Shown here piece by piece: positions 1-64,000 of a DNA stretch of 64,000 bases (positions are counted from its first letter, which is position 1; each line of letters starts with the position of its first letter). The notes beneath the pieces were generated by a model that was not told the DNA's origin, made no database searches, and saw nothing but the letters and a program-made list of their open reading frames with translations. The position numbers were made by a program, and so were the translations under genes. The DNA comes from Gloeocapsopsis sp. IPPAS B-1203. GTDB lineage: Bacteria > Cyanobacteriota > Cyanobacteriia > Cyanobacteriales > Chroococcidiopsidaceae. The stretch lies in contig NZ_PEIG01000002.1 in the NCBI RefSeq assembly GCF_002749975.1, forward strand, positions 124,001 through 188,000, written 5' to 3'.

Positions 1-58
1 GCACATTCTCTGGTGAATTGGGACTTCTTGAAGTAAATTTACTACTGATTTCATCCAT
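1..58 (-). CDS. kaiC: KaiC, N-terminal fragment (runs off the window edge)
   Basis: Only the first 19 codons are present, reading MDEISSKFTSRSP and onward, and the rest lies beyond the left edge. The identity comes from position: it is the third gene after kaiA and kaiB on the same strand, 75 bases after the kaiB stop, which is the fixed order of the cyanobacterial clock operon. KaiC is the clock ATPase and autokinase. The N-terminal tail of KaiC is poorly conserved, so the fragment alone would not identify it. Confidence 0.75.
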   Translation of the reverse strand, partial: MDEISSKFTSRSPNSPENV

Positions 59-133
59 TGTTTACTGTTGTAATGCTGCTCAAATCAGGTTTTAGATTAT
101 TAATGCTAACTATAAATAAAAGGATATAGATAC

Positions 134-454
134 TTACTTGCTCTCATTGTTTTCTTCTTCCTTTAGCTCTTCGTATAGTAAGTCTAAACCAATGAGTACT
201 TTTTCCCGATCAGATAAGTCGCCAATAATTTTACGGACAGGTAATGGTAATATTTTAGCTAGAGTAGGCGTTGCTAGTATTTTATCTTCTTCTGCTAACT
301 GCGGGCTTTTAAGCACGTCAATGACTTTTAGCGCATAAACGCCTTGAAACTCTTCTTCCAAAATCTTCTTGAGAGTTTTAATTGCTTGCACTGATCTATA
401 AGTATTTCCAGTTACGTACAGCTTCAACACATAAGTTTTTTTAAGTGCGTTCAT
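134..454 (-). CDS. kaiB: Circadian clock protein KaiB
   Basis: A 106-residue protein, normal length for KaiB. It starts with the thioredoxin-like [11 protein letters not shown] strand and contains the family block [23 protein letters not shown], split here by the conserved P-Q-L-A segment, then [14 protein letters not shown]. KaiB is a fold-switching protein that binds phosphorylated KaiC and sequesters KaiA, so that KaiC dephosphorylates in the night phase. It sits between kaiA (57 bases upstream) and kaiC (75 bases downstream) on the same strand. The acidic C-terminal tail (residues about 94-106) is typical. Identification is secure. Confidence 0.97.
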
Positions 455-511
455 AACAACGTTTAAGTTATGTAGGAATCTGAATAAACACGATAGAAAT
501 TATTTTTGTCT

Positions 512-853
512 TTAACGAGTCAGCGAGCAACGATACATTTCGCATAAGTGAGCCAAAATATCAATTAGTGTTAAACGGTAATCGAGTAGTATGTCATCAC
601 TTCGTCCTTCAACTTTGAGTTGTTTAGATAATTCATCAATTAAATCCATGTGAATTTCTATAATTAGAGGCACGGGAAGGTTATAATCAAACACTTTATC
701 AATAAATTTATCAATCTTCTCCTTAGAAGTTTTATCACCTGCAAAGTAATTTATGATGATTTGACGATAGTCTGCTTTGAGCTGTTGTAACAAATTTTGT
801 CGTTCTAAATCCATTTGCTGAAATGGTGCTTTTTTGTTGTCGTGGTCATCCAT
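512..853 (-). CDS. kaiA: Circadian clock protein KaiA, short form
   Basis: A 113-residue protein that matches only the C-terminal, KaiC-binding four-helix domain of KaiA (LLQQLKADYRQIIINYF, then the IDKFIDKVF and LIDELSKQLKVEGR blocks and the ending DILAHLCEMYR). KaiA stimulates KaiC autophosphorylation. The Synechococcus protein is about 280 residues with an N-terminal pseudo-receiver domain; Nostoc-type KaiA lacks that domain, and so does this one. A GGAG lies only two bases before the chosen ATG at 853, which is tight, so the start is not certain. It is first in the kaiABC operon and divergent from a hybrid kinase. Confidence 0.93.
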   Translation of the reverse strand: MDDHDNKKAPFQQMDLERQNLLQQLKADYRQIIINYFAGDKTSKEKIDKFIDKVFDYNLPVPLIIEIHMDLIDELSKQLKVEGRSDDILLDYRLTLIDILAHLCEMYRCSLTR

Positions 854-1501
854 AACTCCAAAACAGACATTGTTTGATCGCTGTGCCGTAAAGTGAGTTT
901 ATTCAAACTATGAGTTGATTAAACGTGTCAAAGTAGTATGACCTACTTCAAATAAATAGTTACCGCACTGCTGGGATAAAAAATTGCTTAAAAATAAGCC
1001 AGAGAAAGATAGCAAGCGTTACTATTTCAGGGTAAGCGATCGCGTTCTTAAAATAAAGGGTAGTTATGCGCTCGCTGCTTTGCCAACACATGCTTTGCAA
1101 AAGTTACTTTAAGTAAAGCAATACTTGTATAAATTGAGGTAGGTCAGATCAATAGATTAAGAAAGTTAAACTAAATCAAATTATTACTGCATTGTAATTC
1201 ATTATAATTCCCAAAACCTCAGATTCTTGTTTCTAGCAGTCATAACGCATTGACAAGTGAATTACGGTACAAAGCTGCCAAAAGTAAAGGAAAGCCGAAG
1301 AACGAAGATTTTGTAAATCAACTGTTACAAAAATAATCTCAAGTCAAGAATTTATGTAGATGGCTCGATACACTTTGTTACCAAAATTAGCAAGAATACT
1401 CCACTGCTACTAATTTTGATTTTGAGATGGGATTTTACTGCTCAACGTTGGAGCATCTGTCACTTGTAGCGCAAATTTAGAGAATTGATAGCATAGAGTC
1501 A
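854..1501. other. Intergenic region between kaiA and the hybrid kinase
   Basis: 648 bases without a convincing gene. It must hold the kaiABC promoter on the minus strand and the kinase promoter on the plus strand. A 28-codon open stretch from TTG at about 1250 was seen but has no support as a gene. One HIP1-like GCGATCGC site is present near 1037. Confidence 0.6.
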
Positions 1502-4500
1502 ATGCCAAATCCTGAGCTTTACGATTTCATAACTACGATACCTAGCTGTAGAGAAACAACACAGCTCAAAGTCGTGCTAGAGATTTTGCAACAGACGCAG
1601 TGCGATCGCCTAATCGTAGTAAATGAAGAACAAGTTCCAATCGGAATCTTATCAGCAGCGCAGTTACTGCTGTACCTGTATAGTAAATCTCAAACGGATA
1701 CAAAGACAATTCATCAAGCGATCAGCACAGTAGATCCAAAACTGATAGAACAGATTGTTGTTCTACCAGCCACTTTAAAAATAGAGGAATTAGGCTTACA
1801 TCTACAGTCTTTGCCACAACAAAACACACATTGCGTGCTAGTTGATCCAGCAGGAAAATTGCTGGGATTACTCGATCGCGTACAGTTATCAGAATTTTTA
1901 TGCTTAAACTTCACCAAAGCGAGTAGCGAAGCAGTGAAACAGGTAAGCGATCGCCAAAATCAATTGGTATTAGACTTGCTTGTGCAACTCTTAGAAAAAT
2001 TACCATGTCCACTGATATTGCAAACAACAACAGGAGAAGTTGTGATGCAAAATTCAGCTTGGAGCAGACATTTTGGCGGATTTAGCGATCCTGAGGAGGT
2101 ACGGCGTAAAGTAGAATCAATTCTAGACTCGGCGACAGTCACAACTCAAATGCGTTCATCAGAACAAATACAAAATTCTGAAGTTGTGGCAACAGTCGCT
2201 AATCGTTATCATAACAATGCTGCAATCAGCTTACATACTCAACAACTCTTATCAATTTCGCAAAAAACTGACGAATACGATGCTGTAAATATCAGCGACT
2301 ATATACCTAGCTTAGAGCCAGATGAATTTATGGCAACCGCGAACCGATGTCAGCTAGGTACACAATCTAATACGTGTATTTGTATCTGGACGCTACCCAA
2401 TGGTCAAGAGCGCGTGTGGGAGTTTGTCAAAATTCCTTTGCAAGAACAATATTCAGAATTAGATGCTTGCATTAACGATACTGAGCAAAAATTAACAGAA
2501 AGTTTTTCGCATCTGTTACCTATGAGTCCTAATTTGTGGCTGTTACTCGCTACAGACGTGACAGAACAACAGCAACTAGCACTTGAATTAGCCGCAAAAA
2601 ATGCGGATTTGATTCAACTAAATCGGCTCAAAGATGAATTTTTGTCATGTATTAGTCACGAATTAAAAACACCATTAACTGCAGTACTCGGATTATCCAC
2701 ATTATTAAAAGATCAAGCCTTAGGAGAACTCAACGAGCGACAAAGCCGTTATGCTAAGCTGATTCATCAAAGCGGTCGTCATCTGATGAGTGTCGTTAAT
2801 GACATTCTAGATTTGACTCGGATGGAAACAGGACAACTCAAGCTAAGTATTGAGCAAGTCAATATCAGCAATATTTGCGATCGCGCCCTTGAGCAAGTAA
2901 GAGTGATGCAAGCGCGAGATAGCCAAGCTTCTGTAGAGGCGATCGCTCAAACGGAGTTAGAACATCGTTTTACCTTAGAAATTGAACCAGGCTTAGATAC
3001 CTTAGTTGCTGATGAATTGCGATTGCGACAAATGCTCGTTCATTTGCTTGCTAATGCTTTTAAATTTACTGAAACTGGTGGAGAAATTGGACTCAGGGTA
3101 AATCGTTGGGCTGGTTGGATTGCTTTTACAATTTGGGATACAGGAATTGGTATTCCTGAACAGCAACAACACCTGATTTTTCAAAAATTTCAACAACTCG
3201 AAAATCCTTTAACACGTCGCTTCAAAGGAACAGGACTCGGTTTAGTTTTGACGAGAGCATTAGCCCGCTTACATGGTGGAGACGTGAGCTTTTTATCCAA
3301 AGAAGGTAGAGGCAGTTCTTTTACACTGTTATTACCACCACATCCGCCAACAGACTTTAGACTATCAATTTCTGAAGAGGAATTGCAAAACACAAATGAA
3401 AAATCACAAATACTACAACGCAATTCAAAAGCTAAAACCCAAAATTTAAAATTAAGTAACCGTTTGGTTTTACTTGTTGAAGCTGCGCCGCGTTACATTG
3501 CATATTTAACAGAACAACTAGGTAGTCTAGGTTATCGAGTTGTCAACGCACGTTCTGGAACCGAAGCTTTAGAAAAAGCACGCCGACTTCAACCTGGAAT
3601 TATATTTTTAAATCCTTTACTACCATTGCTTTCAGGTTGGGATGTGTTGACTTTATTAAAATCTGACTCTGCAACACGGCAAATTCCAGTAGTTGTGACT
3701 ACGACAAGAGCTGAAAAAGAGCAAGCGCTAGCAAATCGAGCGGATGAATGTATTAATTTGCCTGTACCTGCAGAGATTTTACCGCAAATTTTGGCACGGT
3801 TTTGTCAAGAACCTATTGCTAATTCTGAAACACAGGCGATCGGTACGACTAAGAATTGCATCACAATTTTACGGTTAGTTGGAGGAGAATCTTTACCACT
3901 CATCCCAAAATCGCCAATTCATTACCGAATTTTAGAAGCTGACGACCTAGAACAAGCAGAAATTTTAGTCAGTATTTGGCAACCAGATGTCGTCTTATTA
4001 GATGGAGCGATCGCCGAACCTATTGCTTATCTAAAAAGTTTGAGTCAGTTTTCTAAGCTAGCAGCTTTACCCATTGTGACATTAGATACAGCAACGACAC
4101 AAGCTGCTAATCAAATTGAAGGACTTGCAGTTTTTCCTTGCTTGCTTCCCACTGATAAACGCGATCCAGAGACATTGTTATCTGTATTGCAATTTGCTGC
4201 AGGGATGCAGTGGAAACCAAATATTTTGGTTGTTGATGTTGCCACTCTACCTGATTTACAGCCAAAGCTAAGTACAGTCAATTCTTTAGCACCTGGTACA
4301 GAATGGTTTCAGGCTCTGATTCCCTATCTTGAGACAGCTGGCTTTAAAGGTACTATTAGCCACTCTTGGGTGGAAACATTAACTCAGATCAGACAAGGAA
4401 GCGTTGATTTAATCTTAATTTGTTTAGCAGATGTACAGCTAAACTCGGATATTCTTCAAGCATTACAAAATCTAGAAAACGAAGATTTACCACCCATCTT

Positions 4501-4690
4501 GGTATTGAATGGGCAACTACATTCAATCCTGGAACCCCATCGGGAAAATTTAAATCATAGCTCAGACTTGCAAGTGACACTTGATAGAGTTTTGCAAGGA
4601 ATTGCCACAGAAATTTTACCGCCTTCCTTGTCGATTCAAGAATTACTAGACAAAATCATTAAAACATTAGCACTCAATGCCTCGCACTAA
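1502..4690 (+). CDS. CBS/PAS hybrid sensor histidine kinase with degenerate receiver
   Basis: A 1062-residue cytosolic kinase with no obvious membrane segments. Residues about 5-140 look like a CBS pair, and 165-200 resembles the start of a PAS domain. The HisKA box KDEFLSCISHELKTPLTAVL carries the phospho-histidine at H386. The ATPase domain follows with an N box (LLANAFKF), G1 (WDTGIGIP) and G2 (GTGLGL). Residues about 655-755 form a receiver-like domain in which the usual phospho-acceptor Asp is Asn704 (IIFLNPLLPLLSG) and the acidic pair is EA, so it probably cannot be phosphorylated. Two weaker receiver-like segments follow. It is divergent from kaiA. A role in clock input or output, similar to CikA, is inference only. 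Confidence 0.85.
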   Translation: MPNPELYDFITTIPSCRETTQLKVVLEILQQTQCDRLIVVNEEQVPIGILSAAQLLLYLYSKSQTDTKTIHQAISTVDPKLIEQIVVLPATLKIEELGLHLQSLPQQNTHCVLVDPAGKLLGLLDRVQLSEFLCLNFTKASSEAVKQVSDRQNQLVLDLLVQLLEKLPCPLILQTTTGEVVMQNSAWSRHFGGFSDPEEVRRKVESILDSATVTTQMRSSEQIQNSEVVATVANRYHNNAAISLHTQQLLSISQKTDEYDAVNISDYIPSLEPDEFMATANRCQLGTQSNTCICIWTLPNGQERVWEFVKIPLQEQYSELDACINDTEQKLTESFSHLLPMSPNLWLLLATDVTEQQQLALELAAKNADLIQLNRLKDEFLSCISHELKTPLTAVLGLSTLLKDQALGELNERQSRYAKLIHQSGRHLMSVVNDILDLTRMETGQLKLSIEQVNISNICDRALEQVRVMQARDSQASVEAIAQTELEHRFTLEIEPGLDTLVADELRLRQMLVHLLANAFKFTETGGEIGLRVNRWAGWIAFTIWDTGIGIPEQQQHLIFQKFQQLENPLTRRFKGTGLGLVLTRALARLHGGDVSFLSKEGRGSSFTLLLPPHPPTDFRLSISEEELQNTNEKSQILQRNSKAKTQNLKLSNRLVLLVEAAPRYIAYLTEQLGSLGYRVVNARSGTEALEKARRLQPGIIFLNPLLPLLSGWDVLTLLKSDSATRQIPVVVTTTRAEKEQALANRADECINLPVPAEILPQILARFCQEPIANSETQAIGTTKNCITILRLVGGESLPLIPKSPIHYRILEADDLEQAEILVSIWQPDVVLLDGAIAEPIAYLKSLSQFSKLAALPIVTLDTATTQAANQIEGLAVFPCLLPTDKRDPETLLSVLQFAAGMQWKPNILVVDVATLPDLQPKLSTVNSLAPGTEWFQALIPYLETAGFKGTISHSWVETLTQIRQGSVDLILICLADVQLNSDILQALQNLENEDLPPILVLNGQLHSILEPHRENLNHSSDLQVTLDRVLQGIATEILPPSLSIQELLDKIIKTLALNASH

Positions 4691-4699
4691 TTAGTCATT

Positions 4700-6487
4700 T
4701 TAGCTTTCGGTTGTGACAACTCGTACGAGTTGATAAGCACCTGCTTCACCAAGGTTTTGATATTGCGGTAGCTGTGGTTGTAGTTGTTGCAGCCTTTGTG
4801 GATAAGACAACAGCATGACAGAAAAAGGTTGTGATGTCTTAGATTGAAGTTCTTGAATGTAGGCAGCAGCCTTTTCGATTTCTCTGACGTATGTTACTGG
4901 GCGCTGAGTGTAAAAGACAACACTTGGTTTTTTGAAGCCGATCATAATTAATTCTTCGTTGGGTTCAGATTGACGGGCGATCGCAGATAATTCCCGTAGC
5001 GGTAGCTGTCGTGCTTGATCCATCCAAAAATAAGCTGGGGTGACAACAAAGACCAGAAAAATGATAAAACCCAGTAAGTTAGCGGCTAATAAACCTTGCC
5101 AACGTCGCCGGATGATAAAGAATATGCCAGCGATCGCCGCAACTAGCCAAATTAGCCCTGCGAGTACTGGTAAACCAGATTGTTGAATCGACTCGCGTAA
5201 GTTAGGAATTGCTGGATCGGAGCCAATCAGGTTGGGAAGTGCAAATAAGCCAATAGCTAAGCCGAGTAAGAACAAAACATTGAGCCAATGACTCCACAAT
5301 AAAAAGCGGGAATTTTGTTGACGACGAGCTTCTCGATGATTGAGGCGGCTCCACAGAAGCGCAACTAATATAGCCGCTGCTGGCATCAAAGGTAATACAT
5401 AGCTAGGAAGTTTTGTGACTGCGATTGTAAAAAAGCCAAAAATTGCGACAAACCAAACAAACGCAAATAAACTCAAGTGGGTTGAACGGTCGGTTGAACG
5501 CCAATAAGATCTTTGCCAAAATCGCGTTTGAGCGATCGCAACAGGTAAATAAATCGACCAAGGAGCAAAACCGAGGAGAACAACTAAAAAGTAAAAATAC
5601 CACGGCGCTGAGTGATTATTCACAACTCCCGTAAAGCGCTCGATATTGTGATATCCAAAAAACGAGTTGATGTAATTCCAGCCATTGGCACCGATCACAA
5701 GGATATACCAAGGAATTGCGATCGCTAAGATCAATAAACTGCCCCAAACAATCCGCATCTCGCGCAGTACTTCGCTTAACTTACCGACATAAAGTAGAAA
5801 TAAGCCGATAATAATTCCTGGTAAAACAATTCCGACAGGTCCCTTAGCGAGGATTGCTAAAGCTACGAGTACATAAAAAGCAAGATACCATCGTACTTGG
5901 ATTTGGGGTTTTAATGGTTGAGCGTATCCTAAAAAGAAACACAACAACCCACTACACATACACCCTGTCAACAACATATCCGAAACACCAATTCTCGCCC
6001 AGGCAATTGTTTCCGGATTCAATGCAATTAACGCTGCACCCAAGCCAGCACAGAAGAAGGAGCGAGGAGCGCGGGGTGAGGAGCGAGTGTAAGAGTCGGA
6101 AGTGCCGACACCGAAAAATAACAGTGTATAAAAGCCTAAGCAAACTAACGCAAAAGCGCTAAGTGCCGAAGGTAGACGCGCCGCCCATTCATTTACACCG
6201 ATTGTTGAATAAGCGATCGCCATCAGCCAGTAAACCAAAGGCGGCTTATCAAATCGTGTTTCCTCATTAAAATATGGCGTGATGTAGTCTCCTGTCACTG
6301 TCATTTGCCGTGCAGCTTCCGCAAACAGTGGCTCTGTTTCATCCACCAAACCAGTACTGCCCAAATTCCAGAAGAACGCTAGCCAACCAATGACTAGCAA
6401 CCAAATAATCGACACAATCCAAGCTCGGGTTGGACGATCTATAGTATTTCCCCAAGAATCTAAAGCACGGTCGAACCTAAGTTTCAT
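4700..6487 (-). CDS. GT39/ArnT-like membrane glycosyltransferase
   Basis: A 595-residue polytopic membrane protein. The first hydrophobic helix (residues about 24-44) is followed by the lumenal acidic motif GLVDETEPLFAEAARQM and then RFDKPPLVYWL, the signature of the PMT/ArnT family. These enzymes transfer sugars from polyprenyl-phosphate donors to lipids, proteins or glycans on the outer face of the cytoplasmic membrane. The C-terminal soluble part (about 480-595) is typical. The gene is convergent with the hybrid kinase (9-base gap). Residues about 133-145 (RSSPRAPRSFF) are encoded by a GC-rich repeat that also occurs in intergenic DNA elsewhere in the window. Substrate unknown. Confidence 0.85.
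   Translation of the reverse strand: MKLRFDRALDSWGNTIDRPTRAWIVSIIWLLVIGWLAFFWNLGSTGLVDETEPLFAEAARQMTVTGDYITPYFNEETRFDKPPLVYWLMAIAYSTIGVNEWAARLPSALSAFALVCLGFYTLLFFGVGTSDSYTRSSPRAPRSFFCAGLGAALIALNPETIAWARIGVSDMLLTGCMCSGLLCFFLGYAQPLKPQIQVRWYLAFYVLVALAILAKGPVGIVLPGIIIGLFLLYVGKLSEVLREMRIVWGSLLILAIAIPWYILVIGANGWNYINSFFGYHNIERFTGVVNNHSAPWYFYFLVVLLGFAPWSIYLPVAIAQTRFWQRSYWRSTDRSTHLSLFAFVWFVAIFGFFTIAVTKLPSYVLPLMPAAAILVALLWSRLNHREARRQQNSRFLLWSHWLNVLFLLGLAIGLFALPNLIGSDPAIPNLRESIQQSGLPVLAGLIWLVAAIAGIFFIIRRRWQGLLAANLLGFIIFLVFVVTPAYFWMDQARQLPLRELSAIARQSEPNEELIMIGFKKPSVVFYTQRPVTYVREIEKAAAYIQELQSKTSQPFSVMLLSYPQRLQQLQPQLPQYQNLGEAGAYQLVRVVTTES
6054..6095. repeat. GAGGAGCGAG-type repeat inside a coding region
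   Basis: A purine-rich GC-rich stretch within the GT39-like gene. Its first 18 bases (6054-6071) are identical to 46754-46771 in an intergenic region. It keeps the reading frame and encodes a short Arg/Ser/Pro-rich loop. Confidence 0.6.
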
Positions 6488-6588
6488 GCAGCTAACTATG
6501 TATACTTGTAGGCAATTGCAAATTGTAACCCAATGATAAATTAGATGACTTACCTACAATTTGTCAGTTCCAATAGTTATTAGTGGCT

Positions 6589-6687
6589 AGTTACTAGTTG
6601 CTAGCGATCAGTTGTTAGCCACTCCTGGATTTTCTGTTCATCTGAGTGCTGTAGTTACTAGTTGCTAGCGATCAGTTGTTAGCCACT
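6589..6687. repeat. Two 35-base direct repeats
   Basis: A 35-base unit rich in CTAG and TTAGCCACT occurs at 6589-6623 and again at 6653-6687, apparently identical, separated by 29 bases. More degenerate pieces with CACTAACCACTA follow to about 6732. It fills the gap between two minus-strand genes. No coding potential is seen. Confidence 0.7.
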
Positions 6688-6735
6688 GTTGATACCAATT
6701 AATAGTCACTAACCACTAACCACTAGCCACTCCCC

Positions 6736-7254
6736 CTAATTCAAAGTTAGTTGCCATTCTTGAACTTGATTGTTCCAAACTGGAGCAGGAGTTTCACCAA
6801 CAACATAAGGTCCCCAGTAGCGCCCAGAACCATCTTGCGCAAAGGCAACGACAATATCACCCTTGTTTAATGTGAGATTTCCTTCTGGTAAGGATAATAT
6901 TAATCCTTCTTTGCTGCCTTCTTGCGGGGCAAAATCCCAATGAGCAGGTGTACTGTTAGTGTTGGGCGATCGCTTAGCTAGTAACGCTACTCGTACAGGT
7001 TGATTTGTTTGGTTACTCATGCGTAATGCGCCTGTACCCGTCACAGCTTGATTCGGTGTAGGTACAGCTTCTTGTGCTGGCGTTGTTGGAATAGGAGCAG
7101 GCGATCGCGTTGCGGGAATTGTATTAACTGGTGAAGGTTCAGGTTCTTCAAATTCAATCGTGACGCTAAACTGTAGCGCTATCCACACTAACCCTAAAAT
7201 TCCCACTACAGAAGCAATAATAACCGCAGGATGCACCAACGATTTCATATTCAT
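6736..7254 (-). CDS. Hypothetical membrane-anchored protein
   Basis: A 172-residue protein with one N-terminal hydrophobic segment (residues about 9-28), a Pro/Thr/Ala-rich linker (about 35-75), and a C-terminal globular part that begins around SNQTNQPVRVALLAKR and contains GSGRYWGPYVVGETPAPVW. The layout suggests an anchored periplasmic or lumenal domain. I do not recognise a family. Starts at 7254 (MNMKS) or two codons later are equally possible. Neighbours give no clear functional clue. Confidence 0.7.
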   Translation of the reverse strand: MNMKSLVHPAVIIASVVGILGLVWIALQFSVTIEFEEPEPSPVNTIPATRSPAPIPTTPAQEAVPTPNQAVTGTGALRMSNQTNQPVRVALLAKRSPNTNSTPAHWDFAPQEGSKEGLILSLPEGNLTLNKGDIVVAFAQDGSGRYWGPYVVGETPAPVWNNQVQEWQLTLN

Positions 7255-7380
7255 AATTCTTAAGGATTAAAAGAGTAACAGGCTGTAATCTGTATTTGTA
7301 TACTGTGAAAAATTCCCCTCCTATTATCATTGAAACAAGCTTAAAACCAGTTAGTAGATTATTTTGAGCATTTAATAAAG

Positions 7381-7713
7381 ATGCAAAATACCCGTCTTAA
7401 CGATCTTTTTAATTCCATTTCCGGACAACTCGCAAGATGGTTTTTCAATCCTTGGCGTAAACTATCACTACTAGTTATTAGTGTATTGTTTGGCTTTTTT
7501 CTTGGCTCGGCAATTTCGACGATCGCAGGACAAGCTGCTGACTGGGACATCATCGGTGCAGGCGTTTTAGTTACATGGAGTGAAATTGTTGACCGGATTT
7601 ATTACAGCAACGCTTGGCGCAAACAGCGTGGACTTTGGCTAGAAGCATTGAACGCTGGCAAAATTGGTCTAATTTATAGTTTGTTCCTAGAAGCGTTTAA
7701 ACTTGGTTCTTAA
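7381..7713 (+). CDS. Ycf20-like (DUF565) membrane protein
   Basis: A 110-residue protein with the DUF565/Ycf20 pattern: an amphipathic start (MQNTRLNDLFNSISGQL), FNPWRKLSLLVISVLFGFFLG as first membrane segment (residues about 25-45), and the ending FYSLFLEAFKLG-like motif (here LIYSLFLEAFKLGS). The family is found in cyanobacteria and plastids. Plant and algal members have been linked to non-photochemical quenching, but the molecular role is not established. It is a single gene, followed at once by a heptamer repeat. Confidence 0.8.
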   Translation: MQNTRLNDLFNSISGQLARWFFNPWRKLSLLVISVLFGFFLGSAISTIAGQAADWDIIGAGVLVTWSEIVDRIYYSNAWRKQRGLWLEALNAGKIGLIYSLFLEAFKLGS

Positions 7714-7740
7714 ATTAAGTGAGAAAACGTTACATAAAGA

Positions 7741-7782
7741 TTGGTAATTGGTAATTGGTAACTGGTAACTGGTAATTGGTAG
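7741..7782. repeat. Short tandem heptamer repeat (TTGGTAA x6)
   Basis: Six consecutive 7-base units, TTGGTAA or CTGGTAA with a final TTGGTAG, lie just after the ycf20-like gene. Tandem heptamers of this kind (STRR sequences) are known from filamentous cyanobacterial genomes. A reverse-complement echo (ATTACCC twice) is seen near 7863-7876. Confidence 0.85.
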
Positions 7783-7898
7783 CAATCAGCTATTTCTTCT
7801 ATTAGCTATGAGCTTTTGGGGGAATTGCTAAATGCTAACTGCCAAGTACTAAAAGCTTTTCCATTACCCATTACCCAACATAAAACAATCGTTAAGTT

Positions 7899-8954
7899 AT
7901 GCAAACGGCAAATTTATGGTTAAGTCAGATTGTAGCGAATGCAGTATTACCCGATGAATTCATAGCACAAGCGATGCTTGCCGATCCTTTACGCGCTCAA
8001 GCCTTTAACATTACCTCTGAGAACGTGGCACAAGTTGTGCAAAGGCGATCGCATTTATTACGTGCAGTTTATCCAGATTTTAGTGATTTTTGTCAAACAC
8101 ATTCGCTTTCACCAAATCATCTCATCGGCACTCTATGGGATTTTTGGCTACCTTTAGCAATGCATCTGGCAGCATCTCGCCAACAACGACAAAAAACTTT
8201 AATTCAAGGAATCTTAGGCGGACAAGGTACGGGGAAAAGCACCCTGAGTGCAATTCTCACTCTCATTCTCGCTCACTTGGGCTATCGTACAGTTAGCTTG
8301 TCTTTGGACGATTTGTACAAAACTTATCACGCTCGCCTCGCGTTGAAACAGCAAGATCCGCGCTTGATTTGGCGTGGTCCCCCAGGAACGCATGATGTTG
8401 ATTTAGGTCTGATCGTACTGCAAAAATTACGTCAACCTGATTCCCAACCAATTGCTATCCCCCGCTTTGATAAGTCGGCTTATAGTGGCGCTGGCGATCG
8501 CACTCAACCTGAAATTGTCGAGGCTGTTGATATTGTTTTGTTTGAAGGATGGTTTGTGGGCGTACGACCGATCGATCCGCAGCAATTTGACACAGCTCCA
8601 CCACCAATCGAAACACCGACTGATCGTGAATTTGCTCGCGACATGAATGCTCGGTTGCAAGAGTATTTGCCTTTATGGGAACAACTTGACTCGTTAATCT
8701 TGCTCTATGCTGATGACTATCGTCATAGCTTAACATGGCGTAAAGACGCAGAACACGATAGGATTGCCGTTGGTCAATCAGGAATGTCAGATGCAGAAAT
8801 TGAAAATTTTGTCAAGTATTTTTGGCGATCGCTTCATCCGGAACTATTTATTAAGCCTTTATTAACTCCTCCCACTTGGGTTGATTTAGTAGTAAAAGTT
8901 AATCCAGACCATTCTCCTAGTAGAGTTTTTCGTCCAAACGATTTGACTCGCTAA
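7899..8954 (+). CDS. D-glycerate 3-kinase (plant/cyanobacterial type)
   Basis: A 351-residue P-loop kinase. The Walker A motif GGQGTGKST is at residues about 106-114, followed by LSLDDLYKTYHAR, IWRGPPGTHDVDLG, and PRFDKSAYSGAGDR, all features of the GLYK family. The enzyme phosphorylates D-glycerate to 3-phosphoglycerate, the last step of photorespiratory carbon salvage. The ending SLHPELFIKPL is also family-like. It lies 38 bases before an ABC ATPase gene on the same strand, but a shared operon is not shown. The assignment is well supported by motifs. Confidence 0.92.
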   Translation: MQTANLWLSQIVANAVLPDEFIAQAMLADPLRAQAFNITSENVAQVVQRRSHLLRAVYPDFSDFCQTHSLSPNHLIGTLWDFWLPLAMHLAASRQQRQKTLIQGILGGQGTGKSTLSAILTLILAHLGYRTVSLSLDDLYKTYHARLALKQQDPRLIWRGPPGTHDVDLGLIVLQKLRQPDSQPIAIPRFDKSAYSGAGDRTQPEIVEAVDIVLFEGWFVGVRPIDPQQFDTAPPPIETPTDREFARDMNARLQEYLPLWEQLDSLILLYADDYRHSLTWRKDAEHDRIAVGQSGMSDAEIENFVKYFWRSLHPELFIKPLLTPPTWVDLVVKVNPDHSPSRVFRPNDLTR

Positions 8955-8992
8955 AATTCAGCATAACTCGGTGTTTATAGGAACTAACTATC

Positions 8993-10312
8993 GTGGCGCA
9001 GGTTGTTTTGGAGAACGTTTATAAAAGCTTTCCCACTCGGCATAACGAACGAGTGACTCCGGTTGTTGCACAGTCATCTCCTCTCGCGCCACTTGATGCG
9101 CCAGCAATGGTTGAACACAATACTAAAGAGTCTCACAAGCAAAGTGTCAGTGTTTTACGCAATATTAACTTGAGCGTTGCTGATGGTGAGTTTATGGTCT
9201 TGGTAGGACCTTCAGGCTGTGGTAAAAGTACCTTACTGCGCTTAATTGCTGGGTTAGAGAAAATATCCGGAGGTAATATCTGGGTGGGCGATCGCTTGGT
9301 CAATGAATTACCACCAAAAGCAAGAGATATTGCCATGGTATTTCAAAACTACGCGCTCTATCCTCACATGACAGTTTACGATAATTTGGCATTTGGACTG
9401 CGGCGGACAATGAGGGGTGAGGGCAAGAATAGTTCTCGCTCGTTAGATAACTTGTTAGTGGGAGTAACGCGGGGATTACCGAAGAATTTACGCTATACTA
9501 CAGCACGCGAACGGGCAATTGACGAACGCGTGCGCAATGTGGCGCAATTATTGCAAATTGAAGCCTTGCTCAATCGACTGCCAAAACAACTTTCTGGTGG
9601 ACAAAAGCAAAGGGTTGCCTTGGGACGGGCGATCGCCCGCAATCCACAAGTTTTTTTGATGGATGAACCACTGTCAAACCTTGATGCTAAACTTCGGGCA
9701 GAAACCCGTGCCCAAATTGTCAAGCTACAACGTCAACTCGGCACAACAACTGTTTACGTTACCCACGATCAAACCGAAGCAATGACAATGGGCGATCGCA
9801 TTGCAGTGATGAATCAAGGACAAATCCAACAAGTCGCACCACCGCTAGAACTTTATAATCGTCCAGCAACGCGCTTTGTTGCTGAATTTATTGGTTCGCC
9901 ACCAATGAATTTTCTGCCTGTTCAATTTCACGCACCGTTGTCGATCGCTCATCCGCAGTTTCACTTCGCACTGCCAGAACAATGGGCAAATGTACTACAG
10001 AACTACGATCGTCAAACACTGATTTTAGGTATTCGACCAGAGCATTTTTACTTGAGTGCGCCTGCACCGCAAAATCTTTTAGTTCAAGTAGATTTAGTAG
10101 AAGCATTGGGTAATGATACATATCTTGCTGTCAGCTTTGTCAAGCAAGTAGTACAACCATCTGTGATTGCTACTGCTGCAACAAATACTCTACAAGTGCG
10201 CATTCCACCTGATCGTAAGGTAGCTATTGGCGAGCATCTATGGCTATCACTATCACTTGATAAGCTTCATTTTTTTGAGTACGACAGTGGTCAGGCAATT
10301 TGGTTCGAGTAG
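8993..10312 (+). CDS. Sugar-type ABC transporter ATP-binding protein (MalK/UgpC-like)
   Basis: A 439-residue ATPase that begins with GTG. It has Walker A GPSGCGKST (residues about 73-81), the Q-loop VFQNYALYPHMTVYDN, the signature LSGGQKQRVALGRAIA, Walker B VFLMDEPLSNLDAKLR, and a C-terminal MalK-type regulatory domain (about 300-439). It is longer than the usual 360-380 residues because of an extra segment at about 20-50 and another of about 35 residues between the Q-loop and the signature (RGEGKNSSRSLDNLLVGV and onward). No permease or binding protein is adjacent, so it probably energises transporters encoded elsewhere. Confidence 0.9.
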   Translation: MAQVVLENVYKSFPTRHNERVTPVVAQSSPLAPLDAPAMVEHNTKESHKQSVSVLRNINLSVADGEFMVLVGPSGCGKSTLLRLIAGLEKISGGNIWVGDRLVNELPPKARDIAMVFQNYALYPHMTVYDNLAFGLRRTMRGEGKNSSRSLDNLLVGVTRGLPKNLRYTTARERAIDERVRNVAQLLQIEALLNRLPKQLSGGQKQRVALGRAIARNPQVFLMDEPLSNLDAKLRAETRAQIVKLQRQLGTTTVYVTHDQTEAMTMGDRIAVMNQGQIQQVAPPLELYNRPATRFVAEFIGSPPMNFLPVQFHAPLSIAHPQFHFALPEQWANVLQNYDRQTLILGIRPEHFYLSAPAPQNLLVQVDLVEALGNDTYLAVSFVKQVVQPSVIATAATNTLQVRIPPDRKVAIGEHLWLSLSLDKLHFFEYDSGQAIWFE

Positions 10313-10372
10313 TCGTTCTTGGCAAACGTAGGTCTTTCATACTTTAGAGAGAGATATTCTAGCTAGCTCAGC

Positions 10373-10390
10373 GTTACATTTGTTTACAGA
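10373..10390 (+). promoter_or_regulatory. HLR1-like element (candidate RpaB site)
   Basis: Two half-sites, GTTACATT and TTTACAGA, are separated by TG, close to the HLR1 consensus of (G/T)TTACA(A/T)(A/T) repeated with a 2-base spacer. It lies 45 bases before the first hli start. RpaB binding to HLR1 in hli promoters is established in other cyanobacteria; here it is inferred. Confidence 0.6.
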
Positions 10391-10434
10391 TTGAGCTACA
10401 TTACTTAACAAACAATTTTTTTGGAGCTAAAACC

Positions 10435-10614
10435 ATGCAAGACACAACTAAAATGACACCTCCCGTTGTGGACGATCGCAATGCTTGGCGTTATGGTTTC
10501 ACTCCCCAAGCGGAACTGTGGAATGGTCGTTTAGCAATGATTGGTTTCTTAGCTGCGGTTTTAATCGAATTGTTTGCTGGTCAAGGCTTTCTCCACTTCT
10601 GGGGCATTATGTAA
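10435..10614 (+). CDS. High-light-inducible protein (one-helix chlorophyll-binding)
   Basis: A 59-residue protein with one membrane helix (residues about 33-50). It has the chlorophyll-binding motif [12 protein letters not shown], as in the first and third helices of plant light-harvesting proteins, and the preceding FTPQ. HLIPs bind chlorophyll and carotenoid, protect photosystem assembly intermediates and are induced by high light. The start is set by GGAG 9 bases upstream. A near-copy follows 192 bases downstream, each with its own HLR1-like element. It was too short for standard ORF calling. Confidence 0.95.
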
Positions 10615-10640
10615 TCGCTGCCTCTACATCTCGATATAAG

Positions 10641-10683
10641 CGCTCTAAAGGTTTTGTTTACACTTTCAGAGCGTTTACTTTTA
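10641..10683 (+). terminator. Rho-independent terminator after the first hli gene
   Basis: The arms CGCTCTAAAG and CTTTCAGAGCG pair with one bulge across a 12-base loop and are followed by TTTACTTTT. Confidence 0.6.
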
Positions 10684-10748
10684 AAAGCAGCAATCTGGAT
10701 AACACTAAAAACTTTAGAAACTCGCTTGTTGCTTTTCTGTAAATATTT

Positions 10749-10766
10749 GTTATATTAATTTACAGA
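10749..10766 (+). promoter_or_regulatory. HLR1-like element of the second hli gene
   Basis: GTTATATT and TTTACAGA separated by AA. The second half-site is identical to that of the first hli promoter and the first differs by one base. It lies 41 bases before the start at 10807. Confidence 0.5.
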
Positions 10767-10806
10767 GCTAAATAAACTGTTACAAAATAATTCCGGAGTG
10801 CCAACT

Positions 10807-10986
10807 ATGCAGAACACAACAAAGGTCACAACCCCAGTTATGGAAGATCGTAATGCTTGGCGTTGGGGCTTCACCCCTCAAGCAGAAATTTGGAACGGTC
10901 GTCTGGCAATGATTGGTTTCTTAGCCGCAATTTTAATTGAATTGTTTGCTGGTCAAGGTGTTTTACATTTCTGGGGCATTCTTTAA
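10807..10986 (+). CDS. High-light-inducible protein (second copy)
   Basis: A 59-residue paralogue of the protein at 10435, with the same [14 protein letters not shown] lead-in and [20 protein letters not shown] helix. The start is placed at ATG 10807 because it aligns exactly with the first copy and has CCGGAG 8 bases upstream; a GTG at 10798 in the same frame would add MPT and lies too close to that site. The two copies form a tandem duplication with separate promoters and terminators. Confidence 0.94.
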
Positions 10987-11120
10987 GCGACAAAATGTCG
11001 TGCTGAGCGAAATATTTTGAGTGGTGTGATGACGGAGACATTCTCTAGGTTTTTAAACAGTAGCAAGATAAGTCAATCGAAATAGCCTAAGTACAGCAGA
11101 TTTATAGAGTAAATACCAAA

Positions 11121-11155
11121 AAAACGCCACATTTGATTGTGGCGTTTTTCTTTTT
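11121..11155. terminator. Bidirectional terminator between hli and sigA
   Basis: A perfect stem, ACGCCACA against TGTGGCGT, with a 6-base loop is flanked by an A-run on the left and a T-run on the right. It can terminate the plus-strand hli transcript and the minus-strand sigA transcript. Confidence 0.85.
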
Positions 11156-11190
11156 CGTTGCTATGGTTTGACCTTTAATCAAGCGTTAGT

Positions 11191-12366
11191 TTAACGAATA
11201 TACTCCTTTAACACACTGTTGCGATTAGGATGACGTAGCTTCCGCAGTGCCTTAGCTTCAATCTGGCGGATGCGTTCACGGGTGACATTAAAAATCTGCC
11301 CAATTTCTTCTAATGTTTTCATCCGACCATCATCTAATCCATAGCGCAGTCTTAAAACATCTCTTTCTCTAGGACTGAGACTATCTAAAACTTTTTCTAA
11401 GTCTTCGCGCAAGAGACTCTTAGACACTTGATCTTCTGGTGTTTCCCCATCAGACTCAATAAAATCGCCCAGTCGGGAATCTTCTTCTTTGCCGATGGGC
11501 GTTTCTAATGAAATTGGTAATTGAGCTGATTTAGCGATAAAGCGTAGCTTTTCAATAGTCATTTCCATGCGGGTAGCAATTTCTTCTTCAGTAGGCTTGC
11601 GACCCATTTCTTGAGAAAGTAGTTTTGTTGTTTTTTTGATTCGAGAAATTGTTTCGTATAAGTGAACTGGGAGGCGAATTGTACGAGACTGATCGGCGAT
11701 CGCTCGCGTAATTGCTTGACGAATCCACCACGTAGCATAAGTTGAAAACTTGTAACCTTTCTCGTGGTCAAACTTTTCTGCTGCACGAATTAGACCGAGG
11801 CTTCCTTCCTGAATTAAATCTTGGAAAGAAAGACCTCGATTCATGTATTTTTTGGCGATGGAAACAACAAGACGCAAGTTTGATTGCACCATTTTGTCTT
11901 TTGCCCGTCGTCCGACATGAAGCCGATATCGAAAGGTGGGCAAAGATAACTGGACAGCTTCTGCCCATTCGCTATCCTTTGGTTCGCGATCCAACTGCTC
12001 TAACAGTCTTTCGCGAACTCTTTCCATTTCCAATAACTCAGCAATTTTCCGTGCGAGTTCAATTTCTTCGTCTGCTCGCAGTAGCCGAATCCGTCCAATC
12101 TCTTGTAAATAGAGGCGAATTGAATCCTCTGTATAGTGCTTCTTCTTGGTTTGCGTCCGCCGACGGGATTTAGCGGCTTTACCAGACTTAGCGTCGTCCT
12201 CATCAGGCTGAGCTTCTAGAAAATCATCAGCGTCATCTCCGTCAAGAATGACTAAATCATCGTCATCTTCAATTGTGATGAGATCTAAAACACCTTCAGG
12301 TTGATTGGTTGTGTCTTCGAGTTCAGGCTGATGAATGGTTTCGAGTACGTTGTTAGCCGGGTTCAT
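11191..12366 (-). CDS. sigA: Principal RNA polymerase sigma factor, group 1
   Basis: A 391-residue RpoD-type sigma factor. Region 1.2 ([15 protein letters not shown]), region 2 ([48 protein letters not shown]), region 3 ([10 protein letters not shown]) and region 4 ([32 protein letters not shown]) are all intact. It directs transcription of housekeeping genes. The start at 12366 ([11 protein letters not shown]) is preferred because it resembles other cyanobacterial SigA N-termini and has GAGG upstream; an in-frame ATG at 12402 would add 12 residues. The acidic N-terminal region (about 30-70) is normal for group 1. Confidence 0.96.
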
Positions 12367-12402
12367 GCCGCGTTCCTCATGCTCCTTAATGTCAACAATC
12401 AA

Positions 12403-13176
12403 TTACTCATGATTTTGGTTAGTGTCTTTACGAATAAGCTGTCACTTACTGTAAAGAGCATTTACTTAGAAAAGGTTTTTGGCGATCGCAAAGAATCAAG
12501 CAGTTAATAATATTCCTCACAACAATTTGTTGACGGATTGGTTTCCTACGGGAAACGACTTGCTTGTACAGCTTAACGCCCAGTATATTGAGCTATGCCA
12601 GATACAACTCTTTTAAAAAAGTTGTAAAGATCGTTTTGATTGTAGCCTGTTTCACAAAAATTGCATTGATTTTGTGTGTTGAATCATATAAATTTCTACA
12701 GGCATAGTCTCCTAAATTAATAAATTCGCGTGAATTTTTAAAATTGTCTCCTCAATTCCTAGTTCTTTTCTTACGGATGATTTGAGAGAATAAGCAATCT
12801 GCGTGTTATTCACAACACATTCAAAGGCAAGTCCTGTGGCTAAGCGAGTTCTTTACCTTTCTTCATATAAACATTCTCTCAGAATTTAATTTGTCGAAGT
12901 TAAAGGTACAAGTCTAAGTTGTTTACTCCTGTCTACGTCCCTCTGCCAAAGATTTGACAGCAGGCTCAACCGAGCTACAAGTCAACTATATAATTAGCTT
13001 AATTTCGACTCTTGTCTTTACCTCAGCTTAACTAAGGTTGGAGCTAAATTTCAACCTAAATAACCTTGACAAATTACTAAACAGTTTCCTGCTATTGTAG
13101 TGAATTCTGCGTCAGAGTGACAGATAATCATCAAGAGTTTAATCTAAAAAACAAAGAGAATAGAGAAACAATAATA
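12403..13176. other. Long sigA upstream region without a gene
   Basis: About 770 AT-rich bases. It must contain the sigA promoter on the minus strand. A small perfect hairpin with a TACG loop (GTTTCC/GGAAAC, 12541-12556) lies about 175 bases before the sigA start. Nothing else was recognised. Confidence 0.5.
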
Positions 13177-13869
13177 CTAAAAGCGTCTACTAGTGAAGGT
13201 TTGGGCTTGTTGCCATAAAGTATCTACTGTTACAAATTGATAGCCTTGATGCAGCAATTGAGGTACTAACTGCGCGGCGATCGCTGCGACATCTTGTCCA
13301 CCACAGACACCATCATGTAAGACAATCATTGAGCCATTAGTGACTTGCTGAAGTACACGCTGTACAACAGTTCCAATTCCTGGACATACCCAATCTTCGG
13401 GGACAACACTCCACATCACTGAGCGATATTGCCACTGATGTAACGAATTTAAAACTTGCGGAGTAAATAAACCATTAGGCGGTCTGACATCACGTACAGA
13501 GTTAGGATCGATGCGGCAAGCTATCGAGATGGCCTCTTGGGTAGCAGATAAACTCTGTTTGAGTTCTGCTGTAGTTAACATCGGAAACGAGCGATGATCG
13601 TAGCCGTGCAGACCAATCCAATGTCCCCGCTCATAAACAGACTTGGCTGTAAAAGGAGCGCGATTAACACAAGCACCTAGCCAAAAAAAACTTGCCGGAA
13701 TAGCATAGCGATCCAAAACTTCCAGCAACTGAGGGGTATAAGTTGGATGCGGACCATCATCAAAAGTCAAAGCAACTGTTTTTAAATTTGGATTACCAGC
13801 CCAAAGACAGTGTGGAAAAGAGGGTTGTAAAATTCGGTAGAGGATAGGAAAAAAGGGAGCCAACTGCAT
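13177..13869 (-). CDS. Polysaccharide deacetylase (NodB/CE4 family)
   Basis: A 230-residue protein with the CE4 motifs TFDDGPHP (D37, D38) and HGYDHRSF (H88, H92), which supply the metal-binding Asp-His-His set, then VRPPNGLF and IVLHDGV. The family removes acetyl groups from N-acetylated glycans such as peptidoglycan or chitin oligomers. No clear signal peptide is visible, so its cellular site is uncertain. It is divergent from a lipoprotein gene immediately upstream. Family identity is firm, substrate is not. Confidence 0.9.
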   Translation of the reverse strand: MQLAPFFPILYRILQPSFPHCLWAGNPNLKTVALTFDDGPHPTYTPQLLEVLDRYAIPASFFWLGACVNRAPFTAKSVYERGHWIGLHGYDHRSFPMLTTAELKQSLSATQEAISIACRIDPNSVRDVRPPNGLFTPQVLNSLHQWQYRSVMWSVVPEDWVCPGIGTVVQRVLQQVTNGSMIVLHDGVCGGQDVAAIAAQLVPQLLHQGYQFVTVDTLWQQAQTFTSRRF

Positions 13870-13901
13870 TTTTGTTATTGTCAGAAAATCGTGTATTTAG
13901 T

Positions 13902-14414
13902 GTGAGTAAGAGTTTGAAGAAGTTTTTTACAATCGCGATCGCACTCGTGATGCCGATCGCACTCACAAGTTGTACCACTTTAACGATTAACCAGTATCAA
14001 GCAACCGCACAAACTACCTACACTTGGCAAGTCAAATATTCTACGAGTCCGAGCGATAAGCTACCACGCTTTGAAACATTTGCCGCAACTTCTTTGCTCA
14101 ATCGCAACGGTCAACAGCCTCCAGATGCAGTCACGGGTCCCGATGACCAAGGTTTGTGGTGGCCTGCATTACCGCCTAGACCAACAGTCGATCAAATTGA
14201 ACAAAGACAAAAACCCCAAGAACAACCTAGTACTCCTGAATTATTAAAATCTGTAAATTATCAAATAACGTATATTGAGGGTAGCAAACCAAGAACGCTG
14301 CCAACGAACTATCAAGTTTACAGACAAGTCGTAAAAGCCTACCCCGCACAGCGCCCCTTACAGTTAACCTTGGGAGTCAATAACTCTTCAGTCGAAAAAG
14401 CTGAGCCTTTGTAG
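13902..14414 (+). CDS. Hypothetical lipoprotein
   Basis: About 170 residues from a GTG at 13902 (VSKSLKKFFTIAIALV); an in-frame TTG at 13872 would add 10 residues. The basic, hydrophobic N-terminus ends in a lipobox-like ALTSC, so it is probably a lipid-anchored periplasmic protein. The mature part has WWPALPPRPTVDQIEQR and a second conserved-looking stretch near YQVYRQVVKAYP. I do not recognise a family. It is divergent from the deacetylase and about 100 bases before an alpha/beta hydrolase gene. Confidence 0.65.
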   Translation: MSKSLKKFFTIAIALVMPIALTSCTTLTINQYQATAQTTYTWQVKYSTSPSDKLPRFETFAATSLLNRNGQQPPDAVTGPDDQGLWWPALPPRPTVDQIEQRQKPQEQPSTPELLKSVNYQITYIEGSKPRTLPTNYQVYRQVVKAYPAQRPLQLTLGVNNSSVEKAEPL

Positions 14415-14517
14415 AAGACGAGACAAGGTGTACGGTTATCTACCAATATTAGCTGACGAACAACACCAGAACCGCGCATCATAGAAGAAGAAGTACTCAA
14501 TTGCTGGAGAAAAAGTT

Positions 14518-15447
14518 ATGTTTCTGCCACTCGGTTTTGAGCAGCAATCGGTGCTGACTTCACTTGGCAGAATGGTTTACTACACTGCAAGTGATGCGCC
14601 TTGGCGTCAGACAACTGAAGATGACAATCGAGAAAAATTAGTATTTTTACACGGTTTTGGTGGCGGTTCTTCTGCTTATGAGTGGTCAAAAGTTTATCCG
14701 GCATTTGCAGCAGAATATCGTGTCGTTGCACCTGATTTAATTGGTTGGGGTCGTTCGGAGCATCCTGCCCGTAATTACACAATTGATGACTATCTGACGA
14801 CAATTACAGAATTTCTAGAACAAACTGGCGATCGCCCTGTTAGTGTGATTGCCTCTTCGTTAACAGCAGCGTTTACCATGCGTTTAGCGATCGCGCGTCC
14901 AGAGTTATTTAAATCCCTGATTCTGACAACTCCTGCTGGATTATCAGATTTTGGAGAAAACTATTCGCGCAGCTTTTTTGCACAGTTAGTTAGTACTCCC
15001 ATTCTGGATCGCTTGCTTTATAGTGCCGGAATTGCCACTAGTAACGGCATTCGTAATTTTTTAGAGCAACGTCAATTTGCCAGCGCCAACCGCATTTATC
15101 AAGAAATTGTCGAAGCTTATCTAGAATCTGCGCAGCAGCCAAATGCCGAATATGCCGCCCTTTCATTTGTTCGTGGCGATCTCTGTTTTGATTTGTCGCT
15201 CTATGTTCCTCAACTCAGTGTTCCGACAGCAATTATTTGGGGTCAAAAGTCACAATTTACAGGTCCAGAAATTGGACGCCGATTTGCTGCCATGAATCCA
15301 CAAGCAATTCGCGTGTTTCAACCCTTAGATAATGTAGGGCTGACACCACAACTAGAACTACCCGCAGTTACTATCGGTCTGATCCGACGTTTTTTAACTG
15401 TTCTCACTCAGGAAACAGAACAAAAGGAGATAGAAGCCAGAAGTTAG
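14518..15447 (+). CDS. Alpha/beta hydrolase-fold protein, probably non-catalytic
   Basis: A 309-residue alpha/beta hydrolase fold with the oxyanion loop LHGFGGG (residues about 43-49) and the lid region of the epoxide-hydrolase/haloperoxidase group. The nucleophile elbow reads IASSLTA. The usual acid position (WGxxD) reads WGQKSQF, and the usual C-terminal GHxP reads VGLTPQLELP, with no His. Two of three catalytic residues therefore appear missing. GGAG lies 8 bases before the ATG. It could be a binding or scaffold protein, or use other residues. Function unknown. Confidence 0.8.
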   Translation: MFLPLGFEQQSVLTSLGRMVYYTASDAPWRQTTEDDNREKLVFLHGFGGGSSAYEWSKVYPAFAAEYRVVAPDLIGWGRSEHPARNYTIDDYLTTITEFLEQTGDRPVSVIASSLTAAFTMRLAIARPELFKSLILTTPAGLSDFGENYSRSFFAQLVSTPILDRLLYSAGIATSNGIRNFLEQRQFASANRIYQEIVEAYLESAQQPNAEYAALSFVRGDLCFDLSLYVPQLSVPTAIIWGQKSQFTGPEIGRRFAAMNPQAIRVFQPLDNVGLTPQLELPAVTIGLIRRFLTVLTQETEQKEIEARS

Positions 15448-15477
15448 CTTACCAAGCTTCCCTAACCCCTCTTAAGT

Positions 15478-16002
15478 TCATGTCCGCACGTCAATTACCG
15501 TGGCGTTGAAGTTGTAGTTAAAGCCTTCAAGTTCAACAGGCATCCCAATTTTTAGCTTGCTATTACCTAAAACTGGTCCTGTACTGGTAATTTGCGCTTT
15601 GCCATTGAGGGTCAACAGCATGTCTGTGTTGAATTGATTTGCTCTAGGATCGGACATTTCTCTGATCGAACCATCAGGCTGAGGTACAAGCAGAGTTCTG
15701 GGTAATTGCTTGACCGACTTCACTTCAATCTGACCGTAAGGCTGGTTGCGGATAATAATATTGGTTTTACCGCCTTCTTTCAAGCCTTCGCTATAGATTT
15801 GTTGCGGATCGCGAACGTTTAAGCCGCGAACAATTAAGTCAACTTCGATTGGTTTTGTTGTCACTCCAACTTGAGCCACAGAACCGGAAGTACCAGGAAA
15901 GAAAAAGATGCCAACAATAACTAGGAGGATTACTAAAGCTGCCCCTAAGTCGAGAATACTAAGCTTGCCAAACAAGCGTCCTTTAGAATCCAAAATCGCC
16001 AT
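15478..16002 (-). CDS. DUF4330 membrane protein
   Basis: A 174-residue protein starting MAILDSKGRLFGKLSILDLG, a typical DUF4330 opening, followed by one membrane segment (about 17-35, ending FFFPGTSGS) and a beta-rich extracytoplasmic part with DLIVRGLNVRDP and NIIIRNQPYGQIEV. The family is common in cyanobacteria and its role is unknown. It is convergent with the upstream hydrolase gene. Confidence 0.8.
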   Translation of the reverse strand: MAILDSKGRLFGKLSILDLGAALVILLVIVGIFFFPGTSGSVAQVGVTTKPIEVDLIVRGLNVRDPQQIYSEGLKEGGKTNIIIRNQPYGQIEVKSVKQLPRTLLVPQPDGSIREMSDPRANQFNTDMLLTLNGKAQITSTGPVLGNSKLKIGMPVELEGFNYNFNATVIDVRT

Positions 16003-16295
16003 GATTCTTAAAAGTTAACCACCGTCGCCCAGCTTATCACGTCTTTTGTTGGATGTAAGGGTTGGTTTCAAATTGTGTTACTTGGTAGTGGTAACGGGTA
16101 ATGGTTTATTGGTAAGGCTCACACTAATTATTGCTATTGCAACATATAGATAAATAAAACCGTCTCATGTTTTAGTCATTCCCATTATGGGCAGCGTCCT
16201 CTACTCGAATACTGAGTAGAAATTTCTTGGCGGGTGTTCGCAAAGTGTGTTGGATGCCATATACCTGTTTATCTAGTTTTTTTCAGCAACGGAGT

Positions 16296-17147
16296 ATGTT
16301 TAATTTCTCTTTTATTTTTTATCGTTTCCGACGTCGTTTGATTTATCCGCTATTGTCAATACTTGTGGTACTGGCGCTGTGGTTGGGTACGCCAGCAGTA
16401 TCACAAGCTTTTTCGATTTTTGATCTCCTGATTCGCGGAGTTCAAATCATTCAACTGTCGAATATTTCTGACTCTCAGGAAGTTCAATTAGGAAAACAAA
16501 TCAACCAACAACTTGTGAGTCGAGAAGTTCGCCTCTACCGCAATTCAGATGTCAATCGCTATATTAATCAAATTGGTCAGCGTTTAGTTCCGGCAAGCGA
16601 TCGCAGTGGAATTCCTTATACCTTCCAAGTTGTTGATGACAATGGCATTAATGCTTTTGCCACAATGGGTGGCTTTGTTTATCTCAATACTGGTTTAATT
16701 CGACTCGCTGAGAATGAAGCTCAACTCGCCAGCGTGATGGCACATGAAATTGGTCATATTGCTAGTCGTCATGCTATTCAACAAATGCGTCAAACAGCGA
16801 TTGCTAGTGGTGTTGCTTCGGTTGCTGGCTTAGATCGTAACCGTGCTGTCCAAATTGGCGTCGATTTGGCATTACGGCGTCCTAATAGTCGCGAAGATGA
16901 GTTTGAAGCCGATCAGCGTGGATTAGTCAACTCAAGACGTGCTGGTTATGCACCATCTGCTACAGTAGCTTTTATGGAAAAACTACTTAGGCAAAATGGC
17001 AGATCAATTCCTACTTTTTTAAGTACTCACCCAGGAACAGGCGATCGCATTACGCGGTTACGAAGTGCAATTGACACTCAAGCTGCAAATGTTGGAGATG
17101 GCTTAGATTCCGCTGCTTACCGAGCCAGAATTCGACCATTATTGTAG
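16296..17147 (+). CDS. Secreted M48-family zinc metallopeptidase
   Basis: About 283 residues from ATG 16296, with a basic start and one hydrophobic stretch (RRRLIYPLLSILVVLALWLG) ending in AVSQAFS, a likely signal peptide. The zinc motif HEIGH is followed by the third ligand region EDEFEADQRG, as in M48 (HtpX/Oma1/BepA-like) proteases. NAFATMGGFVYLNTGLI and LSTHPGTGDRI are also family blocks. Likely a periplasmic or thylakoid-lumen quality-control protease. In-frame starts at 16227 (TTG) and 16254 (ATG) would extend the cytosolic tail. Confidence 0.9.
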   Translation: MFNFSFIFYRFRRRLIYPLLSILVVLALWLGTPAVSQAFSIFDLLIRGVQIIQLSNISDSQEVQLGKQINQQLVSREVRLYRNSDVNRYINQIGQRLVPASDRSGIPYTFQVVDDNGINAFATMGGFVYLNTGLIRLAENEAQLASVMAHEIGHIASRHAIQQMRQTAIASGVASVAGLDRNRAVQIGVDLALRRPNSREDEFEADQRGLVNSRRAGYAPSATVAFMEKLLRQNGRSIPTFLSTHPGTGDRITRLRSAIDTQAANVGDGLDSAAYRARIRPLL

Positions 17148-17153
17148 TTGTGC

Positions 17154-17888
17154 TTAAGAACGTGCTACCTCGGCTGGATTAACTGTCGCTACAATTTCTG
17201 CTAATGGTAAAGTACGCAATGCGTTGCGAAACACATTCACTTGATAGACTAAGCTGTTTGTGATGTCTAACCCGGTTAACCAGCCACTTTTACGATGATA
17301 TGCGCCGGTGTCAATGTCCAACCAACCTCTTCCTTGGGCAATTTCACCAGAGTTGACGCCAGGTAAGGTAAAAGTAATCGTGTGTCCAGTGATAATCAAT
17401 TTATCAGGAAAGTAGGGTTCAGATATACTGTGAAATTCATCGCGTACCCAGCAGAACTGTTCTGCTGTTTGTTTTTCTAATGGAATTTTAGGATTAACTC
17501 CAGCGTGAACTAACCAAATATCTCCTAAGTCTAAGTACATTGGTAAGCTTTGCATCCATTCCCAATGACTTTGAGGGATTGTACAGTCCTGATAGCTATT
17601 TAATGTTGCATTACCTCCACTCTGAAGCCACGCGTGCTTCATATGATACGAAGCACGATCGCTCAAGACGTTCAGCAACATCTGTTCGTGATTTCCTAGC
17701 AAGCAAGGGTAAGATTGCTTAACGAAATCAACAACGAGGGCACTTTGTGGCCCTCGATCAATTAAGTCCCCCAAAAAATATACTTCGTCGCTGGTTCCTG
17801 GGGCGATCGCTTCTAGTAGTTTGATTAAACCGTCATAGTGACCGTGGATATCTCCTATGACAATGCGACGGTGGCTTGCTTCGCTCAT
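17154..17888 (-). CDS. PPP-family serine/threonine phosphatase or metallophosphoesterase
   Basis: A 244-residue protein with the three metal-binding blocks GDIHGH (residues about 12-17), GDLIDRGP (about 39-46) and GNHEQ (about 67-71), as in bacterial PrpA/lambda-type phosphatases. Later His motifs VHAGVNP and ITGHT complete the active site. It could dephosphorylate proteins or small molecules such as diadenosine tetraphosphate. It is convergent with the M48 protease gene (7-base gap). Confidence 0.88.
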   Translation of the reverse strand: MSEASHRRIVIGDIHGHYDGLIKLLEAIAPGTSDEVYFLGDLIDRGPQSALVVDFVKQSYPCLLGNHEQMLLNVLSDRASYHMKHAWLQSGGNATLNSYQDCTIPQSHWEWMQSLPMYLDLGDIWLVHAGVNPKIPLEKQTAEQFCWVRDEFHSISEPYFPDKLIITGHTITFTLPGVNSGEIAQGRGWLDIDTGAYHRKSGWLTGLDITNSLVYQVNVFRNALRTLPLAEIVATVNPAEVARS

Positions 17889-18456
17889 GCGATAACCCCG
17901 TAAAAAAAATTAACTTAGTTTAAATACAGCTTCTGCCGCGACTCATGAAATAAATACGTGGCAGTCTTGAGTAGATATACTTTTATTCTAGTGATTTCTA
18001 GGAATCTAAATTTAAAGTTTTATCAGTAATTTATTGAAGTTTGCGTATAATCTTTGACTCATCTATTTTCAGCACAGTCTTATTATCTATTAATCTCACT
18101 ACAGCTTAAATGAGAGAAAACACTGGAATTATCAGGTAATGTTTACTTACCTACCTAAATTTACGGTTGTCGCTTGATGAAATAGTTAAGACATACTGTT
18201 AAACGACTTTTTGCGATCGCCTATGCCAGGATAATCACTATTTTGTTAAGTCATAAGTTTAATTGGCAGCAGTCGAATGTTGACTCTGCCTAGAATATAA
18301 AGAATAATTAAATAAAATTAAGTTTATTGAAAAAAATTGACGTAATTTTAGTGAATAACTTCAAAATTTGTTAAAAATTTTGAGATTTTAGCAAAACTGT
18401 AAAAATTTGCAGTAAATTCATTCTCAATCATGACTTGCATTTTAATAGGATTTGTT
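17889..18456. other. AT-rich intergenic region upstream of psaI
   Basis: 568 bases with no convincing gene on either strand. It must include the phosphatase promoter (minus) and the psaI promoter (plus). The last 150 bases are almost pure A/T. Confidence 0.5.
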
Positions 18457-18576
18457 ATGTTTTCAGCATCTTTTCTGCCCTCACTTTTAGTTCCACTTAC
18501 TGGTTTGGTATTTCCTGCTGTAGGTATGGCGCTGTTATTGCTTTACATTGAACGCGAAGATCCTTCAGGAATCTAA
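18457..18576 (+). CDS. psaI: Photosystem I reaction centre subunit VIII
   Basis: A 39-residue single-helix protein reading MFSASFLPSLLVPLTGLVFP and ending LLLLYIEREDPSGI. The FLPS start, Val-Pro helix beginning and LYIEREDP-like end match PsaI, a small subunit that helps bind PsaL for photosystem I trimerisation. AGGA lies 6 bases before the ATG; an in-frame ATG at 18430 would add nine residues and has no such site. It is convergent with the psbEFLJ operon, sharing a terminator. Too short for standard ORF calling. Confidence 0.85.
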   Translation: MFSASFLPSLLVPLTGLVFPAVGMALLLLYIEREDPSGI

Positions 18577-18700
18577 TCACTAATATCACTCCGGTTGAAT
18601 AACCAGGCTATGATTGAGTGATTAGCAACTAGTCACTCATTACTTTAATTGTAAGTAATTCACTGGATTTGATATAATTACGACGTTTTAATTTAACATC

Positions 18701-18740
18701 AAAAAACCGCCTATCGTTTTGAGATAAGCGGTTTTCTTTT
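18701..18740. terminator. Shared terminator between psaI and psbJ
   Basis: Arms AAAACCGC-C-TATC and GATA-A-GCGGTTTT pair with one mismatch around a 7-base loop, with an A-run before and TTTTCTTTT after. It can act on both converging transcripts. Confidence 0.75.
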
Positions 18741-18796
18741 AAATGTGCCACATAAATCACATTTTTATAACGTGGCTGTTGGTCGTGAGTGTTGCT

Positions 18797-18916
18797 CTAC
18801 AAAGAAGAGCCTAAATGAGTATAGGAACCATAAAAGAAAGTTCCCACAATCGTAATTACACCCAAGCCAGCAACTGTTGCAATAATCCACAAAGGAATTC
18901 TTCCACTTCCAGACAC
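18797..18916 (-). CDS. psbJ: Photosystem II protein J
   Basis: A 39-residue protein starting at GTG 18916 ([19 protein letters not shown]), with AAGGAG 9 bases upstream. One membrane helix and the ending [11 protein letters not shown] match PsbJ, a small subunit near cytochrome b559 that affects plastoquinone exchange and PSII assembly. Last gene of psbEFLJ, 59 bases after psbL. Too short for standard ORF calling and easily missed because of the GTG start. Confidence 0.93.
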
Positions 18917-18975
18917 AGCTTAATTCTCCTTGAGCGATGACAACTTACATTGGCAATTAACCGTAACTGTCCCAA

Positions 18976-19101
18976 CTAGTTAAAGAAATAACTAGAAAAC
19001 AGTATACCGAGAACGAAAACTAATAGTAAACCGAGATAGAGAGAAGTGCGATTTAATTCAACCGGTTGATTATTAGGATTGGGTGTTCTTTCGGGGGGCA
19101 T
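18976..19101 (-). CDS. psbL: Photosystem II protein L
   Basis: A 41-residue protein, [20 protein letters not shown] followed by one membrane helix and the ending SSYFFN. The [18 protein letters not shown] block is diagnostic of PsbL, which sits at the PSII monomer interface. It follows psbF after a 9-base gap containing AGGAGG, placed for this start. Confidence 0.95.
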
Positions 19102-19110
19102 AGGTTCCTC

Positions 19111-19242
19111 CTAACGTTGAATAAACTGCATAGCGGCGATCGCACCCAAAAAGAAGATTGTTGGTACAGCTAGGGTGTGAACTGCCAGCCATCTTACGGT
19201 AAAAATTGGATACTGAATTGGTTGATTAGTATTACTAGTCAT
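19111..19242 (-). CDS. psbF: Cytochrome b559 beta subunit
   Basis: A 43-residue protein with the [20 protein letters not shown] helix. The His in AVHTL is the axial haem ligand shared with the PsbE His. It ends AAMQFIQR as usual. Nine bases separate it from psbE. Together the two subunits bind one haem in photosystem II. Confidence 0.97.
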
Positions 19243-19251
19243 GATTTTGAA

Positions 19252-19506
19252 TTAATCGTTGCTATTGGTAAATTGTCTAATCTCTTGTTTTGCTTGATAG
19301 CGGTCGTCGACGATAGGCAATTCTTGCCGTTCTTGGGGATAATACTCATTAGGTCTAGGTGTACCAAAAACATCATAAGCCAGACCTGTACTAACAAACA
19401 GCCAACCAGCAATAAATAAAGCTGGAATGGTGATGCTGTGAATTACCCAGTACCGTACACTGGTAATGATATCCGAAAATGGACGCTCTCCTGTTGAGCC
19501 TGACAT
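19252..19506 (-). CDS. psbE: Cytochrome b559 alpha subunit
   Basis: An 84-residue protein, [20 protein letters not shown], with the haem-ligand His in [18 protein letters not shown] and the lumenal segment [13 protein letters not shown]. It is essential for PSII assembly. First gene of psbE-psbF-psbL-psbJ. It lies downstream of ycf48 and rubA on the same strand, a gene order conserved in cyanobacteria. Confidence 0.98.
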
Positions 19507-19720
19507 TTTGTGTCCTCCTACGATAACTCTTATGACTAAATTATCCTATGAAACTTCATGAAAAAGTACCTAACTCATGATAATTTTCTCTTGTTAGGTA
19601 GCATTGCTTAGAAAATTCCTCCCGTGACAGAGAAAGATCAAAAAAGATACCTTTCTAATAGATAATTCAGTTTTGTTAGTATTTTGAGAAAATTTTCATC
19701 AAGTGAATCAGTCAATCATT

Positions 19721-20722
19721 TTATGCAGTTGCACTAGATTCTTGATACTTGAGCAAAATACCTCTTTGACCAACAATAAACCCTTTTTTTGGTGACAGAA
19801 AAACTATTTTGTAAAGGTTAGAAGGAACACTTTCCACATCACGATCTTTTTGCCAAGTTTTACCACCATCAAAACTACATAGTAAATTGCCACTGCCTCC
19901 AGCTACCCAAATTTCCTCTGGAGTACGGTAGGCTAAATCAAGCAAACCCCAGCTAGTAGAAAATTCAGGGTATTTAGCTTCTTCCCATTCGTTAAGATTA
20001 TCCTGTTTACTGAACTGTACTTGACCGCCCCGCGCTAACATCCACAGGCGTCCATCTGGTGCAAAACCCATGTTCTGTACGCGCCGAGAACTATTGCGGT
20101 TATGTCCCTCCCAAGCTTCTTGTCCTGGCTTCCAAATTGAATAAAAATTTCCTTTGGCAGAAACTGCTAAATAGCTACCATCTGCTGCGCGAGCAATGTT
20201 GCGGACTATTCCTACAGCCTCTTGTACCATAGCTTTCCAAGTTCTACCGCTGTCTGTCGTGCGATAGATCGCGCCGACATCAGTCGTCATCTCTGCTGAG
20301 TTAGCGCCCAAAGCAACTACTGTGTTGGGATTACCAGGAAGCTTTTCACTCAGCGGAATTTGCTCCCAAGATTTACCTCCATCGGTTGTGTGTAGCAAAA
20401 GTGCAGGTTCTCCTACAATCCAACCTTCCTGTCCTGTAAAACTAACTGAAGAGAAAAGATAGTTTTGTTCTCCTAAATCTAGAGCGATCGGCTGCCAAGT
20501 TTCTCCGCCGTCAGTTGTCTCTAAAAGTGTTGCTTTACTACCGACAAGCCAGCCGTGATTATTATCTGTAAAGGCAATGTCTTGAAGGTTAGACTCTGTA
20601 GGTAAAGTAATAACTTTCCAAGGATTATTACTAACAGAGGGAGTATTGCTACACCCAATACACAACAAAAAAACTGCTAATAAAATAACGACTCGTTGCC
20701 AATTTTCAGATAGTGAACGCAT
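19721..20722 (-). CDS. ycf48: Photosystem II assembly factor Ycf48 (HCF136)
   Basis: About 333 residues from ATG 20722 (MRSLSENWQRVVILLAVFL). The N-terminus has a lipobox-like LLCIGCS, so it is probably a lumenal lipoprotein. The rest is a seven-bladed propeller with repeated TTDGGETW / TTDGGKSW / TTDSGRTW / SFDGGKTW and HGWLVG / EGWIVG / KGFIVG motifs. Ycf48 binds early D1 assembly intermediates. An in-frame start at 20821 would put 33 residues ahead of the signal peptide and is unlikely. It lies between rubA and psbEFLJ. Confidence 0.96.
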   Translation of the reverse strand: MRSLSENWQRVVILLAVFLLCIGCSNTPSVSNNPWKVITLPTESNLQDIAFTDNNHGWLVGSKATLLETTDGGETWQPIALDLGEQNYLFSSVSFTGQEGWIVGEPALLLHTTDGGKSWEQIPLSEKLPGNPNTVVALGANSAEMTTDVGAIYRTTDSGRTWKAMVQEAVGIVRNIARAADGSYLAVSAKGNFYSIWKPGQEAWEGHNRNSSRRVQNMGFAPDGRLWMLARGGQVQFSKQDNLNEWEEAKYPEFSTSWGLLDLAYRTPEEIWVAGGSGNLLCSFDGGKTWQKDRDVESVPSNLYKIVFLSPKKGFIVGQRGILLKYQESSATA

Positions 20723-20906
20723 TAGTATCTGTATGTCTTGTGATAAAAAGAATGAATTGAGGAAAAAAGTCAAGGAAAGAGAGAAATTCTTTACTGATGG
20801 GTTACAAGCCCACCAAGACAATCAAAGTTTATGTTTAGACATACAGCGCAAAACGCCTAATGTCTTAATCTCTAATTCCTGACGACTCTGAATCAATAAG
20901 CGGGAA

Positions 20907-21242
20907 TTATTTTAACCCGTAAAGACTCATAAACAGCAAAAAACCAACAGCTAAACCACCAAAAATCAAAAGGTTTTTTTGTGCTGGTGTGAGCTTGTTT
21001 ACACCAAGACCATAGTTAAGATTTGAGTCAAAGCCGGAGGCTTTTCCAACCGGACCAATGTTCTCAAACTGGGAAGTCCTTGCACCACAAACCGGACACC
21101 GCCAAGAAGATGCTAGTTCTGTAAAAGGTGTGCCAGCAGGAACTTCTTCCTTGCTATCTCCCTTTGTCGGTTCATAAACGTAGCCACAGACGCGACACTC
21201 ATAGCGATCTAGTCCTTGGCTTTCTACAACTGATTCGCTCAT
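20907..21242 (-). CDS. rubA: Membrane-anchored rubredoxin
   Basis: About 111 residues. Two CxxC pairs (YECRVCGYVYEP and WRCPVCGA) bind one iron, and a C-terminal membrane helix (about 90-108) anchors the protein. RubA is needed for photosystem assembly in cyanobacteria and algae. The start at ATG 21242 (MSESVVESQ) is preferred; a TTG at 21254 would add four residues. First gene of the conserved rubA-ycf48-psbEFLJ group, divergent from ndhCKJ. Confidence 0.95.
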   Translation of the reverse strand: MSESVVESQGLDRYECRVCGYVYEPTKGDSKEEVPAGTPFTELASSWRCPVCGARTSQFENIGPVGKASGFDSNLNYGLGVNKLTPAQKNLLIFGGLAVGFLLFMSLYGLK

Positions 21243-21440
21243 AGCAAAAGACAAAGTGGATAATGTCAGGGCAATTCTTAAATCTACGTTAAAAATTATG
21301 ACACAATTTCAGCTTATTTATTGTTTTCGGCTATCAAGCTGAATTAGTTAAATCAGTCTGTGTTAACTTTTGCCAGACTCTGTAACCACAAGACATATAT
21401 AATGTAAAAGTAAGTAACAAAATTATTTACATCAACTATT

Positions 21441-21803
21441 GTGTTTGTCCTCAGTGGTTACGAGTACCTTTTAGGCTTTTTGTTAGTCTGTAGTCTGGTG
21501 CCTGCACTTGCACTCTCTGCATCTAAACTACTACGACCAAGTGGTGGTGGTCCAGAACGACGCACTACCTATGAATCAGGTGTAGAACCTATTGGTGGAG
21601 CCTGGATACAATTCAACATTCGCTACTACATGTTTGCCCTGGTTTTCGTGATCTTTGATGTGGAAACAGTCTTTTTGTATCCCTGGGCAGTTGCCTTTCA
21701 TCGACTAGGGCTTTTAGCGTTTGTTGAAGCTCTCATTTTTATTGCAATTCTTGTTGTTGCCCTTGTCTATGCCTGGCGCAAAGGAGCCTTAGAATGGTCA
21801 TGA
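21441..21803 (+). CDS. ndhC: NAD(P)H-quinone oxidoreductase subunit 3
   Basis: A 120-residue protein with three membrane helices, starting at GTG 21441 ([16 protein letters not shown]). The loop [18 protein letters not shown] and the helix [20 protein letters not shown] are diagnostic of NdhC. NDH-1 runs cyclic electron flow, respiration and CO2 uptake in cyanobacteria. It overlaps ndhK by 10 bases. Confidence 0.97.
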
Positions 21804-22546
21804 ATCCAACTAACATCACACAAGCGAATGATGGGTGGGATCAACAAAAAGAGAAGATCCTCAATCCCATTGAGCGCCCTACAGTTACGCAAGATCTCTC
21901 AGAAAACGTCATTCTCACAACAGTTGATGACCTCTACAATTGGGCAAAGCTATCGAGTTTGTATCCTTTGTTATTTGGGACAGCTTGTTGCTTTATTGAG
22001 TTTGCCGCACTGATTGGCTCAAGATTTGATTTCGACCGCTTTGGATTAGTTCCGCGTTCTAGTCCGCGACAAGCTGACTTAATTATTACTGCAGGAACGA
22101 TCACAATGAAAATGGCACCGCAGCTTGTGCGTCTTTATGAGCAAATGCCCGATCCAAAATATGTGATCGCAATGGGTGCTTGCACAATCACAGGCGGCAT
22201 GTTTAGCGTCGATTCACCAACGGCAGTACGTGGTGTAGATAAATTAATTCCTGTCGATGTCTATTTACCTGGCTGTCCGCCTCGTCCAGAAGCAATTATG
22301 GACGCGATTATTAAGCTACGTAAAAAAATTGCTAACGAATCAATTCAAGAGCGGAGTCAGGTTAAGCAAACGCATCGCTACTATAGTACAACTCATAGTA
22401 TGAAAAGTGTTGCGCCAGTACTTACAGGTCAGTACCTACTTTCAGAAACTCGCAATGCAGCACCAAAAGAGTTGACTGAAGCGATTGGAATGCCTGTACC
22501 ACCCGCACTTCAGGCAGTAGAAAAGGAGGAGGTTAGCCGTGGCTGA
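21794..22546 (+). CDS. ndhK: NAD(P)H-quinone oxidoreductase subunit K
   Basis: A 250-residue hydrophilic subunit. Cysteines in [18 protein letters not shown] and PGCPPRPE form the binding site of the terminal 4Fe-4S cluster (N2), which passes electrons to plastoquinone. AAGGAG upstream, inside ndhC, fits the ATG at 21794; an ATG two codons later is possible. It overlaps ndhJ by 8 bases, so the three subunits are probably translationally coupled. Confidence 0.97.
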
Positions 22547-23072
22547 AGATGCAGAAAAATCAGAGCCAGTTGATCAAGAAGCAACGCAGATAGTAGAAGC
22601 TGGTAAGATTTCTCAATGGTTAGCTGAAAATGGTTTCGAGCATGAATCGCTGGAAGCAGACCATTTGGGTGTAGAGATGATTAAGGTAGAAAGTGATTAT
22701 CTATTACCAATCGCTACAGCTTTATACGCTTACGGGTTTAATTATTTGCAGTGTCAGTTTGCCTACGATTCTGGACCTGGGCAAGATTTGGTGAGTGCTT
22801 ATCACTTGATTAAAGTCAGTGATGATGCCGATCGCCCAGAAGAAGTGCGGTTGAAAGTCTTTTTACCAAGGGAAAATCCTAGAGTTCCTTCGGTTTATTG
22901 GATTTGGAAGACTGCTGACTGGCAAGAGCGAGAGTCTTACGATATGTTCGGGATTATTTACGAAGGACATCCCAATCTCAAACGTATCCTCATGCCAGAA
23001 GACTGGGTGGGTTGGCCATTGAGAAAAGACTATATTTCACCTGAATTCTACGAATTGCAGGATGCCTACTAA
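22539..23072 (+). CDS. ndhJ: NAD(P)H-quinone oxidoreductase subunit J
   Basis: A 177-residue hydrophilic arm subunit starting at GTG 22539, after GGAGG. The motifs [22 protein letters not shown], broken here by family-typical spacing, and [19 protein letters not shown] are diagnostic of the 30-kDa (NuoC-like) subunit. Last of ndhC-K-J, a gene order also kept in plastids. Its stop overlaps the end of the convergent acetyltransferase gene by 4 bases. Confidence 0.97.
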
Positions 23073-23575
23073 TAGCTAGAATCTAGAGCATAATTTGTCA
23101 ATCGCTTGACATAAACGCGATCGCACCGTGCTGTTTCTACTCCGCTTGCTGGTTGATATCCACTATGCTCATACAGCTTGACAGCGGTAGTTAAAACGCT
23201 TGCAGTTTCAACCCAAATCTGCTTAAAGCCACGTGATGCGATCGCTTGTTCTAATTGTTGTAACAAGTATTTTCCTAATCCTAACCCTCGGACATGAGGT
23301 AACAAATACATTTTTCGGATCTCTACCGCTTTCTCGCCACGCATCACAGGGTAGTACCCACCTGTACCAACTAATTGATCGTCTTGTTGAATTACCCAGA
23401 ACTCGCCTCCTGTTGTGAGATAGTACTTTTCGACCTCTACAACATCACAATCTGCTGCCGCAGGCTCAAAATCAAGATCATACTCGGCAAGAACCGAGCG
23501 AATCAGGTTAGTAACAGGAGTGCGATCGCTTGGTTGCCAGTTGCGAATCTGAAATTGATATACAGCTTTCATCAC
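23069..23575 (-). CDS. GNAT-family N-acetyltransferase
   Basis: A 168-residue GNAT protein. The acetyl-CoA loop is seen at [16 protein letters not shown] (residues about 93-108), preceded by the beta strand EIRKMYLLP and followed by YEHSGYQPA. The family transfers acetyl groups from acetyl-CoA to amines; the substrate is unknown. Convergent with ndhJ, overlapping by 4 bases. Confidence 0.9.
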
Positions 23576-23789
23576 ACTCCTAATTTAACTACAAATTTTT
23601 ATAAGCAAAAGTGCAGCTAATTGAGATTCTGTTGTCTATGTTGAGTGACATTAATTATCTCATGACAAGTAGGTGGGCATAATTTACGTATTACACTTTT
23701 TGTTTCGGTTAATGGTTAATTGTTGACTTTCTGTTGAGCGCTGACCATTGACCAATTACTACCTTTAATTTTACCCACTTACTCTACTG

Positions 23790-25481
23790 TTAGTATTTGA
23801 GTGCTCCTAAATTGACTGTGCTACCAGCAGAGACACCAACAGCATTAGCAATATCAGTAGGAAGCGGCTCTCCGCGTCCCATCGCTGGACTACCCGATTT
23901 GAGCCGAAAGTCGTTTGCACCAGCATTAACAAAGAACGGATCGTTAGAGTTAACAACATCAAGACTGTTGCCTTCTAAACCTGTGGTTGACCGGAAACTT
24001 GCCAAGGAAGTGAAATTTTGAGAGCATTGGTTGCCACTTAACCCCCAAATGAGATTAACAGGTTGGGTAGGAGAAGTACGGTAGTAAGCGTTATTATTGG
24101 TTGTTGGAACCATCAAACTTGATGGTTCTTTCACTGCACAGCCAGGAGCATAAAACATTGGACCATTCGAGTTCCAGAAAATGTTGTTCTTGACAACTGT
24201 GTTGCGTGTAACCCAGGTAATTCCTTTCGATATTTCCTTAGATTTCGCATTATTACGCGATGTTTCCTGAACCAAAAGATTGGCATGGTTGCGGGCAAGG
24301 GTGTTGTTGTAAATCCGTGCAGCAGAAGCATTGAGAACCATGATGCCGGCTGTGCTGTTGTTGTGAACGACATTTGAGGCAATGATTGCCTTGTGCGAGA
24401 TTTCAAAGTAGATGCCAATGATGTTATTGCGCGCCACGTTATTGACAAAGGTAATATTGCTACTAGACTCGTCAGCCCACAGTCCCATTGATTTGTTATT
24501 GGCAACAGTGTTACCCCGCACTACCACACCATCACTCCAGAGAATTTTGACACCGCTGGCACTCCAAGAAGTCGAGAAGTTCTCCAAGTTGTTGTAGCTA
24601 ATCACATTGTTTTCCAACAGTAGACGATGGGCATAGGAAGCACCAACTCCTTTGCGACCGTTGTAGCTGATGTTGTTCCCGTGCAGTTTGACGTTGGGTG
24701 ATTGAACAGTAACACCTTCCATCGCATTCCACGCCATCGTCGTGTTCTCCACTGTGACGCCAGATGTACCAATCTTGATTGCTTGATCTGCATAATGTGC
24801 CAAGCCCAGTCCCCGCACCACTGAACCTGCGGTACTACTGTTCCACATAACAATACCTTCTACTTGCGTGGTGGCTTCGACAGTTTTGCTATTCGGGTTA
24901 CTACCGACATACAGCTTCTTATTGCGAGGATCAACGTAGAATGTACCAGGTCCAACTTGGGTTTTGTTCCCAACTTGCTTGAGGGCGACACCATTGATGT
25001 AGACCATATCGCGATAGCCTGCTATGGGATGCTTAGGGTCAACTGCACGCGCTTGTTGATTCGGTGGAAACGAGTAATTCCAACCATCTTTGCGCCAGAT
25101 GTTACCTTCAGACACCCAGCCGTCAACCACAGTGCTACCTTTGAGCCAGGGTTGCTCATTGGGATAGGCTTGTAATGTGAAGCGCTTGTTCAAGGGCAGT
25201 CGCGCGTTACGGTATGTCCCGCCACGAAAGACAATTGTTGCGCCACTCGGTGCCGAGGCGATCGCTTGACTAACAGGCCACGGAGAGTTTGCGGATCTGC
25301 CTGAATTACCAGGTTGACCTGTTGGTGAGACGAAAAACGCTCCATTAGGAATGGCATAACTCGTGTTTTTGATGTTGATTGTAGCGGCTGTTGCTATCTG
25401 TGGTACCGAGGTCAATGCTGCTAGCATCACCTGTGATAGCAAGAGTAAAGAAAAGTGGTTATTACATTGACTGTTCATCAT
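23790..25481 (-). CDS. Secreted right-handed beta-helix protein, copy 1
   Basis: A 563-residue protein. A signal peptide (about 1-32, ending IATA) is followed by FFVSPTGQPGNSGRSANSPW and SGATIVFRGGTYRN, a DUF1565-type opening of pectate-lyase-like parallel beta-helices. Residues about 200-420 carry repeated asparagine-ladder motifs (NNISYNG, ENNVISYNN, RGNTVANN, VNNVARNN, YNNTLARN). Such proteins are often polysaccharide lyases, hydrolases or epimerases, or glycan-binding surface proteins. About nine in ten residues match copy 2 at 26464. GGAGAG upstream fits either of two adjacent ATGs. The adjacent polysaccharide locus suggests its substrate. Confidence 0.88.
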   Translation of the reverse strand: MMNSQCNNHFSLLLLSQVMLAALTSVPQIATAATINIKNTSYAIPNGAFFVSPTGQPGNSGRSANSPWPVSQAIASAPSGATIVFRGGTYRNARLPLNKRFTLQAYPNEQPWLKGSTVVDGWVSEGNIWRKDGWNYSFPPNQQARAVDPKHPIAGYRDMVYINGVALKQVGNKTQVGPGTFYVDPRNKKLYVGSNPNSKTVEATTQVEGIVMWNSSTAGSVVRGLGLAHYADQAIKIGTSGVTVENTTMAWNAMEGVTVQSPNVKLHGNNISYNGRKGVGASYAHRLLLENNVISYNNLENFSTSWSASGVKILWSDGVVVRGNTVANNKSMGLWADESSSNITFVNNVARNNIIGIYFEISHKAIIASNVVHNNSTAGIMVLNASAARIYNNTLARNHANLLVQETSRNNAKSKEISKGITWVTRNTVVKNNIFWNSNGPMFYAPGCAVKEPSSLMVPTTNNNAYYRTSPTQPVNLIWGLSGNQCSQNFTSLASFRSTTGLEGNSLDVVNSNDPFFVNAGANDFRLKSGSPAMGRGEPLPTDIANAVGVSAGSTVNLGALKY

Positions 25482-26463
25482 TGCTCTCCATATGGGTTAT
25501 GTGCTCAAAGTGGTTTACAACTTTGCTTTGCAAGCTTGAGTCACTTTTGCTGTTATCTCTCTTCATTGCTGTTGCAGCAGAAATTCCACTGCGATTGCTG
25601 CACAGATATGTCATCTCGATATTTGGAGCCATCAAAATTTCGCTCAACAATATGCTTCATGCAGTAAAAGCTGCAATCAGTTCTGAATCGTGAAATTTGA
25701 AAGGCAAGATCTCTAAAACTACTTGCTGAAGGGTTGGCAACTTGTGCTTTTTTGGGTAGTAAAATATTTACTTTCTGTAGTTGATAGCTAGAGAAAGCAA
25801 GCTAGGATACAGAAAGAAATTAACTGATTAATTGGTACCTAAACGCAGGAACTTTTCAGAAATCAAGGCGACTTATAGTCTATACATTACCATTTTTCTT
25901 TCAGTTTTTTGCTACTATTAAATAACTGCAAACTAAAAGTAAACATCTAAACACAGACTCGTGCATTAAAAAAGTAACCTCCTCACTTCTTAGTTACAAA
26001 GTTTTCTTTTTTACAAATCCACGTAGCACAAAGAAAGAGCATACACTGTTTAAAGTTGAAATTCAAGTGTAATCTTACCGAAAAATTAAAAGTTATAAAT
26101 TTTATAAGTTAGCTAATCAGTAAATCCACTAGTAAAAGTTGATAATCTGCCGTATAAACTGAGTTGACTATATTCTTTTAAATATGTCAGTAATAGCAGA
26201 AAAAACGTTTTTTTCATCTTTAACAGAAGTTGTTTCATTTAACTCGTTGTAAATGAATAAACGAGAATGAGAACATTAATAATACGCATAGTAAAAAGAC
26301 GGGCGATCGCTTTATGCAAAGCAAAAGTGGATGCGCTAGAAGATTCAAGTCATAGTACCTTCAGAGCGATCGCCTACGAACTACAGCCGTATTAAGTTCT
26401 GAAAAATGCCAAGCTCTTCAACCAATGACATATAAATAGCATTAGCTGTCAAGCAATACTTTC
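25482..26463. other. Long AT-rich spacer between beta-helix copies 1 and 2
   Basis: About 980 bases with no convincing gene. It must include the promoter of copy 1. Two HIP1-type GCGATCGC sites occur near 26303 and 26367, the only GC-rich stretch. A short open frame around 26290-26395 joins them but looks fortuitous. Confidence 0.5.
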
Positions 26464-28161
26464 TTATCGCAATGCACCAAGATTGACTTTTCTACCAGCA
26501 GAGACACCAACAGCATTAGCAATATCAGCAGGAAGCGGCTCTCCGCGTCCCATCGCTGGACTACCCGATTTGAGTCGAAAGTTGTTTGCACCAGCATTAA
26601 CAAAGAACGGATCGTTAGAGTTAACCACATCAAGACTGTTGCCTTCTAGACCTGTGGTTGACCGGAAACTTGCCAAGGAAGTGAAACTTCGAGAGCATTG
26701 ATTGCCACTCAGCCCCCAAATGAGATTAACGGGACGATTAGCAGCGCGCCGATAGTAAGCATTGTTATTAGTTGCCGGAATCATTAACCGTGACGCCTGT
26801 TTTACTGCACAGCCAGGAGCATAAAACATTGGACCATTCGAGTTCCAGAAAATGTTGTTCTTGACAACTGTGTTGCGCGTTGTCCATGTGATCCCTTTCG
26901 ATATTTCCTTAGCTTTGGTGTTTCTACGTGAGGTATCCTGAACCAAAAGATTAGCATGGTTGCGGGCAAGGGTGTTGTTGTAAATCCGTGCAGCAGAAGC
27001 ATTGAGAACCATGATGCCGGCTGTGCTGTTGTTGTGAACGACATTCGAGGCAATGATTGCCTTGTGCGAGATTTCAAAGTAGATGCCAATGATGTTATTG
27101 CGCGCCACGTTATTGACAAAGGTAATATTGCTACTAGACTCGTCAGCCCACAGTCCCATTGATTTGTTATTGGCAACAGTGTTACCCCGCACTACCACAC
27201 CATCACTCCAGAGAATTTTGACACCGCTGGCACTCCAAGAAGTCGAGAAGTTCTCCAAGTTGTTGTAGCTAATCACATTGTTTTCCAACAGTAGACGATG
27301 GGCATAGGAAGCACCAACTCCTTTGCGACCGTTGTAGCTGATGTTGTTCCCGCGCAGTTTGACGTTGGGTGATTTAACAGTGACACCTTCCATCGCATTC
27401 CGCGCCATCGTCGTGTTCTCCACTGTGACGCCAGATGTACCAATCTTGATTGCTTGATCGGCATAATGTGCCAAGCCCAGTCCCCGCACCACTGAACCTG
27501 CAGCTGAGTTATTCCAGACGATAATGCCTTCCGCTTGTGTGGTGGCTTCGACAGTTTTGCTATTCGGGTTACTACCGACATACAGCTTCTTATTGCGAGG
27601 ATCAACGTAGAATGTACCAGGTCCAACTCGGGTTTTGTTCCCAACTTGCTTGAGGGGGACGCCATTGATGTAGACCATATCGCGATAGCCTGCTATGGGA
27701 TGCTTGGGGTCAACTGCACGCGCTTGTTGATTCGGTGGAAACGAGTAATTCCAACCATCTTTGCGCCAGATGTTACCTTCTTTTACCCAACCAGTAATGA
27801 TAGTACTACCTTTGAGCCAGGGTTGCTCATTGGGATAGGCTTGTAATGTGAAGCGCTTGTTCAAGGGCAGTCGCGCGTTACGGTATGTCCCGCCACGAAA
27901 GACAATTGTTGCGCCACTCGGTGCTGAAGCGATCGCTTTACTGACAGGCCACGGAGAGTTTGCGGATCTGCCTGAATTACCAGGTTGACCTGTTGGTGAG
28001 ACAAAAAACGCTCCATTAGGGATACCATAATTTGTTCTTTTAATGTTGATCGCGGCTGTTGCTGTTTGCGGTACTGCGAATGGAGTTGTCATTAAAACTG
28101 CCAATGCAAGTTTGGCTAGCATATGTAAAGAAAAGTGGTTATTACATTGACTGTTCATCAT
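26464..28161 (-). CDS. Secreted right-handed beta-helix protein, copy 2
   Basis: A 565-residue near-copy of the protein at 23790, with the same MMNSQCNNHFSL start, FVSPTGQ opening and Asn-ladder repeats. Differences concentrate in the signal peptide, a patch after NHANLLVQ, the region PGCAVKQASRLMIPATNNNA and the residues after it. The central part, from NNISYNGRKG to NHANLLV, is identical in both. Probably secreted with the same fold; divergence in the C-terminal patch could alter glycan specificity. It is separated from its neighbours by about 1 kb on each side, so it is likely transcribed alone. Confidence 0.88.
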   Translation of the reverse strand: MMNSQCNNHFSLHMLAKLALAVLMTTPFAVPQTATAAINIKRTNYGIPNGAFFVSPTGQPGNSGRSANSPWPVSKAIASAPSGATIVFRGGTYRNARLPLNKRFTLQAYPNEQPWLKGSTIITGWVKEGNIWRKDGWNYSFPPNQQARAVDPKHPIAGYRDMVYINGVPLKQVGNKTRVGPGTFYVDPRNKKLYVGSNPNSKTVEATTQAEGIIVWNNSAAGSVVRGLGLAHYADQAIKIGTSGVTVENTTMARNAMEGVTVKSPNVKLRGNNISYNGRKGVGASYAHRLLLENNVISYNNLENFSTSWSASGVKILWSDGVVVRGNTVANNKSMGLWADESSSNITFVNNVARNNIIGIYFEISHKAIIASNVVHNNSTAGIMVLNASAARIYNNTLARNHANLLVQDTSRRNTKAKEISKGITWTTRNTVVKNNIFWNSNGPMFYAPGCAVKQASRLMIPATNNNAYYRRAANRPVNLIWGLSGNQCSRSFTSLASFRSTTGLEGNSLDVVNSNDPFFVNAGANNFRLKSGSPAMGRGEPLPADIANAVGVSAGRKVNLGALR

Positions 28162-29205
28162 TGCTCTCCATAGTGACTTTTGATGGAAGTGTTATGTAAA
28201 GTCAGTAAAGTGGCTATTTTCGCAAGCCTAAATTCGTTCACTTGCTGTCAAGTTTCCTCATTGCTGATTTAATTGCTGGTTGTTGATGAAGAGGTAGCAC
28301 AAAGCAACATCCAGCAGAAAATTTACAGCTATTGCTGCATGAACAAGGCTTTTTAAGTTTCGTAGTATGTTAGCGAAGAGCAGAAGGTAAGCTTACTTTT
28401 TGGAATGATTTTGAACTGCTCTTATCTAAAGTTGAGAAAAGTTGTGCAAAAAGTAGATCTACAGTCCAAATTTGTGAAAGTTCTTGCCCAAGATACTTAG
28501 CATATCAGGTAGCCAGTATCTACATTAAAGACAATTTATAGACCTGAATTTTCCCTACAAATGCAAGGTTGCGCAGTGGAGAATTGTATTCTTGCAGTAG
28601 GTATTTGTTCATTAAATTCAAAACAAAAATTAATTTGCCTCCTTTGCTGACATTTCAAAATTTTGAGATATAACAGAATTACACAATCAAACTTATCGAA
28701 AAAAGATTACGCTGCTTAAAGAACACATTCAAGCGTAATTTTACTGAAAAATTTTTAGTTATATTTTGTTTGCAATTATTTGAATTTCAGTGTATATACT
28801 GAAGCAAAATGATGTTATGTTATGAACCCAATAATGGCTAGGTCAAAGCTTTAGAGACAATTGCAAAGAAACAGGCAACCAGAACAATTCAGATATAAAC
28901 TATAAAAAATAATATTAATAAAAGTATAGATTTCTGTTTTGAAATGTAGATTATGGCGTAGCAGCACTTAGTAGAATAAGATAGCGATCGTTATACTTTT
29001 TAAACTTTTTTAAGCTATAGAGAAAAAACTTAATTATATGAGCTAGGATATTCTCCCACAGCAAAAATCGCAGGCGATCTTTCACCTGCGACTCTAACAG
29101 TATGTTGGAGTATTACACATTGCTACTCTTTTACAGAGGTAGTAAGTAGGTGGACGTCATTATTTACTACAGCTGAGGTGTGAAGTAGCCAGACTACTAG
29201 TTTGG
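28162..29205. other. Long AT-rich spacer between beta-helix copies 2 and 3
   Basis: About 1040 bases without a recognisable gene. It holds the promoter of copy 2 and, at 29068-29091, the terminator of copy 3. Confidence 0.5.
29068..29091 (-). terminator. Rho-independent terminator of beta-helix copy 3
   Basis: TCGCAGG and CCTGCGA pair perfectly around a 10-base loop. On the minus strand the stem is followed by a run of five T. It lies 115 bases after the stop codon at 29206. Confidence 0.75.
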
Positions 29206-30927
29206 TTAATGTGCAATCGATACCTGAGACTGCAGTGCACCTAAATCAACTACTTTACCAGCAGGAACTCCCATGGCATGAGCGATATCGGCGGGTAATG
29301 CTTCCCCACGTTTGATTGCAGGGCTACCTGATTTCAAGCGAAAATCATTAGCTTCTGCATTGACAAAGAATGGATCGTTACTATTGGTGACTTCTAATCC
29401 ATTAGACTCTAGCCCTGTAGCTGAGACAAAGCTAGCAAGGGTGCGAAACGTATTAAAGCATTGACTACCACTTAACCCCCAAACCACAAAGTTTTGTGGT
29501 TCATTTACTGCTGGACGGTAGTAAGCATTGTAATCAGTGACAGGGATCATTTGTCTTGATTGCTCTCTTAATTCGCAGCTAGGAGCAAAGAAGGTAGGCC
29601 CATTAGAGTTCCATAAGATGTTATTTTTGACAACCGTGTTGCGCGTAATCCAAGTAATACCGTCTGCAATCTCTTGTGTTTTTGTATTATTGCGCGGTGT
29701 TTCTTTGATTAAGAGGTTAGCATGGTTGCGTACAAGAGTATTGTTGTAGATACGGGCACTCGACGCATTAAGTATCATAATTCCAGCAGGAGCATTCTCA
29801 TAGACTACATTTGAAGCAATAATTGCTTTGTGTGCAATTTCATACATAATGCCGATGCTGGCATTTTTCCGGACGACATTATTGACGACGGTGGAGTTTG
29901 TTGTAGACTCGTCAATCCACAAGCCTATCGCATTATTGTGTTCAACAAGATTGTCACGCCATACCAAGCCATCAGTCCAAATAGTTTTGATGCCTGCTGC
30001 ACCCCATTGTTTTGAGAAGTTTTCGACATTGTTGTGACTCAGAACATTATTCTCTAACAACATCCGGTGAGCATAAACACCCGCTACTCCTTGACGTCCG
30101 TTGTAGCTAAGGATATTGCCTCGCAATACTGCATCTGTATCAGTTAGTAAAACTCCATTCAGTCCATTCCATATAAGTGTGTTGTTTTCTAATGTCACGT
30201 TTGGTCTTCTGATATTAATAGCGTTATCAGCGTAGTGTGTAATCCCCAAACCACGAATTACTGTATTTTCTGCAGAGTTGGAAGTCGTAAAAGCAAACTC
30301 TTTAGCTGTCGATTCCACAGTTTTACCTGCTGGATTACTGCCAATGTAAAGTTTCTTATTAGCTGCATCCACATAAAAAGTTCCTGGGACAACTTGAGAT
30401 TTGCTACCTACTTGCTTCTGCGTGACATTATTAATGAACACCATATCTCGATGACCGGCTAAGGGGTAATTCTTGTCAAGAGATTCAGGTTGTCCTTTAA
30501 AAGGAAATGAATGTTCCCAGCCATCTTTACGCCAAATATTACCGTCTTTTACCCAATCGTTAACAACAACACTACCCTTAATCCAAGGTTTCTCGTGTGG
30601 GTAAGCTTGTAAAGTCAGATTTTTACGAATGTTAACTTGGACATCCCGATACACACCACCCCGAAAGATAATTGTTGCATCACTAGGGGCTGCTGCTATT
30701 GCTTTTGCAACTGACCACGGAGAGTTGACAGTTCTACCAGTGTTTGTGTCTTGTCCATCTGGAGATACAAAATAAGCATCACTAGGAATTGCGTAATTAG
30801 TATTTTTTATTTCAGGAACAGAGTTGTTGCTAGTTGCTGAAGCTGCTCCTGGAGACAATAATAATACTGTTAATAAACCTTTGGTAAATAAAAGAGTCTT
30901 AATTTGTTGCCAATTAAATTTAGTCAT
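29206..30927 (-). CDS. Secreted right-handed beta-helix protein, copy 3 (diverged)
   Basis: A 573-residue paralogue of the two proteins downstream, with the same architecture: signal peptide (about 1-31, ending ASA), AYFVSPDGQDTNTGRTVNSPW, ATIIFRGGVYRD, then Asn-ladder coils (NNTLIWNG, RGNILSYNG, ENNVLSHNN, NNTLVRNH). It is clearly more distant, with roughly two-thirds similarity by eye, and has no long stretch of identical DNA, so it predates the duplication that made copies 1 and 2. A conserved Cys pair near the C-terminus (PSCELREQ, SQCFNTF) is shared by all three and may form a disulfide. Enzyme activity not known. Confidence 0.86.
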   Translation of the reverse strand: MTKFNWQQIKTLLFTKGLLTVLLLSPGAASATSNNSVPEIKNTNYAIPSDAYFVSPDGQDTNTGRTVNSPWSVAKAIAAAPSDATIIFRGGVYRDVQVNIRKNLTLQAYPHEKPWIKGSVVVNDWVKDGNIWRKDGWEHSFPFKGQPESLDKNYPLAGHRDMVFINNVTQKQVGSKSQVVPGTFYVDAANKKLYIGSNPAGKTVESTAKEFAFTTSNSAENTVIRGLGITHYADNAINIRRPNVTLENNTLIWNGLNGVLLTDTDAVLRGNILSYNGRQGVAGVYAHRMLLENNVLSHNNVENFSKQWGAAGIKTIWTDGLVWRDNLVEHNNAIGLWIDESTTNSTVVNNVVRKNASIGIMYEIAHKAIIASNVVYENAPAGIMILNASSARIYNNTLVRNHANLLIKETPRNNTKTQEIADGITWITRNTVVKNNILWNSNGPTFFAPSCELREQSRQMIPVTDYNAYYRPAVNEPQNFVVWGLSGSQCFNTFRTLASFVSATGLESNGLEVTNSNDPFFVNAEANDFRLKSGSPAIKRGEALPADIAHAMGVPAGKVVDLGALQSQVSIAH

Positions 30928-31370
30928 TTTTCAAATATAAGTAATTATTTTTACTACGAAAAAAATAGGTCTGTTGATAAGATCCTTTTCAAATTCATGT
31001 CTGCACAACTTTTCGTTGAATCTTGTTTGCATTAAAACTAAAATTCAAAGAATGAAATAAGTATTTTGGAAAACTTTGTAAAAACTTTCTAAAAACTAAT
31101 TAATAGTTGATTGAGCAGAGTGAAGACTAATTGAAGAACCTCATCTGTAGCTATATCCTATTCACTTCAACCCAAGATCATCATTAGTGTAAATACGACT
31201 TTTATGATTTAAAAAACTAACTTTTTTTTCGGTATATCTGCGGCTGTTAGCAAATTTTGCCCTTATTTTACTTGTCAGTATTCTACTGAATGATATTTTC
31301 ACGAACGGTATTAGCTCGTATATTTATTGCTATACTTGGCTGATAAAGATACGTAAGTCATCAAGTATAA

Positions 31371-31386
31371 GGAGGTAAAAACCTCC
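31371..31386. other. Hairpin with a Shine-Dalgarno core in its stem
   Basis: GGAGGT, a loop of four A, and ACCTCC form a perfect six-pair hairpin. No open reading frame of any length follows, so a translational role is unsupported. Confidence 0.4.
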
Positions 31387-31840
31387 CCACAGCTAACGTT
31401 TAATTTAGTTAACCTGCTTAAAACACCGTCAAACTGCACAATGTATCTGAGATGCGCTTAAGAAACAGTATGTCTTTACCTTTTTAACAAGCGCAGTTAA
31501 AACACTTGCAGGGAATAAGTTTATTGGTAATTTATTCTCGTTGACCTACTAATACTGTTCGTGATTTAGTAGTAATTATTCAGTTATTCCTATACTTCTT
31601 GTAGGAGAAATAGTGAAGATATTTAACAATAAATAAAGATTTTATTATAATCTCGAAATAAATGAGAGTTTATTTACTTTTATAAGTAATTACAGATTGT
31701 AATGACGTCAGTGTTATCTCCAAGCAGTTACCTGTAGAAACACCATTTTGGAGACATCTGTTTGCTTAAGTAAATCTTCGTAATTTAAGTTGGGCTTGGA
31801 TTGTAAGTAGTCGCGTACTGTCGAATAGGCTGTTGTAGGT

Positions 31841-31865
31841 AAAAGAGAGTTATTAACTCTCTTTT
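31841..31865. terminator. Terminator of the polysaccharide gene run
   Basis: AAAAGAGAGTT and AACTCTCTTTT are perfect inverted repeats with a 3-base loop, about 50 bases after the stop of the sulfotransferase gene at 31917. On the minus strand the second arm ends in TTTT. Confidence 0.65.
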
Positions 31866-31916
31866 ATTTTCTTCGCTGTGCAGAGTATTACTGACAAATG
31901 AATACTTGTCGTGTTT

Positions 31917-32822
31917 CTACTTAAGCCATCCTGAGAGATCCCGTCCTAGTAGTTCTTGCATTTGTAGAATGTCTTCGCGATATTCTTCTACTAACTGTTT
32001 ACGCATCTCAGGTGAAATCGGCGGTGGTGTATCAAAAACTTTACTTCTAACATAATGTCGTACTCCATCGGGTAGGAGTGTTTTCATCGCAGGTTTGATT
32101 GGCTTGAGATTATCGAGCAAATCGCTAAAAAATTGGTTTTTGGGAACAACAGATACATTATATTTACGAGATACATCAGGTTCAAAGCTGGAATCGACTT
32201 CCAAAAATTCAAATAAGTCTTTAATGACTCCTGCAGGGTTAGTGTTTAGATCTTCATACAAACAAACTTTAATTTGAGAACGGTCGAATAAGTCAAGATA
32301 GCGGCTTAACTGCTTGTAGTAGAATCCTTTGGATTTATAGTGCCAAAGAAAGACTGAATTTTCACGAATTCGCGTTTCTTCTTCTTGAAGTGCGTGTTTA
32401 AAATCTTTCAGTGGCTCATGATTGTGCCTGATAGCATGCAAGAAGTTGGAATAGGCTCTTTCAGCTGGATGACGTAAAATAGCGATGAGCTTGGCATGAG
32501 GTAGGTAATGTTTTATTCGCTCAGCAGCTTGGGGAGCATAAATGTATGAGGGAGATGCTTCTCCGATTAATGATGATTCTGGTGCTCCTTGAAAAAGTTT
32601 TTGGTAGTCTTTAATGTTATTGATGACAGCAAACGATTCGTTGCGATCAGCTTCAGAGAAGGATTCGTCTGGGTTTGCACCTTCATATGTAAAAAAATGT
32701 GGCTCCTTGATAGGACTCATGTAAATTTGCGGATGCTGTTTTAAGTAATAGTAGAGAGAAGAAGTTCCAGCTTTCTGCGCTCCTATGATCAGGAAATTAG
32801 GCATTGACATATGTTTCGGCAT
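31917..32822 (-). CDS. Sulfotransferase domain protein, copy 1
   Basis: A 301-residue protein of the Sulfotransfer_1 (heparan-sulfate-type) family. The PAPS 5'-phosphosulfate loop is FLIIGAQKAGTSSLYYYLKQ (residues about 10-29), followed by the family motif SPIKEPHFF, and the 3'-phosphate-binding element is AILRHPAERAYSNF. It should move sulfate from PAPS to a hydroxyl or amino group, most likely on a polysaccharide given its neighbours. Inner starts at 32810 (MSMPNF) or 32804 are also possible. Two further paralogues lie at 38054 and 39069. Confidence 0.92.
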   Translation of the reverse strand: MPKHMSMPNFLIIGAQKAGTSSLYYYLKQHPQIYMSPIKEPHFFTYEGANPDESFSEADRNESFAVINNIKDYQKLFQGAPESSLIGEASPSYIYAPQAAERIKHYLPHAKLIAILRHPAERAYSNFLHAIRHNHEPLKDFKHALQEEETRIRENSVFLWHYKSKGFYYKQLSRYLDLFDRSQIKVCLYEDLNTNPAGVIKDLFEFLEVDSSFEPDVSRKYNVSVVPKNQFFSDLLDNLKPIKPAMKTLLPDGVRHYVRSKVFDTPPPISPEMRKQLVEEYREDILQMQELLGRDLSGWLK

Positions 32823-32911
32823 CCTTATTGTGTTGTTGGAAGCTTAGTTCATACCGAGTGGTAAATCGGTTACAAGCAAAACTACTGAGTTATACTGAGT
32901 TCTAAATGAGT

Positions 32912-34066
32912 TTATTTAACTTGACGTGGTGGAGCTTGATCAAAAGCTGATGCGATCGCATTCCATGCTAACTTACGTTCAAGTTGGGCATCTAGCGGTA
33001 GTGGACGTATCGGAGCACCATCCTGACGAGGGGCAAAGTTGGTCAGCCAAGTGTAGCGATCGCTTAGTCCCCAGGTGATGACAGTATTAACCGCAGGTTC
33101 ATCTAGCACAAGTGATAAGTAATCTTGGTAAACTCCAGCAATAATAGCATCGCGGTTATTTGCTTCGAGAAGATTTTTTTCTAATACATCCATTTCCGTA
33201 ATCAAAATCTTCAGATCGAGACTAGCAACCTCTTTAAGAAAATCTCTTAATTTTTTGGCATTAAACCCTTGAGGACTTGCACCTATATGCGATTGAATTC
33301 CTAATGCATGTACAGGAACTCCTCTTGATTTCAACCGTTCTAAGAGCTTGAGAACTTGAGTTCTTTTCACTGCTGTTTTGGCATTGTCATATTCTAAGTT
33401 GTTGTCGTTATAGACAAGTAATGCTTGCGGATCTGCAGCAGCGGCTGTACGAAATGCCATTTCGATATAATCTACTCCCAATAACCTCAGCCAAGGAGTT
33501 TGCCGCAATCCATCTTTTGTCTTGTTAGGAACGATTGCTTCGTTAACGACATCCCAAGAGTGGATATTTCCAGCATAATGCTGGACTACAGTATTTATGT
33601 GTTCAGTTAATACTTTTGCAGCATTTGTTCGATCGACAGTTTCTTCAAACCATTTGGGTAAAGCCCGATGCCAAACTAAAGTGTGTCCTCGCAACAACAT
33701 GTTATGTTTCTGCGCAAAGTTTGCCATCCAATCACTGCGGCTAAAATCAAACCGCTCAGGAGTAGGGCGTAGTGCCTGCCATTTTAATTCATTCGCAGGA
33801 ACCAACATAGCGCACTCTTGAGCGAAGCGTTGCGCAAACGCTACATTTGTTGTCAGTACTTGATGTTGAGCAGCTGCTCCATAAATGAGTCCTTTATCTG
33901 CTGCGCGTTCTCGTAAAGGAGTATCTCCAGTGACAGCAAATCTTGCGATTCCTCTTTCTTGGGGTTGTTCGGGTACTTGATGCCGATTCAGATAATGATT
34001 TGCGATCGCAACACCTGCACCTGCTGCACCTAAGCTGGATACAATAAGCGTGCGTCTTTTAATCAT
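32912..34066 (-). CDS. GH10 family endo-1,4-beta-xylanase-like protein
   Basis: A 384-residue protein with a basic, Tat-like start (MIKRRTLIVSSLGAAGAG) and a hydrophobic segment, so likely exported. The GH10 catalytic domain (about 60-375) carries the acid/base Glu176 in WDVVNEAIVPN and the nucleophile Glu291 in ILITEMDVLE, plus RGHTLVWH and TWGLSDRYTWL. All key residues are intact. GH10 enzymes cut beta-1,4-linked xylan and some related glucans. Placed inside a polysaccharide biosynthesis locus, it may trim or release the cell's own polymer rather than digest plant xylan; that is inference. Confidence 0.93.
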   Translation of the reverse strand: MIKRRTLIVSSLGAAGAGVAIANHYLNRHQVPEQPQERGIARFAVTGDTPLRERAADKGLIYGAAAQHQVLTTNVAFAQRFAQECAMLVPANELKWQALRPTPERFDFSRSDWMANFAQKHNMLLRGHTLVWHRALPKWFEETVDRTNAAKVLTEHINTVVQHYAGNIHSWDVVNEAIVPNKTKDGLRQTPWLRLLGVDYIEMAFRTAAAADPQALLVYNDNNLEYDNAKTAVKRTQVLKLLERLKSRGVPVHALGIQSHIGASPQGFNAKKLRDFLKEVASLDLKILITEMDVLEKNLLEANNRDAIIAGVYQDYLSLVLDEPAVNTVITWGLSDRYTWLTNFAPRQDGAPIRPLPLDAQLERKLAWNAIASAFDQAPPRQVK

Positions 34067-34110
34067 AGCTGGAATTATAGATGATGAAACGACTCAATTG
34101 CGCGGACTAT

Positions 34111-35157
34111 CTAGACTACAATAGTCTCAGATGCTTGGTTTTTAGCTTGATTTTGGATACGACGTTTTTGACTAGCGCCTATTACCTTCAAACCGATTAA
34201 TTGTAGTTGAGTGTAAAACGGTTGAGGCAAAAACCATAGTGCATAAGCTGCTGTCAGGGTGACAAGAGTACGCCTAGGCTCTTCTATTAATATACGCCAG
34301 TGAGTCATTAAGGCTCTATGGCTGAGATTTATTGCCATTGAACCGTCACTCATTGTGACTGCTTTACGCGCTAAATACCTCAGAGTATAAGCCATAGCTG
34401 GCTTTTCCCACTCAGCTACAACTGCTGGAGCATATAACTGAGCTTGTGCTATGAACTGATCCCAAGACTCCAGTGTTTTGAGCAGATTAGCTGAATTTCC
34501 TATTGAATGTAATCTATATGTAGCTAAAAGTTCAGGAACGACTTCCAATTTCCAGTTAGTTCTCACACAAATGCGGAACCAACATTCAGCATCTTCTGAC
34601 TGACGCAGGTTCTCGTCAAAGTAACAGTCTTCAACAATACCATTGTATTCTTGTTGAAATTTAATTTCTTCTAATACTTCTCGCCGAGTCACCAAACACG
34701 AAGGACTTACTATTGGATTGCGACACAAAATTGCTCCTGGGGTAATAACTTTGTACTCTGTCGCATTGTAAATGCCTAATGGTTTACCAATTTCATCAAC
34801 AAAAGCACAATAACTAAAGCTAACACCTACATTTGGTGACTTTTCTAAATGATTGATATGCTTTTCTAATTTTTCTGGTACCCAGGTGTCATCCGCGTCC
34901 AAAAAAGCAATGTATTCTCCTTGTGCGTGACGAATTCCGTTATTTCTAGCTGCTGACGCACCTCGATTGTTCTGGTGAATAATTTTTATTCGAGAGTCTA
35001 TAAATTGCTGACAAACTTCGATACTTGCATCAGGAGTTCCATCATCAACAAGAATAATTTCAAAATTTTTATACGATTGTGCTAAAACTGATTGCACAGC
35101 ATCTGCAATATATTTTTCAGCAGCATAAACTGGAACAATTACAGAGACTTTTTTCAT
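34111..35157 (-). CDS. Family 2 glycosyltransferase
   Basis: About 348 residues from ATG 35157 (MKKVSVIVPVYAAEKYI); an in-frame TTG three codons earlier is less likely. The GT-A fold shows the nucleotide-sugar motifs LVDDGTPDAS and FLDADDTWVPEKLE (the metal-binding DxD). A C-terminal hydrophobic stretch (about 305-325) may associate with the membrane. It adds one sugar residue in the assembly of the polysaccharide repeat. It lies 45 bases upstream of the GH10 gene. Confidence 0.92.
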   Translation of the reverse strand: MKKVSVIVPVYAAEKYIADAVQSVLAQSYKNFEIILVDDGTPDASIEVCQQFIDSRIKIIHQNNRGASAARNNGIRHAQGEYIAFLDADDTWVPEKLEKHINHLEKSPNVGVSFSYCAFVDEIGKPLGIYNATEYKVITPGAILCRNPIVSPSCLVTRREVLEEIKFQQEYNGIVEDCYFDENLRQSEDAECWFRICVRTNWKLEVVPELLATYRLHSIGNSANLLKTLESWDQFIAQAQLYAPAVVAEWEKPAMAYTLRYLARKAVTMSDGSMAINLSHRALMTHWRILIEEPRRTLVTLTAAYALWFLPQPFYTQLQLIGLKVIGASQKRRIQNQAKNQASETIVV

Positions 35158-35245
35158 ATTTATCAATGCTTATCGCTCATTAATGAGTTTCTTCTACAGA
35201 AAAATGAGTGTTGGATTGCTGATCTTGCTAATTTTTACATAAAAT

Positions 35246-36529
35246 TTAATACCCTTTCAATGGATATGTCTGCTTGTACGACTTATCTACTAATTCTTTT
35301 ACAGGTTGTTGTAATGGTTTCCACAATAATACTGCTATATAAAGTACCCAATATATATCGTTGCGAGAGAGAATGGTACTGTAAGTTACATTAAATAGTA
35401 ACAAAACAGTTAGATACATAATAGGAAATAAAAATTCTGGTCTTTTATTTTGTCGAATATTACGAATAGCTTTAAGAAAAGCGAATAGCAAGCTCATTGT
35501 AAATACGGCAACTCCTAAAAAACCCAAATCAAGCCACAAATCTAAAATTCCATTGTGACCATGAGGAGGCGTCCATCTTACAAACTCCCATACAAAACTA
35601 GAATAACTTTGCCACCCAAGCCAGAAAGCATTGTAGCCATAACCTAACCAGGGACGCTGTAATATCATCACCCAAACAGCTTCCCATAGAGGTGTTCTTC
35701 CCGTAAAGGTAGCGTCTTTTCCAATTAAAGACAGTAGAGTGTCTGCTTCACTTACAACTAAGATAGATGCAGCACTAGCAGTTAAAATTGAAATAATAAA
35801 TATTGGTAAAAAGACCGTTGAGCGCCATCGCAAAGCTGCGTATAAAGGGAGAAGTGCTAGAGTCGTAATGCAAACGAGTAGCGAGGTCTTGGATGTTGAA
35901 AGAACTAGAAGTGCAAATGAGAGAATAAAGCCACTCCATGCAATCCATCGATACTTAGTTTTGTCTAATGCTAGGAGCAAAAATACTAATGTACTTAATG
36001 TCATAGCTCGACCTAAATTATTCTTTTGGGCAAAAACCCCGCGCCACGCACCTGCATGAGGAAAAACATCAATACCATACCTTGGTATAGCTATAGCAAA
36101 AACAAAACTGAGTACTACCATCAGACCAAATGCCCAACCAAGAAGTCTTAGTTGCTCTTTTGGTTGGTATCTTACAGAAAAATAAACGCCAAAAATACTT
36201 GTTCCTAGTAGGGCAAAACTGCGGCGGAGGGTTACGGATGGTACTACTGACCAATAGTATGAGAATAAAGCAATTCCTATTGCTACTATTGAAAGAAGTA
36301 AAGCTATATCTAAATTAAGGTTAGTAGGAATCTTTGTGAAACCTTTCAAGCGAATTAACAGCAACCCTGCAGTAATCGCATAAACAACAAACCAGATAAT
36401 TTGAAATAAAGCACTTCCCTCAGCAGATGCACCATCAGGTCTTAATAAAACCCCTAGTACACCTCCTGTAAATAAAATTAAGGCAATAACTGTAAAACTA
36501 TTTTCTGCTAGTTTTAAAAAGTTTTTCAT
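35246..36529 (-). CDS. O-antigen ligase/polymerase-like membrane protein (Wzy/WaaL family)
   Basis: A 427-residue protein with about eleven hydrophobic segments. The large loop (about 270-330) carries the Wzy_C-type segment LWEAVWVMILQRPWLGYGYN and PPHGHNGILDLWLDLG. Such proteins polymerise or ligate lipid-linked repeat units outside the cytoplasmic membrane. In a locus with a Wzc-like regulator but no other ligase, polymerase is the more likely role. Flippase, export porin and initiating transferase are not in this window. Confidence 0.85.
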   Translation of the reverse strand: MKNFLKLAENSFTVIALILFTGGVLGVLLRPDGASAEGSALFQIIWFVVYAITAGLLLIRLKGFTKIPTNLNLDIALLLSIVAIGIALFSYYWSVVPSVTLRRSFALLGTSIFGVYFSVRYQPKEQLRLLGWAFGLMVVLSFVFAIAIPRYGIDVFPHAGAWRGVFAQKNNLGRAMTLSTLVFLLLALDKTKYRWIAWSGFILSFALLVLSTSKTSLLVCITTLALLPLYAALRWRSTVFLPIFIISILTASAASILVVSEADTLLSLIGKDATFTGRTPLWEAVWVMILQRPWLGYGYNAFWLGWQSYSSFVWEFVRWTPPHGHNGILDLWLDLGFLGVAVFTMSLLFAFLKAIRNIRQNKRPEFLFPIMYLTVLLLFNVTYSTILSRNDIYWVLYIAVLLWKPLQQPVKELVDKSYKQTYPLKGY

Positions 36530-36684
36530 TGGAGAATTAAACCATAAAAACTACTAAGTACCCTAGATTTTTGCAAACTAATTGCTGTTTGGGTAAAGTT
36601 GTTCGTACTAGTGATTAATCCTCCTTAACTTAAAGAATCGCTGATTGACAACTTTCCTCATTTTTAACAATGACCAAGTTTGAA

Positions 36685-37872
36685 TTAACTAGAAAGAGAG
36701 CCTGTGCTAGCAGCAACCTGATGTAAATTGTGGCGATCGCCTATAACCTGTTCATAAATCTTTTCTAGTAAACGTGCTTGCTTTTTCACATCAAATAAAC
36801 TACATACACGCTGTGGTCCAAATGTACTGAAACGATGCCATAACTGCTCGTCTTTCATAAGCAACAAAATATAATCAGCGAGTTCTTCCCAATTACGTTC
36901 TGCGGCAAGAAACCCAACTTCACCATGCGCTACTGCTTCGGGAATAGCTCCACTTGCAAAGCTAACTACAGGAAGTCCCATTGCTTGGGCTTCAGCAAAT
37001 ACCATACCAAATCCCTCAGCTTCGCCCGATACGGCAGTAATACTGGGAACGCAAAATATTTTAGCTTTGTTCATCCAATCTTTTACAACATCTGGTGGTT
37101 GCACGCCAAGAAAACGATACTTATGCAAGCTAGTTTTAGCGAGTTCTTCTAAAGAAGAACGCAGTTCTCCATCGCCAATGATGATTAATTCCATCTCAGG
37201 TTGCATCGCCTGAACTTTACTCATAGCGCGAATTAAGTATTCACAACCTTTTTTTTCTACTAAACGAGCTACAAATAAAACCACAGGTTCGCGTTTAACA
37301 GACTCTGATTGAAATACTTCAGTATTGATACCAGTGTAGTGAACAAGAATTTTATCTGGCGGAAATCCTTGTTGCAAGAGATGTTCTTTCGATTGCTGCG
37401 ATACAGTTAAAAAGAGACTAACCTCCTGCTTCAAGATTTCTCTTCGCTGCAGATATTGACGATAACTAAAATATGATTTTTGAGCGATGTCGTCCGCAAT
37501 CATTTCCTCATACCCGTGGTAAGTTACAATCATTGGGATCTGTAAGTAACGTTTGAGTGGCAAAGCTAAGCTGCCACCTATACCAAAATGGGCGTGAATC
37601 AGTAGTGGCTTTAGTTTTTTCGCAGGCGCAACTAGTGCAGGTGCAAAGCCAAACACCTTGAAACTTGCTTCGCGCGCCCAACCTATTGGGGTGTATTCAT
37701 TTAAAAGCAAAGTTCTTTCTGGGGGGGTGCGTAAACCTTCTTTAATTAAGCGTGAGCCTATGTAATAAGGAGTAAAACGCTCTAAAGCTTCTGCTTGTGC
37801 CAGAACAAAAGTCTCTGAAGGTGGTAACAACCAATCTCGGTAAATCAGCACATTTGGCTTTTGGTTAAGCAT
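36685..37872 (-). CDS. Family 4 glycosyltransferase
   Basis: A 395-residue GT-B fold protein. Residues about 190-360 show VLFVARLVEKKGCEYLIRA, IIGDGELRSSLEELA, YRFLGVQPP and the catalytic region GEAEGFGMVFAEAQAMGLPVV, with the conserved ExxxxxxxE pair. The acceptor domain has HAHFGIGGSLALP. It probably transfers a sugar to the growing lipid-linked oligosaccharide. It is transcribed with the O-antigen-ligase-like gene, 155 bases downstream. Confidence 0.92.
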   Translation of the reverse strand: MLNQKPNVLIYRDWLLPPSETFVLAQAEALERFTPYYIGSRLIKEGLRTPPERTLLLNEYTPIGWAREASFKVFGFAPALVAPAKKLKPLLIHAHFGIGGSLALPLKRYLQIPMIVTYHGYEEMIADDIAQKSYFSYRQYLQRREILKQEVSLFLTVSQQSKEHLLQQGFPPDKILVHYTGINTEVFQSESVKREPVVLFVARLVEKKGCEYLIRAMSKVQAMQPEMELIIIGDGELRSSLEELAKTSLHKYRFLGVQPPDVVKDWMNKAKIFCVPSITAVSGEAEGFGMVFAEAQAMGLPVVSFASGAIPEAVAHGEVGFLAAERNWEELADYILLLMKDEQLWHRFSTFGPQRVCSLFDVKKQARLLEKIYEQVIGDRHNLHQVAASTGSLSS

Positions 37873-38053
37873 TCGTTAATTTATCCCCACGTAAGACTTC
37901 TGTACTGAATTACTGTCGAACTACTGATAATCTATTTACTACCCGATATTAAAAGCTGAAACAGAACTATTTGCGGTTAATAATTAGTCTTGTCAGAATT
38001 ATTTATGCTTCAACTATGCATTATGGAAGAGCCGCATCAAACTGAAACTTTCA

Positions 38054-38944
38054 TTATTCTAACCATTTCGAGAGATCGCGCTGCAGAAACTTTTGAAGAC
38101 TTAGAATATCTTCTCGATAAACCTCAATGAGATTCTGATGTATCTCCTTTGAGAGGGTTGGTGGCTTTTCGTAGATTTTGCTTCTCAGATAATGACGTAA
38201 TTTGTCTGGAACCAAAAGATTCATTGCTGGTTTGATAGAACTAAAATTTTTAATGAGAGTTTTTATAGCATCGTTTTTAGGCACACCAGCCACGTTGTAT
38301 TTCAACGATGTATCAGGCACAAACGTGTCGTCTACACCAAGAAACTTAAAAATGTCTTGTACCAATTTTATCGGATCTGTTTTTAAATCTTCGTAAAGAT
38401 ACACTCTTATTTGCTCTCGATCAAAAAGCTCTAAATAGCGCTTCAGTTGAGTGTGATAAAATCCTACGTTGACATAATGTCCCCATCCCCAGTTGTTGCG
38501 AATTCGGGTTTCTTCTTGTTGTAGAGCCTCAGCAAAGTCTTTTGCTGTTTCTCGTCCCTCTCTTACATGCATGATATATCCTGAGTAAGCCCGCTCTATT
38601 GGGTTTCTTAAAATCGCGATCAGCTTAGCATCAGGGATATACTTTTTAATACGCTCAGCAGCTTTGGGACTATAAAGATACAGCGGAGAGGCTTCACCAA
38701 TAGCAATTTCGTTTGTAACTCCTTGAAATAACTGACGATATGTTTCGATGTCTGTAATTGCACTTTTACAGATATTCTCGCGATCGCCTGGTCCGCGAAA
38801 GTCTAGTTTATCTCCTTCAAGCGCAAAAAATTTTGGCTCTTTTTCAGGACTCATATAGATCTGAGGATGCTGCTTGAGGTAGTAGTAGAGTGCCGTTGTA
38901 CCTGCTTTAGCTGCTCCGACAACTAGAAAATTTGGCATTGTCAT
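38054..38944 (-). CDS. Sulfotransferase domain protein, copy 2
   Basis: A 296-residue paralogue of the protein at 31917. The PAPS loop is FLVVGAAKAGTTALYYYLKQ, followed by SPEKEPKFF and AILRNPIERAYSGY. All core motifs are intact. Differences from copy 1 cluster in the middle (VREGRETAKDF and NNWGWGHYVN), which could define the acceptor. It probably modifies a different sugar or position of the same exported glycan. Confidence 0.92.
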   Translation of the reverse strand: MTMPNFLVVGAAKAGTTALYYYLKQHPQIYMSPEKEPKFFALEGDKLDFRGPGDRENICKSAITDIETYRQLFQGVTNEIAIGEASPLYLYSPKAAERIKKYIPDAKLIAILRNPIERAYSGYIMHVREGRETAKDFAEALQQEETRIRNNWGWGHYVNVGFYHTQLKRYLELFDREQIRVYLYEDLKTDPIKLVQDIFKFLGVDDTFVPDTSLKYNVAGVPKNDAIKTLIKNFSSIKPAMNLLVPDKLRHYLRSKIYEKPPTLSKEIHQNLIEVYREDILSLQKFLQRDLSKWLE

Positions 38945-39068
38945 ATTGTTAGTTGTCTCCTTTGTTACAGAAATTGCTTTGTTGATTAATACTATTCGCT
39001 AGCAAATGAGAAAAGTTGCAGAAACTTATTAGATCTAAAAATAGATTCGGTTAATTTGTCTCAGTTTT

Positions 39069-39980
39069 TTATTCTTGCAACCATTTAGATAAGTCTTTTT
39101 GGATAAGATCTTGTAACTTCAAAATGTCTTCTTTATACACTTCAATAAGTTGTTTACGAATGTCTTGTGCAAGAGGCGGCGCTTTTTCTAAATTATTATT
39201 ATGTAGATTCAGCATAACGTTGCGACGTAAGCTTGTAGGAATGAGTGGTTTAAGAAGTGTCTTAACAGGATGACTTTCTGCTCTTAAAAACTCATGCAAT
39301 GCTTTATTCTTAGGGATTCCTGAAACGTTATGTCTAGCAGTTGTATTAGGATTGAATGTATCATCTATGCCAAGAAATTGAAAAGAATCTTGCAAGATAC
39401 TCAAAGGATTTGAAGTAAAATCATCATAAAGATAAACTTTGATTTGCTCTTGAGGAAATAAGTCAAAATAGCGCTTAACTTGATGATAGTAAAATCCCAT
39501 ATGCTGATAATAGTAAATCGGCACCCAGTTATTTTGTCTGCGCCACTCTTCTTCTGCAAGAGCTTGAGAAAAGTCTAAGTCAGGCTCAAGTCCATCTCGC
39601 TTCTGAAAAACAAACGCAGAGTATGCTCTCTCAACTGGATTACGTAAAATAGCAATGAGCTTTACTTCTGGTATGTAATGCCGAATTCGTGCGGCTGCTT
39701 TGGGAATATACAAATACAACGCAGATGCTTCACCAATCGCTGTTTCTTTTGATTCACGAAATTGTTGTTGATAAGCCTCAAGATTAGTAATTGCAGTGCG
39801 ATTTAACCATTCATTCTCACCTGCTGTTCCAGCAAAGTTTACCTTTTCTCCTTCAAAAGCAAAAAAATGTGGTTCTTTTTCAGAACTCATGAAAACTTGT
39901 GGATGCTGATTAATATAGTTATATAGTGCAGTTGTACCTGCTTTAGCTGCACCGATAATTAGAAAATTGGGCATTTTCAT
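39069..39980 (-). CDS. Sulfotransferase domain protein, copy 3
   Basis: About 303 residues from ATG 39980 (MKMPNFLIIGAAKAGTTALY). This start aligns with the other two copies and has AAGGAAG 10 bases upstream; an in-frame start at 40028 would add 16 unrelated residues. PAPS motifs are intact (AILRNPVERAYSAF). The middle region differs (KRDGLEPDLDFSQ, PIYYYQHMGFYYHQ), as in copy 2. Third sulfotransferase of the locus, 124 bases upstream of copy 2 on the same strand. Confidence 0.92.
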   Translation of the reverse strand: MKMPNFLIIGAAKAGTTALYNYINQHPQVFMSSEKEPHFFAFEGEKVNFAGTAGENEWLNRTAITNLEAYQQQFRESKETAIGEASALYLYIPKAAARIRHYIPEVKLIAILRNPVERAYSAFVFQKRDGLEPDLDFSQALAEEEWRRQNNWVPIYYYQHMGFYYHQVKRYFDLFPQEQIKVYLYDDFTSNPLSILQDSFQFLGIDDTFNPNTTARHNVSGIPKNKALHEFLRAESHPVKTLLKPLIPTSLRRNVMLNLHNNNLEKAPPLAQDIRKQLIEVYKEDILKLQDLIQKDLSKWLQE

Positions 39981-40138
39981 AGCTAGTAAACTTCCTTGTT
40001 CAAAACCCGTAAAATATAGTCGAGACAATTTAATATATAGACTTTTTTATATATTCTTAAAACTATGTACATAGCAGATTTTTTACGATTTTCATTACCA
40101 TGATTGAATAAGTATTCTTTTAAAGACCGATACAAGAG

Positions 40139-41047
40139 TCACGATTTTAAGTAAAAGTAAACAGATCTAGCACTAATTTCCATTTTCTCCCAAGGTGAAA
40201 TACTAGATAAATAAGTTTTGATAGCAAGTGTATCTTCAGGTGTAATTTTGCCAGTTTTTCGAGCAATACCAATACCACGAGAAAATAGCTTGTTTGTGTA
40301 TTTTGCTAAAAATGGCCATTTTTCACGTAAGTTATATGCGGTTAAGATGGCTACTCTTGCTACTAGATGTTGTTTGTCAGGTTTTTCAGTGTAATTATTA
40401 CTGCCGTGTAATCTTAAATAGGCTAGTTGGTTATCTAGAAAGTAGCCTTTACTTAAAGCTGCAGCTGCAATTTTTAAATAGTTATCGCTTGTGATTCTGA
40501 TGATTTCAGGCATGGGTAAGATTTGCTGGAGAAGCGATCGCTCAAAACACAAACCAGAGGTAGCTGGGCTGTAAAATGGTAGCTTTCCATCATTTTTCAG
40601 TTTTGCTCTAAAGTCACACACGCGCGTGCCGCTTTCACGACTTAGCTTGATGTACTCACCCGTTTTTGCCTCTACAAATCGTAACCGATGAAAACACCAG
40701 CCAATATCTGAGTGTTGATTAAATATTTTGACTATCTCTGTAACTTTTTCTGGAATAAATACGTCGTCAGAGTCAAGCATACAAATAATATCGCCGCTGC
40801 TTGCCTTAAATCCGGCATTGAATGCAGATGCTTGTCCGCCATTTTCTTTAAGAACAGGAATGATTTTATCTTGATAACTTGCAATGACTTCACGAGAGTT
40901 ATCGATTGAGCCATCATCCACTACAATAATTTCAATGTTGGTGTAAGTTTGACTTAAAACACTTTCTATGGCTTCAGGTAAAAAGCGACCATAGTTGTAA
41001 TTATTGATAATTACACTAACCAAAGGATTCAAATTTGCTTCGCTCAT
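40139..41047 (-). CDS. Family 2 glycosyltransferase
   Basis: A 302-residue GT-A protein starting PLVSVIINNYNYGRFLPEAI, with IIVVDDGSIDNS and the DxD-type ICMLDSDDVF. KENGGQASAFNAGF is typical of this subfamily. It overlaps the upstream glycosyltransferase gene by 4 bases (ATGA), so translation is probably coupled. Likely adds one sugar of the repeat unit; specificity cannot be read. Confidence 0.92.
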   Translation of the reverse strand: MSEANLNPLVSVIINNYNYGRFLPEAIESVLSQTYTNIEIIVVDDGSIDNSREVIASYQDKIIPVLKENGGQASAFNAGFKASSGDIICMLDSDDVFIPEKVTEIVKIFNQHSDIGWCFHRLRFVEAKTGEYIKLSRESGTRVCDFRAKLKNDGKLPFYSPATSGLCFERSLLQQILPMPEIIRITSDNYLKIAAAALSKGYFLDNQLAYLRLHGSNNYTEKPDKQHLVARVAILTAYNLREKWPFLAKYTNKLFSRGIGIARKTGKITPEDTLAIKTYLSSISPWEKMEISARSVYFYLKS

Positions 41048-41988
41048 GTTCTTGCTTGCTTGAAGCTTAAGTTAATGGCTAATAAAGCTGTTTTCAAACC
41101 AAATTTGACTGTTTTTTTGTTAATTCCCCAAGTTGGAATTTTTAGTAATAGCATAAATAAGTCTTTACTAGAACCATTTAGCAAATAATAGTTTCTAGCA
41201 TCCATTGAATCAAAATAAGAAACTACTGGTTTTTTATTGTGTTCTTTTAATTTTGAGTTCAAAAAAGACTCTATTTTAAAAATGAATTCTTTGTTCTTTA
41301 CTTTTGATTTTCCATACCAATTGTTTGCATTATGAAGTCGATATTTCGCTAACACTTGATCAACTCCATAAACTTCTCCTATCAATAGAGCTGGTCGAAC
41401 AATAAATTCGTCAGCAGAAGTAAGTACGCCTTGTTCCGGAATTGGAAATATTTGTTCAGCGAGTGCTCGACTCATGGCGATCCCACTTGTAGGCGAAGCT
41501 GCGTAAGGAAAAAATCGATATTGACAAGTGTAGTTGTATAAATTCGCTGGCAAATTGTAAGGAGACTTGGGTAATTTCTGACCTAAAGGTACTCCGTTTT
41601 TATCGATACATTCTAGCAAGTGGTAGAGCATTACATAGGAATTCTCTACCATTTTACTCAACAGTATATTACAGATTTCCTGAACCTTGTTTGCATAGAA
41701 AATATCATCTGAATCTAAGAAGAAAATGATATCTCCTTGTGATGCTGCAAACCCAGCATTAAATGCAGAAGCTTGTCCGCCGTTTTTCTTTATGATAGAA
41801 ATAATTTGACTACCATATTGGGCAATGACTTGTGGTGAGTCATCAGTTGAGCCATCATCAACAACAATAACTTCAGTGCGAGAATACGTTTGGTTAAGGG
41901 CACTATCGATAGCTTCTTTTAAGTAACAACTATAGTTATAGTTGTTGATAATTATACTTACTAGCGGAAGCTGGCTGTCAGCATTCAT
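41044..41988 (-). CDS. Family 2 glycosyltransferase
   Basis: A 314-residue GT-A protein closely related to its downstream neighbour: LVSIIINNYNYSCYLKEAID, VIVVDDGSTDDS, KKNGGQASAFNAGF and FFLDSDDIF. The pair probably arose by tandem duplication. It overlaps the next gene by 4 bases. Confidence 0.92.
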   Translation of the reverse strand: MNADSQLPLVSIIINNYNYSCYLKEAIDSALNQTYSRTEVIVVDDGSTDDSPQVIAQYGSQIISIIKKNGGQASAFNAGFAASQGDIIFFLDSDDIFYANKVQEICNILLSKMVENSYVMLYHLLECIDKNGVPLGQKLPKSPYNLPANLYNYTCQYRFFPYAASPTSGIAMSRALAEQIFPIPEQGVLTSADEFIVRPALLIGEVYGVDQVLAKYRLHNANNWYGKSKVKNKEFIFKIESFLNSKLKEHNKKPVVSYFDSMDARNYYLLNGSSKDLFMLLLKIPTWGINKKTVKFGLKTALLAINLSFKQART

Positions 41989-42013
41989 GAGTCTAGCTAT
42001 CCAAGTAAGGAAT

Positions 42014-42847
42014 TTAAGATGTTCGTATTCCTAATCTTTTCCCAATTCGCGGTAAAATTTCATTGGGTTTTTTTGAAAAATATTCGAGTCGTTTTTCAGC
42101 TTTATAATACTCGCGTTTGACGGCGACTAACCCTTGCTTATATACAGGAAGTTTTCGCAAATATTTCTGCATTAATTGCCGCAAGCGGATAGCATTTTGA
42201 CCGCTATTGATATCATTAACTGTTTTTGTGCCTGAGATTTGACGATAATTGCCCCAAATCTCATCGACATATTTCACGTTTGCTACTTGTACAGCTTTTA
42301 GAAGAAAATCGACATCCATAGCATAGTGTTCATCAACTTCATAAAGTCCTACTTTTTCATGAAGTGATTTGTGGTAAAAATAAGCCGATGGATTAAAAGG
42401 AAATGGGTTAATGTTGTAGCCAACTAAAAGATCAGTAATTTTCAGTCTTTTTGGTCTATTGATTCGTTTTAGATTGTTATCATCATCGAGAATATTGCAG
42501 TTACCAACAAGTAGACTCGGTTCCGGTAACTTGTCAAAGATTGCTGATATGCGATTTAACACATTAGGCTCATAGAAATCATCAACATTGAGGATTGCAA
42601 TAATATTGCCTTTTGTCATGGCAATTCCTTTATTCATTGCATCTGATTGTCCTCGATCTTTTTCTGATATCCAACGAATATGTGGATAAGATTGAGCAGA
42701 CTTTTTGATAATGTCTACCGTCGCATCAGTTGACCCACCGTCAACAATAATATGCTCTATATTTGAGCATTTCTGGTCAACAACAACTTTAATACAATCT
42801 TTGATGTATTTTTCGCCATTGTACACTGGCGTAATGACGCTGATCAT
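42014..42847 (-). CDS. Family 2 glycosyltransferase
   Basis: A 277-residue GT-A protein, MISVITPVYNGEKYIKDCI, with IIVDGGSTDATVDI (DGGS rather than DDGS), SEKDRGQSDAMNKGI and AILNVDDFYEPN. The DGGSTD and GQSDAMNKG motifs mark the WcaA/WcaE-like GT2 group common in exopolysaccharide loci. It is the first sugar transferase after the Wzc-like gene, 151 bases away with a possible terminator in between. Confidence 0.92.
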   Translation of the reverse strand: MISVITPVYNGEKYIKDCIKVVVDQKCSNIEHIIVDGGSTDATVDIIKKSAQSYPHIRWISEKDRGQSDAMNKGIAMTKGNIIAILNVDDFYEPNVLNRISAIFDKLPEPSLLVGNCNILDDDNNLKRINRPKRLKITDLLVGYNINPFPFNPSAYFYHKSLHEKVGLYEVDEHYAMDVDFLLKAVQVANVKYVDEIWGNYRQISGTKTVNDINSGQNAIRLRQLMQKYLRKLPVYKQGLVAVKREYYKAEKRLEYFSKKPNEILPRIGKRLGIRTS

Positions 42848-42942
42848 GGGTATGTTTTGTCGCTTTCTTTTAGAGATTCGTGTTTGTATGTGATATTACT
42901 GATGCTGCACAACACTTATACCACAACCAGGCATCAATAGTT

Positions 42943-42981
42943 AAAAAATAATAAAGCCACGCACAACAAGTGCTATGGCTT
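42943..42981 (-). terminator. Possible terminator after the Wzc-like gene
   Basis: On the minus strand AAGCCAT pairs with GTGGCTT (one G-T pair), an inner CAC/GTG pair closes the loop, and TTTATTATTTTTT follows. It may attenuate or end wzc transcription before the glycosyltransferases. Confidence 0.5.
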
Positions 42982-42997
42982 GGCTGCAACACTAGAT

Positions 42998-45214
42998 TTA
43001 TCTTCGAGTTGTTATTGGTGCATTCTCTTCTACAGGGAAGTTCTTTTCGTTGGCGTACTCCTTCGCATAGTAGAAGTAGCTGTCTGACTCGTTTTCGGGA
43101 ATAACACCATTGACAACTAAGCCGAGGACATTTTGTCCTGATCGCTCTAATGATTCTTTAGCAGCGGCTGCACTTGAAGAGTCTAAAACACCAGGGCGTG
43201 CTACTAATAAGACACCGTCTGTCATTTTACCGAGCGTCACAGCGTCGGCTGCTAAGACTAAGGGTGGTGCATCAATGATGACAAAGTCATAGTTATTTGT
43301 GAAGTATTGCACCAATGAAGCCATCCGTTTTGAGTCGAGAAGTGCCATAGGATTGGGAGGAATGACTCCTGCACTGAGCACGTCAAGTTTGGGGATCACT
43401 TCTGTAACGACTGACTCAAACTCAGCTTGCGAGACAATCACATCACTTAAGCCTGCAGCGTTTGTCAACTCCCAAATATGGTGTTGTAGCGGATGACGCA
43501 TATCTGCATCAATCAGTAATACCTTACGACCAAGCTGTGCCATAGCAGCAGCTAAATTAGCAGATACAGTTGATTTACCTTCCTTAGGAACAGCACTTGT
43601 GACAACAATCACCTTCAGTGGCTTATCTGAACTGAGAAATTTTAGGTTGGCTTGCAGCATTCTGTACGCTTCGCTGATTGGCGATCGCGGTAGATTAATC
43701 ACCGGTAACTCAGGAATTGACCATTCTTGATTGCGCCGGTTGGCATAACGTTTGCCAAAGTAAGGAATTGTCCCTAATAGCGTATAGTCGAGTCTTTCAC
43801 GAGCTTCGCGTAAGGTTTTAACAGAGCGATCGCTTAATTCTAAAATGCATATTGTCAGAATTGCTAATATGAGCGCTAACACGTTGCCTAACGCTAAAAT
43901 CATCGCTCTTTTGCGCACTGATGAGTTTTCTGGCACAGTTGCAAATTCAATGATTCGGGCATTACCCATATTTTGGTTTTCAGCTACCCTAACCTCTTGT
44001 AATCTCCGCAACAAAGTTTCGTAGGTAGATTGGGCAGCTTCTAAACGTCGCTCTAATTCTCTTTGCGTTTGTTCTAGTCGAGGCAGAACATTGATTCTTT
44101 GCCGGTAGGCACTATAGGTGTTATTAAGTGAACTGAGACGACTTGTTAAACCTAAGCGCTGAATCTCTGAATTAACATAATTTTGTGTCAATTCCTGCCT
44201 AATTTCACCCATTTGTAAATTGCTAGGTGAAACTTCCGTTGCTGCTGCATTGCCAATTGCGCCTTGTACGCGCTCTTCTAGTAAAGCTCTTAAGGCATCT
44301 CTCCGTTCCTGTAAGCCTAAAATTGTGGGATGCTCTCCAACAAAGCGAGTTTGCTGTACAGCTAATTCGGCTTCTACTTGTTGATATTCGGTGAGAACTT
44401 TTTGTATTCCTGGCGATTGATTCAGTGATGTGAGCGTAATTCCTTCTTGGGGATTCATGCCCACTTGTTGTTGAAGGGTTGCGCTTCTTGTTGTTGTGTC
44501 TGCGAGTTGAGCCTGAGTTTCCGTAATTTGATTTTCTAGTTGCTTGACTGCTGCTACTGCTGTTTTTGCCTCTTCATCTAAAGCAACAACTTGATTTTGT
44601 TCTTTGAATTGACGTAGTGCTAGTTCGGCTTGGCGCACTGTTGCTTCCATCTGCGGCAATTGCTTAGCAATAAATTCTCCTGCCGCCGATGCTTCGGCTC
44701 TGTTTGTGATGATATTGTTTTCTATGTACAAATTCATCACTTTGTTAACAACTGCAGCCGCTTCTTCTGGATCTTCGCTTTGATATGATATCTGCAACAC
44801 ATCTGTCAAAGGAACATTTTTGGCGTTAATTCTAGTTGCCAGTGTCTGTGGCTTCATTAATGAACCACCACTGTTTCTCAGATTAAGTGCCGAGATCGTT
44901 TTTTCTACAAAAGGTACAGAACGAATAATCTCTATTTCTGTATTCAGAGGATTGGCTTTTGTTGCTATTGCTTCTAGCTCGCCAACGTTAATATCTTTTA
45001 AACCAGAGATTGCTGTCGTTCTATCCGCTCTTTTGAATAAGAGCTTGCCTTGCGCTTCGTATACAGGTCGTTGCATTGAAGCAAGTGCGGCTGCTGCAGC
45101 TACAACAACGCCAAATACACCTGCCGCAGGTAACCAGCGCCGTTTTAAAATCAACCAAACTCTTTTCAGGTCTATGTCGATAGTTTCGTTAGATTCCATA
45201 ACCGACTCATCCAT
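42998..45214 (-). CDS. Wzc-like polysaccharide co-polymerase and tyrosine autokinase
   Basis: A 738-residue protein. An N-terminal Wzz domain (about 15-110) and a C-terminal Wzz/GNVR part end in a second membrane helix (about 435-455), with a long coiled coil between (about 190-410). The cytosolic BY-kinase domain has Walker A VPKEGKST (about 540-547), Walker A' VLLIDADMRHP and Walker B VIIDAPPLV, then a C-terminal tyrosine cluster YFYYAKEY. Such proteins set chain length and gate export of capsular or extracellular polysaccharide through cycles of tyrosine phosphorylation. First gene of the locus in transcription order. Confidence 0.94.
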   Translation of the reverse strand: MDESVMESNETIDIDLKRVWLILKRRWLPAAGVFGVVVAAAAALASMQRPVYEAQGKLLFKRADRTTAISGLKDINVGELEAIATKANPLNTEIEIIRSVPFVEKTISALNLRNSGGSLMKPQTLATRINAKNVPLTDVLQISYQSEDPEEAAAVVNKVMNLYIENNIITNRAEASAAGEFIAKQLPQMEATVRQAELALRQFKEQNQVVALDEEAKTAVAAVKQLENQITETQAQLADTTTRSATLQQQVGMNPQEGITLTSLNQSPGIQKVLTEYQQVEAELAVQQTRFVGEHPTILGLQERRDALRALLEERVQGAIGNAAATEVSPSNLQMGEIRQELTQNYVNSEIQRLGLTSRLSSLNNTYSAYRQRINVLPRLEQTQRELERRLEAAQSTYETLLRRLQEVRVAENQNMGNARIIEFATVPENSSVRKRAMILALGNVLALILAILTICILELSDRSVKTLREARERLDYTLLGTIPYFGKRYANRRNQEWSIPELPVINLPRSPISEAYRMLQANLKFLSSDKPLKVIVVTSAVPKEGKSTVSANLAAAMAQLGRKVLLIDADMRHPLQHHIWELTNAAGLSDVIVSQAEFESVVTEVIPKLDVLSAGVIPPNPMALLDSKRMASLVQYFTNNYDFVIIDAPPLVLAADAVTLGKMTDGVLLVARPGVLDSSSAAAAKESLERSGQNVLGLVVNGVIPENESDSYFYYAKEYANEKNFPVEENAPITTRR

Positions 45215-45392
45215 ATATAAAGGGCGGACAGGTGTGTTTTGCCAATCAGCCTATCGTAGCTTTTTAAAAATGTCCACGTTGTACTGTGATCAGCTATACA
45301 CTACTACTAGTAAATTTTCCCCGTAGATCTGTGTAGATAATTATACCAGCTTGTTGAATTGAGAATGGGGAAACATTAAAAGATCATTATAG

Positions 45393-46682
45393 TTAATTCA
45401 TTGCGTTTGTTTTTCTTGTACCTAAGACAAATTTACTCAAAATAAAGTAAAGGATGACAGCAGCGATAATACCGTTAATTGGCTTAATCCCTGGTGCAGT
45501 CCAGGCGATCGCTGAAGCGATAATATAGGCAATAATTCCTGCCCAGTTAAATGGTGGTTGGCTTTGATCTAACAACGGCGGAAATTGTCCTCTGCGTAAC
45601 AACCAATAATCTGCCATGACAACACCTCCGATGGGAGGAATAAATGTGCCAAGCAAAATCAAGTAAGGAACTAGTAAATTATAAATTCCACCCCAAGCCA
45701 AGACTAAAGCAACAGTAGCACCACCTAAAACAAAGGCAGTACGCTTGTTGGTGCGAAACATATGCGCGCCTGCTACTGAAAAAGCGTAGATAGTGTTGTC
45801 TTGTGTTGTCCACATATTCAAGAACAACAGGATTAATCCCCAAAACAGCAATCCTTGCTGAGCCATGACTTGTACAATATCTTCGTTGCCATAGACTAAG
45901 GCACAAAAAGCACCACTAAAAATCAGCAAGCCATTGGCAAGGAAAAAAGCAGCCAAAGTACTCCAAAACGCTGTACGCCCATTCTTAGCAAAACGACTCC
46001 AATTTGTCGCTTGAGTTCCACCAGAAACAAAAGTACCGACAATAATCGTAATCGCTTCGCCAATTCCGAGTTGCTCTGTGGGGACAATTGCTTGTAAACC
46101 AGTTAATCCACCAACATCTCTTGTGGCGATCGCCAAACTCCAAAACATTAAAATCAGCATTGCAGGAACAGCAATCCGACTCAGCCAATCCATCGCCTGA
46201 TAACCAATATAAGCAGTCGAGCAGAAAAAATATGTAAAGAAAAGGACAATCAACCAATTAAAAGAGCTGGGAACTCCAGCTAATTGATTGAGCAAGTCTG
46301 CCATTAATGCTGAACCCCAAGCATACCAACCAATTTGGGTAAAGCCCAACAGAAAATCTACCCAACGCGAGCCAACGCTACCGAAACTAAAGCGTGCCAT
46401 CAGCACCGTACTTAAGCCACTACGCGCGGCGATGTAGCTGAGTAATCCTGCATAAAGACCTAACAGTAGATTACCTGCCACAATCAAACTGACTAGTTCG
46501 GGAAAGCGAAATGCTGGACCAACTCTACCTCCGGCGAATAAAGTCCCAGAATATAACGTAAATCCAATTAGCAAAGGAGCCAATGACCAGATCGATTTAC
46601 GAGCGTCTAATGGGACAGCACTAAGAGGATAATCCTCATTAACTTGCGATCGCGCAGCTAGTTGTTCCGATGTGCTACTCAT
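45393..46682 (-). CDS. NCS1-family nucleobase permease (CodB-like)
   Basis: About 429 residues from ATG 46682 (MSSTSEQLAARSQ); an in-frame ATG four codons earlier is possible. About twelve membrane segments, with the NCS1 features LIVAGNLLLGLYAGLLSYIAARSGLS, FLLGFTQIGWYAWGSALMAD, TNWSRFAKNG and PPIGGVVMADYWLLRRGQ. The family imports cytosine, uracil, allantoin or purines. As last gene of a run with uracil phosphoribosyltransferase and URC-type enzymes, uracil or a related pyrimidine is the likely substrate; that is inference from context. Confidence 0.9.
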   Translation of the reverse strand: MSSTSEQLAARSQVNEDYPLSAVPLDARKSIWSLAPLLIGFTLYSGTLFAGGRVGPAFRFPELVSLIVAGNLLLGLYAGLLSYIAARSGLSTVLMARFSFGSVGSRWVDFLLGFTQIGWYAWGSALMADLLNQLAGVPSSFNWLIVLFFTYFFCSTAYIGYQAMDWLSRIAVPAMLILMFWSLAIATRDVGGLTGLQAIVPTEQLGIGEAITIIVGTFVSGGTQATNWSRFAKNGRTAFWSTLAAFFLANGLLIFSGAFCALVYGNEDIVQVMAQQGLLFWGLILLFLNMWTTQDNTIYAFSVAGAHMFRTNKRTAFVLGGATVALVLAWGGIYNLLVPYLILLGTFIPPIGGVVMADYWLLRRGQFPPLLDQSQPPFNWAGIIAYIIASAIAWTAPGIKPINGIIAAVILYFILSKFVLGTRKTNAMN

Positions 46683-46753
46683 GAAAAACCACAAATTATT
46701 GTTGCAGATATCTTGACTCTGAGTGGCATCTAAGAACCGTATTCTAGTTGACC

Positions 46754-46777
46754 AAGAAGGAGCGAGGAGCGAGGGGA
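46754..46777. repeat. GAGGAGCGAG-type repeat
   Basis: A purine-rich stretch in the spacer between the permease and the AllA-like gene; 46754-46771 is identical to 6054-6071 inside the GT39-like gene. Confidence 0.6.
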
Positions 46778-46930
46778 AAAGAAAAACATAGAGGAGAAAA
46801 GCAATTCTTTCAATCTTTTTACTCCCTCATCCCCTTGAATAGATGTAAACTAACTTGTGGAGACGGAAAGCTGCTTATACAGGCGAGCTGGGGGAGAAAT
46901 TTTTACAACTAACGGCTACCCACTCTTTGA

Positions 46931-46953
46931 CTCGCCCCTCGCCCCTCACTCCC
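46931..46953. repeat. GAGGAGCGAG-type repeat, opposite orientation
   Basis: CTCGCCCCTC-GCCCCTC-ACTCCC is a reverse-complement member of the same purine-rich repeat family. Confidence 0.5.
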
Positions 46954-46962
46954 ACACTCCTT

Positions 46963-47451
46963 TTAAACAATTTCCCATTCCAGATTCTCTTGCTGTAAGA
47001 AATTATAGGTATCGTGGTCGTTAATATTGGTATCGCTGAGTTCTAGATTATAGAAATCGACGAAATCATGGTCAAAGTAAGGTCCAGCGTGCCAAGTACC
47101 AATTTCTAACTTAATAAAGCGATCGCCTGGAACTCGAAAAGCGGCAACTTTATCAAGATCTGGCTGTGCAGTATCACAGGGAGGTGCAACTGCTAGTAAC
47201 CATTCTTTTCCTGCAAGTGAACCCAAACATTGAGTACATTTGAGGTGGCGGGTAATTGTCCGAAATTTACGCCCGCGTTGCTGCAAACGCATAATGTAGA
47301 AACGAGGAATGCCATTGTGCAATACTAACTGCGCATCAGTGGAGTCATAAGCTTTACCATCGCTCCTCGCAGAAATAACTTGACCATAAGACTGAAAGTT
47401 TTTTGGTGTAATCAATTGCGCGGTTAATCGGTTGAGCATAGCTGGAGCCAT
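46963..47451 (-). CDS. Ureidoglycolate-lyase-like protein (AllA family)
   Basis: A 162-residue cupin-fold protein of the AllA family: AQLITPKNFQSYGQVISAR at the start, ITRHLKCTQCLGSL, EWLLAVAPP and FIKLEIGTWHAGPYF. Classic AllA releases urea from ureidoglycolate in allantoin breakdown, but no other allantoin gene is here. Instead it sits 36 bases after uracil phosphoribosyltransferase in a URC-type cluster, where a urea-releasing step on a ribosyl-urea intermediate would be needed. That role is inference. The CTQC pair differs from the ERHPLGSQ of enterobacterial AllA as I remember it. Confidence 0.82.
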   Translation of the reverse strand: MAPAMLNRLTAQLITPKNFQSYGQVISARSDGKAYDSTDAQLVLHNGIPRFYIMRLQQRGRKFRTITRHLKCTQCLGSLAGKEWLLAVAPPCDTAQPDLDKVAAFRVPGDRFIKLEIGTWHAGPYFDHDFVDFYNLELSDTNINDHDTYNFLQQENLEWEIV

Positions 47452-47487
47452 AAGTTAAACTCCTTTGTTAATCGCGATCGTCATGAC

Positions 47488-48123
47488 TCAGTGAGTGCCA
47501 AACAGGCGATCGCCTGCATCACCTAATCCTGGCACAATATATCCACGATCATCTAATTTTTCGTCAATCGCAGCCGTATATATTGGGACATCAGGGTGTT
47601 GTTCGTGAAGGTACTCAATTCCTTCGGGTGCAGCAAGCAAGCAAACAAACTTCAAAGAAGCAGGATTCGTTGACTTCAAGCGCGTCACTGCAGCAGCAGC
47701 AGAGTGTCCTGTTGCTAGCATCGGATCGACAACTAACATATCGCGCTTATCGACATCGTGGGGTACTTTGAAATAGTATTCAACTGCGATCAGTGTTTTG
47801 GGGTCACGGTACAAACCAATATGTCCTACTCTAGCCGAAGGCATTAACTCTAACATTCCATCTAAAATTCCCTGCCCCGCTCTTAAAATTGAGACAATTA
47901 CCAGCTTTTTATCTGGTGCGAGTACTGGCGCTTCCATTGTCGCTAAAGGCGTTTTAATCGTTTCAGTTTTGAGTGGGAAGTCTCGTGTCACTTCATAAGC
48001 TAACAACAAGCTAATTTCTTTTAAGAGGGTGCGAAATTTGGCTGTACTCGTTTCTGCTTTACGCATTAGCGTTAGCTTGTGTTGAATTAAGGGATGACTA
48101 ATGACAGTTACTTCAGCTTGCAT
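47488..48123 (-). CDS. upp: Uracil phosphoribosyltransferase
   Basis: A 211-residue protein with the PRPP-binding loop [16 protein letters not shown] (about 128-143), the start [17 protein letters not shown] and the uracil-binding C-terminus [16 protein letters not shown]. It converts uracil and PRPP to UMP. In the URC route this is the entry step of uracil breakdown as well as salvage. It lies between the URC4 gene (62 bases upstream) and the AllA-like gene. Confidence 0.97.
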
Positions 48124-48185
48124 AAGGCGCTCAGATCAGGTTTTGAATAAATGGGATCATCTGTCTAATTGTCAATTGCCAGCCC

Positions 48186-49412
48186 CTAAAATACAGTGCC
48201 ATCGCTGTCAATTTGAATCGGCGGAGTACCATTGCTTCTTAACTGTGCAGCCATTTTACGTCCTGCACTCCACGTTCCACCTTGGAGAACTTTAACCAGC
48301 GGTAATTCCTCAGCATTCATCCCCAACTTTGAACGGATGGTATCAGCAATATAATCCAATGAAATCACCGTTAAAGCTCGCCACTCAACAATGATTTCTG
48401 AATCTACTGAATGTCGGTGTTGTAATACGTCTGAATGTTTAGGCTGCAACAGTCCGAGATCGAGACATAAACCACCATTGCGGTACTCTGGCAATCCAGT
48501 TAAAGCATCTAGTCCAGTAATTTCTAAGCCTAGTTCTTGCAGGGGTTCTAGTAAAGAATAAGTTAGCCACTGCGAAAGTTTGTGAAAAGGTACTAATCCT
48601 GAACTCAAATTTTGAGTATTAGCGATCGCTGAGTGATGCCAGACATCACCGAGATTTATGCCAGCAATTTGTATACCTGTCCAAATCTCGCCTAATCCTT
48701 TTAACACTGTGCTAAAAACTGCCTCAGCCGCTATTTTCCCATGAGTCGCTTGTGCTAACAAGTAGTTGACTAATCCTCCAGGACGAGGGTTGTCATCGCC
48801 AAACAGTTGCGGACAATCGACCATTGTTTGTCCTAATCGACGCAACAATTGCAATCTACCAGGTAAACCTACTAAGGGGTTTTGATCGCTGATCTGAAAA
48901 CCATCAGCAAGAGCGTTTTCTGTCAGTTTTTGCAAGCCCAACGCATTTGCTTGTAACTTGTCTGTATGACTTGAAAAAATCCCTTGACAAAACATTTGAA
49001 GACTGGCAACAGCTAGCCCTTCTGAGCGGCTGAACGTGAAATCAGTACCAGGTTCATGATACTGCCAGACTGCTCCTGCACCAGCATCAAGTAAGACACT
49101 GACAACAACTAAATCAAATTTTGCCTGTGCTTTGGCAATGGGTGTTAATTTTGATAATTGTTGCTCTAGTTGTGCTAAACGAGTCCCGATTTGAAAATGA
49201 CGCCAACGGCTATGGAAAGGAATTTGTAAATCTGGATAATCTTCACGAATCACCTGAATGACATAATCTGCCACTCGTTCTAGCTGCGTCAAATCGCACC
49301 GAAAATGCTCTAGACGATTCTCACACCCTAAATCGAACAAAATGCCACAGCGATCGCGAATTGCTTTAGCTGAACGTAAATACGCAATTTCTTGTTTTTT
49401 CTCCCCCTGCAT
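48186..49412 (-). CDS. URC4/Urg3 family protein (DUF1688)
   Basis: A 408-residue protein matching the DUF1688/URC4 family: AIRDRCGILFDLGCENRLEH at the start, VPFHSRWRHFQIG-like PFHSRWRHF, VSVLLDAGAGAVWQYHEP, FSRSEGLAVASLQMF, NPLVGLPGRLQLLRRLG, and ALTGLPEYRNGGLCLDLGLL. URC4 is required for uracil breakdown in the yeast Lachancea kluyveri and its homologues cluster with uracil genes in bacteria; the exact reaction has not been settled as far as I know. It begins 26 bases after the URC1-like gene, so the two are surely one operon. Confidence 0.9.
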   Translation of the reverse strand: MQGEKKQEIAYLRSAKAIRDRCGILFDLGCENRLEHFRCDLTQLERVADYVIQVIREDYPDLQIPFHSRWRHFQIGTRLAQLEQQLSKLTPIAKAQAKFDLVVVSVLLDAGAGAVWQYHEPGTDFTFSRSEGLAVASLQMFCQGIFSSHTDKLQANALGLQKLTENALADGFQISDQNPLVGLPGRLQLLRRLGQTMVDCPQLFGDDNPRPGGLVNYLLAQATHGKIAAEAVFSTVLKGLGEIWTGIQIAGINLGDVWHHSAIANTQNLSSGLVPFHKLSQWLTYSLLEPLQELGLEITGLDALTGLPEYRNGGLCLDLGLLQPKHSDVLQHRHSVDSEIIVEWRALTVISLDYIADTIRSKLGMNAEELPLVKVLQGGTWSAGRKMAAQLRSNGTPPIQIDSDGTVF

Positions 49413-49438
49413 CCTCCACTCCTACTACAATCGCAAGA

Positions 49439-50695
49439 TTAATCTAATCCCCGCCCTTTAATTTCAGCTAAAGTTGTTGTATCGGCGACTTCTCCGTCGG
49501 TATAGTATCCCGCTGCTTTTTTCGCTTCAATTTCTACCCGTGCATCTTGAGGAATCAACTCCTCTGGAATCGGGACACGCTCAACGATTTCAATTCCAGA
49601 CTGGGTAACTGCATCGTATTTTAAATTACTCATTGATACCATGCGATCAATGCGCGTAATCCCTAACCAGTGCAAGACATCAGGCATCAGTTCTTGAAAG
49701 CGCATGTCTTGTACGCCAGCAACGCATTCAGTACGGGCAAAATAAGCATCAGCGCGATCGCCTCCTAATTGACGTTTACGAGCGTTATAAACTAGAAACT
49801 TTGTCACTTCTCCTAAAGCGCGTCCTTCTTTGCGGCAATAGATGATGACACCAGCACCTCCCTCTTGGGCAGTTTGCACGCATACTTCGATACCATGAAC
49901 TAAATAGGGACGACACGTACAAATATCAGAACCAAAAACATCAGAACCGTTACACTCATCATGAACTCTCACGGCTAGAGGTTTATTAGGATCTGCGATC
50001 GCTGCCACATCTCCCACAATGTATACGGTAATACCGCCAATAGGTGGTAAAAATACTTCTAAATCAGACCGCGTGACTAACTCTGGAAACATACCACCAG
50101 TTTGCTCAAATAAGGCACGACGTAAATCGGCTTCAGTTATGCCAAAGCGTTTGGCAATTCCTGGTAAGTACCACACAGGATCAATTGCAGCTTTCGTGAC
50201 AACTAGATCGCCACGTAGTTTAAGAACTTCACCATCAACGCGCAATCGTCCGGCTGTTACTGCGTCTTGTAACTCCGGCATATTAATATGAGCTTTAGTG
50301 ATTGCGATCGTGGGTCGGATATCATAACCTTGCTCGTAGTAGGACATAAAGACTTCTCCTACCATTGCTCCGAACGGATCGAGTGAGACAATTTTTTCTC
50401 GATCTGCCCAACTTGGATACGGTCCAATTTGCTCTACAGGAGATGTGTTTGTCAGATCTGCACGATAGTCAGATTGCAGGACTCCTCTAGCAACTGCCAA
50501 AGCACGGTAAACTGCATAACTACCTGAATGAGTACCAATAACGTTGCGATATGCTGGATTTGTCAATGTCGCGATAATTGGACCGCGATTAGTGGGATCT
50601 GCGCTTCCCCAAGAAATTGGAATCGGTTTAGGTCCAAAATTACTGGGATGTGATGTGAGCACAATATGCCGAGGAACGTGCTTTTTGTTTGGCAT
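49439..50695 (-). CDS. URC1-type GTP-cyclohydrolase-II-like protein (uracil catabolism)
   Basis: A 418-residue protein. The C-terminal half (about 225-400) has the GTP cyclohydrolase II core with zinc Cys residues in ECNGSDVFGSDICTCRPY and GVIIYCRKEGRALGEV. It departs from RibA: the usual GRGIG reads GRALG, and the terminal guanosine-binding NNP segment reads MSNLKYD. The N-terminal half (VLTSHPSNFGPKPIPISWG and TNPAYRNVIGTHSGSYAVYR) is specific to URC1 proteins. It is thought to open the pyrimidine ring of a uracil nucleotide. First gene of the cluster. Confidence 0.9.
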   Translation of the reverse strand: MPNKKHVPRHIVLTSHPSNFGPKPIPISWGSADPTNRGPIIATLTNPAYRNVIGTHSGSYAVYRALAVARGVLQSDYRADLTNTSPVEQIGPYPSWADREKIVSLDPFGAMVGEVFMSYYEQGYDIRPTIAITKAHINMPELQDAVTAGRLRVDGEVLKLRGDLVVTKAAIDPVWYLPGIAKRFGITEADLRRALFEQTGGMFPELVTRSDLEVFLPPIGGITVYIVGDVAAIADPNKPLAVRVHDECNGSDVFGSDICTCRPYLVHGIEVCVQTAQEGGAGVIIYCRKEGRALGEVTKFLVYNARKRQLGGDRADAYFARTECVAGVQDMRFQELMPDVLHWLGITRIDRMVSMSNLKYDAVTQSGIEIVERVPIPEELIPQDARVEIEAKKAAGYYTDGEVADTTTLAEIKGRGLD

Positions 50696-51099
50696 AGTTA
50701 TGAAGATAGTGTTTTAAATTAAAGCTATTGGCACTCAGCAATTAGCGTTTAGCTAACTGCTAATCACTTTTTTAGGTTTTATCTGTATAGCTGCGGCTGA
50801 GAACCGCTCAGTTCTTCTGTGTCAAACTGACATTGGTTTAAGTTCATCATGATAGAACTTTTGTCAAGGAGTTGCCAAGCAGGTATTCATCCTGTTTTGG
50901 TTTAAAGTTGCGACACTGTAAATCAGCAGGGCAGAGTGAAAGATGATGATTGATAGTGACTAAAGATTCTGAGATTGCTATATGCAAAAGCGATCGCATT
51001 TTAACTTGATGCACTCAAGCCGCGATCGCTCAATTTGTATTTAGGAGGGGTTTAAAACCACTTACGAGGTTCAAAATCTCTACATTCCTGACCCCTGCT
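50696..51099. other. Intergenic region upstream of the URC cluster
   Basis: 404 bases with no gene. It contains two inverted repeats: CTGAG-5-CTCAG (50797-50811) and TGTCA-3-TGACA (50820-50832), 100-140 bases before the URC1 start. Confidence 0.55.
50797..50832 (-). promoter_or_regulatory. Candidate operator pair upstream of URC1
   Basis: Two short perfect inverted repeats lie next to each other; the second overlaps a TTGACA on the minus strand that could serve as a -35 element. No canonical GTA-N8-TAC NtcA site was seen here. Confidence 0.35.
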
Positions 51100-51609
51100 T
51101 TAAATATCTTGTTCGCCTAACTCGCCCGTCATATAGTCAAACGGCTCATCTACAAAATTTGTGTCATTAACGCCTGCGGCTGCGACTTGCTCTTTAACAA
51201 TATTCTTCATGATTTGAATACCTTGAATCGTTGGACCGATTGGTACTCCTAAAGAATTGTAAGTTTCGCGCAAACCTTGTAACACTCTTTCGTCTAAAAC
51301 ATCCATACTGCCTGCAACTAATGCATAGGTAGCATAGCGTAGGTAATAGTCCATATCGCGCAAGCAAGCGGCATATCGCCGTGTTGTATAAGCATTACCC
51401 CCAGGGCGAATCAGTTCTGGTAGTTCGTCAAACAACTGAGAACCAGAACGTTTGACGATTGCAGCTGCATTGCCATTAATTGCCGCTGCGGCTTGGACTC
51501 TTGCTGTACCTGTTTCAAAATAGGATTTTAGCCGTTCTATTGCATCTCGGTCAAAGTACCGACCTGCTACATCATAAGTTCCAATTAAAGTTGTTACCGC
51601 GTCCCGCAT
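51100..51609 (-). CDS. apcF: Allophycocyanin beta-18 subunit
   Basis: 169 residues from ATG 51609 (MRDAVTTLIGTYDVAGRYFD), the normal ApcF length; GGAG lies 9 bases upstream. An in-frame start 36 codons earlier would be unlike any phycobiliprotein. The chromophore Cys is in TTRRYAACLRDMDYYLRYATYAL. The insert SGSQLFDELPELIRPGGNAY and the long C-terminus (FVDEPFDYMTGELGEQDI) distinguish ApcF from ApcB. It is a core-terminal subunit of the phycobilisome, passing energy to the photosystems. Single gene. Confidence 0.95.
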   Translation of the reverse strand: MRDAVTTLIGTYDVAGRYFDRDAIERLKSYFETGTARVQAAAAINGNAAAIVKRSGSQLFDELPELIRPGGNAYTTRRYAACLRDMDYYLRYATYALVAGSMDVLDERVLQGLRETYNSLGVPIGPTIQGIQIMKNIVKEQVAAAGVNDTNFVDEPFDYMTGELGEQDI

Positions 51610-52039
51610 GAAATTGATCTCCGAATTCCTATTTGTGGTTTGATATTCTTGAGTTGATTTTTTGTACCTAGTATTTATGACTATGGTGCCTAAAGTATAG
51701 AAATAGCGATCAGGCAATTTACTCGCTACTTATGGATTCTATGCCAATTTGACTACCGATTTGAGATTGTAAATCTGAGATTTTATAAATGATGTTATTT
51801 TATGCTGCATCTTTTGATTGTCTTAGTTGGTGATTTTCAACTCCACAAGTCGTATTGTTAAGCAAAGGGAGTCAATCTCACAATCTTTCGCAAAGAATCC
51901 TAATAGAATCAGTAAAAACGATTTTTTGTATAATAAACTACAAAACCGCCCTTACTCTATCCTTAGGATGATCCAAAAGTGGCACAGTTTTAGTCTGAAC
52001 CTAATAGCGGCAGCAGGATAAAAAAGTTAAGGAGTTACC
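51610..52039. other. Divergent promoter region of apcF and glnA
   Basis: 430 bases between apcF (minus) and glnA (plus). The NtcA-type promoter lies at 51928-51969. No gene seen. Confidence 0.6.
51928..51969 (+). promoter_or_regulatory. NtcA-activated promoter of glnA
   Basis: GTA-TAATAAAC-TAC (51928-51941) is a perfect GTA-N8-TAC NtcA box. Exactly 22 bases later TAGGAT (51964-51969) fits the TA-N3-T -10 element. This is the canonical NtcA class II promoter, so glnA should be induced under nitrogen limitation. Confidence 0.9.
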
Positions 52040-53461
52040 ATGTCTGAAAAAACCCCGCAAGATGTCTTGAAGATGATTCAAGACGAAAACATTGAACTGA
52101 TCGATTTAAAATTTGTCGATCCCTTAGGTACTTGGCAACATCTCACGGTGCATGAATCGCTGATCGAAGAAGAAAGCTTTACTGAAGGGGTAGCGTTTGA
52201 TGGCTCCAGTATTCGTGGCTGGAAGTCAATTCATGAATCAGACATGGCAATGCGACCAGATCCTGATACCGCCTGGATCGACCCCTTTATGGCAGACAAG
52301 ACACTGTCATTGATTTGTACAATTTTAGAGCCGCGAACCGGAGAACTTTACGATCGCTGTCCGCGCGCGATCGCCCAAAAAGCATTAGATTTCCTTCAAG
52401 CGGCAAATCTTGGCGATACAGCATTTTTTGGTCCAGAAGCAGAATTCTTTATTTTCGATGATGTCCGCTTTGACCAAACTGAAAACAAGAGCTACTACTA
52501 TGTAGATTCCGCCGAGGGTCGTTGGAATTCGGGTCGAGAAGAAGCAGGCGGTAACTTAGGTTATAAACCTCGCTACAAAGAAGGTTACTTCCCCGTCTCA
52601 CCCACCGACTCGTTGCAAGATATGCGCAGTGAAATGCTGCTGACAATGGCAAAATGCGGTGTCGTGATTGAAAAACATCACCACGAAGTTGCTACCGGCG
52701 GTCAGTGCGAGTTAGGGATGAAGTTTGCACCGCTAATCAAAGCTGCTGACGATTTGATGGTTTACAAATATGTCATCAAAAACGTTGCGAAGAAATACGG
52801 TAAGACCGTCACCTTCATGCCCAAGCCAATCTTTAACGATAACGGTTCGGGGATGCATACTCACCAATCAATTTGGAAAGAAGGTCAACCCTTATTTGCA
52901 GGCGATCGCTATGCCGGTTTAAGCCAGATGGCACTGCACTACATCGGTGGTATCCTAAAACACGCTCCTGCGTTGTTAGCTTTTACCAATCCCAGCACAA
53001 ATTCTTATAAGCGTTTAGTTCCTGGTTTTGAAGCACCTGTAAACTTGGCATACTCCCAAGGAAACCGTTCAGCTTCGGTACGAATTCCCATTGCTTCTAG
53101 CCCCAAGGCGAAGCGTTTAGAGTTCCGTTGTCCTGATCCTACCGCAAACCCTTATCTTGCGTTTGCGGCGATGTTATGCGCGGGTATTGACGGTATCAAG
53201 AACGAAATTGATCCTGGCGATCCTTTAGATGTAGATATCTACGAACTTAGCCCTGAAGAGTTGGCAAAAGTCCCCTCAACCCCAGGTTCTTTGCTTGAGG
53301 CTTTACAAGCACTCGAAGACGATCACAGCTTCCTCACGGCTACTGGAGTCTTTACAGAAGACTTTATCAACAACTGGATTACCTACAAGATTGATAAAGA
53401 AATCAACCCAATGCGGCTGCGTCCTCACCCCTACGAGTTTGCCCTCTACTATGATGTCTAG
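52040..53461 (+). CDS. glnA: Glutamine synthetase type I
   Basis: A 473-residue GSI. Key blocks: [65 protein letters not shown], and the ending [16 protein letters not shown]. It joins ammonia to glutamate with ATP, the entry point of nitrogen into metabolism. GGAG lies 8 bases upstream. Its promoter has a perfect NtcA site. The URC cluster about 1.3 kb away would deliver ammonium, but the two are not co-transcribed. Confidence 0.98.
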
Positions 53462-53485
53462 TCTCTGTTGCTGAAATAACATTTT

Positions 53486-53510
53486 GCCACCTCATGCAGG
53501 TGGCTTTTTT
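53486..53510 (+). terminator. Rho-independent terminator of glnA
   Basis: GCCACCT and AGGTGGC pair perfectly around a 5-base loop, followed by TTTTTT, 25 bases after the stop. Confidence 0.92.
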
Positions 53511-53665
53511 ATTGCTCATGAAGTCGTCAGGTTTGACATTGGGCGAGAAAAGATATCTCTAAGTTATGGCGAACATACATATCTAAAGGGATATGAGACG
53601 ATGAGTAAATTCGTTACAATTATTTACAGTAGACCGCCGTCATTAAGATAATTTACGCCACTCTC

Positions 53666-54721
53666 ATGCCTGATACTTTAACCAAGCTGACTTATCAGAC
53701 TTTTCAGCAGGGCAAAAACTACTTTGGTTTAGCGCACAAAATATTAAGCACTCGGTTGATGAACATGGTTTCTCCAACCGAAAGCCAGGCTAGACCAATC
53801 TCTCCTGATGTTTTATTGAAAATTCAACAAAGATTAAATCAGTTACTTGAAGCTGATTGGCAAGATGCTGAAGCAGGTATCTATCCCAAAAGCTTACTAT
53901 TTGATAACCCTTGGGATGAGTTTTTCCTTTACTACCCAGCTGTTTGGCTTGATTTACCCCAAATTTGGGAACGGGCAAAACAAAAGCAGTATCAAGATTT
54001 TTCGCCTGATATCAATGTAGAAGGTTATCCCAACTACTATGTCCGTAACTTCCATCACCAAACAGGTGGCTATTTGAGCGATTCATCTGCCAAGCTATAT
54101 GACTTACAGGTAGAGATTCTATTTGGTGGTACTGCCGATCCGATGCGACGACGGATTCTCGCGCCACTCAAGCAGGGGTTGCCAGCATTTGCGAATGTAC
54201 CACCACACCAAGTACGCATTCTTGATGTCGCCTGTGGAACAGGGCGTACCTTAAAATTGATTCGTGCGGCTTTGCCTGAAGCATCTTTATTTGGAACTGA
54301 CTTATCACCAGCTTACCTACGTAAGGCAAATCAACTCCTATCGCAAAATCCTGGCGAATTGCCGCAGTTGCTGCAAGCTAATGCGGAAGAATTACCTTAT
54401 TTAGATAATTACTTTCATGCGACAACTTGCGTGTTTCTGTTCCACGAACTACCAGGTCCAGTGCGTCAAAAAGTCATCGATCAATGCTTCCGCGTGACTC
54501 AGCCAGGTGGGGTATTCATTATTTGTGATTCGATTCAGGTGAGTGATTCTCCTGATATGGTTCCTGTCATGGAAAGCTTTCATGAAACTTTCCACGAACC
54601 TTTTTATAAACATTATATGACTGACGACTTGGTTGAGCGTCTAACAAAAGCGGGCTTTGAGAATGTTACAACTCAAACTCATTTCATGAGTAAAGTGTTT
54701 GTTGCCCATAAGCCAGCTTGA
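53666..54721 (+). CDS. Class I SAM-dependent methyltransferase
   Basis: A 351-residue protein. The SAM-binding motif I is ILDVACGTGRTLKLI (about 188-202), followed by SLFGTDLSPAYLRKA and the post-I acidic residue, LQANAEELPYLDNYF, and FHELPGPVRQKVIDQCFRV. The N-terminal 150 residues (SPDVLLKIQQRLNQLLEADW, DEFFLYYPAVWLDLP) are specific to a cyanobacterial and plant-like group of unknown substrate. It stands alone after the glnA terminator. Confidence 0.88.
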   Translation: MPDTLTKLTYQTFQQGKNYFGLAHKILSTRLMNMVSPTESQARPISPDVLLKIQQRLNQLLEADWQDAEAGIYPKSLLFDNPWDEFFLYYPAVWLDLPQIWERAKQKQYQDFSPDINVEGYPNYYVRNFHHQTGGYLSDSSAKLYDLQVEILFGGTADPMRRRILAPLKQGLPAFANVPPHQVRILDVACGTGRTLKLIRAALPEASLFGTDLSPAYLRKANQLLSQNPGELPQLLQANAEELPYLDNYFHATTCVFLFHELPGPVRQKVIDQCFRVTQPGGVFIICDSIQVSDSPDMVPVMESFHETFHEPFYKHYMTDDLVERLTKAGFENVTTQTHFMSKVFVAHKPA

Positions 54722-54934
54722 AGAGGGGCTAGAGGTTAGAACGTTTTAACAAAGAACTAGCCCGATTAACCCTTGAATCAAAATATAGGCGATCGCTAGT
54801 AAGTAAAAGTGTTTGCTGAGCGCGATCGCTTTCATTATTTGGCAAAAATTAATTGACTTATTTACCCAGTAGCGCACCTCAGACGATACATTGGGTCTAG
54901 AGATACTCAATTAATAGTGCAAATCTAAATTTCT

Positions 54935-55435
54935 ATGACGAGCTTTCAAGCCGATCCGGAAACAGTTGCTACCCAATCTCTGTCCACCAATGAAATGATC
55001 AATGAGTTGCTTGATGAAGCAACCAGCGATGACCCTGTGGCAGTGATTCAAACAGTCATCTCCAGTCTAGAAGAAGATGACACCGCGATGGTCAGTCAAA
55101 CTCAGGAAGGTCATTTATGGAAGTTTAAATACGGTAGCGTTGAAGTATTTGTGCAACTTACTGGGTTAAGTGACGAAGATACCTTAACAGTTTGGTCTGC
55201 GGTGCTACAACTTCCAGCAAAGAATGAAGCACAGTTGATGCGTAGGCTGATGGAAATGAACTGGTCAAGCACTTTTGAAGCCTGTTTCGGTATTTTTGAT
55301 GAGCAGATTGTTATCTTGGCTTCGCGCACCTTAGCAGGAGTTTCTCCAGGCGAAATCTCGCGATTAATTACCATAGTCGCAACAATCGCCGATGATAATG
55401 ATGAAGCTTTACAATCTGAATTTGGTACAGCTTAA
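54935..55435 (+). CDS. YbjN-domain protein
   Basis: A 166-residue acidic protein: residues about 35-155 match the YbjN fold (VIQTVISSLEEDD, WKFKYGSVEVFVQLTG, LMRRLMEMNWSSTFEACFGI, IVILASRTLAGVSPGEISRLI). YbjN-type proteins resemble type III secretion chaperones and are common in cyanobacteria; their role is unclear. It ends 3 bases before the lipoate-ligase-like gene, so the two are probably co-transcribed. Confidence 0.85.
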   Translation: MTSFQADPETVATQSLSTNEMINELLDEATSDDPVAVIQTVISSLEEDDTAMVSQTQEGHLWKFKYGSVEVFVQLTGLSDEDTLTVWSAVLQLPAKNEAQLMRRLMEMNWSSTFEACFGIFDEQIVILASRTLAGVSPGEISRLITIVATIADDNDEALQSEFGTA

Positions 55436-55438
55436 TAT

Positions 55439-56188
55439 TTGACCTCCTTCCTTAAATCCTCAACAAAATGGCGGCTGATTCCGCTTTTCGCTGCATCAGG
55501 GCGGGTGCAAATGGCAATTGACCGTTGGTTGCTCGAACAACATTCTTCTGGTTTGCATCCGTCTACTCTGCGATTTTATACGTGGTCGCCAGCAGCAATT
55601 TCACTAGGCTATCATCAGCATAAATACCCAGAAGCTTGGCAATATCTAACTTGGCAAGGCAAGCCAGTAGATTTAGTGCGTCGTCCTACTGGAGGACGTG
55701 CAGTGTTACATCAAGGCGATCTCACTTATGCAGTCATTACATCAGGTTTAACTGGCAGTCGCACGCAAGTATACCAACAGATTTGTGAGTTTTTAATTCA
55801 AGGTTGGCGATCGCTAGGCGGAGAATTACACTACGGAAATGCAGGACGCGGCTATATTCACAATTCCAACTGTTTTGGTACGGCGACTAGTGCGGATTTG
55901 GTTTTAGCTGACGGCACGAAGTTGATTGGTAGCGCACAACTTTTCTACAAGGGGGCTGTTTTACAACACGGTTCAATCCGCTTAGAACCTGATACAGAAC
56001 TTTTTACTGAAGTATTTGGTACTAAGGCAGAACCAATTGTTCCGATGGCAACACGAGGAGAATGCTTGCGTGTCATGGTAGCTGAAGCTTTGATGAAGGC
56101 AGCTATAAGTTGCTTTGATATGCACTTTGAAGTACAACCACTTTCACTGAGTGAATGGGCAGCAATTGACAGTATGCTTACTCCCTAA
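55439..56188 (+). CDS. Lipoate-protein ligase A family protein
   Basis: A 249-residue protein starting at TTG 55439 (MTSFLKSSTKWRLIPLFAAS), three bases after the YbjN stop. The lipoate-binding motif VRRPTGGRAVLHQGDLTYAV and the catalytic-lysine motif GTKLIGSAQLFYKGAVLQHGS, split by family spacing, are both present. It should attach lipoyl or octanoyl groups to lipoate-dependent enzymes such as pyruvate dehydrogenase E2 or glycine cleavage H protein. Length fits the LipM/octanoyltransferase-like group. Confidence 0.88.
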   Translation: MTSFLKSSTKWRLIPLFAASGRVQMAIDRWLLEQHSSGLHPSTLRFYTWSPAAISLGYHQHKYPEAWQYLTWQGKPVDLVRRPTGGRAVLHQGDLTYAVITSGLTGSRTQVYQQICEFLIQGWRSLGGELHYGNAGRGYIHNSNCFGTATSADLVLADGTKLIGSAQLFYKGAVLQHGSIRLEPDTELFTEVFGTKAEPIVPMATRGECLRVMVAEALMKAAISCFDMHFEVQPLSLSEWAAIDSMLTP

Positions 56189-56289
56189 GTAAGGATCTTG
56201 TAAAAAAAACGATAAAAGCGATCGCGCCAACATTCAAATCGTGAATAAGTGCGTTAAACATAGAGTTGGATGTTTAGCTACAAAAGTTC

Positions 56290-56424
56290 ATGAATTGTTC
56301 AAATTGTCAACATCGCGCCTCTGTTGCTTGTCCTTTACAGCAAAAAGTGTTATTCGTTTCTGAAACACGGGACGCAATCTCTAAAGGATTTTGCACGCAT
56401 TGGACACCAAAAACTCATACTTAA
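56290..56424 (+). CDS. Small Cys-containing hypothetical protein
   Basis: A 44-codon frame, MNCSNCQHRASVACPLQQKV, ending GFCTHWTPKTHT. Four Cys residues (CSNC, AC, FC) and His could bind a metal. It lies in a 275-base gap between two plus-strand genes. No strong ribosome-binding site is seen, so it is only a plausible gene. Confidence 0.45.
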   Translation: MNCSNCQHRASVACPLQQKVLFVSETRDAISKGFCTHWTPKTHT

Positions 56425-56472
56425 AACCTGTTTTAGTCTAAAAGCGCGTGATGATTTTCAGAAGTGGCACAA

Positions 56473-57768
56473 ATGAGTAAAGATTCAAGTTTTGATTTGC
56501 TGGAGGTACAAACCGCATCGTTAACTCAAGCAACAGCTAAGATAGAAAACCAAACACCTAAATCATCCATTATTCGAGGTCCCTATCTACAACAGGGAAC
56601 AGATTCTAGTATTATTATCCGTTGGGCTACAAACATCCCAGCTCAAGGAAGTGTCTTGTATGGTACTGAACCACACAAACTGTCGTTCAAGGCTACAGAA
56701 ACAGCAATAACCTGCGACCATAAGGTGAAACTCCAAGAGCTTGAGTCAGATACAAAATACTACTACGCGATCGCGACTTCAGCAGAAGTTACTCAAGGCA
56801 GCGAAGATAATTTTTTTGTCACTGCACCAAAACAACCAAAGCCAACTCGTATTTGGGTTGTCGGTGATTCAGGACGAGGTAATGATATTGCTGCGCAGGT
56901 ACGCGATGGATATCTCAAGTTTACTGGCACGCGCCACACTGATTTGTGGCTGATGTTAGGAGATAATGCTTATGACACTGGTACTTGGGATGAGTATCAG
57001 CAGGGTGTTTTTGAGATGTATCCGCAAATTTTACGTAACAGTGTCCTCTGGACAGCGATTGGCAACCACGATGCTGGAAGTGCCAGTTCAGAGTGGCAAA
57101 CTGGACCGTATTACGAGTTATTTAATCCTCCTACCCAGGGTGAGGCGGGTGGTGTCCCATCTGGAACAGCAGCATATTATTCGTTCGACTACGGTAATAT
57201 TCACTTTATTTGTCTCGATTCTTACGGTAGCGATCGCACGTCTACAGGCGCTATGTTAACCTGGGCTGCTGAAGATGCAGCAGCATCAAATCAGGATTGG
57301 CAAATCGCATTTTGGCATCATCCGCCATATACGAAAGGATCGCACGATTCAGATACAGAAATTGAATTGATTGAAATGCGCGAACGTGCCTTACCAGTTT
57401 TAGAAGCAGCAGGTGTAGATTTAGTTTTATCTGGTCACAGTCACTCTTACGAACGTTCCTACTTAATTGATGGGCATTATGGCACATCAGACACCTTTAC
57501 TTTGCAAATGATGCGCGATCGAGGTAGTGGTCAAGAAGACAACTCAGGAGCATATCAAAAGCCTTCTGATGCAGCTCATACTGGTACAGTGTATATAGTT
57601 GCTGGAACTTCAGCGCGTGCTGATGAAGTTTCACCACATCCCGCAATGCATACATCTTTGAGTATTCCTGGATCTTTGGTGCTAGATGTACAGGAAAAAC
57701 GGCTTGATGTCACTTTTGTTGACGATCTTGGGGAGGTTCAGGATTATTTCACGATGAAGAAAGGGTAA
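56473..57768 (+). CDS. Purple-acid-phosphatase-like metallophosphoesterase
   Basis: About 431 residues from ATG 56473; a GTG at 56464 would add three. Residues about 30-110 form a fibronectin-III-like purple-acid-phosphatase N domain (IIRGPYLQQGTDSSIIIRW). The metal motifs follow: GDSGRG, LGDNAYDTGTWDEYQ, GNHD, FWHHPPY and SGHSHSYERS. The full set of binuclear metal ligands appears to be present. It should hydrolyse phosphomonoesters or diesters. No signal peptide is visible although most relatives are exported, so the location is uncertain. Confidence 0.88.
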   Translation: MSKDSSFDLLEVQTASLTQATAKIENQTPKSSIIRGPYLQQGTDSSIIIRWATNIPAQGSVLYGTEPHKLSFKATETAITCDHKVKLQELESDTKYYYAIATSAEVTQGSEDNFFVTAPKQPKPTRIWVVGDSGRGNDIAAQVRDGYLKFTGTRHTDLWLMLGDNAYDTGTWDEYQQGVFEMYPQILRNSVLWTAIGNHDAGSASSEWQTGPYYELFNPPTQGEAGGVPSGTAAYYSFDYGNIHFICLDSYGSDRTSTGAMLTWAAEDAAASNQDWQIAFWHHPPYTKGSHDSDTEIELIEMRERALPVLEAAGVDLVLSGHSHSYERSYLIDGHYGTSDTFTLQMMRDRGSGQEDNSGAYQKPSDAAHTGTVYIVAGTSARADEVSPHPAMHTSLSIPGSLVLDVQEKRLDVTFVDDLGEVQDYFTMKKG

Positions 57769-57893
57769 TCACATCACTTTGCTTTCAGGAAACATTGAGG
57801 CTTCTTGCCATTCCTAAGACAGGAAAACGCGATCGTAGAGCTATCTCCACAATGCTTTAACGATTTGTGGCAAGATTAGACGTCTTGAGGAGA

Positions 57894-58832
57894 TCATATT
57901 AAACTAACAGTCTTCCTAGCTGCTTCTCGCAGCCGTTCCACATCGCGCATCGGTGGGGCACCAAAGAGCCGCTTGTACTCTCGGTTGAAGTGCGAGGCAT
58001 CGTCATACCCCACACGGTAAGCAGCACTGGTCGCGTCAAGGTTTTGCCCCAACATTAGACGGCGAGCCTCCTGGAGCCGCAGTTGCTTCTGGAACTGTAA
58101 CGGACTCATAGCCGTGACCGACTTGAAGTGGTGGTGAAAGCCTGAGACACTCATGCCAAGTTCTCGGGCGATGTCTTCAATCCGCAGTGGCTGGTTAAAG
58201 TCTTTCCGCAGCCGATCGACGGCTCTGGCGATGTGGTGGGTGTAGCCACCCAGAACAGCAATCTGACGCAGCCGAGCACCTTGTCCCATCAGGAGTCGGT
58301 AGATGATTTCCCGCTTAATCAGAGGTGCGAGTACATGCGCTTCCGCTGGAGAATTGAGCAACCTGACAAGCCGCACCACAGCATCTAACAGATCTGCATC
58401 CAATGGACTAACATCGATCGCTTTGACACTAGCACTCCTTTGTCCTGAAGGATAGCCTGCCTCAACCATGACTGAACCCACCAGAGTAGAGTCGAGATCG
58501 AGACGAAGACCCAGGTACGGTTTTTCCTGGGTTGCTTCTAGAATTCGGCTGGCAATCGGCAGTTCGACCGTCCCCAGCAAATAATGCATTGGGTCGTACT
58601 GATAGCGATCGCTGCCTAAAAGCACTTCTTTGCTGCCTTGAGCAATCACACAAAAGGTAGGAATCGAGACACTATGCAGGCACTCTGAAGGGAAGGAGGT
58701 GCGATAGAAGTGCAATCCTTTCAGCGGTTCGATCATGCCATCGTGACCAATCGCCCGTGCAATTCGTTCAGTCAGTTCCTCTCGGTTGGCTTGCGATCGG
58801 TCTGCCTCACGCTTTGTCTGAAGGTCATTCAT
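57894..58832 (-). CDS. AraC-family transcriptional regulator
   Basis: About 312 residues from ATG 58832 (MNDLQTKREADRSQANREEL), where relatives begin; in-frame starts up to 58949 exist. The AraC_N-type domain (about 40-200) has GLHFYRTSFPSECLHSVSIP and CVIAQGSKEVLLG. The C-terminal double HTH shows IEDIARELGMSVSGFHHHFK and QEARRLMLGQNLDATSAAYR, then RVGYDDASHFNREYKRLFG. Codon use is more GC-rich than in the cyanobacterial genes around it. It is divergent from the cupin-SDR gene group and probably regulates it. Confidence 0.93.
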   Translation of the reverse strand: MNDLQTKREADRSQANREELTERIARAIGHDGMIEPLKGLHFYRTSFPSECLHSVSIPTFCVIAQGSKEVLLGSDRYQYDPMHYLLGTVELPIASRILEATQEKPYLGLRLDLDSTLVGSVMVEAGYPSGQRSASVKAIDVSPLDADLLDAVVRLVRLLNSPAEAHVLAPLIKREIIYRLLMGQGARLRQIAVLGGYTHHIARAVDRLRKDFNQPLRIEDIARELGMSVSGFHHHFKSVTAMSPLQFQKQLRLQEARRLMLGQNLDATSAAYRVGYDDASHFNREYKRLFGAPPMRDVERLREAARKTVSLI

Positions 58833-59236
58833 CAAAGCTCTACCAGACTTTTCACTCATTCTTGCAGCGTTCATTTCTAATACCAATTTAAACAAACGTT
58901 TGGATACATCAAGCTTCAGCAAGAGTTTGGCAATGCCAGCCCTGTACAAGAATCTAGCGTGACTTGAGCCAAAACGAGTGTAAGTTTGCAGGATTATACA
59001 ACAATCTTAGACGATCGTCTTATTGCTTGCCTTTCAGGATGCCTAGAATGAGGTTAAAGCAATGAAACGTGACTCCGGCTTCTGGTAAGCGTCTGGATTT
59101 TTATTCAAGAGAGAACTCAGATTTGTTTAGTCAAACGCTTCTCGTGTGATTCGCGAGAAGCAACCTCAAATCCACAGCAGGCATCCGTCAGTGTGGGAAA
59201 GCTTCACATGACAAAGCACAAATTGGAGGAACAGAA
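58833..59236. other. Divergent region between AraC regulator and cupin pseudogene
   Basis: About 400 bases that should contain both promoters and the regulator's sites. No complete gene. The last bases before 59237 contain GGAGGAA as a ribosome-binding site. Confidence 0.5.
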
Positions 59237-59731
59237 ATGAAACGGCTCACAATGCCTGTCATGGCATTTTCCTTACTGACTTTAGGATTTGCACAGGCAG
59301 GGCATACACAAATTTTATCTGGCGATCGCCCACAGAGCGTAGAAATCACGCGGCATGGTTCACAGCCTTCCACCGAAGGATCAGCCGAAAACTTTACGGG
59401 TTCTGTCCGCATTAATCCTCTCTTTCCAGCACACGATCCGGCACGCGCAAGTGTCACCTTCGAGCCAGGTGCCCGAACCGCATGGCACACCCATCCCTTA
59501 GGGCAGACCCTGATTGTGACGGCTGGGTCTAGCTGAGTTCAACAGTGAAACGGTCAAATTCAAGAGAGTAGACCTGGTAATGTCGTCTGGATTCCGCCAG
59601 GTGTGAAACACTGGCACGGAGCTACAGCCACTACAGCCATGACTCATATTGCCATTCAGGAGGCGCTCGACGGCAGCCCTGTGGACTGGATGGAACAGGT
59701 CAGCGACGAGCAATATGAGGGGAGATCCTGA
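59237..59731 (+). pseudogene. Secreted cupin (mandelonitrile-lyase-like), broken by two in-frame stops
   Basis: The frame begins [20 protein letters not shown], a signal peptide, then [19 protein letters not shown] and [24 protein letters not shown], a cupin metal motif. TGA stops occur at 59534 and 59546 in the same frame, after which the family sequence resumes ([20 protein letters not shown] and [12 protein letters not shown]) to a final TGA at 59729. The first TGA falls where relatives have Trp. It matches cupins sometimes annotated as (R)-mandelonitrile lyase. Because the rest of the frame is kept, decay is recent, or the stops are sequence errors. Confidence 0.88.
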
Positions 59732-60270
59732 TGCTTTTGAGATACCTTCCTGCCAAAGGGAAAAACGGTCAGAAGCGAATGTTAATTTTGCTCCTCGCCC
59801 TGGCAATGTCTCTAAGTTCCTCCGCTTGCCGTGCCAACAACAGTATCACCAACAGCGCATCGTCAGAGATACCGTCAGAGACACCGACTGAACCATCAAC
59901 CGAGCAGGTAAACAAGATGAAGATCAACATCAGGGTCGGAAACGAAGTTGTGACAGCTACGTTGATTGATAGCAAAACCACTCAGGATTTTATTTCCCTG
60001 CTGCCATTGACACTGACGCTGGAAGATTACGCGAACACCGAGAAAATTAGTGATTTGCCAAGACGATTATCGACAGAAGATGCACCTCTGGGTAGTGATC
60101 CTGCCGTTGGAGATATTGCTTATTACGCTCCCTGGGGGAACTTGGCGATGTATTACAACGATTTTGGATACTCAAACGGACTCATTATTCTCGGAAAAAT
60201 TGACGGTGATATCGAGGCATTGAATGTGCCTGGTTCTGTAGAAGCAACGATCGAGCTTCAACCGCAGTAA
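59731..60270 (+). CDS. Cyclophilin-like-fold lipoprotein
   Basis: A 179-residue protein that starts at the ATG of a TGATG overlap with the cupin stop and has GGGGAG 6 bases upstream. The N-terminus has a hydrophobic stretch with lipobox-like SSSAC. Residues about 62-178 match the cyclophilin-like-fold family (IRVGNEVVTATLIDSKTTQD, FISLLPLTLTLEDY, LPRRLSTEDAP, GDIAYYAPWGNLAMYYNDFG). The family has no proven prolyl isomerase activity. It was translationally coupled to the cupin when that gene was intact. Confidence 0.88.
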   Translation: MLLRYLPAKGKNGQKRMLILLLALAMSLSSSACRANNSITNSASSEIPSETPTEPSTEQVNKMKINIRVGNEVVTATLIDSKTTQDFISLLPLTLTLEDYANTEKISDLPRRLSTEDAPLGSDPAVGDIAYYAPWGNLAMYYNDFGYSNGLIILGKIDGDIEALNVPGSVEATIELQPQ

Positions 60271-60354
60271 AGAGGGTACAGAAATGAAGCTGCTTACGAC
60301 GACTATTAAACCGAATCTAACCCGCTAGATGACCCCACACATACAAAGAAATCA

Positions 60355-61446
60355 ATGAAACATCGCGTTCTAATACCAACCCTTTTGATGAGTGCAATCT
60401 GCACAACGGCAGCATTTGCGCTCGACAAAACACACGCCTCGCGTCAGAGCGCTCAAGCACCTGTGCAGCAGTCCGCTGTGGTCGAGGGGGCAGACAACTT
60501 CTACAGGAGCGATCAGGTGACGATGCAGAAGGTTCCGTTCAACAACCAATACAATATGCAGGTTGCTGGGAATTTCTTCATTCCCAAAGACCTAGATCAG
60601 AACGCCAAGAATCCGGCAATCATTGTCGGGCACCCAATGGGCGCAGTCAAAGAACAAAGCGCAAATCTGTATGCCCAAAAGCTGGCTGAGCAGGGATTCG
60701 TCACCTTGTCCCTCGATTTGTCCTTCTGGGGCGAGAGTGAGGGGCAGCCTCGCAACGTTGTTTCGCCGGATATTTATGCTGAGGATTTCAGTGCTGCGGT
60801 TGATTTTCTGGGCACCCGACCATGCGTTGACAGGGAGCGGATTGGCGCTCTTGGGATTTGCGGCAGCGGGAGCTTCGTCATCAGCGCCGCCAAGATCGAC
60901 CCGCGCATGAAAGCTATTGCGACGGTCAGCATGTATGACATGGGTGCAGCCAACCGTAACGGGCTGAGGCATTCTATGACCCTCGAACAGAGGAAGCAGG
61001 CGATCGCAGAGGCTGCTGAGCAACGCTATGCGGAGTTTACGGGCGGCGAGACCCAATACACAAGCGGGACCGTGCATGAACTGAATGAGAACTCCACCGC
61101 TATTGAGCGTGAGTTCTATGACTTCTACCGCACTCCCAGGGGCGAATACACCACCCAAGGTTCGTCGCCGCAACTGACAACGCATCCGACACTGACCAGC
61201 AACATCAAATTCATGAACTTTTATCCGTTTGATGACATTGAGACAATTTCGCCTCGTCCCATGCTGTTCATTACAGGTGACAATGCCCATTCTAGGGAGT
61301 TCAGCGAAGATGCCTACAAGCGCGCCGCCGAGCCAAAGGAACTCTACATCGTTCCGAACGCGGGACACGTCGATTTGTATGATCGGGTGAACCTTATTCC
61401 CTTTGACAAGCTTGCGTCCTTTTTCAATCAGCATCTCAGTCGGTAA
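60355..61446 (+). CDS. Secreted alpha/beta hydrolase (dienelactone-hydrolase-like)
   Basis: A 363-residue protein with signal peptide MKHRVLIPTLLMSAICTTAA. The hydrolase core has IIVGHPMGAVKEQSANLYAQ, SFWGESEGQPR, the nucleophile elbow LGICGSGSF (Cys or Ser nucleophile), MLFITGDNAHS with the acid, and NAGHVDLYD with the catalytic His. The full triad appears present. Substrate unknown; relatives are often found beside SDR and cupin genes. The DNA is clearly GC-rich compared with the rest of the window, though a GCGATCGC site occurs near 61000. Confidence 0.9.
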   Translation: MKHRVLIPTLLMSAICTTAAFALDKTHASRQSAQAPVQQSAVVEGADNFYRSDQVTMQKVPFNNQYNMQVAGNFFIPKDLDQNAKNPAIIVGHPMGAVKEQSANLYAQKLAEQGFVTLSLDLSFWGESEGQPRNVVSPDIYAEDFSAAVDFLGTRPCVDRERIGALGICGSGSFVISAAKIDPRMKAIATVSMYDMGAANRNGLRHSMTLEQRKQAIAEAAEQRYAEFTGGETQYTSGTVHELNENSTAIEREFYDFYRTPRGEYTTQGSSPQLTTHPTLTSNIKFMNFYPFDDIETISPRPMLFITGDNAHSREFSEDAYKRAAEPKELYIVPNAGHVDLYDRVNLIPFDKLASFFNQHLSR

Positions 61447-61469
61447 GTGAGCAACTGGCAGGAGAAAAC

Positions 61470-62239
61470 ATGCTACTCAACTCAAATGGAAACTTCACGG
61501 GCAAGGTGGCTTTTGTCACCGGAGCAGCAAACGGCATTGGTCGAGCTACGGTGCTGGCGTTTGCACGCGAAGGCGCTAATGTGGTGGTCGCCGACGTTTC
61601 GGAACAGGGCAATCACGAAACTGCCCACATGATTGAAGAACTCGGCGGACGGGCGATCTCCGTCAAGTGCAATGTAACGCAAGCCGAGGACGTGAAGGCG
61701 GCTTTGGATAAGACCATCGAGACCTTCGGGCGGCTGGACTTTGCCTTTAACAACGCTGGCGTGGAACAGAAGATAGCGGCGACTGCGGAACTGGATGACG
61801 CGGAGTGGGACCGCATCGTCAACATCAACCTGCGCGGTGTTCTTGTGCCTGAAGCACGAAATCCCGCTGATGCTCAAGCGAGGAGGTGGCACGATCGTGA
61901 ATACCTCTTCAGGTGCTGGGGTCAAAGGCTTCAAAGGTCAAGCGGCTTATGCGTCCGCAAAGCATGGCGTGATTGGACTGACCAAGTCGGCGGCGCTCGA
62001 CTACGCCTCACAGAACATCCGCATCAATGCCGTGTGTCCCGGAATTATTGACACCCCGATGATGGATCGCTGACCTCGGTGGCACTCCCGAAGGACCAGA
62101 ACGAGTGATCTCGCAGGAGCCAATTGGCAGGATGGGTCAGCCCGAAGAGATTGCCAATGCCGTTGTCTGGCTGTGTTCGGATGCGTCCTCCTTCGCTGTC
62201 GGGCACGCCTTGGTCATCGATGGCGGTCAAACCGTGTAG
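61470..62239 (+). pseudogene. Short-chain dehydrogenase with two frameshifts
   Basis: GGAG lies 5 bases before ATG 61470. The SDR sequence runs VAFVTGAANGIGRATVLAFA and FNNAGVEQ up to IVNINLRGV. At about 61837-61841 it shifts frame, continuing [20 protein letters not shown], the catalytic YASAKHG and [15 protein letters not shown]. At about 62070 it shifts again, continuing GGTPEGPERVISQEPIGRMG to GGQTV and a stop at 62237. Each shift is equivalent to one extra base (or two lost). All family motifs are retained, so the decay is recent or the sequence has errors. Confidence 0.88.
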
Positions 62240-62372
62240 TGATGTCGGAGCAAAAGAACCTGACTCAGCAGAACTGGAGAGAGTAGGAGGAAATTATGTA
62301 AAAAACTGAGACAACAATCCTTAATCCACACCTTTCAGACAAACGTAATTACTCAACAAACAGAGGAATCAG

Positions 62373-63116
62373 ATGATTAAAGACAAAGTTGTGATTATTA
62401 CCGGCGCATCATCAGGGATTGGTGAAGCCACTGCGAAATTGCTGGCAAGCAAAGGCGCTAAAGTCGTCTTGGGCGCGCGACGTGAACACCAATTGAAACA
62501 ACTAGTTGATGAAATTCAAAGCGCGGGCGGACAAGTAGTCTATCAAGTGATGGATGTGGTTAATCCATCTGATAACGCTGCGATCGTCCAGCTTGCCAAG
62601 GAAACATTTGGAGGCGTCGATGTTATTTTCTTGAACGCCGGCATCATGCCAAATTCTCCACTTTCTGCATTGAAAACGGATGAATGGCATCAAACGGTGG
62701 ATGTCAATATCAAGGGTGTACTAAATGGTATCGCTGCTGTGTTGCCAACGTTTATTAGCCAAAAGTCTGGGCATGTGATCGCAACTTCATCGGTTGCTGG
62801 ATTAAAAGCTTATCCAGGTGGTGCGGTGTATGGTGGGACGAAATGGTTCGTGCGCGATTTCATGGAAGTTCTACGCATGGAGTCTGCTCAAGAGAGGACT
62901 AACATTCGTACTGCGACAATTTATCCTGCTGCAATTAACACGGAGTTGTTAGATCAGATTACCAACCTAGATGTAGCTGAACAAATGACAGCGTTGTATG
63001 AGCAATATGGCATCTCACCTGATCGAGTAGCCAATGTTGTGGCGTTTGCGATTGACCAGCCAGAAGACACAAACGTGAACGAATTTACGATTGGTCCAAC
63101 TACGCAGCCTTGGTAA
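62373..63116 (+). CDS. Short-chain dehydrogenase/reductase
   Basis: A 247-residue intact SDR: the NAD(P) loop VVIITGASSGIGEATAKLLA, LNAGIMPNSP, the catalytic Ser in SSVAGL, and Tyr/Lys in VYGGTKWFV. The ending DVNEFTIGPTTQPW-like NVNEFTIGPTTQPW is typical of the YdfG/clavaldehyde-dehydrogenase-like group. Arg residues after the first strand (GARREHQ) suggest NADPH preference. AGAGG precedes the ATG. Base composition is closer to the host than in the genes just upstream. Confidence 0.93.
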   Translation: MIKDKVVIITGASSGIGEATAKLLASKGAKVVLGARREHQLKQLVDEIQSAGGQVVYQVMDVVNPSDNAAIVQLAKETFGGVDVIFLNAGIMPNSPLSALKTDEWHQTVDVNIKGVLNGIAAVLPTFISQKSGHVIATSSVAGLKAYPGGAVYGGTKWFVRDFMEVLRMESAQERTNIRTATIYPAAINTELLDQITNLDVAEQMTALYEQYGISPDRVANVVAFAIDQPEDTNVNEFTIGPTTQPW

Positions 63117-63131
63117 GGATAGTGCTGGTGA

Positions 63132-63476
63132 GGCACTCGTGCGATCGCAGCGGTACAAGAGATGACCTAGGGCGGCGCAGAGTCCGTACTGGATGTGGGT
63201 AGTGAGTCTTCAATGGAAACAGCGATCAGGTATGTGGGTGTGCCACACGGCAGCAGTCACAATTTCAATTTGGGTCGTTTATTCATGCAAAACATCACCT
63301 TGCGAGGGGGTGCTGTCCCCGCCCGTGCCTACATTCCAGAACTACTAGCCGATACGGTGGCAGGCGCACTCGATGCTTCTGCGGTTCTCGATTTAACGGT
63401 TGATCTTGATAGTGTTCCGAAAGGATATGCAGCAATGGACAGTCGGGAAGCGATCAAAGTCATGGTAAGACCTTAG
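63132..63476 (+). pseudogene. C-terminal remnant of a zinc-type alcohol dehydrogenase
   Basis: Only the last third of the protein remains: AIAAVQEMT, a TAG stop at 63168, then GGAESVLDVGSESSMETAIR, a loss of the usual PGG segment, YVGVPHGSSHNFNLGRLFMQ and AYIPELLADTVAGAL to AIKVMVRP. These are the cofactor-domain end of the threonine-dehydrogenase-like ADH group. The N-terminal catalytic domain with the zinc ligands is absent. A 93-codon frame from GTG 63195 is open but would not make a functional enzyme. Confidence 0.82.
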
Positions 63477-63525
63477 AGAACCTAGCTCACTAAATCTGAA
63501 TGGGATATGAAGTAAAAAGCAAAGC

Positions 63526-63681
63526 CTAAATGGGAAACAGCGCATAGTCTTGAAATACGGTATGGACATTGCGGCGATAGGCGCTTATGCGGTTGACATA
63601 TTGATTGCTAATTCAGATTTTGCCGCTGTTAGGAATTTCAAAGCCGCCAATTAAACGTAGTAAAGTAGTTTTACCGCTTTG
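63526..63681 (-). pseudogene. Remnant of an ABC transporter ATPase (PotA-like)
   Basis: A 52-codon fragment in one frame: QSGKTTLLRLIGGFEIPNSG, an internal TGA, then AYRRNVHTVFQDYALFPI and a stop. This is the Walker A to Q-loop segment of a spermidine/putrescine- or iron-type ATPase. Nothing is seen of the signature or Walker B. It marks an old deletion at the right end of the GC-rich segment. Confidence 0.75.
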
Positions 63682-63705
63682 CTACTTATCGGGTGGGTAG
63701 ATGAA

Positions 63706-63963
63706 TTAACCTCCACTGACTGGCGGAATTAACACTACCTCATCACCATCATTTAGAGGAGTTTCTGGTTCGACAAATTGAAGGTTGATCCCAAACCGAG
63801 TGACATTAGCCCACTGGCTGAGTTCTGGATGTTCTTGAATGAGGCGATCGCGTACTTCAACAACTGACGTCCCTTGCGGAAATGCTAATATCAACTCTGA
63901 GGTGCCATAAGCTTCTTGGTATGCGGCAAATAGCTTTACTGTCACCTGAATCAATTTAGTCAT
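63706..63963 (-). CDS. MoaD/ThiS-family sulfur carrier protein
   Basis: An 85-residue ubiquitin-like protein: VTVKLFAAYQEAYGTSELIL, the SVVEVRDRL helix, and the ending DGDEVVLIPPVSGG with the C-terminal Gly-Gly that is activated and thiocarboxylated. MoaD gives sulfur to molybdopterin; similar proteins serve other sulfur pathways. No molybdopterin gene is in the window, so the partner is unknown. It starts at ATG 63963. Confidence 0.9.
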   Translation of the reverse strand: MTKLIQVTVKLFAAYQEAYGTSELILAFPQGTSVVEVRDRLIQEHPELSQWANVTRFGINLQFVEPETPLNDGDEVVLIPPVSGG

Positions 63964-64000
63964 ATCAATCTTACTGAACGCACGTTTTCTGCTAATTAAT

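Follow-up and report, generated by a model that had tools for sequence, protein, structure and literature searches.

A URC gene set with a nucleobase permease and a divergent AllA relative in the cyanobacterium Gloeocapsopsis sp. IPPAS B-1203

Genes and features of the cluster

The window, a stretch of 64,000 nucleotides from contig NZ_PEIG01000002.1 of Gloeocapsopsis sp. IPPAS B-1203, contains five consecutive minus-strand genes (Table 1). A check of the open reading frames found all five intact, with gaps of 26, 62, 36, and 280 bases from URC1 to the permease and family scores far above curated cut-offs, confirming the row of genes described in the first-pass annotation. The open reading frame list begins the permease with a TTG at 46694, and the likely ATG lies at 46682. 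Going by its sequences, the cluster is the known URC gene set joined by a permease and an unusual AllA relative. The same gene order is found again in a second genome of the genus (locus L035).

Table 1. Features of the cluster and its leader, with positions counted along the window.
Feature	Position	Strand	Length	Description
URC1 (first cluster gene)	49439-50695	-	418 aa	GTP-cyclohydrolase-II-like ring-opening enzyme, UTP-cyclohydrolase type
URC4/DUF1688	48186-49412	-	408 aa	Predicted ribotide N-glycosidase, Qng1-like fold
Uracil phosphoribosyltransferase (UPRT), dedicated	47488-48123	-	211 aa	
AllA-like protein, cyanobacterial subfamily AllA1	46963-47451	-	162 aa	Probable urea-releasing ureide lyase
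NCS1 nucleobase permease, CodB-like	45393-46682	-	429 aa from likely ATG	
Intergenic leader, apcB to URC1	50696-51099	-		Promoter-like TTGGCA-18-TATCAT at 50878-50849

The cluster UPRT scores 275 bits on TIGR01091 (cut-off 208), and another full-length UPRT gene lies outside the cluster, on contig 14 (C14:68271-68894, 225.5 bits). The permease exceeds the cut-off of the cytosine permease equivalog NF008241 (490 bits against 326) and matches the solved cytosine permease 7qoa with 228 bits. Since both matches are to cytosine permeases, it is a predicted nucleobase importer for which uracil is a putative substrate. The same permease family lies directly 3′ of UPRT in two Symploca loci (L237 and L244). 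The importer and AllA-like gene that had been proposed as additions to the URC set are both present, with the corrections that the former fits a cytosine permease model and the latter falls far below the ureidoglycolate lyase cut-offs.

Identity and distribution of the URC genes

In the family-model search, URC1 matches NF005536 with 762 bits (cut-off 403) and carries a PF12471 domain (289 bits). Its C-terminal domain is GTP_cyclohydro2 (PF00925, 62.5 bits), and it shares a three-cysteine pattern with RibBA 4i14, both of which favor a reading of URC1 as a riboflavin-synthesis RibA, duplicated or moonlighting, in a cluster without a catabolic role. This pattern, EC-x(9,12)-C-x-C, occurs in 71/71 of the URC1 sequences examined; in RibA it binds zinc. 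However, URC1 reaches 61.5 bits on the ribA model, under the cut-off of 205.85, and the genome encodes a separate RibBA that scores 261.5 bits on the same model. RKEGRALGE is found in 69/71 URC1 sequences at the place where this RibBA has QEGRGIG. The best PDB matches, 7ej3 and 7eev, align with URC1 at 628 bits over 410 residues (residues 9-418), against merely 47 bits for RibBA 4i14. These two entries are labeled GTP cyclohydrolase II in their PDB files, and we take them to be structures from a study of UTP cyclohydrolase, an enzyme reportedly described by Zhang et al. in ACS Catal in 2021. Family scores and motifs together led us to reject URC1 as a RibA paralogue. The strict co-occurrence of URC1 with URC4 described below also argues against the riboflavin reading, to which we give practically no credence. 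A place among true RibA proteins, the outcome that the first-pass annotation had set against its own proposal, is at odds with the scores when compared at the level of family models (762 against 61.5 bits).

The phylum sample comprised 386 genomes, 33 of them URC4-positive and 353 URC4-negative. URC1 was detected at E<=1e-60 in 31/33 URC4-positive genomes as opposed to 0/353 URC4-negative genomes. A UPRT scoring 249 bits or more, a threshold chosen with the scores in view, was present in 26 of the 33 and absent from the other seven, and was found in 0/13 URC4-negative genomes searched, where the best score was 243.8 bits. The rival uracil route is not apparent, as no URC4-positive genome of the 33 exceeds the RutA cut-off (TIGR03612, 498.3 bits). 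The best values on this model are 436.5 bits in G332 and 27.5 bits in the present genome.

Such genes are not confined to this strain. URC4 occurs in 33/386 genomes of the phylum sample, and the trio is also found on proteobacterial and actinobacterial plasmids. On plasmids of Azospirillum, Pseudoroseomonas, and Gordonia, URC1, URC4, and upp stand in the same order, with the middle gene recorded as a URC4/urg3 family protein. Unlike the window cluster, none of the 26 non-cyanobacterial loci contains AllA1, and the Azospirillum cluster has, in place of the NCS1 permease, genes for a BMP-type ABC transporter together with one for an amidohydrolase.

Pyrimidines are degraded in four modes, of which the URC route is one (PMC7530994). 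In the yeast scheme given by that source, URC1 and URC6 yield 3-hydroxypropionate and ribosylurea, and URC4 breaks the ribosylurea down to urea; the same source calls the reactions between uracil and ribosylurea uncharacterized. In Lachancea kluyveri (URC1, URC4, URC6) and fission yeast (urg1-urg3), as in the window, a URC1-type GTP-cyclohydrolase-like gene, URC4/DUF1688, and UPRT go together, and in fission yeast they are clustered; the yeast route releases urea, which is then used (PMC7530994, PMC2174524, PMC3869809). Yeast uses urea amidolyase (URC3/URC5), whereas here the urea would feed urease; the AllA-like gene and the CodB-like permease are further differences. None of the literature matches listed dealt with URC in cyanobacteria. 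The family scores together with the adjacency and co-occurrence of URC1, URC4, and UPRT give good support to the earlier proposal of a uracil-catabolic cluster of the URC type.

URC4 and the Qng1 fold

URC4 adjoins URC1 across the 26-base gap and scores 522 bits on PF07958 (cut-off 25). A search of its profile against PDB sequences gave no match, and Qng1 surfaced through the fold search alone, whose list may omit other matching families. The predicted fold of URC4, the most poorly understood enzyme of the set, is that of Qng1, the DUF2419 queuosine-5′-monophosphate N-glycosidase, and the profile match to Qng1 covers 300 columns (P 1.8e-6, probability 89.7). A Lys/Glu pair, K278 and E309 in the window protein, is invariant in URC4, with Glu standing where Qng1 has Asp. 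The titles of the Qng1 PDB entries name the mutants K199C and D231N, and K199 and D231 are presumably the catalytic pair. The proteins also differ in length (408 aa against 315-344 aa for the solved Qng1 chains), at 14-18% identity, and the putative URC4 substrate would be ribosylurea-like and not queuosine.

On the Qng1 model (PF10343), the window URC4 gives no match, and the best of four URC4 proteins reaches 14.7 bits (cut-off 25). Since none of the four exceeds this curated cut-off, URC4 is said to work like Qng1, rather than to be Qng1. From the predicted fold we infer that URC4 would, like Qng1, hydrolyze an N-glycosidic bond, in this case the one in ribosylurea phosphate. No paper tying URC4/DUF1688 to Qng1/DUF2419 was found among the open-licence literature matches listed. 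With a Qng1-type fold and a Lys/acid pair that is conserved, DUF1688 would change from a family of "unknown function" into one with a testable enzyme activity, in yeasts as well as bacteria.

The AllA relative and the proposed route

The AllA-like protein belongs to PF04115 (44.5 bits, over the gathering score of 23) but lies below both matched NCBIfam ureidoglycolate lyase models, with 36.1 of 230 bits on the AllA equivalog; in the same library, the AllA encoded beside allantoicase on a plasmid scores 257.8 bits. Its sequence match to solved AllA proteins (1xsq, 1xsr, 1yqc, 2bdr) is weak (best E 0.013), and its predicted structure, built from five sequences, has a pLDDT of 33. AllA1 retains the R-H, Q, W-H core of these lyases but has T-R-H for E-R-H, together with the subfamily residues K114, G123, and E137. 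Membership in PF04115 upholds the suggestion of a urea-releasing enzyme in part, though the subfamily is divergent and the family is widespread outside URC. By sequence, the protein is probably a urea-releasing ureide lyase of a divergent subfamily.

PF04115 matches occur in 29/33 URC4-positive and 65/353 URC4-negative genomes (Fisher P 7e-16), an association that is not proof of shared function because the genomes are related and lineage confounds it. AllA1 as an obligatory part of URC was rejected on the same counts, as the family is missing from 4/33 of the former and present in 65/353 of the latter. AllA1 adjoins UPRT, URC1, or URC4 in 8/91 genomes from six families. G193 and G321, which have a PF04115 match at loci where a search with the window protein gave no hit to AllA, were kept outside the counts, and G030, whose AllA-like gene lies outside the fetched stretch ~7 kb from its UPRT, is not among the 91.

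An alternative is that the protein is a ureidoglycolate lyase of purine (allantoin) breakdown, placed in one operon with URC only since both systems yield nitrogen from nucleobases. H69, W120, and H121 are common to all sequences compared and Q74 to all but one, and the genome encodes a PuuE allantoinase (548 bits). Moreover, AllA1 adjoins XdhC and MobA-like genes in 4/91 genomes (G019, G199, G251, G338), with xanthine dehydrogenase in three, and PnrA-type nucleoside ABC transporter genes in 6/91 (G019, G024, G074, G338, G340, G382). However, T67 takes the place of a Glu present in 11/11 comparison sequences, and purine clusters carry a second, different AllA-like group. Allantoicase was absent from 80/80 genomes (33 URC4-positive, 35 other PF04115-positive, and 12 PF04115-negative) in a search that found it in both control plasmids. 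In addition, the puuE of this genome is isolated among unrelated neighbors, and four URC genomes that encode PuuE lack any match to PF04115 (G129, G157, G255, G262). A purine role is regarded as unlikely, albeit not negligible.

We consider it probable that the cluster is a URC-type uracil-catabolic one used for nitrogen scavenging. Uracil, or cytosine that is then deaminated, would enter through the NCS1 permease, and the dedicated UPRT, assigned by family, would form UMP. Once UMP is phosphorylated, URC1 would hydrolyze the pyrimidine ring, as its homology to the solved UTP cyclohydrolase suggests, giving ribosylurea phosphate and a three-carbon acid, which is 3-hydroxypropionate in the yeast literature. 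URC4, with its predicted fold and residue pair, may then cleave ribosylurea phosphate to urea and ribose phosphate, and urease encoded elsewhere in the genome would turn the urea into ammonia. Urease is found in 32/33 URC4-positive genomes, this one included (alpha subunit at C21:39891-40244, 193 bits), versus 208/386 overall above the cut-off; G338 is the URC4-positive genome that gave no match. Against the route stand this missing urease, the seven URC4-positive genomes short of a high-scoring UPRT, the fit of the permease to a cytosine and not a uracil model, the Glu of URC4 in place of the Asp of Qng1, and the lack of an exact NtcA-type site upstream of URC1 in this genome.

If the cluster instead served to control damage or overflow of pyrimidine nucleotides, URC1 and URC4 would clear excess UTP and urea would be incidental. 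The separate UPRT kept in the genome fits such a role, but the nucleobase permease in the cluster, the PF02653 ABC permease genes in 12/54 named cyanobacterial loci, and the near-universal urease of URC4-positive genomes argue for a nutrient pathway, as does the growth of the yeast with uracil as sole nitrogen source (PMC7530994). Overflow control is judged quite improbable.

Within the scavenging route, AllA1 would be superfluous to the main path if URC4 itself frees urea. The AllA-like protein may instead act in a side step, removing urea from a ureide by-product or hydrated intermediate, e.g., 3-hydroxy-3-ureidopropanoate, the homologue of ureidoglycolate that is one carbon longer. This is a guess, and a somewhat doubtful one. 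The fuller proposal, that URC4 is a Qng1-fold ribotide N-glycosidase acting on ribosylurea phosphate and that cyanobacteria recruited the T-R-H subfamily of AllA as a dedicated urea-releasing step, on an open-chain ureide or ribosylurea, is held still more tentatively. Should a URC ureide prove to be the substrate of the subfamily, cyanobacteria would gain an extra urea-releasing step and a means of recycling pyrimidine nitrogen in poor waters.

The promoter-like element in the leader is weak evidence because the scan of 45200-51200 found 12 such sites where shuffled sequence averages 10.8. NtcA control was set aside as evidence for this genome, since no exact GTAN8TAC (NtcA-type) site lies upstream of the window URC1 and most of the 23 sites found at other loci share one palindrome and look like those of close relatives. 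Upstream of AllA1, the site is not enriched (4/91 against 61/923 control genes). The 23 sites lie <=400 bases upstream of URC1 and come from 45 cyanobacterial loci (shuffle mean 5.1), in comparison with 0/24 non-cyanobacterial loci and 30/450 other genes of the cyanobacterial loci.

Distribution of the URC core

The cluster is made up of five intact genes, assigned by Pfam and NCBIfam to URC1, DUF1688/URC4, uracil phosphoribosyltransferase (UPRT), the ureidoglycolate lyase family (PF04115) and the NCS1 permeases, which bears out the minus-strand row and spacing described in the first-pass annotation. The set recurs, its order unchanged, in a second genome of this genus. On the upstream side of the cluster are an allophycocyanin beta gene and then a divergent glnA.

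Coordinates of the cluster and of accompanying features
Feature	Location	Strand	Details
Five-gene cluster	window 45393-50695	minus	gaps of 26, 62, 36 and about 280 bases
GTAN8TAC palindrome	window 51928-51941		about 100 bases upstream of glnA
Gene for 164-aa TPR protein	L203:1927-2421		also at 24 other cyanobacterial loci

DUF1688 is present in 33 of the 386 genomes of the phylum sample. A co-occurrence search of the kind proposed in the first-pass annotation finds URC1 (E ≤ 1e-60) in 31 of these 33 and in none of the 353 others, the exceptions being G334 and G354, the latter with a broken URC4 and URC1 fragments close by. UPRT scoring at least 249 bits, a line set post hoc with the scores already known, occurs in 26/33 URC4-positive genomes and in 0/13 URC4-negative genomes searched (best 243.8). 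An extra, high-scoring UPRT is thus usual in URC4-positive genomes; the window's own genome holds the cluster copy and another full-length copy on contig 14. URC1 is close to URC4 at 70 of 80 named loci that carry URC4 (54 cyanobacterial and 26 others, sorted by record title), and plasmids of Azospirillum, Pseudoroseomonas and Gordonia also carry the URC1-URC4-upp trio. Therefore, the core is a known, widespread set whose occurrence in a cyanobacterium is not exceptional. The additions to it form a new variant.

URC genes appear decayed in several cyanobacterial genomes, with URC4, URC1 or UPRT interrupted by stops or reduced to fragments (loci L039 in G039, L056 in G354, L053 in G334 and L048 in G203). 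In G334, URC4 is partial and URC1 has no match at E ≤ 1e-60. The pathway may have been lost repeatedly in cyanobacteria.

URC1 and the predicted role of URC4

URC1 matches PDB 7ej3/7eev, presumably the UTP cyclohydrolase structures of Zhang et al. (ACS Catal 2021), at 628 bits versus only 47 for RibBA. Its cysteines (EC-x(9,12)-C-x-C) are conserved in 71 of 71 sequences examined, and RKEGRALGE is found in 69 of them, at the place where the genome's true RibBA, encoded elsewhere and apart from URC1, has QEGRGIG.

The most useful outcome of the analysis is a prediction for URC4, whose modeled fold is likened to that of Qng1 (PF10343, DUF2419), the queuosine-5'-monophosphate N-glycosidase; URC4 would be a Qng1-like ribotide glycosidase. 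Among 194 genomes from the phylum sample, five carry Qng1 itself (G044, G007, G026, G016 and G001; loci L279-L284); they belong to two families outside the window's class, and one Qng1 is in two pieces. The frame directly after Qng1 at L279 and L281 is presumably tRNA-guanine-transglycosylase-like.

The AllA1 subfamily and its neighbors

PF04115 matches occur in 94/386 genomes and form two groups, the large cyanobacterial AllA1 subfamily that includes the window protein (92 distinct sequences from 91 genomes) and, in seven genomes, a smaller group of longer proteins. H69, W120 and H121 are invariant in AllA1, which also keeps Q74 and has G123 (92/92), E137 (91/92) and K114 (90/92). T67 is present in 89/92, a position held by Glu in all 11 comparison sequences (seven of the smaller group and four from plasmids, of which two adjoin allantoicase). 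The window protein, three other AllA1 proteins scanned and the single smaller-group protein scanned all fall short of the NCBIfam AllA models; a plasmid AllA with allantoicase as its neighbor passes them. The smaller group adjoins a PuuE-like gene in 6/7 genomes, the five of these neighbors searched with the PuuE model scoring 147-160 bits, under its cut-off of 424.6, and is next to xanthine dehydrogenase genes in 3/7.

Eight of the 91 genomes, spread over six families, have AllA1 at most about 6 kb from URC1, URC4 or UPRT (G000, G005, G172, G300, G008, G060, G116 and G213), where chance is estimated to give less than one genome in a hundred (three genes, genomes of about 6 Mb). AllA1 sits on a contig other than that of URC4 in G060 and G116, following UPRT, and in G213, adjoining URC1. 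At the named loci, AllA1 is within reach of URC4 in 5/54 cyanobacterial cases (one cut by the end) and 0/26 others. It is found beside XdhC/MobA-like genes in four of the 91 genomes, three with xanthine dehydrogenase, and beside PnrA-type nucleoside transporter genes in six; the neighbors inspected in the other AllA1 genomes are not telling. That AllA1 serves purine breakdown would agree with the allantoinase PuuE encoded in the window's own genome (548 bits), but this gene is solitary among unrelated neighbors, and allantoicase was not found in 80/80 genomes by a search that matched 2/2 plasmids annotated with it and none of the standard controls. From the URC, XdhC/MobA-like and PnrA-type neighbors, AllA1 is therefore linked, over part of its range, to the use of nitrogen from nucleobases, and its ureide may come from either pyrimidines or purines.

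Compact purine clusters at L139 (G338) and L118 (G199) combine xanthine dehydrogenase, XdhC, a MobA-like protein and the second AllA-like group; at L139, a PnrA-type transporter gene lies on the far side of AllA1.

Possible uracil import, urea use and upstream sites

The cluster permease scores 490 bits against the cytosine permease model (cut-off 326), and its nearest solved protein is the cytosine permease 7qoa. Related permeases follow UPRT in 2/80 named loci, both Symploca, and one is near the UPRT-AllA1 pair of G060, while PF02653 ABC permease genes are within reach in 12/54 named cyanobacterial loci, six with a PnrA-like binding protein. These scores and neighbors make uracil import plausible. 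The first-pass annotation is correct in what it observed and largely correct in its pathway reading; the URC core is of a known kind. Urease alpha is encoded in 32/33 URC4-positive genomes, including the window's own, and exceeds the cut-off in 208/386 of the whole sample. RutA, the rival uracil route, is over the cut-off in 0/33 URC4-positive genomes.

At 23 loci, all within the set L193-L218, L239 and L240, URC1 is preceded by the NtcA-type palindrome GTAN8TAC (at a distance of 139-160 bases in 19), which may be used by NtcA or another dyad-binding regulator. The window holds 13 copies, a count not above chance (mean 10.5); an NtcA site upstream of glnA is expected. The palindrome often sits between URC1 and the divergent gene for a TPR protein, which is near URC1 in 25/54 named cyanobacterial loci, mostly divergent, and has no obvious part in uracil breakdown.
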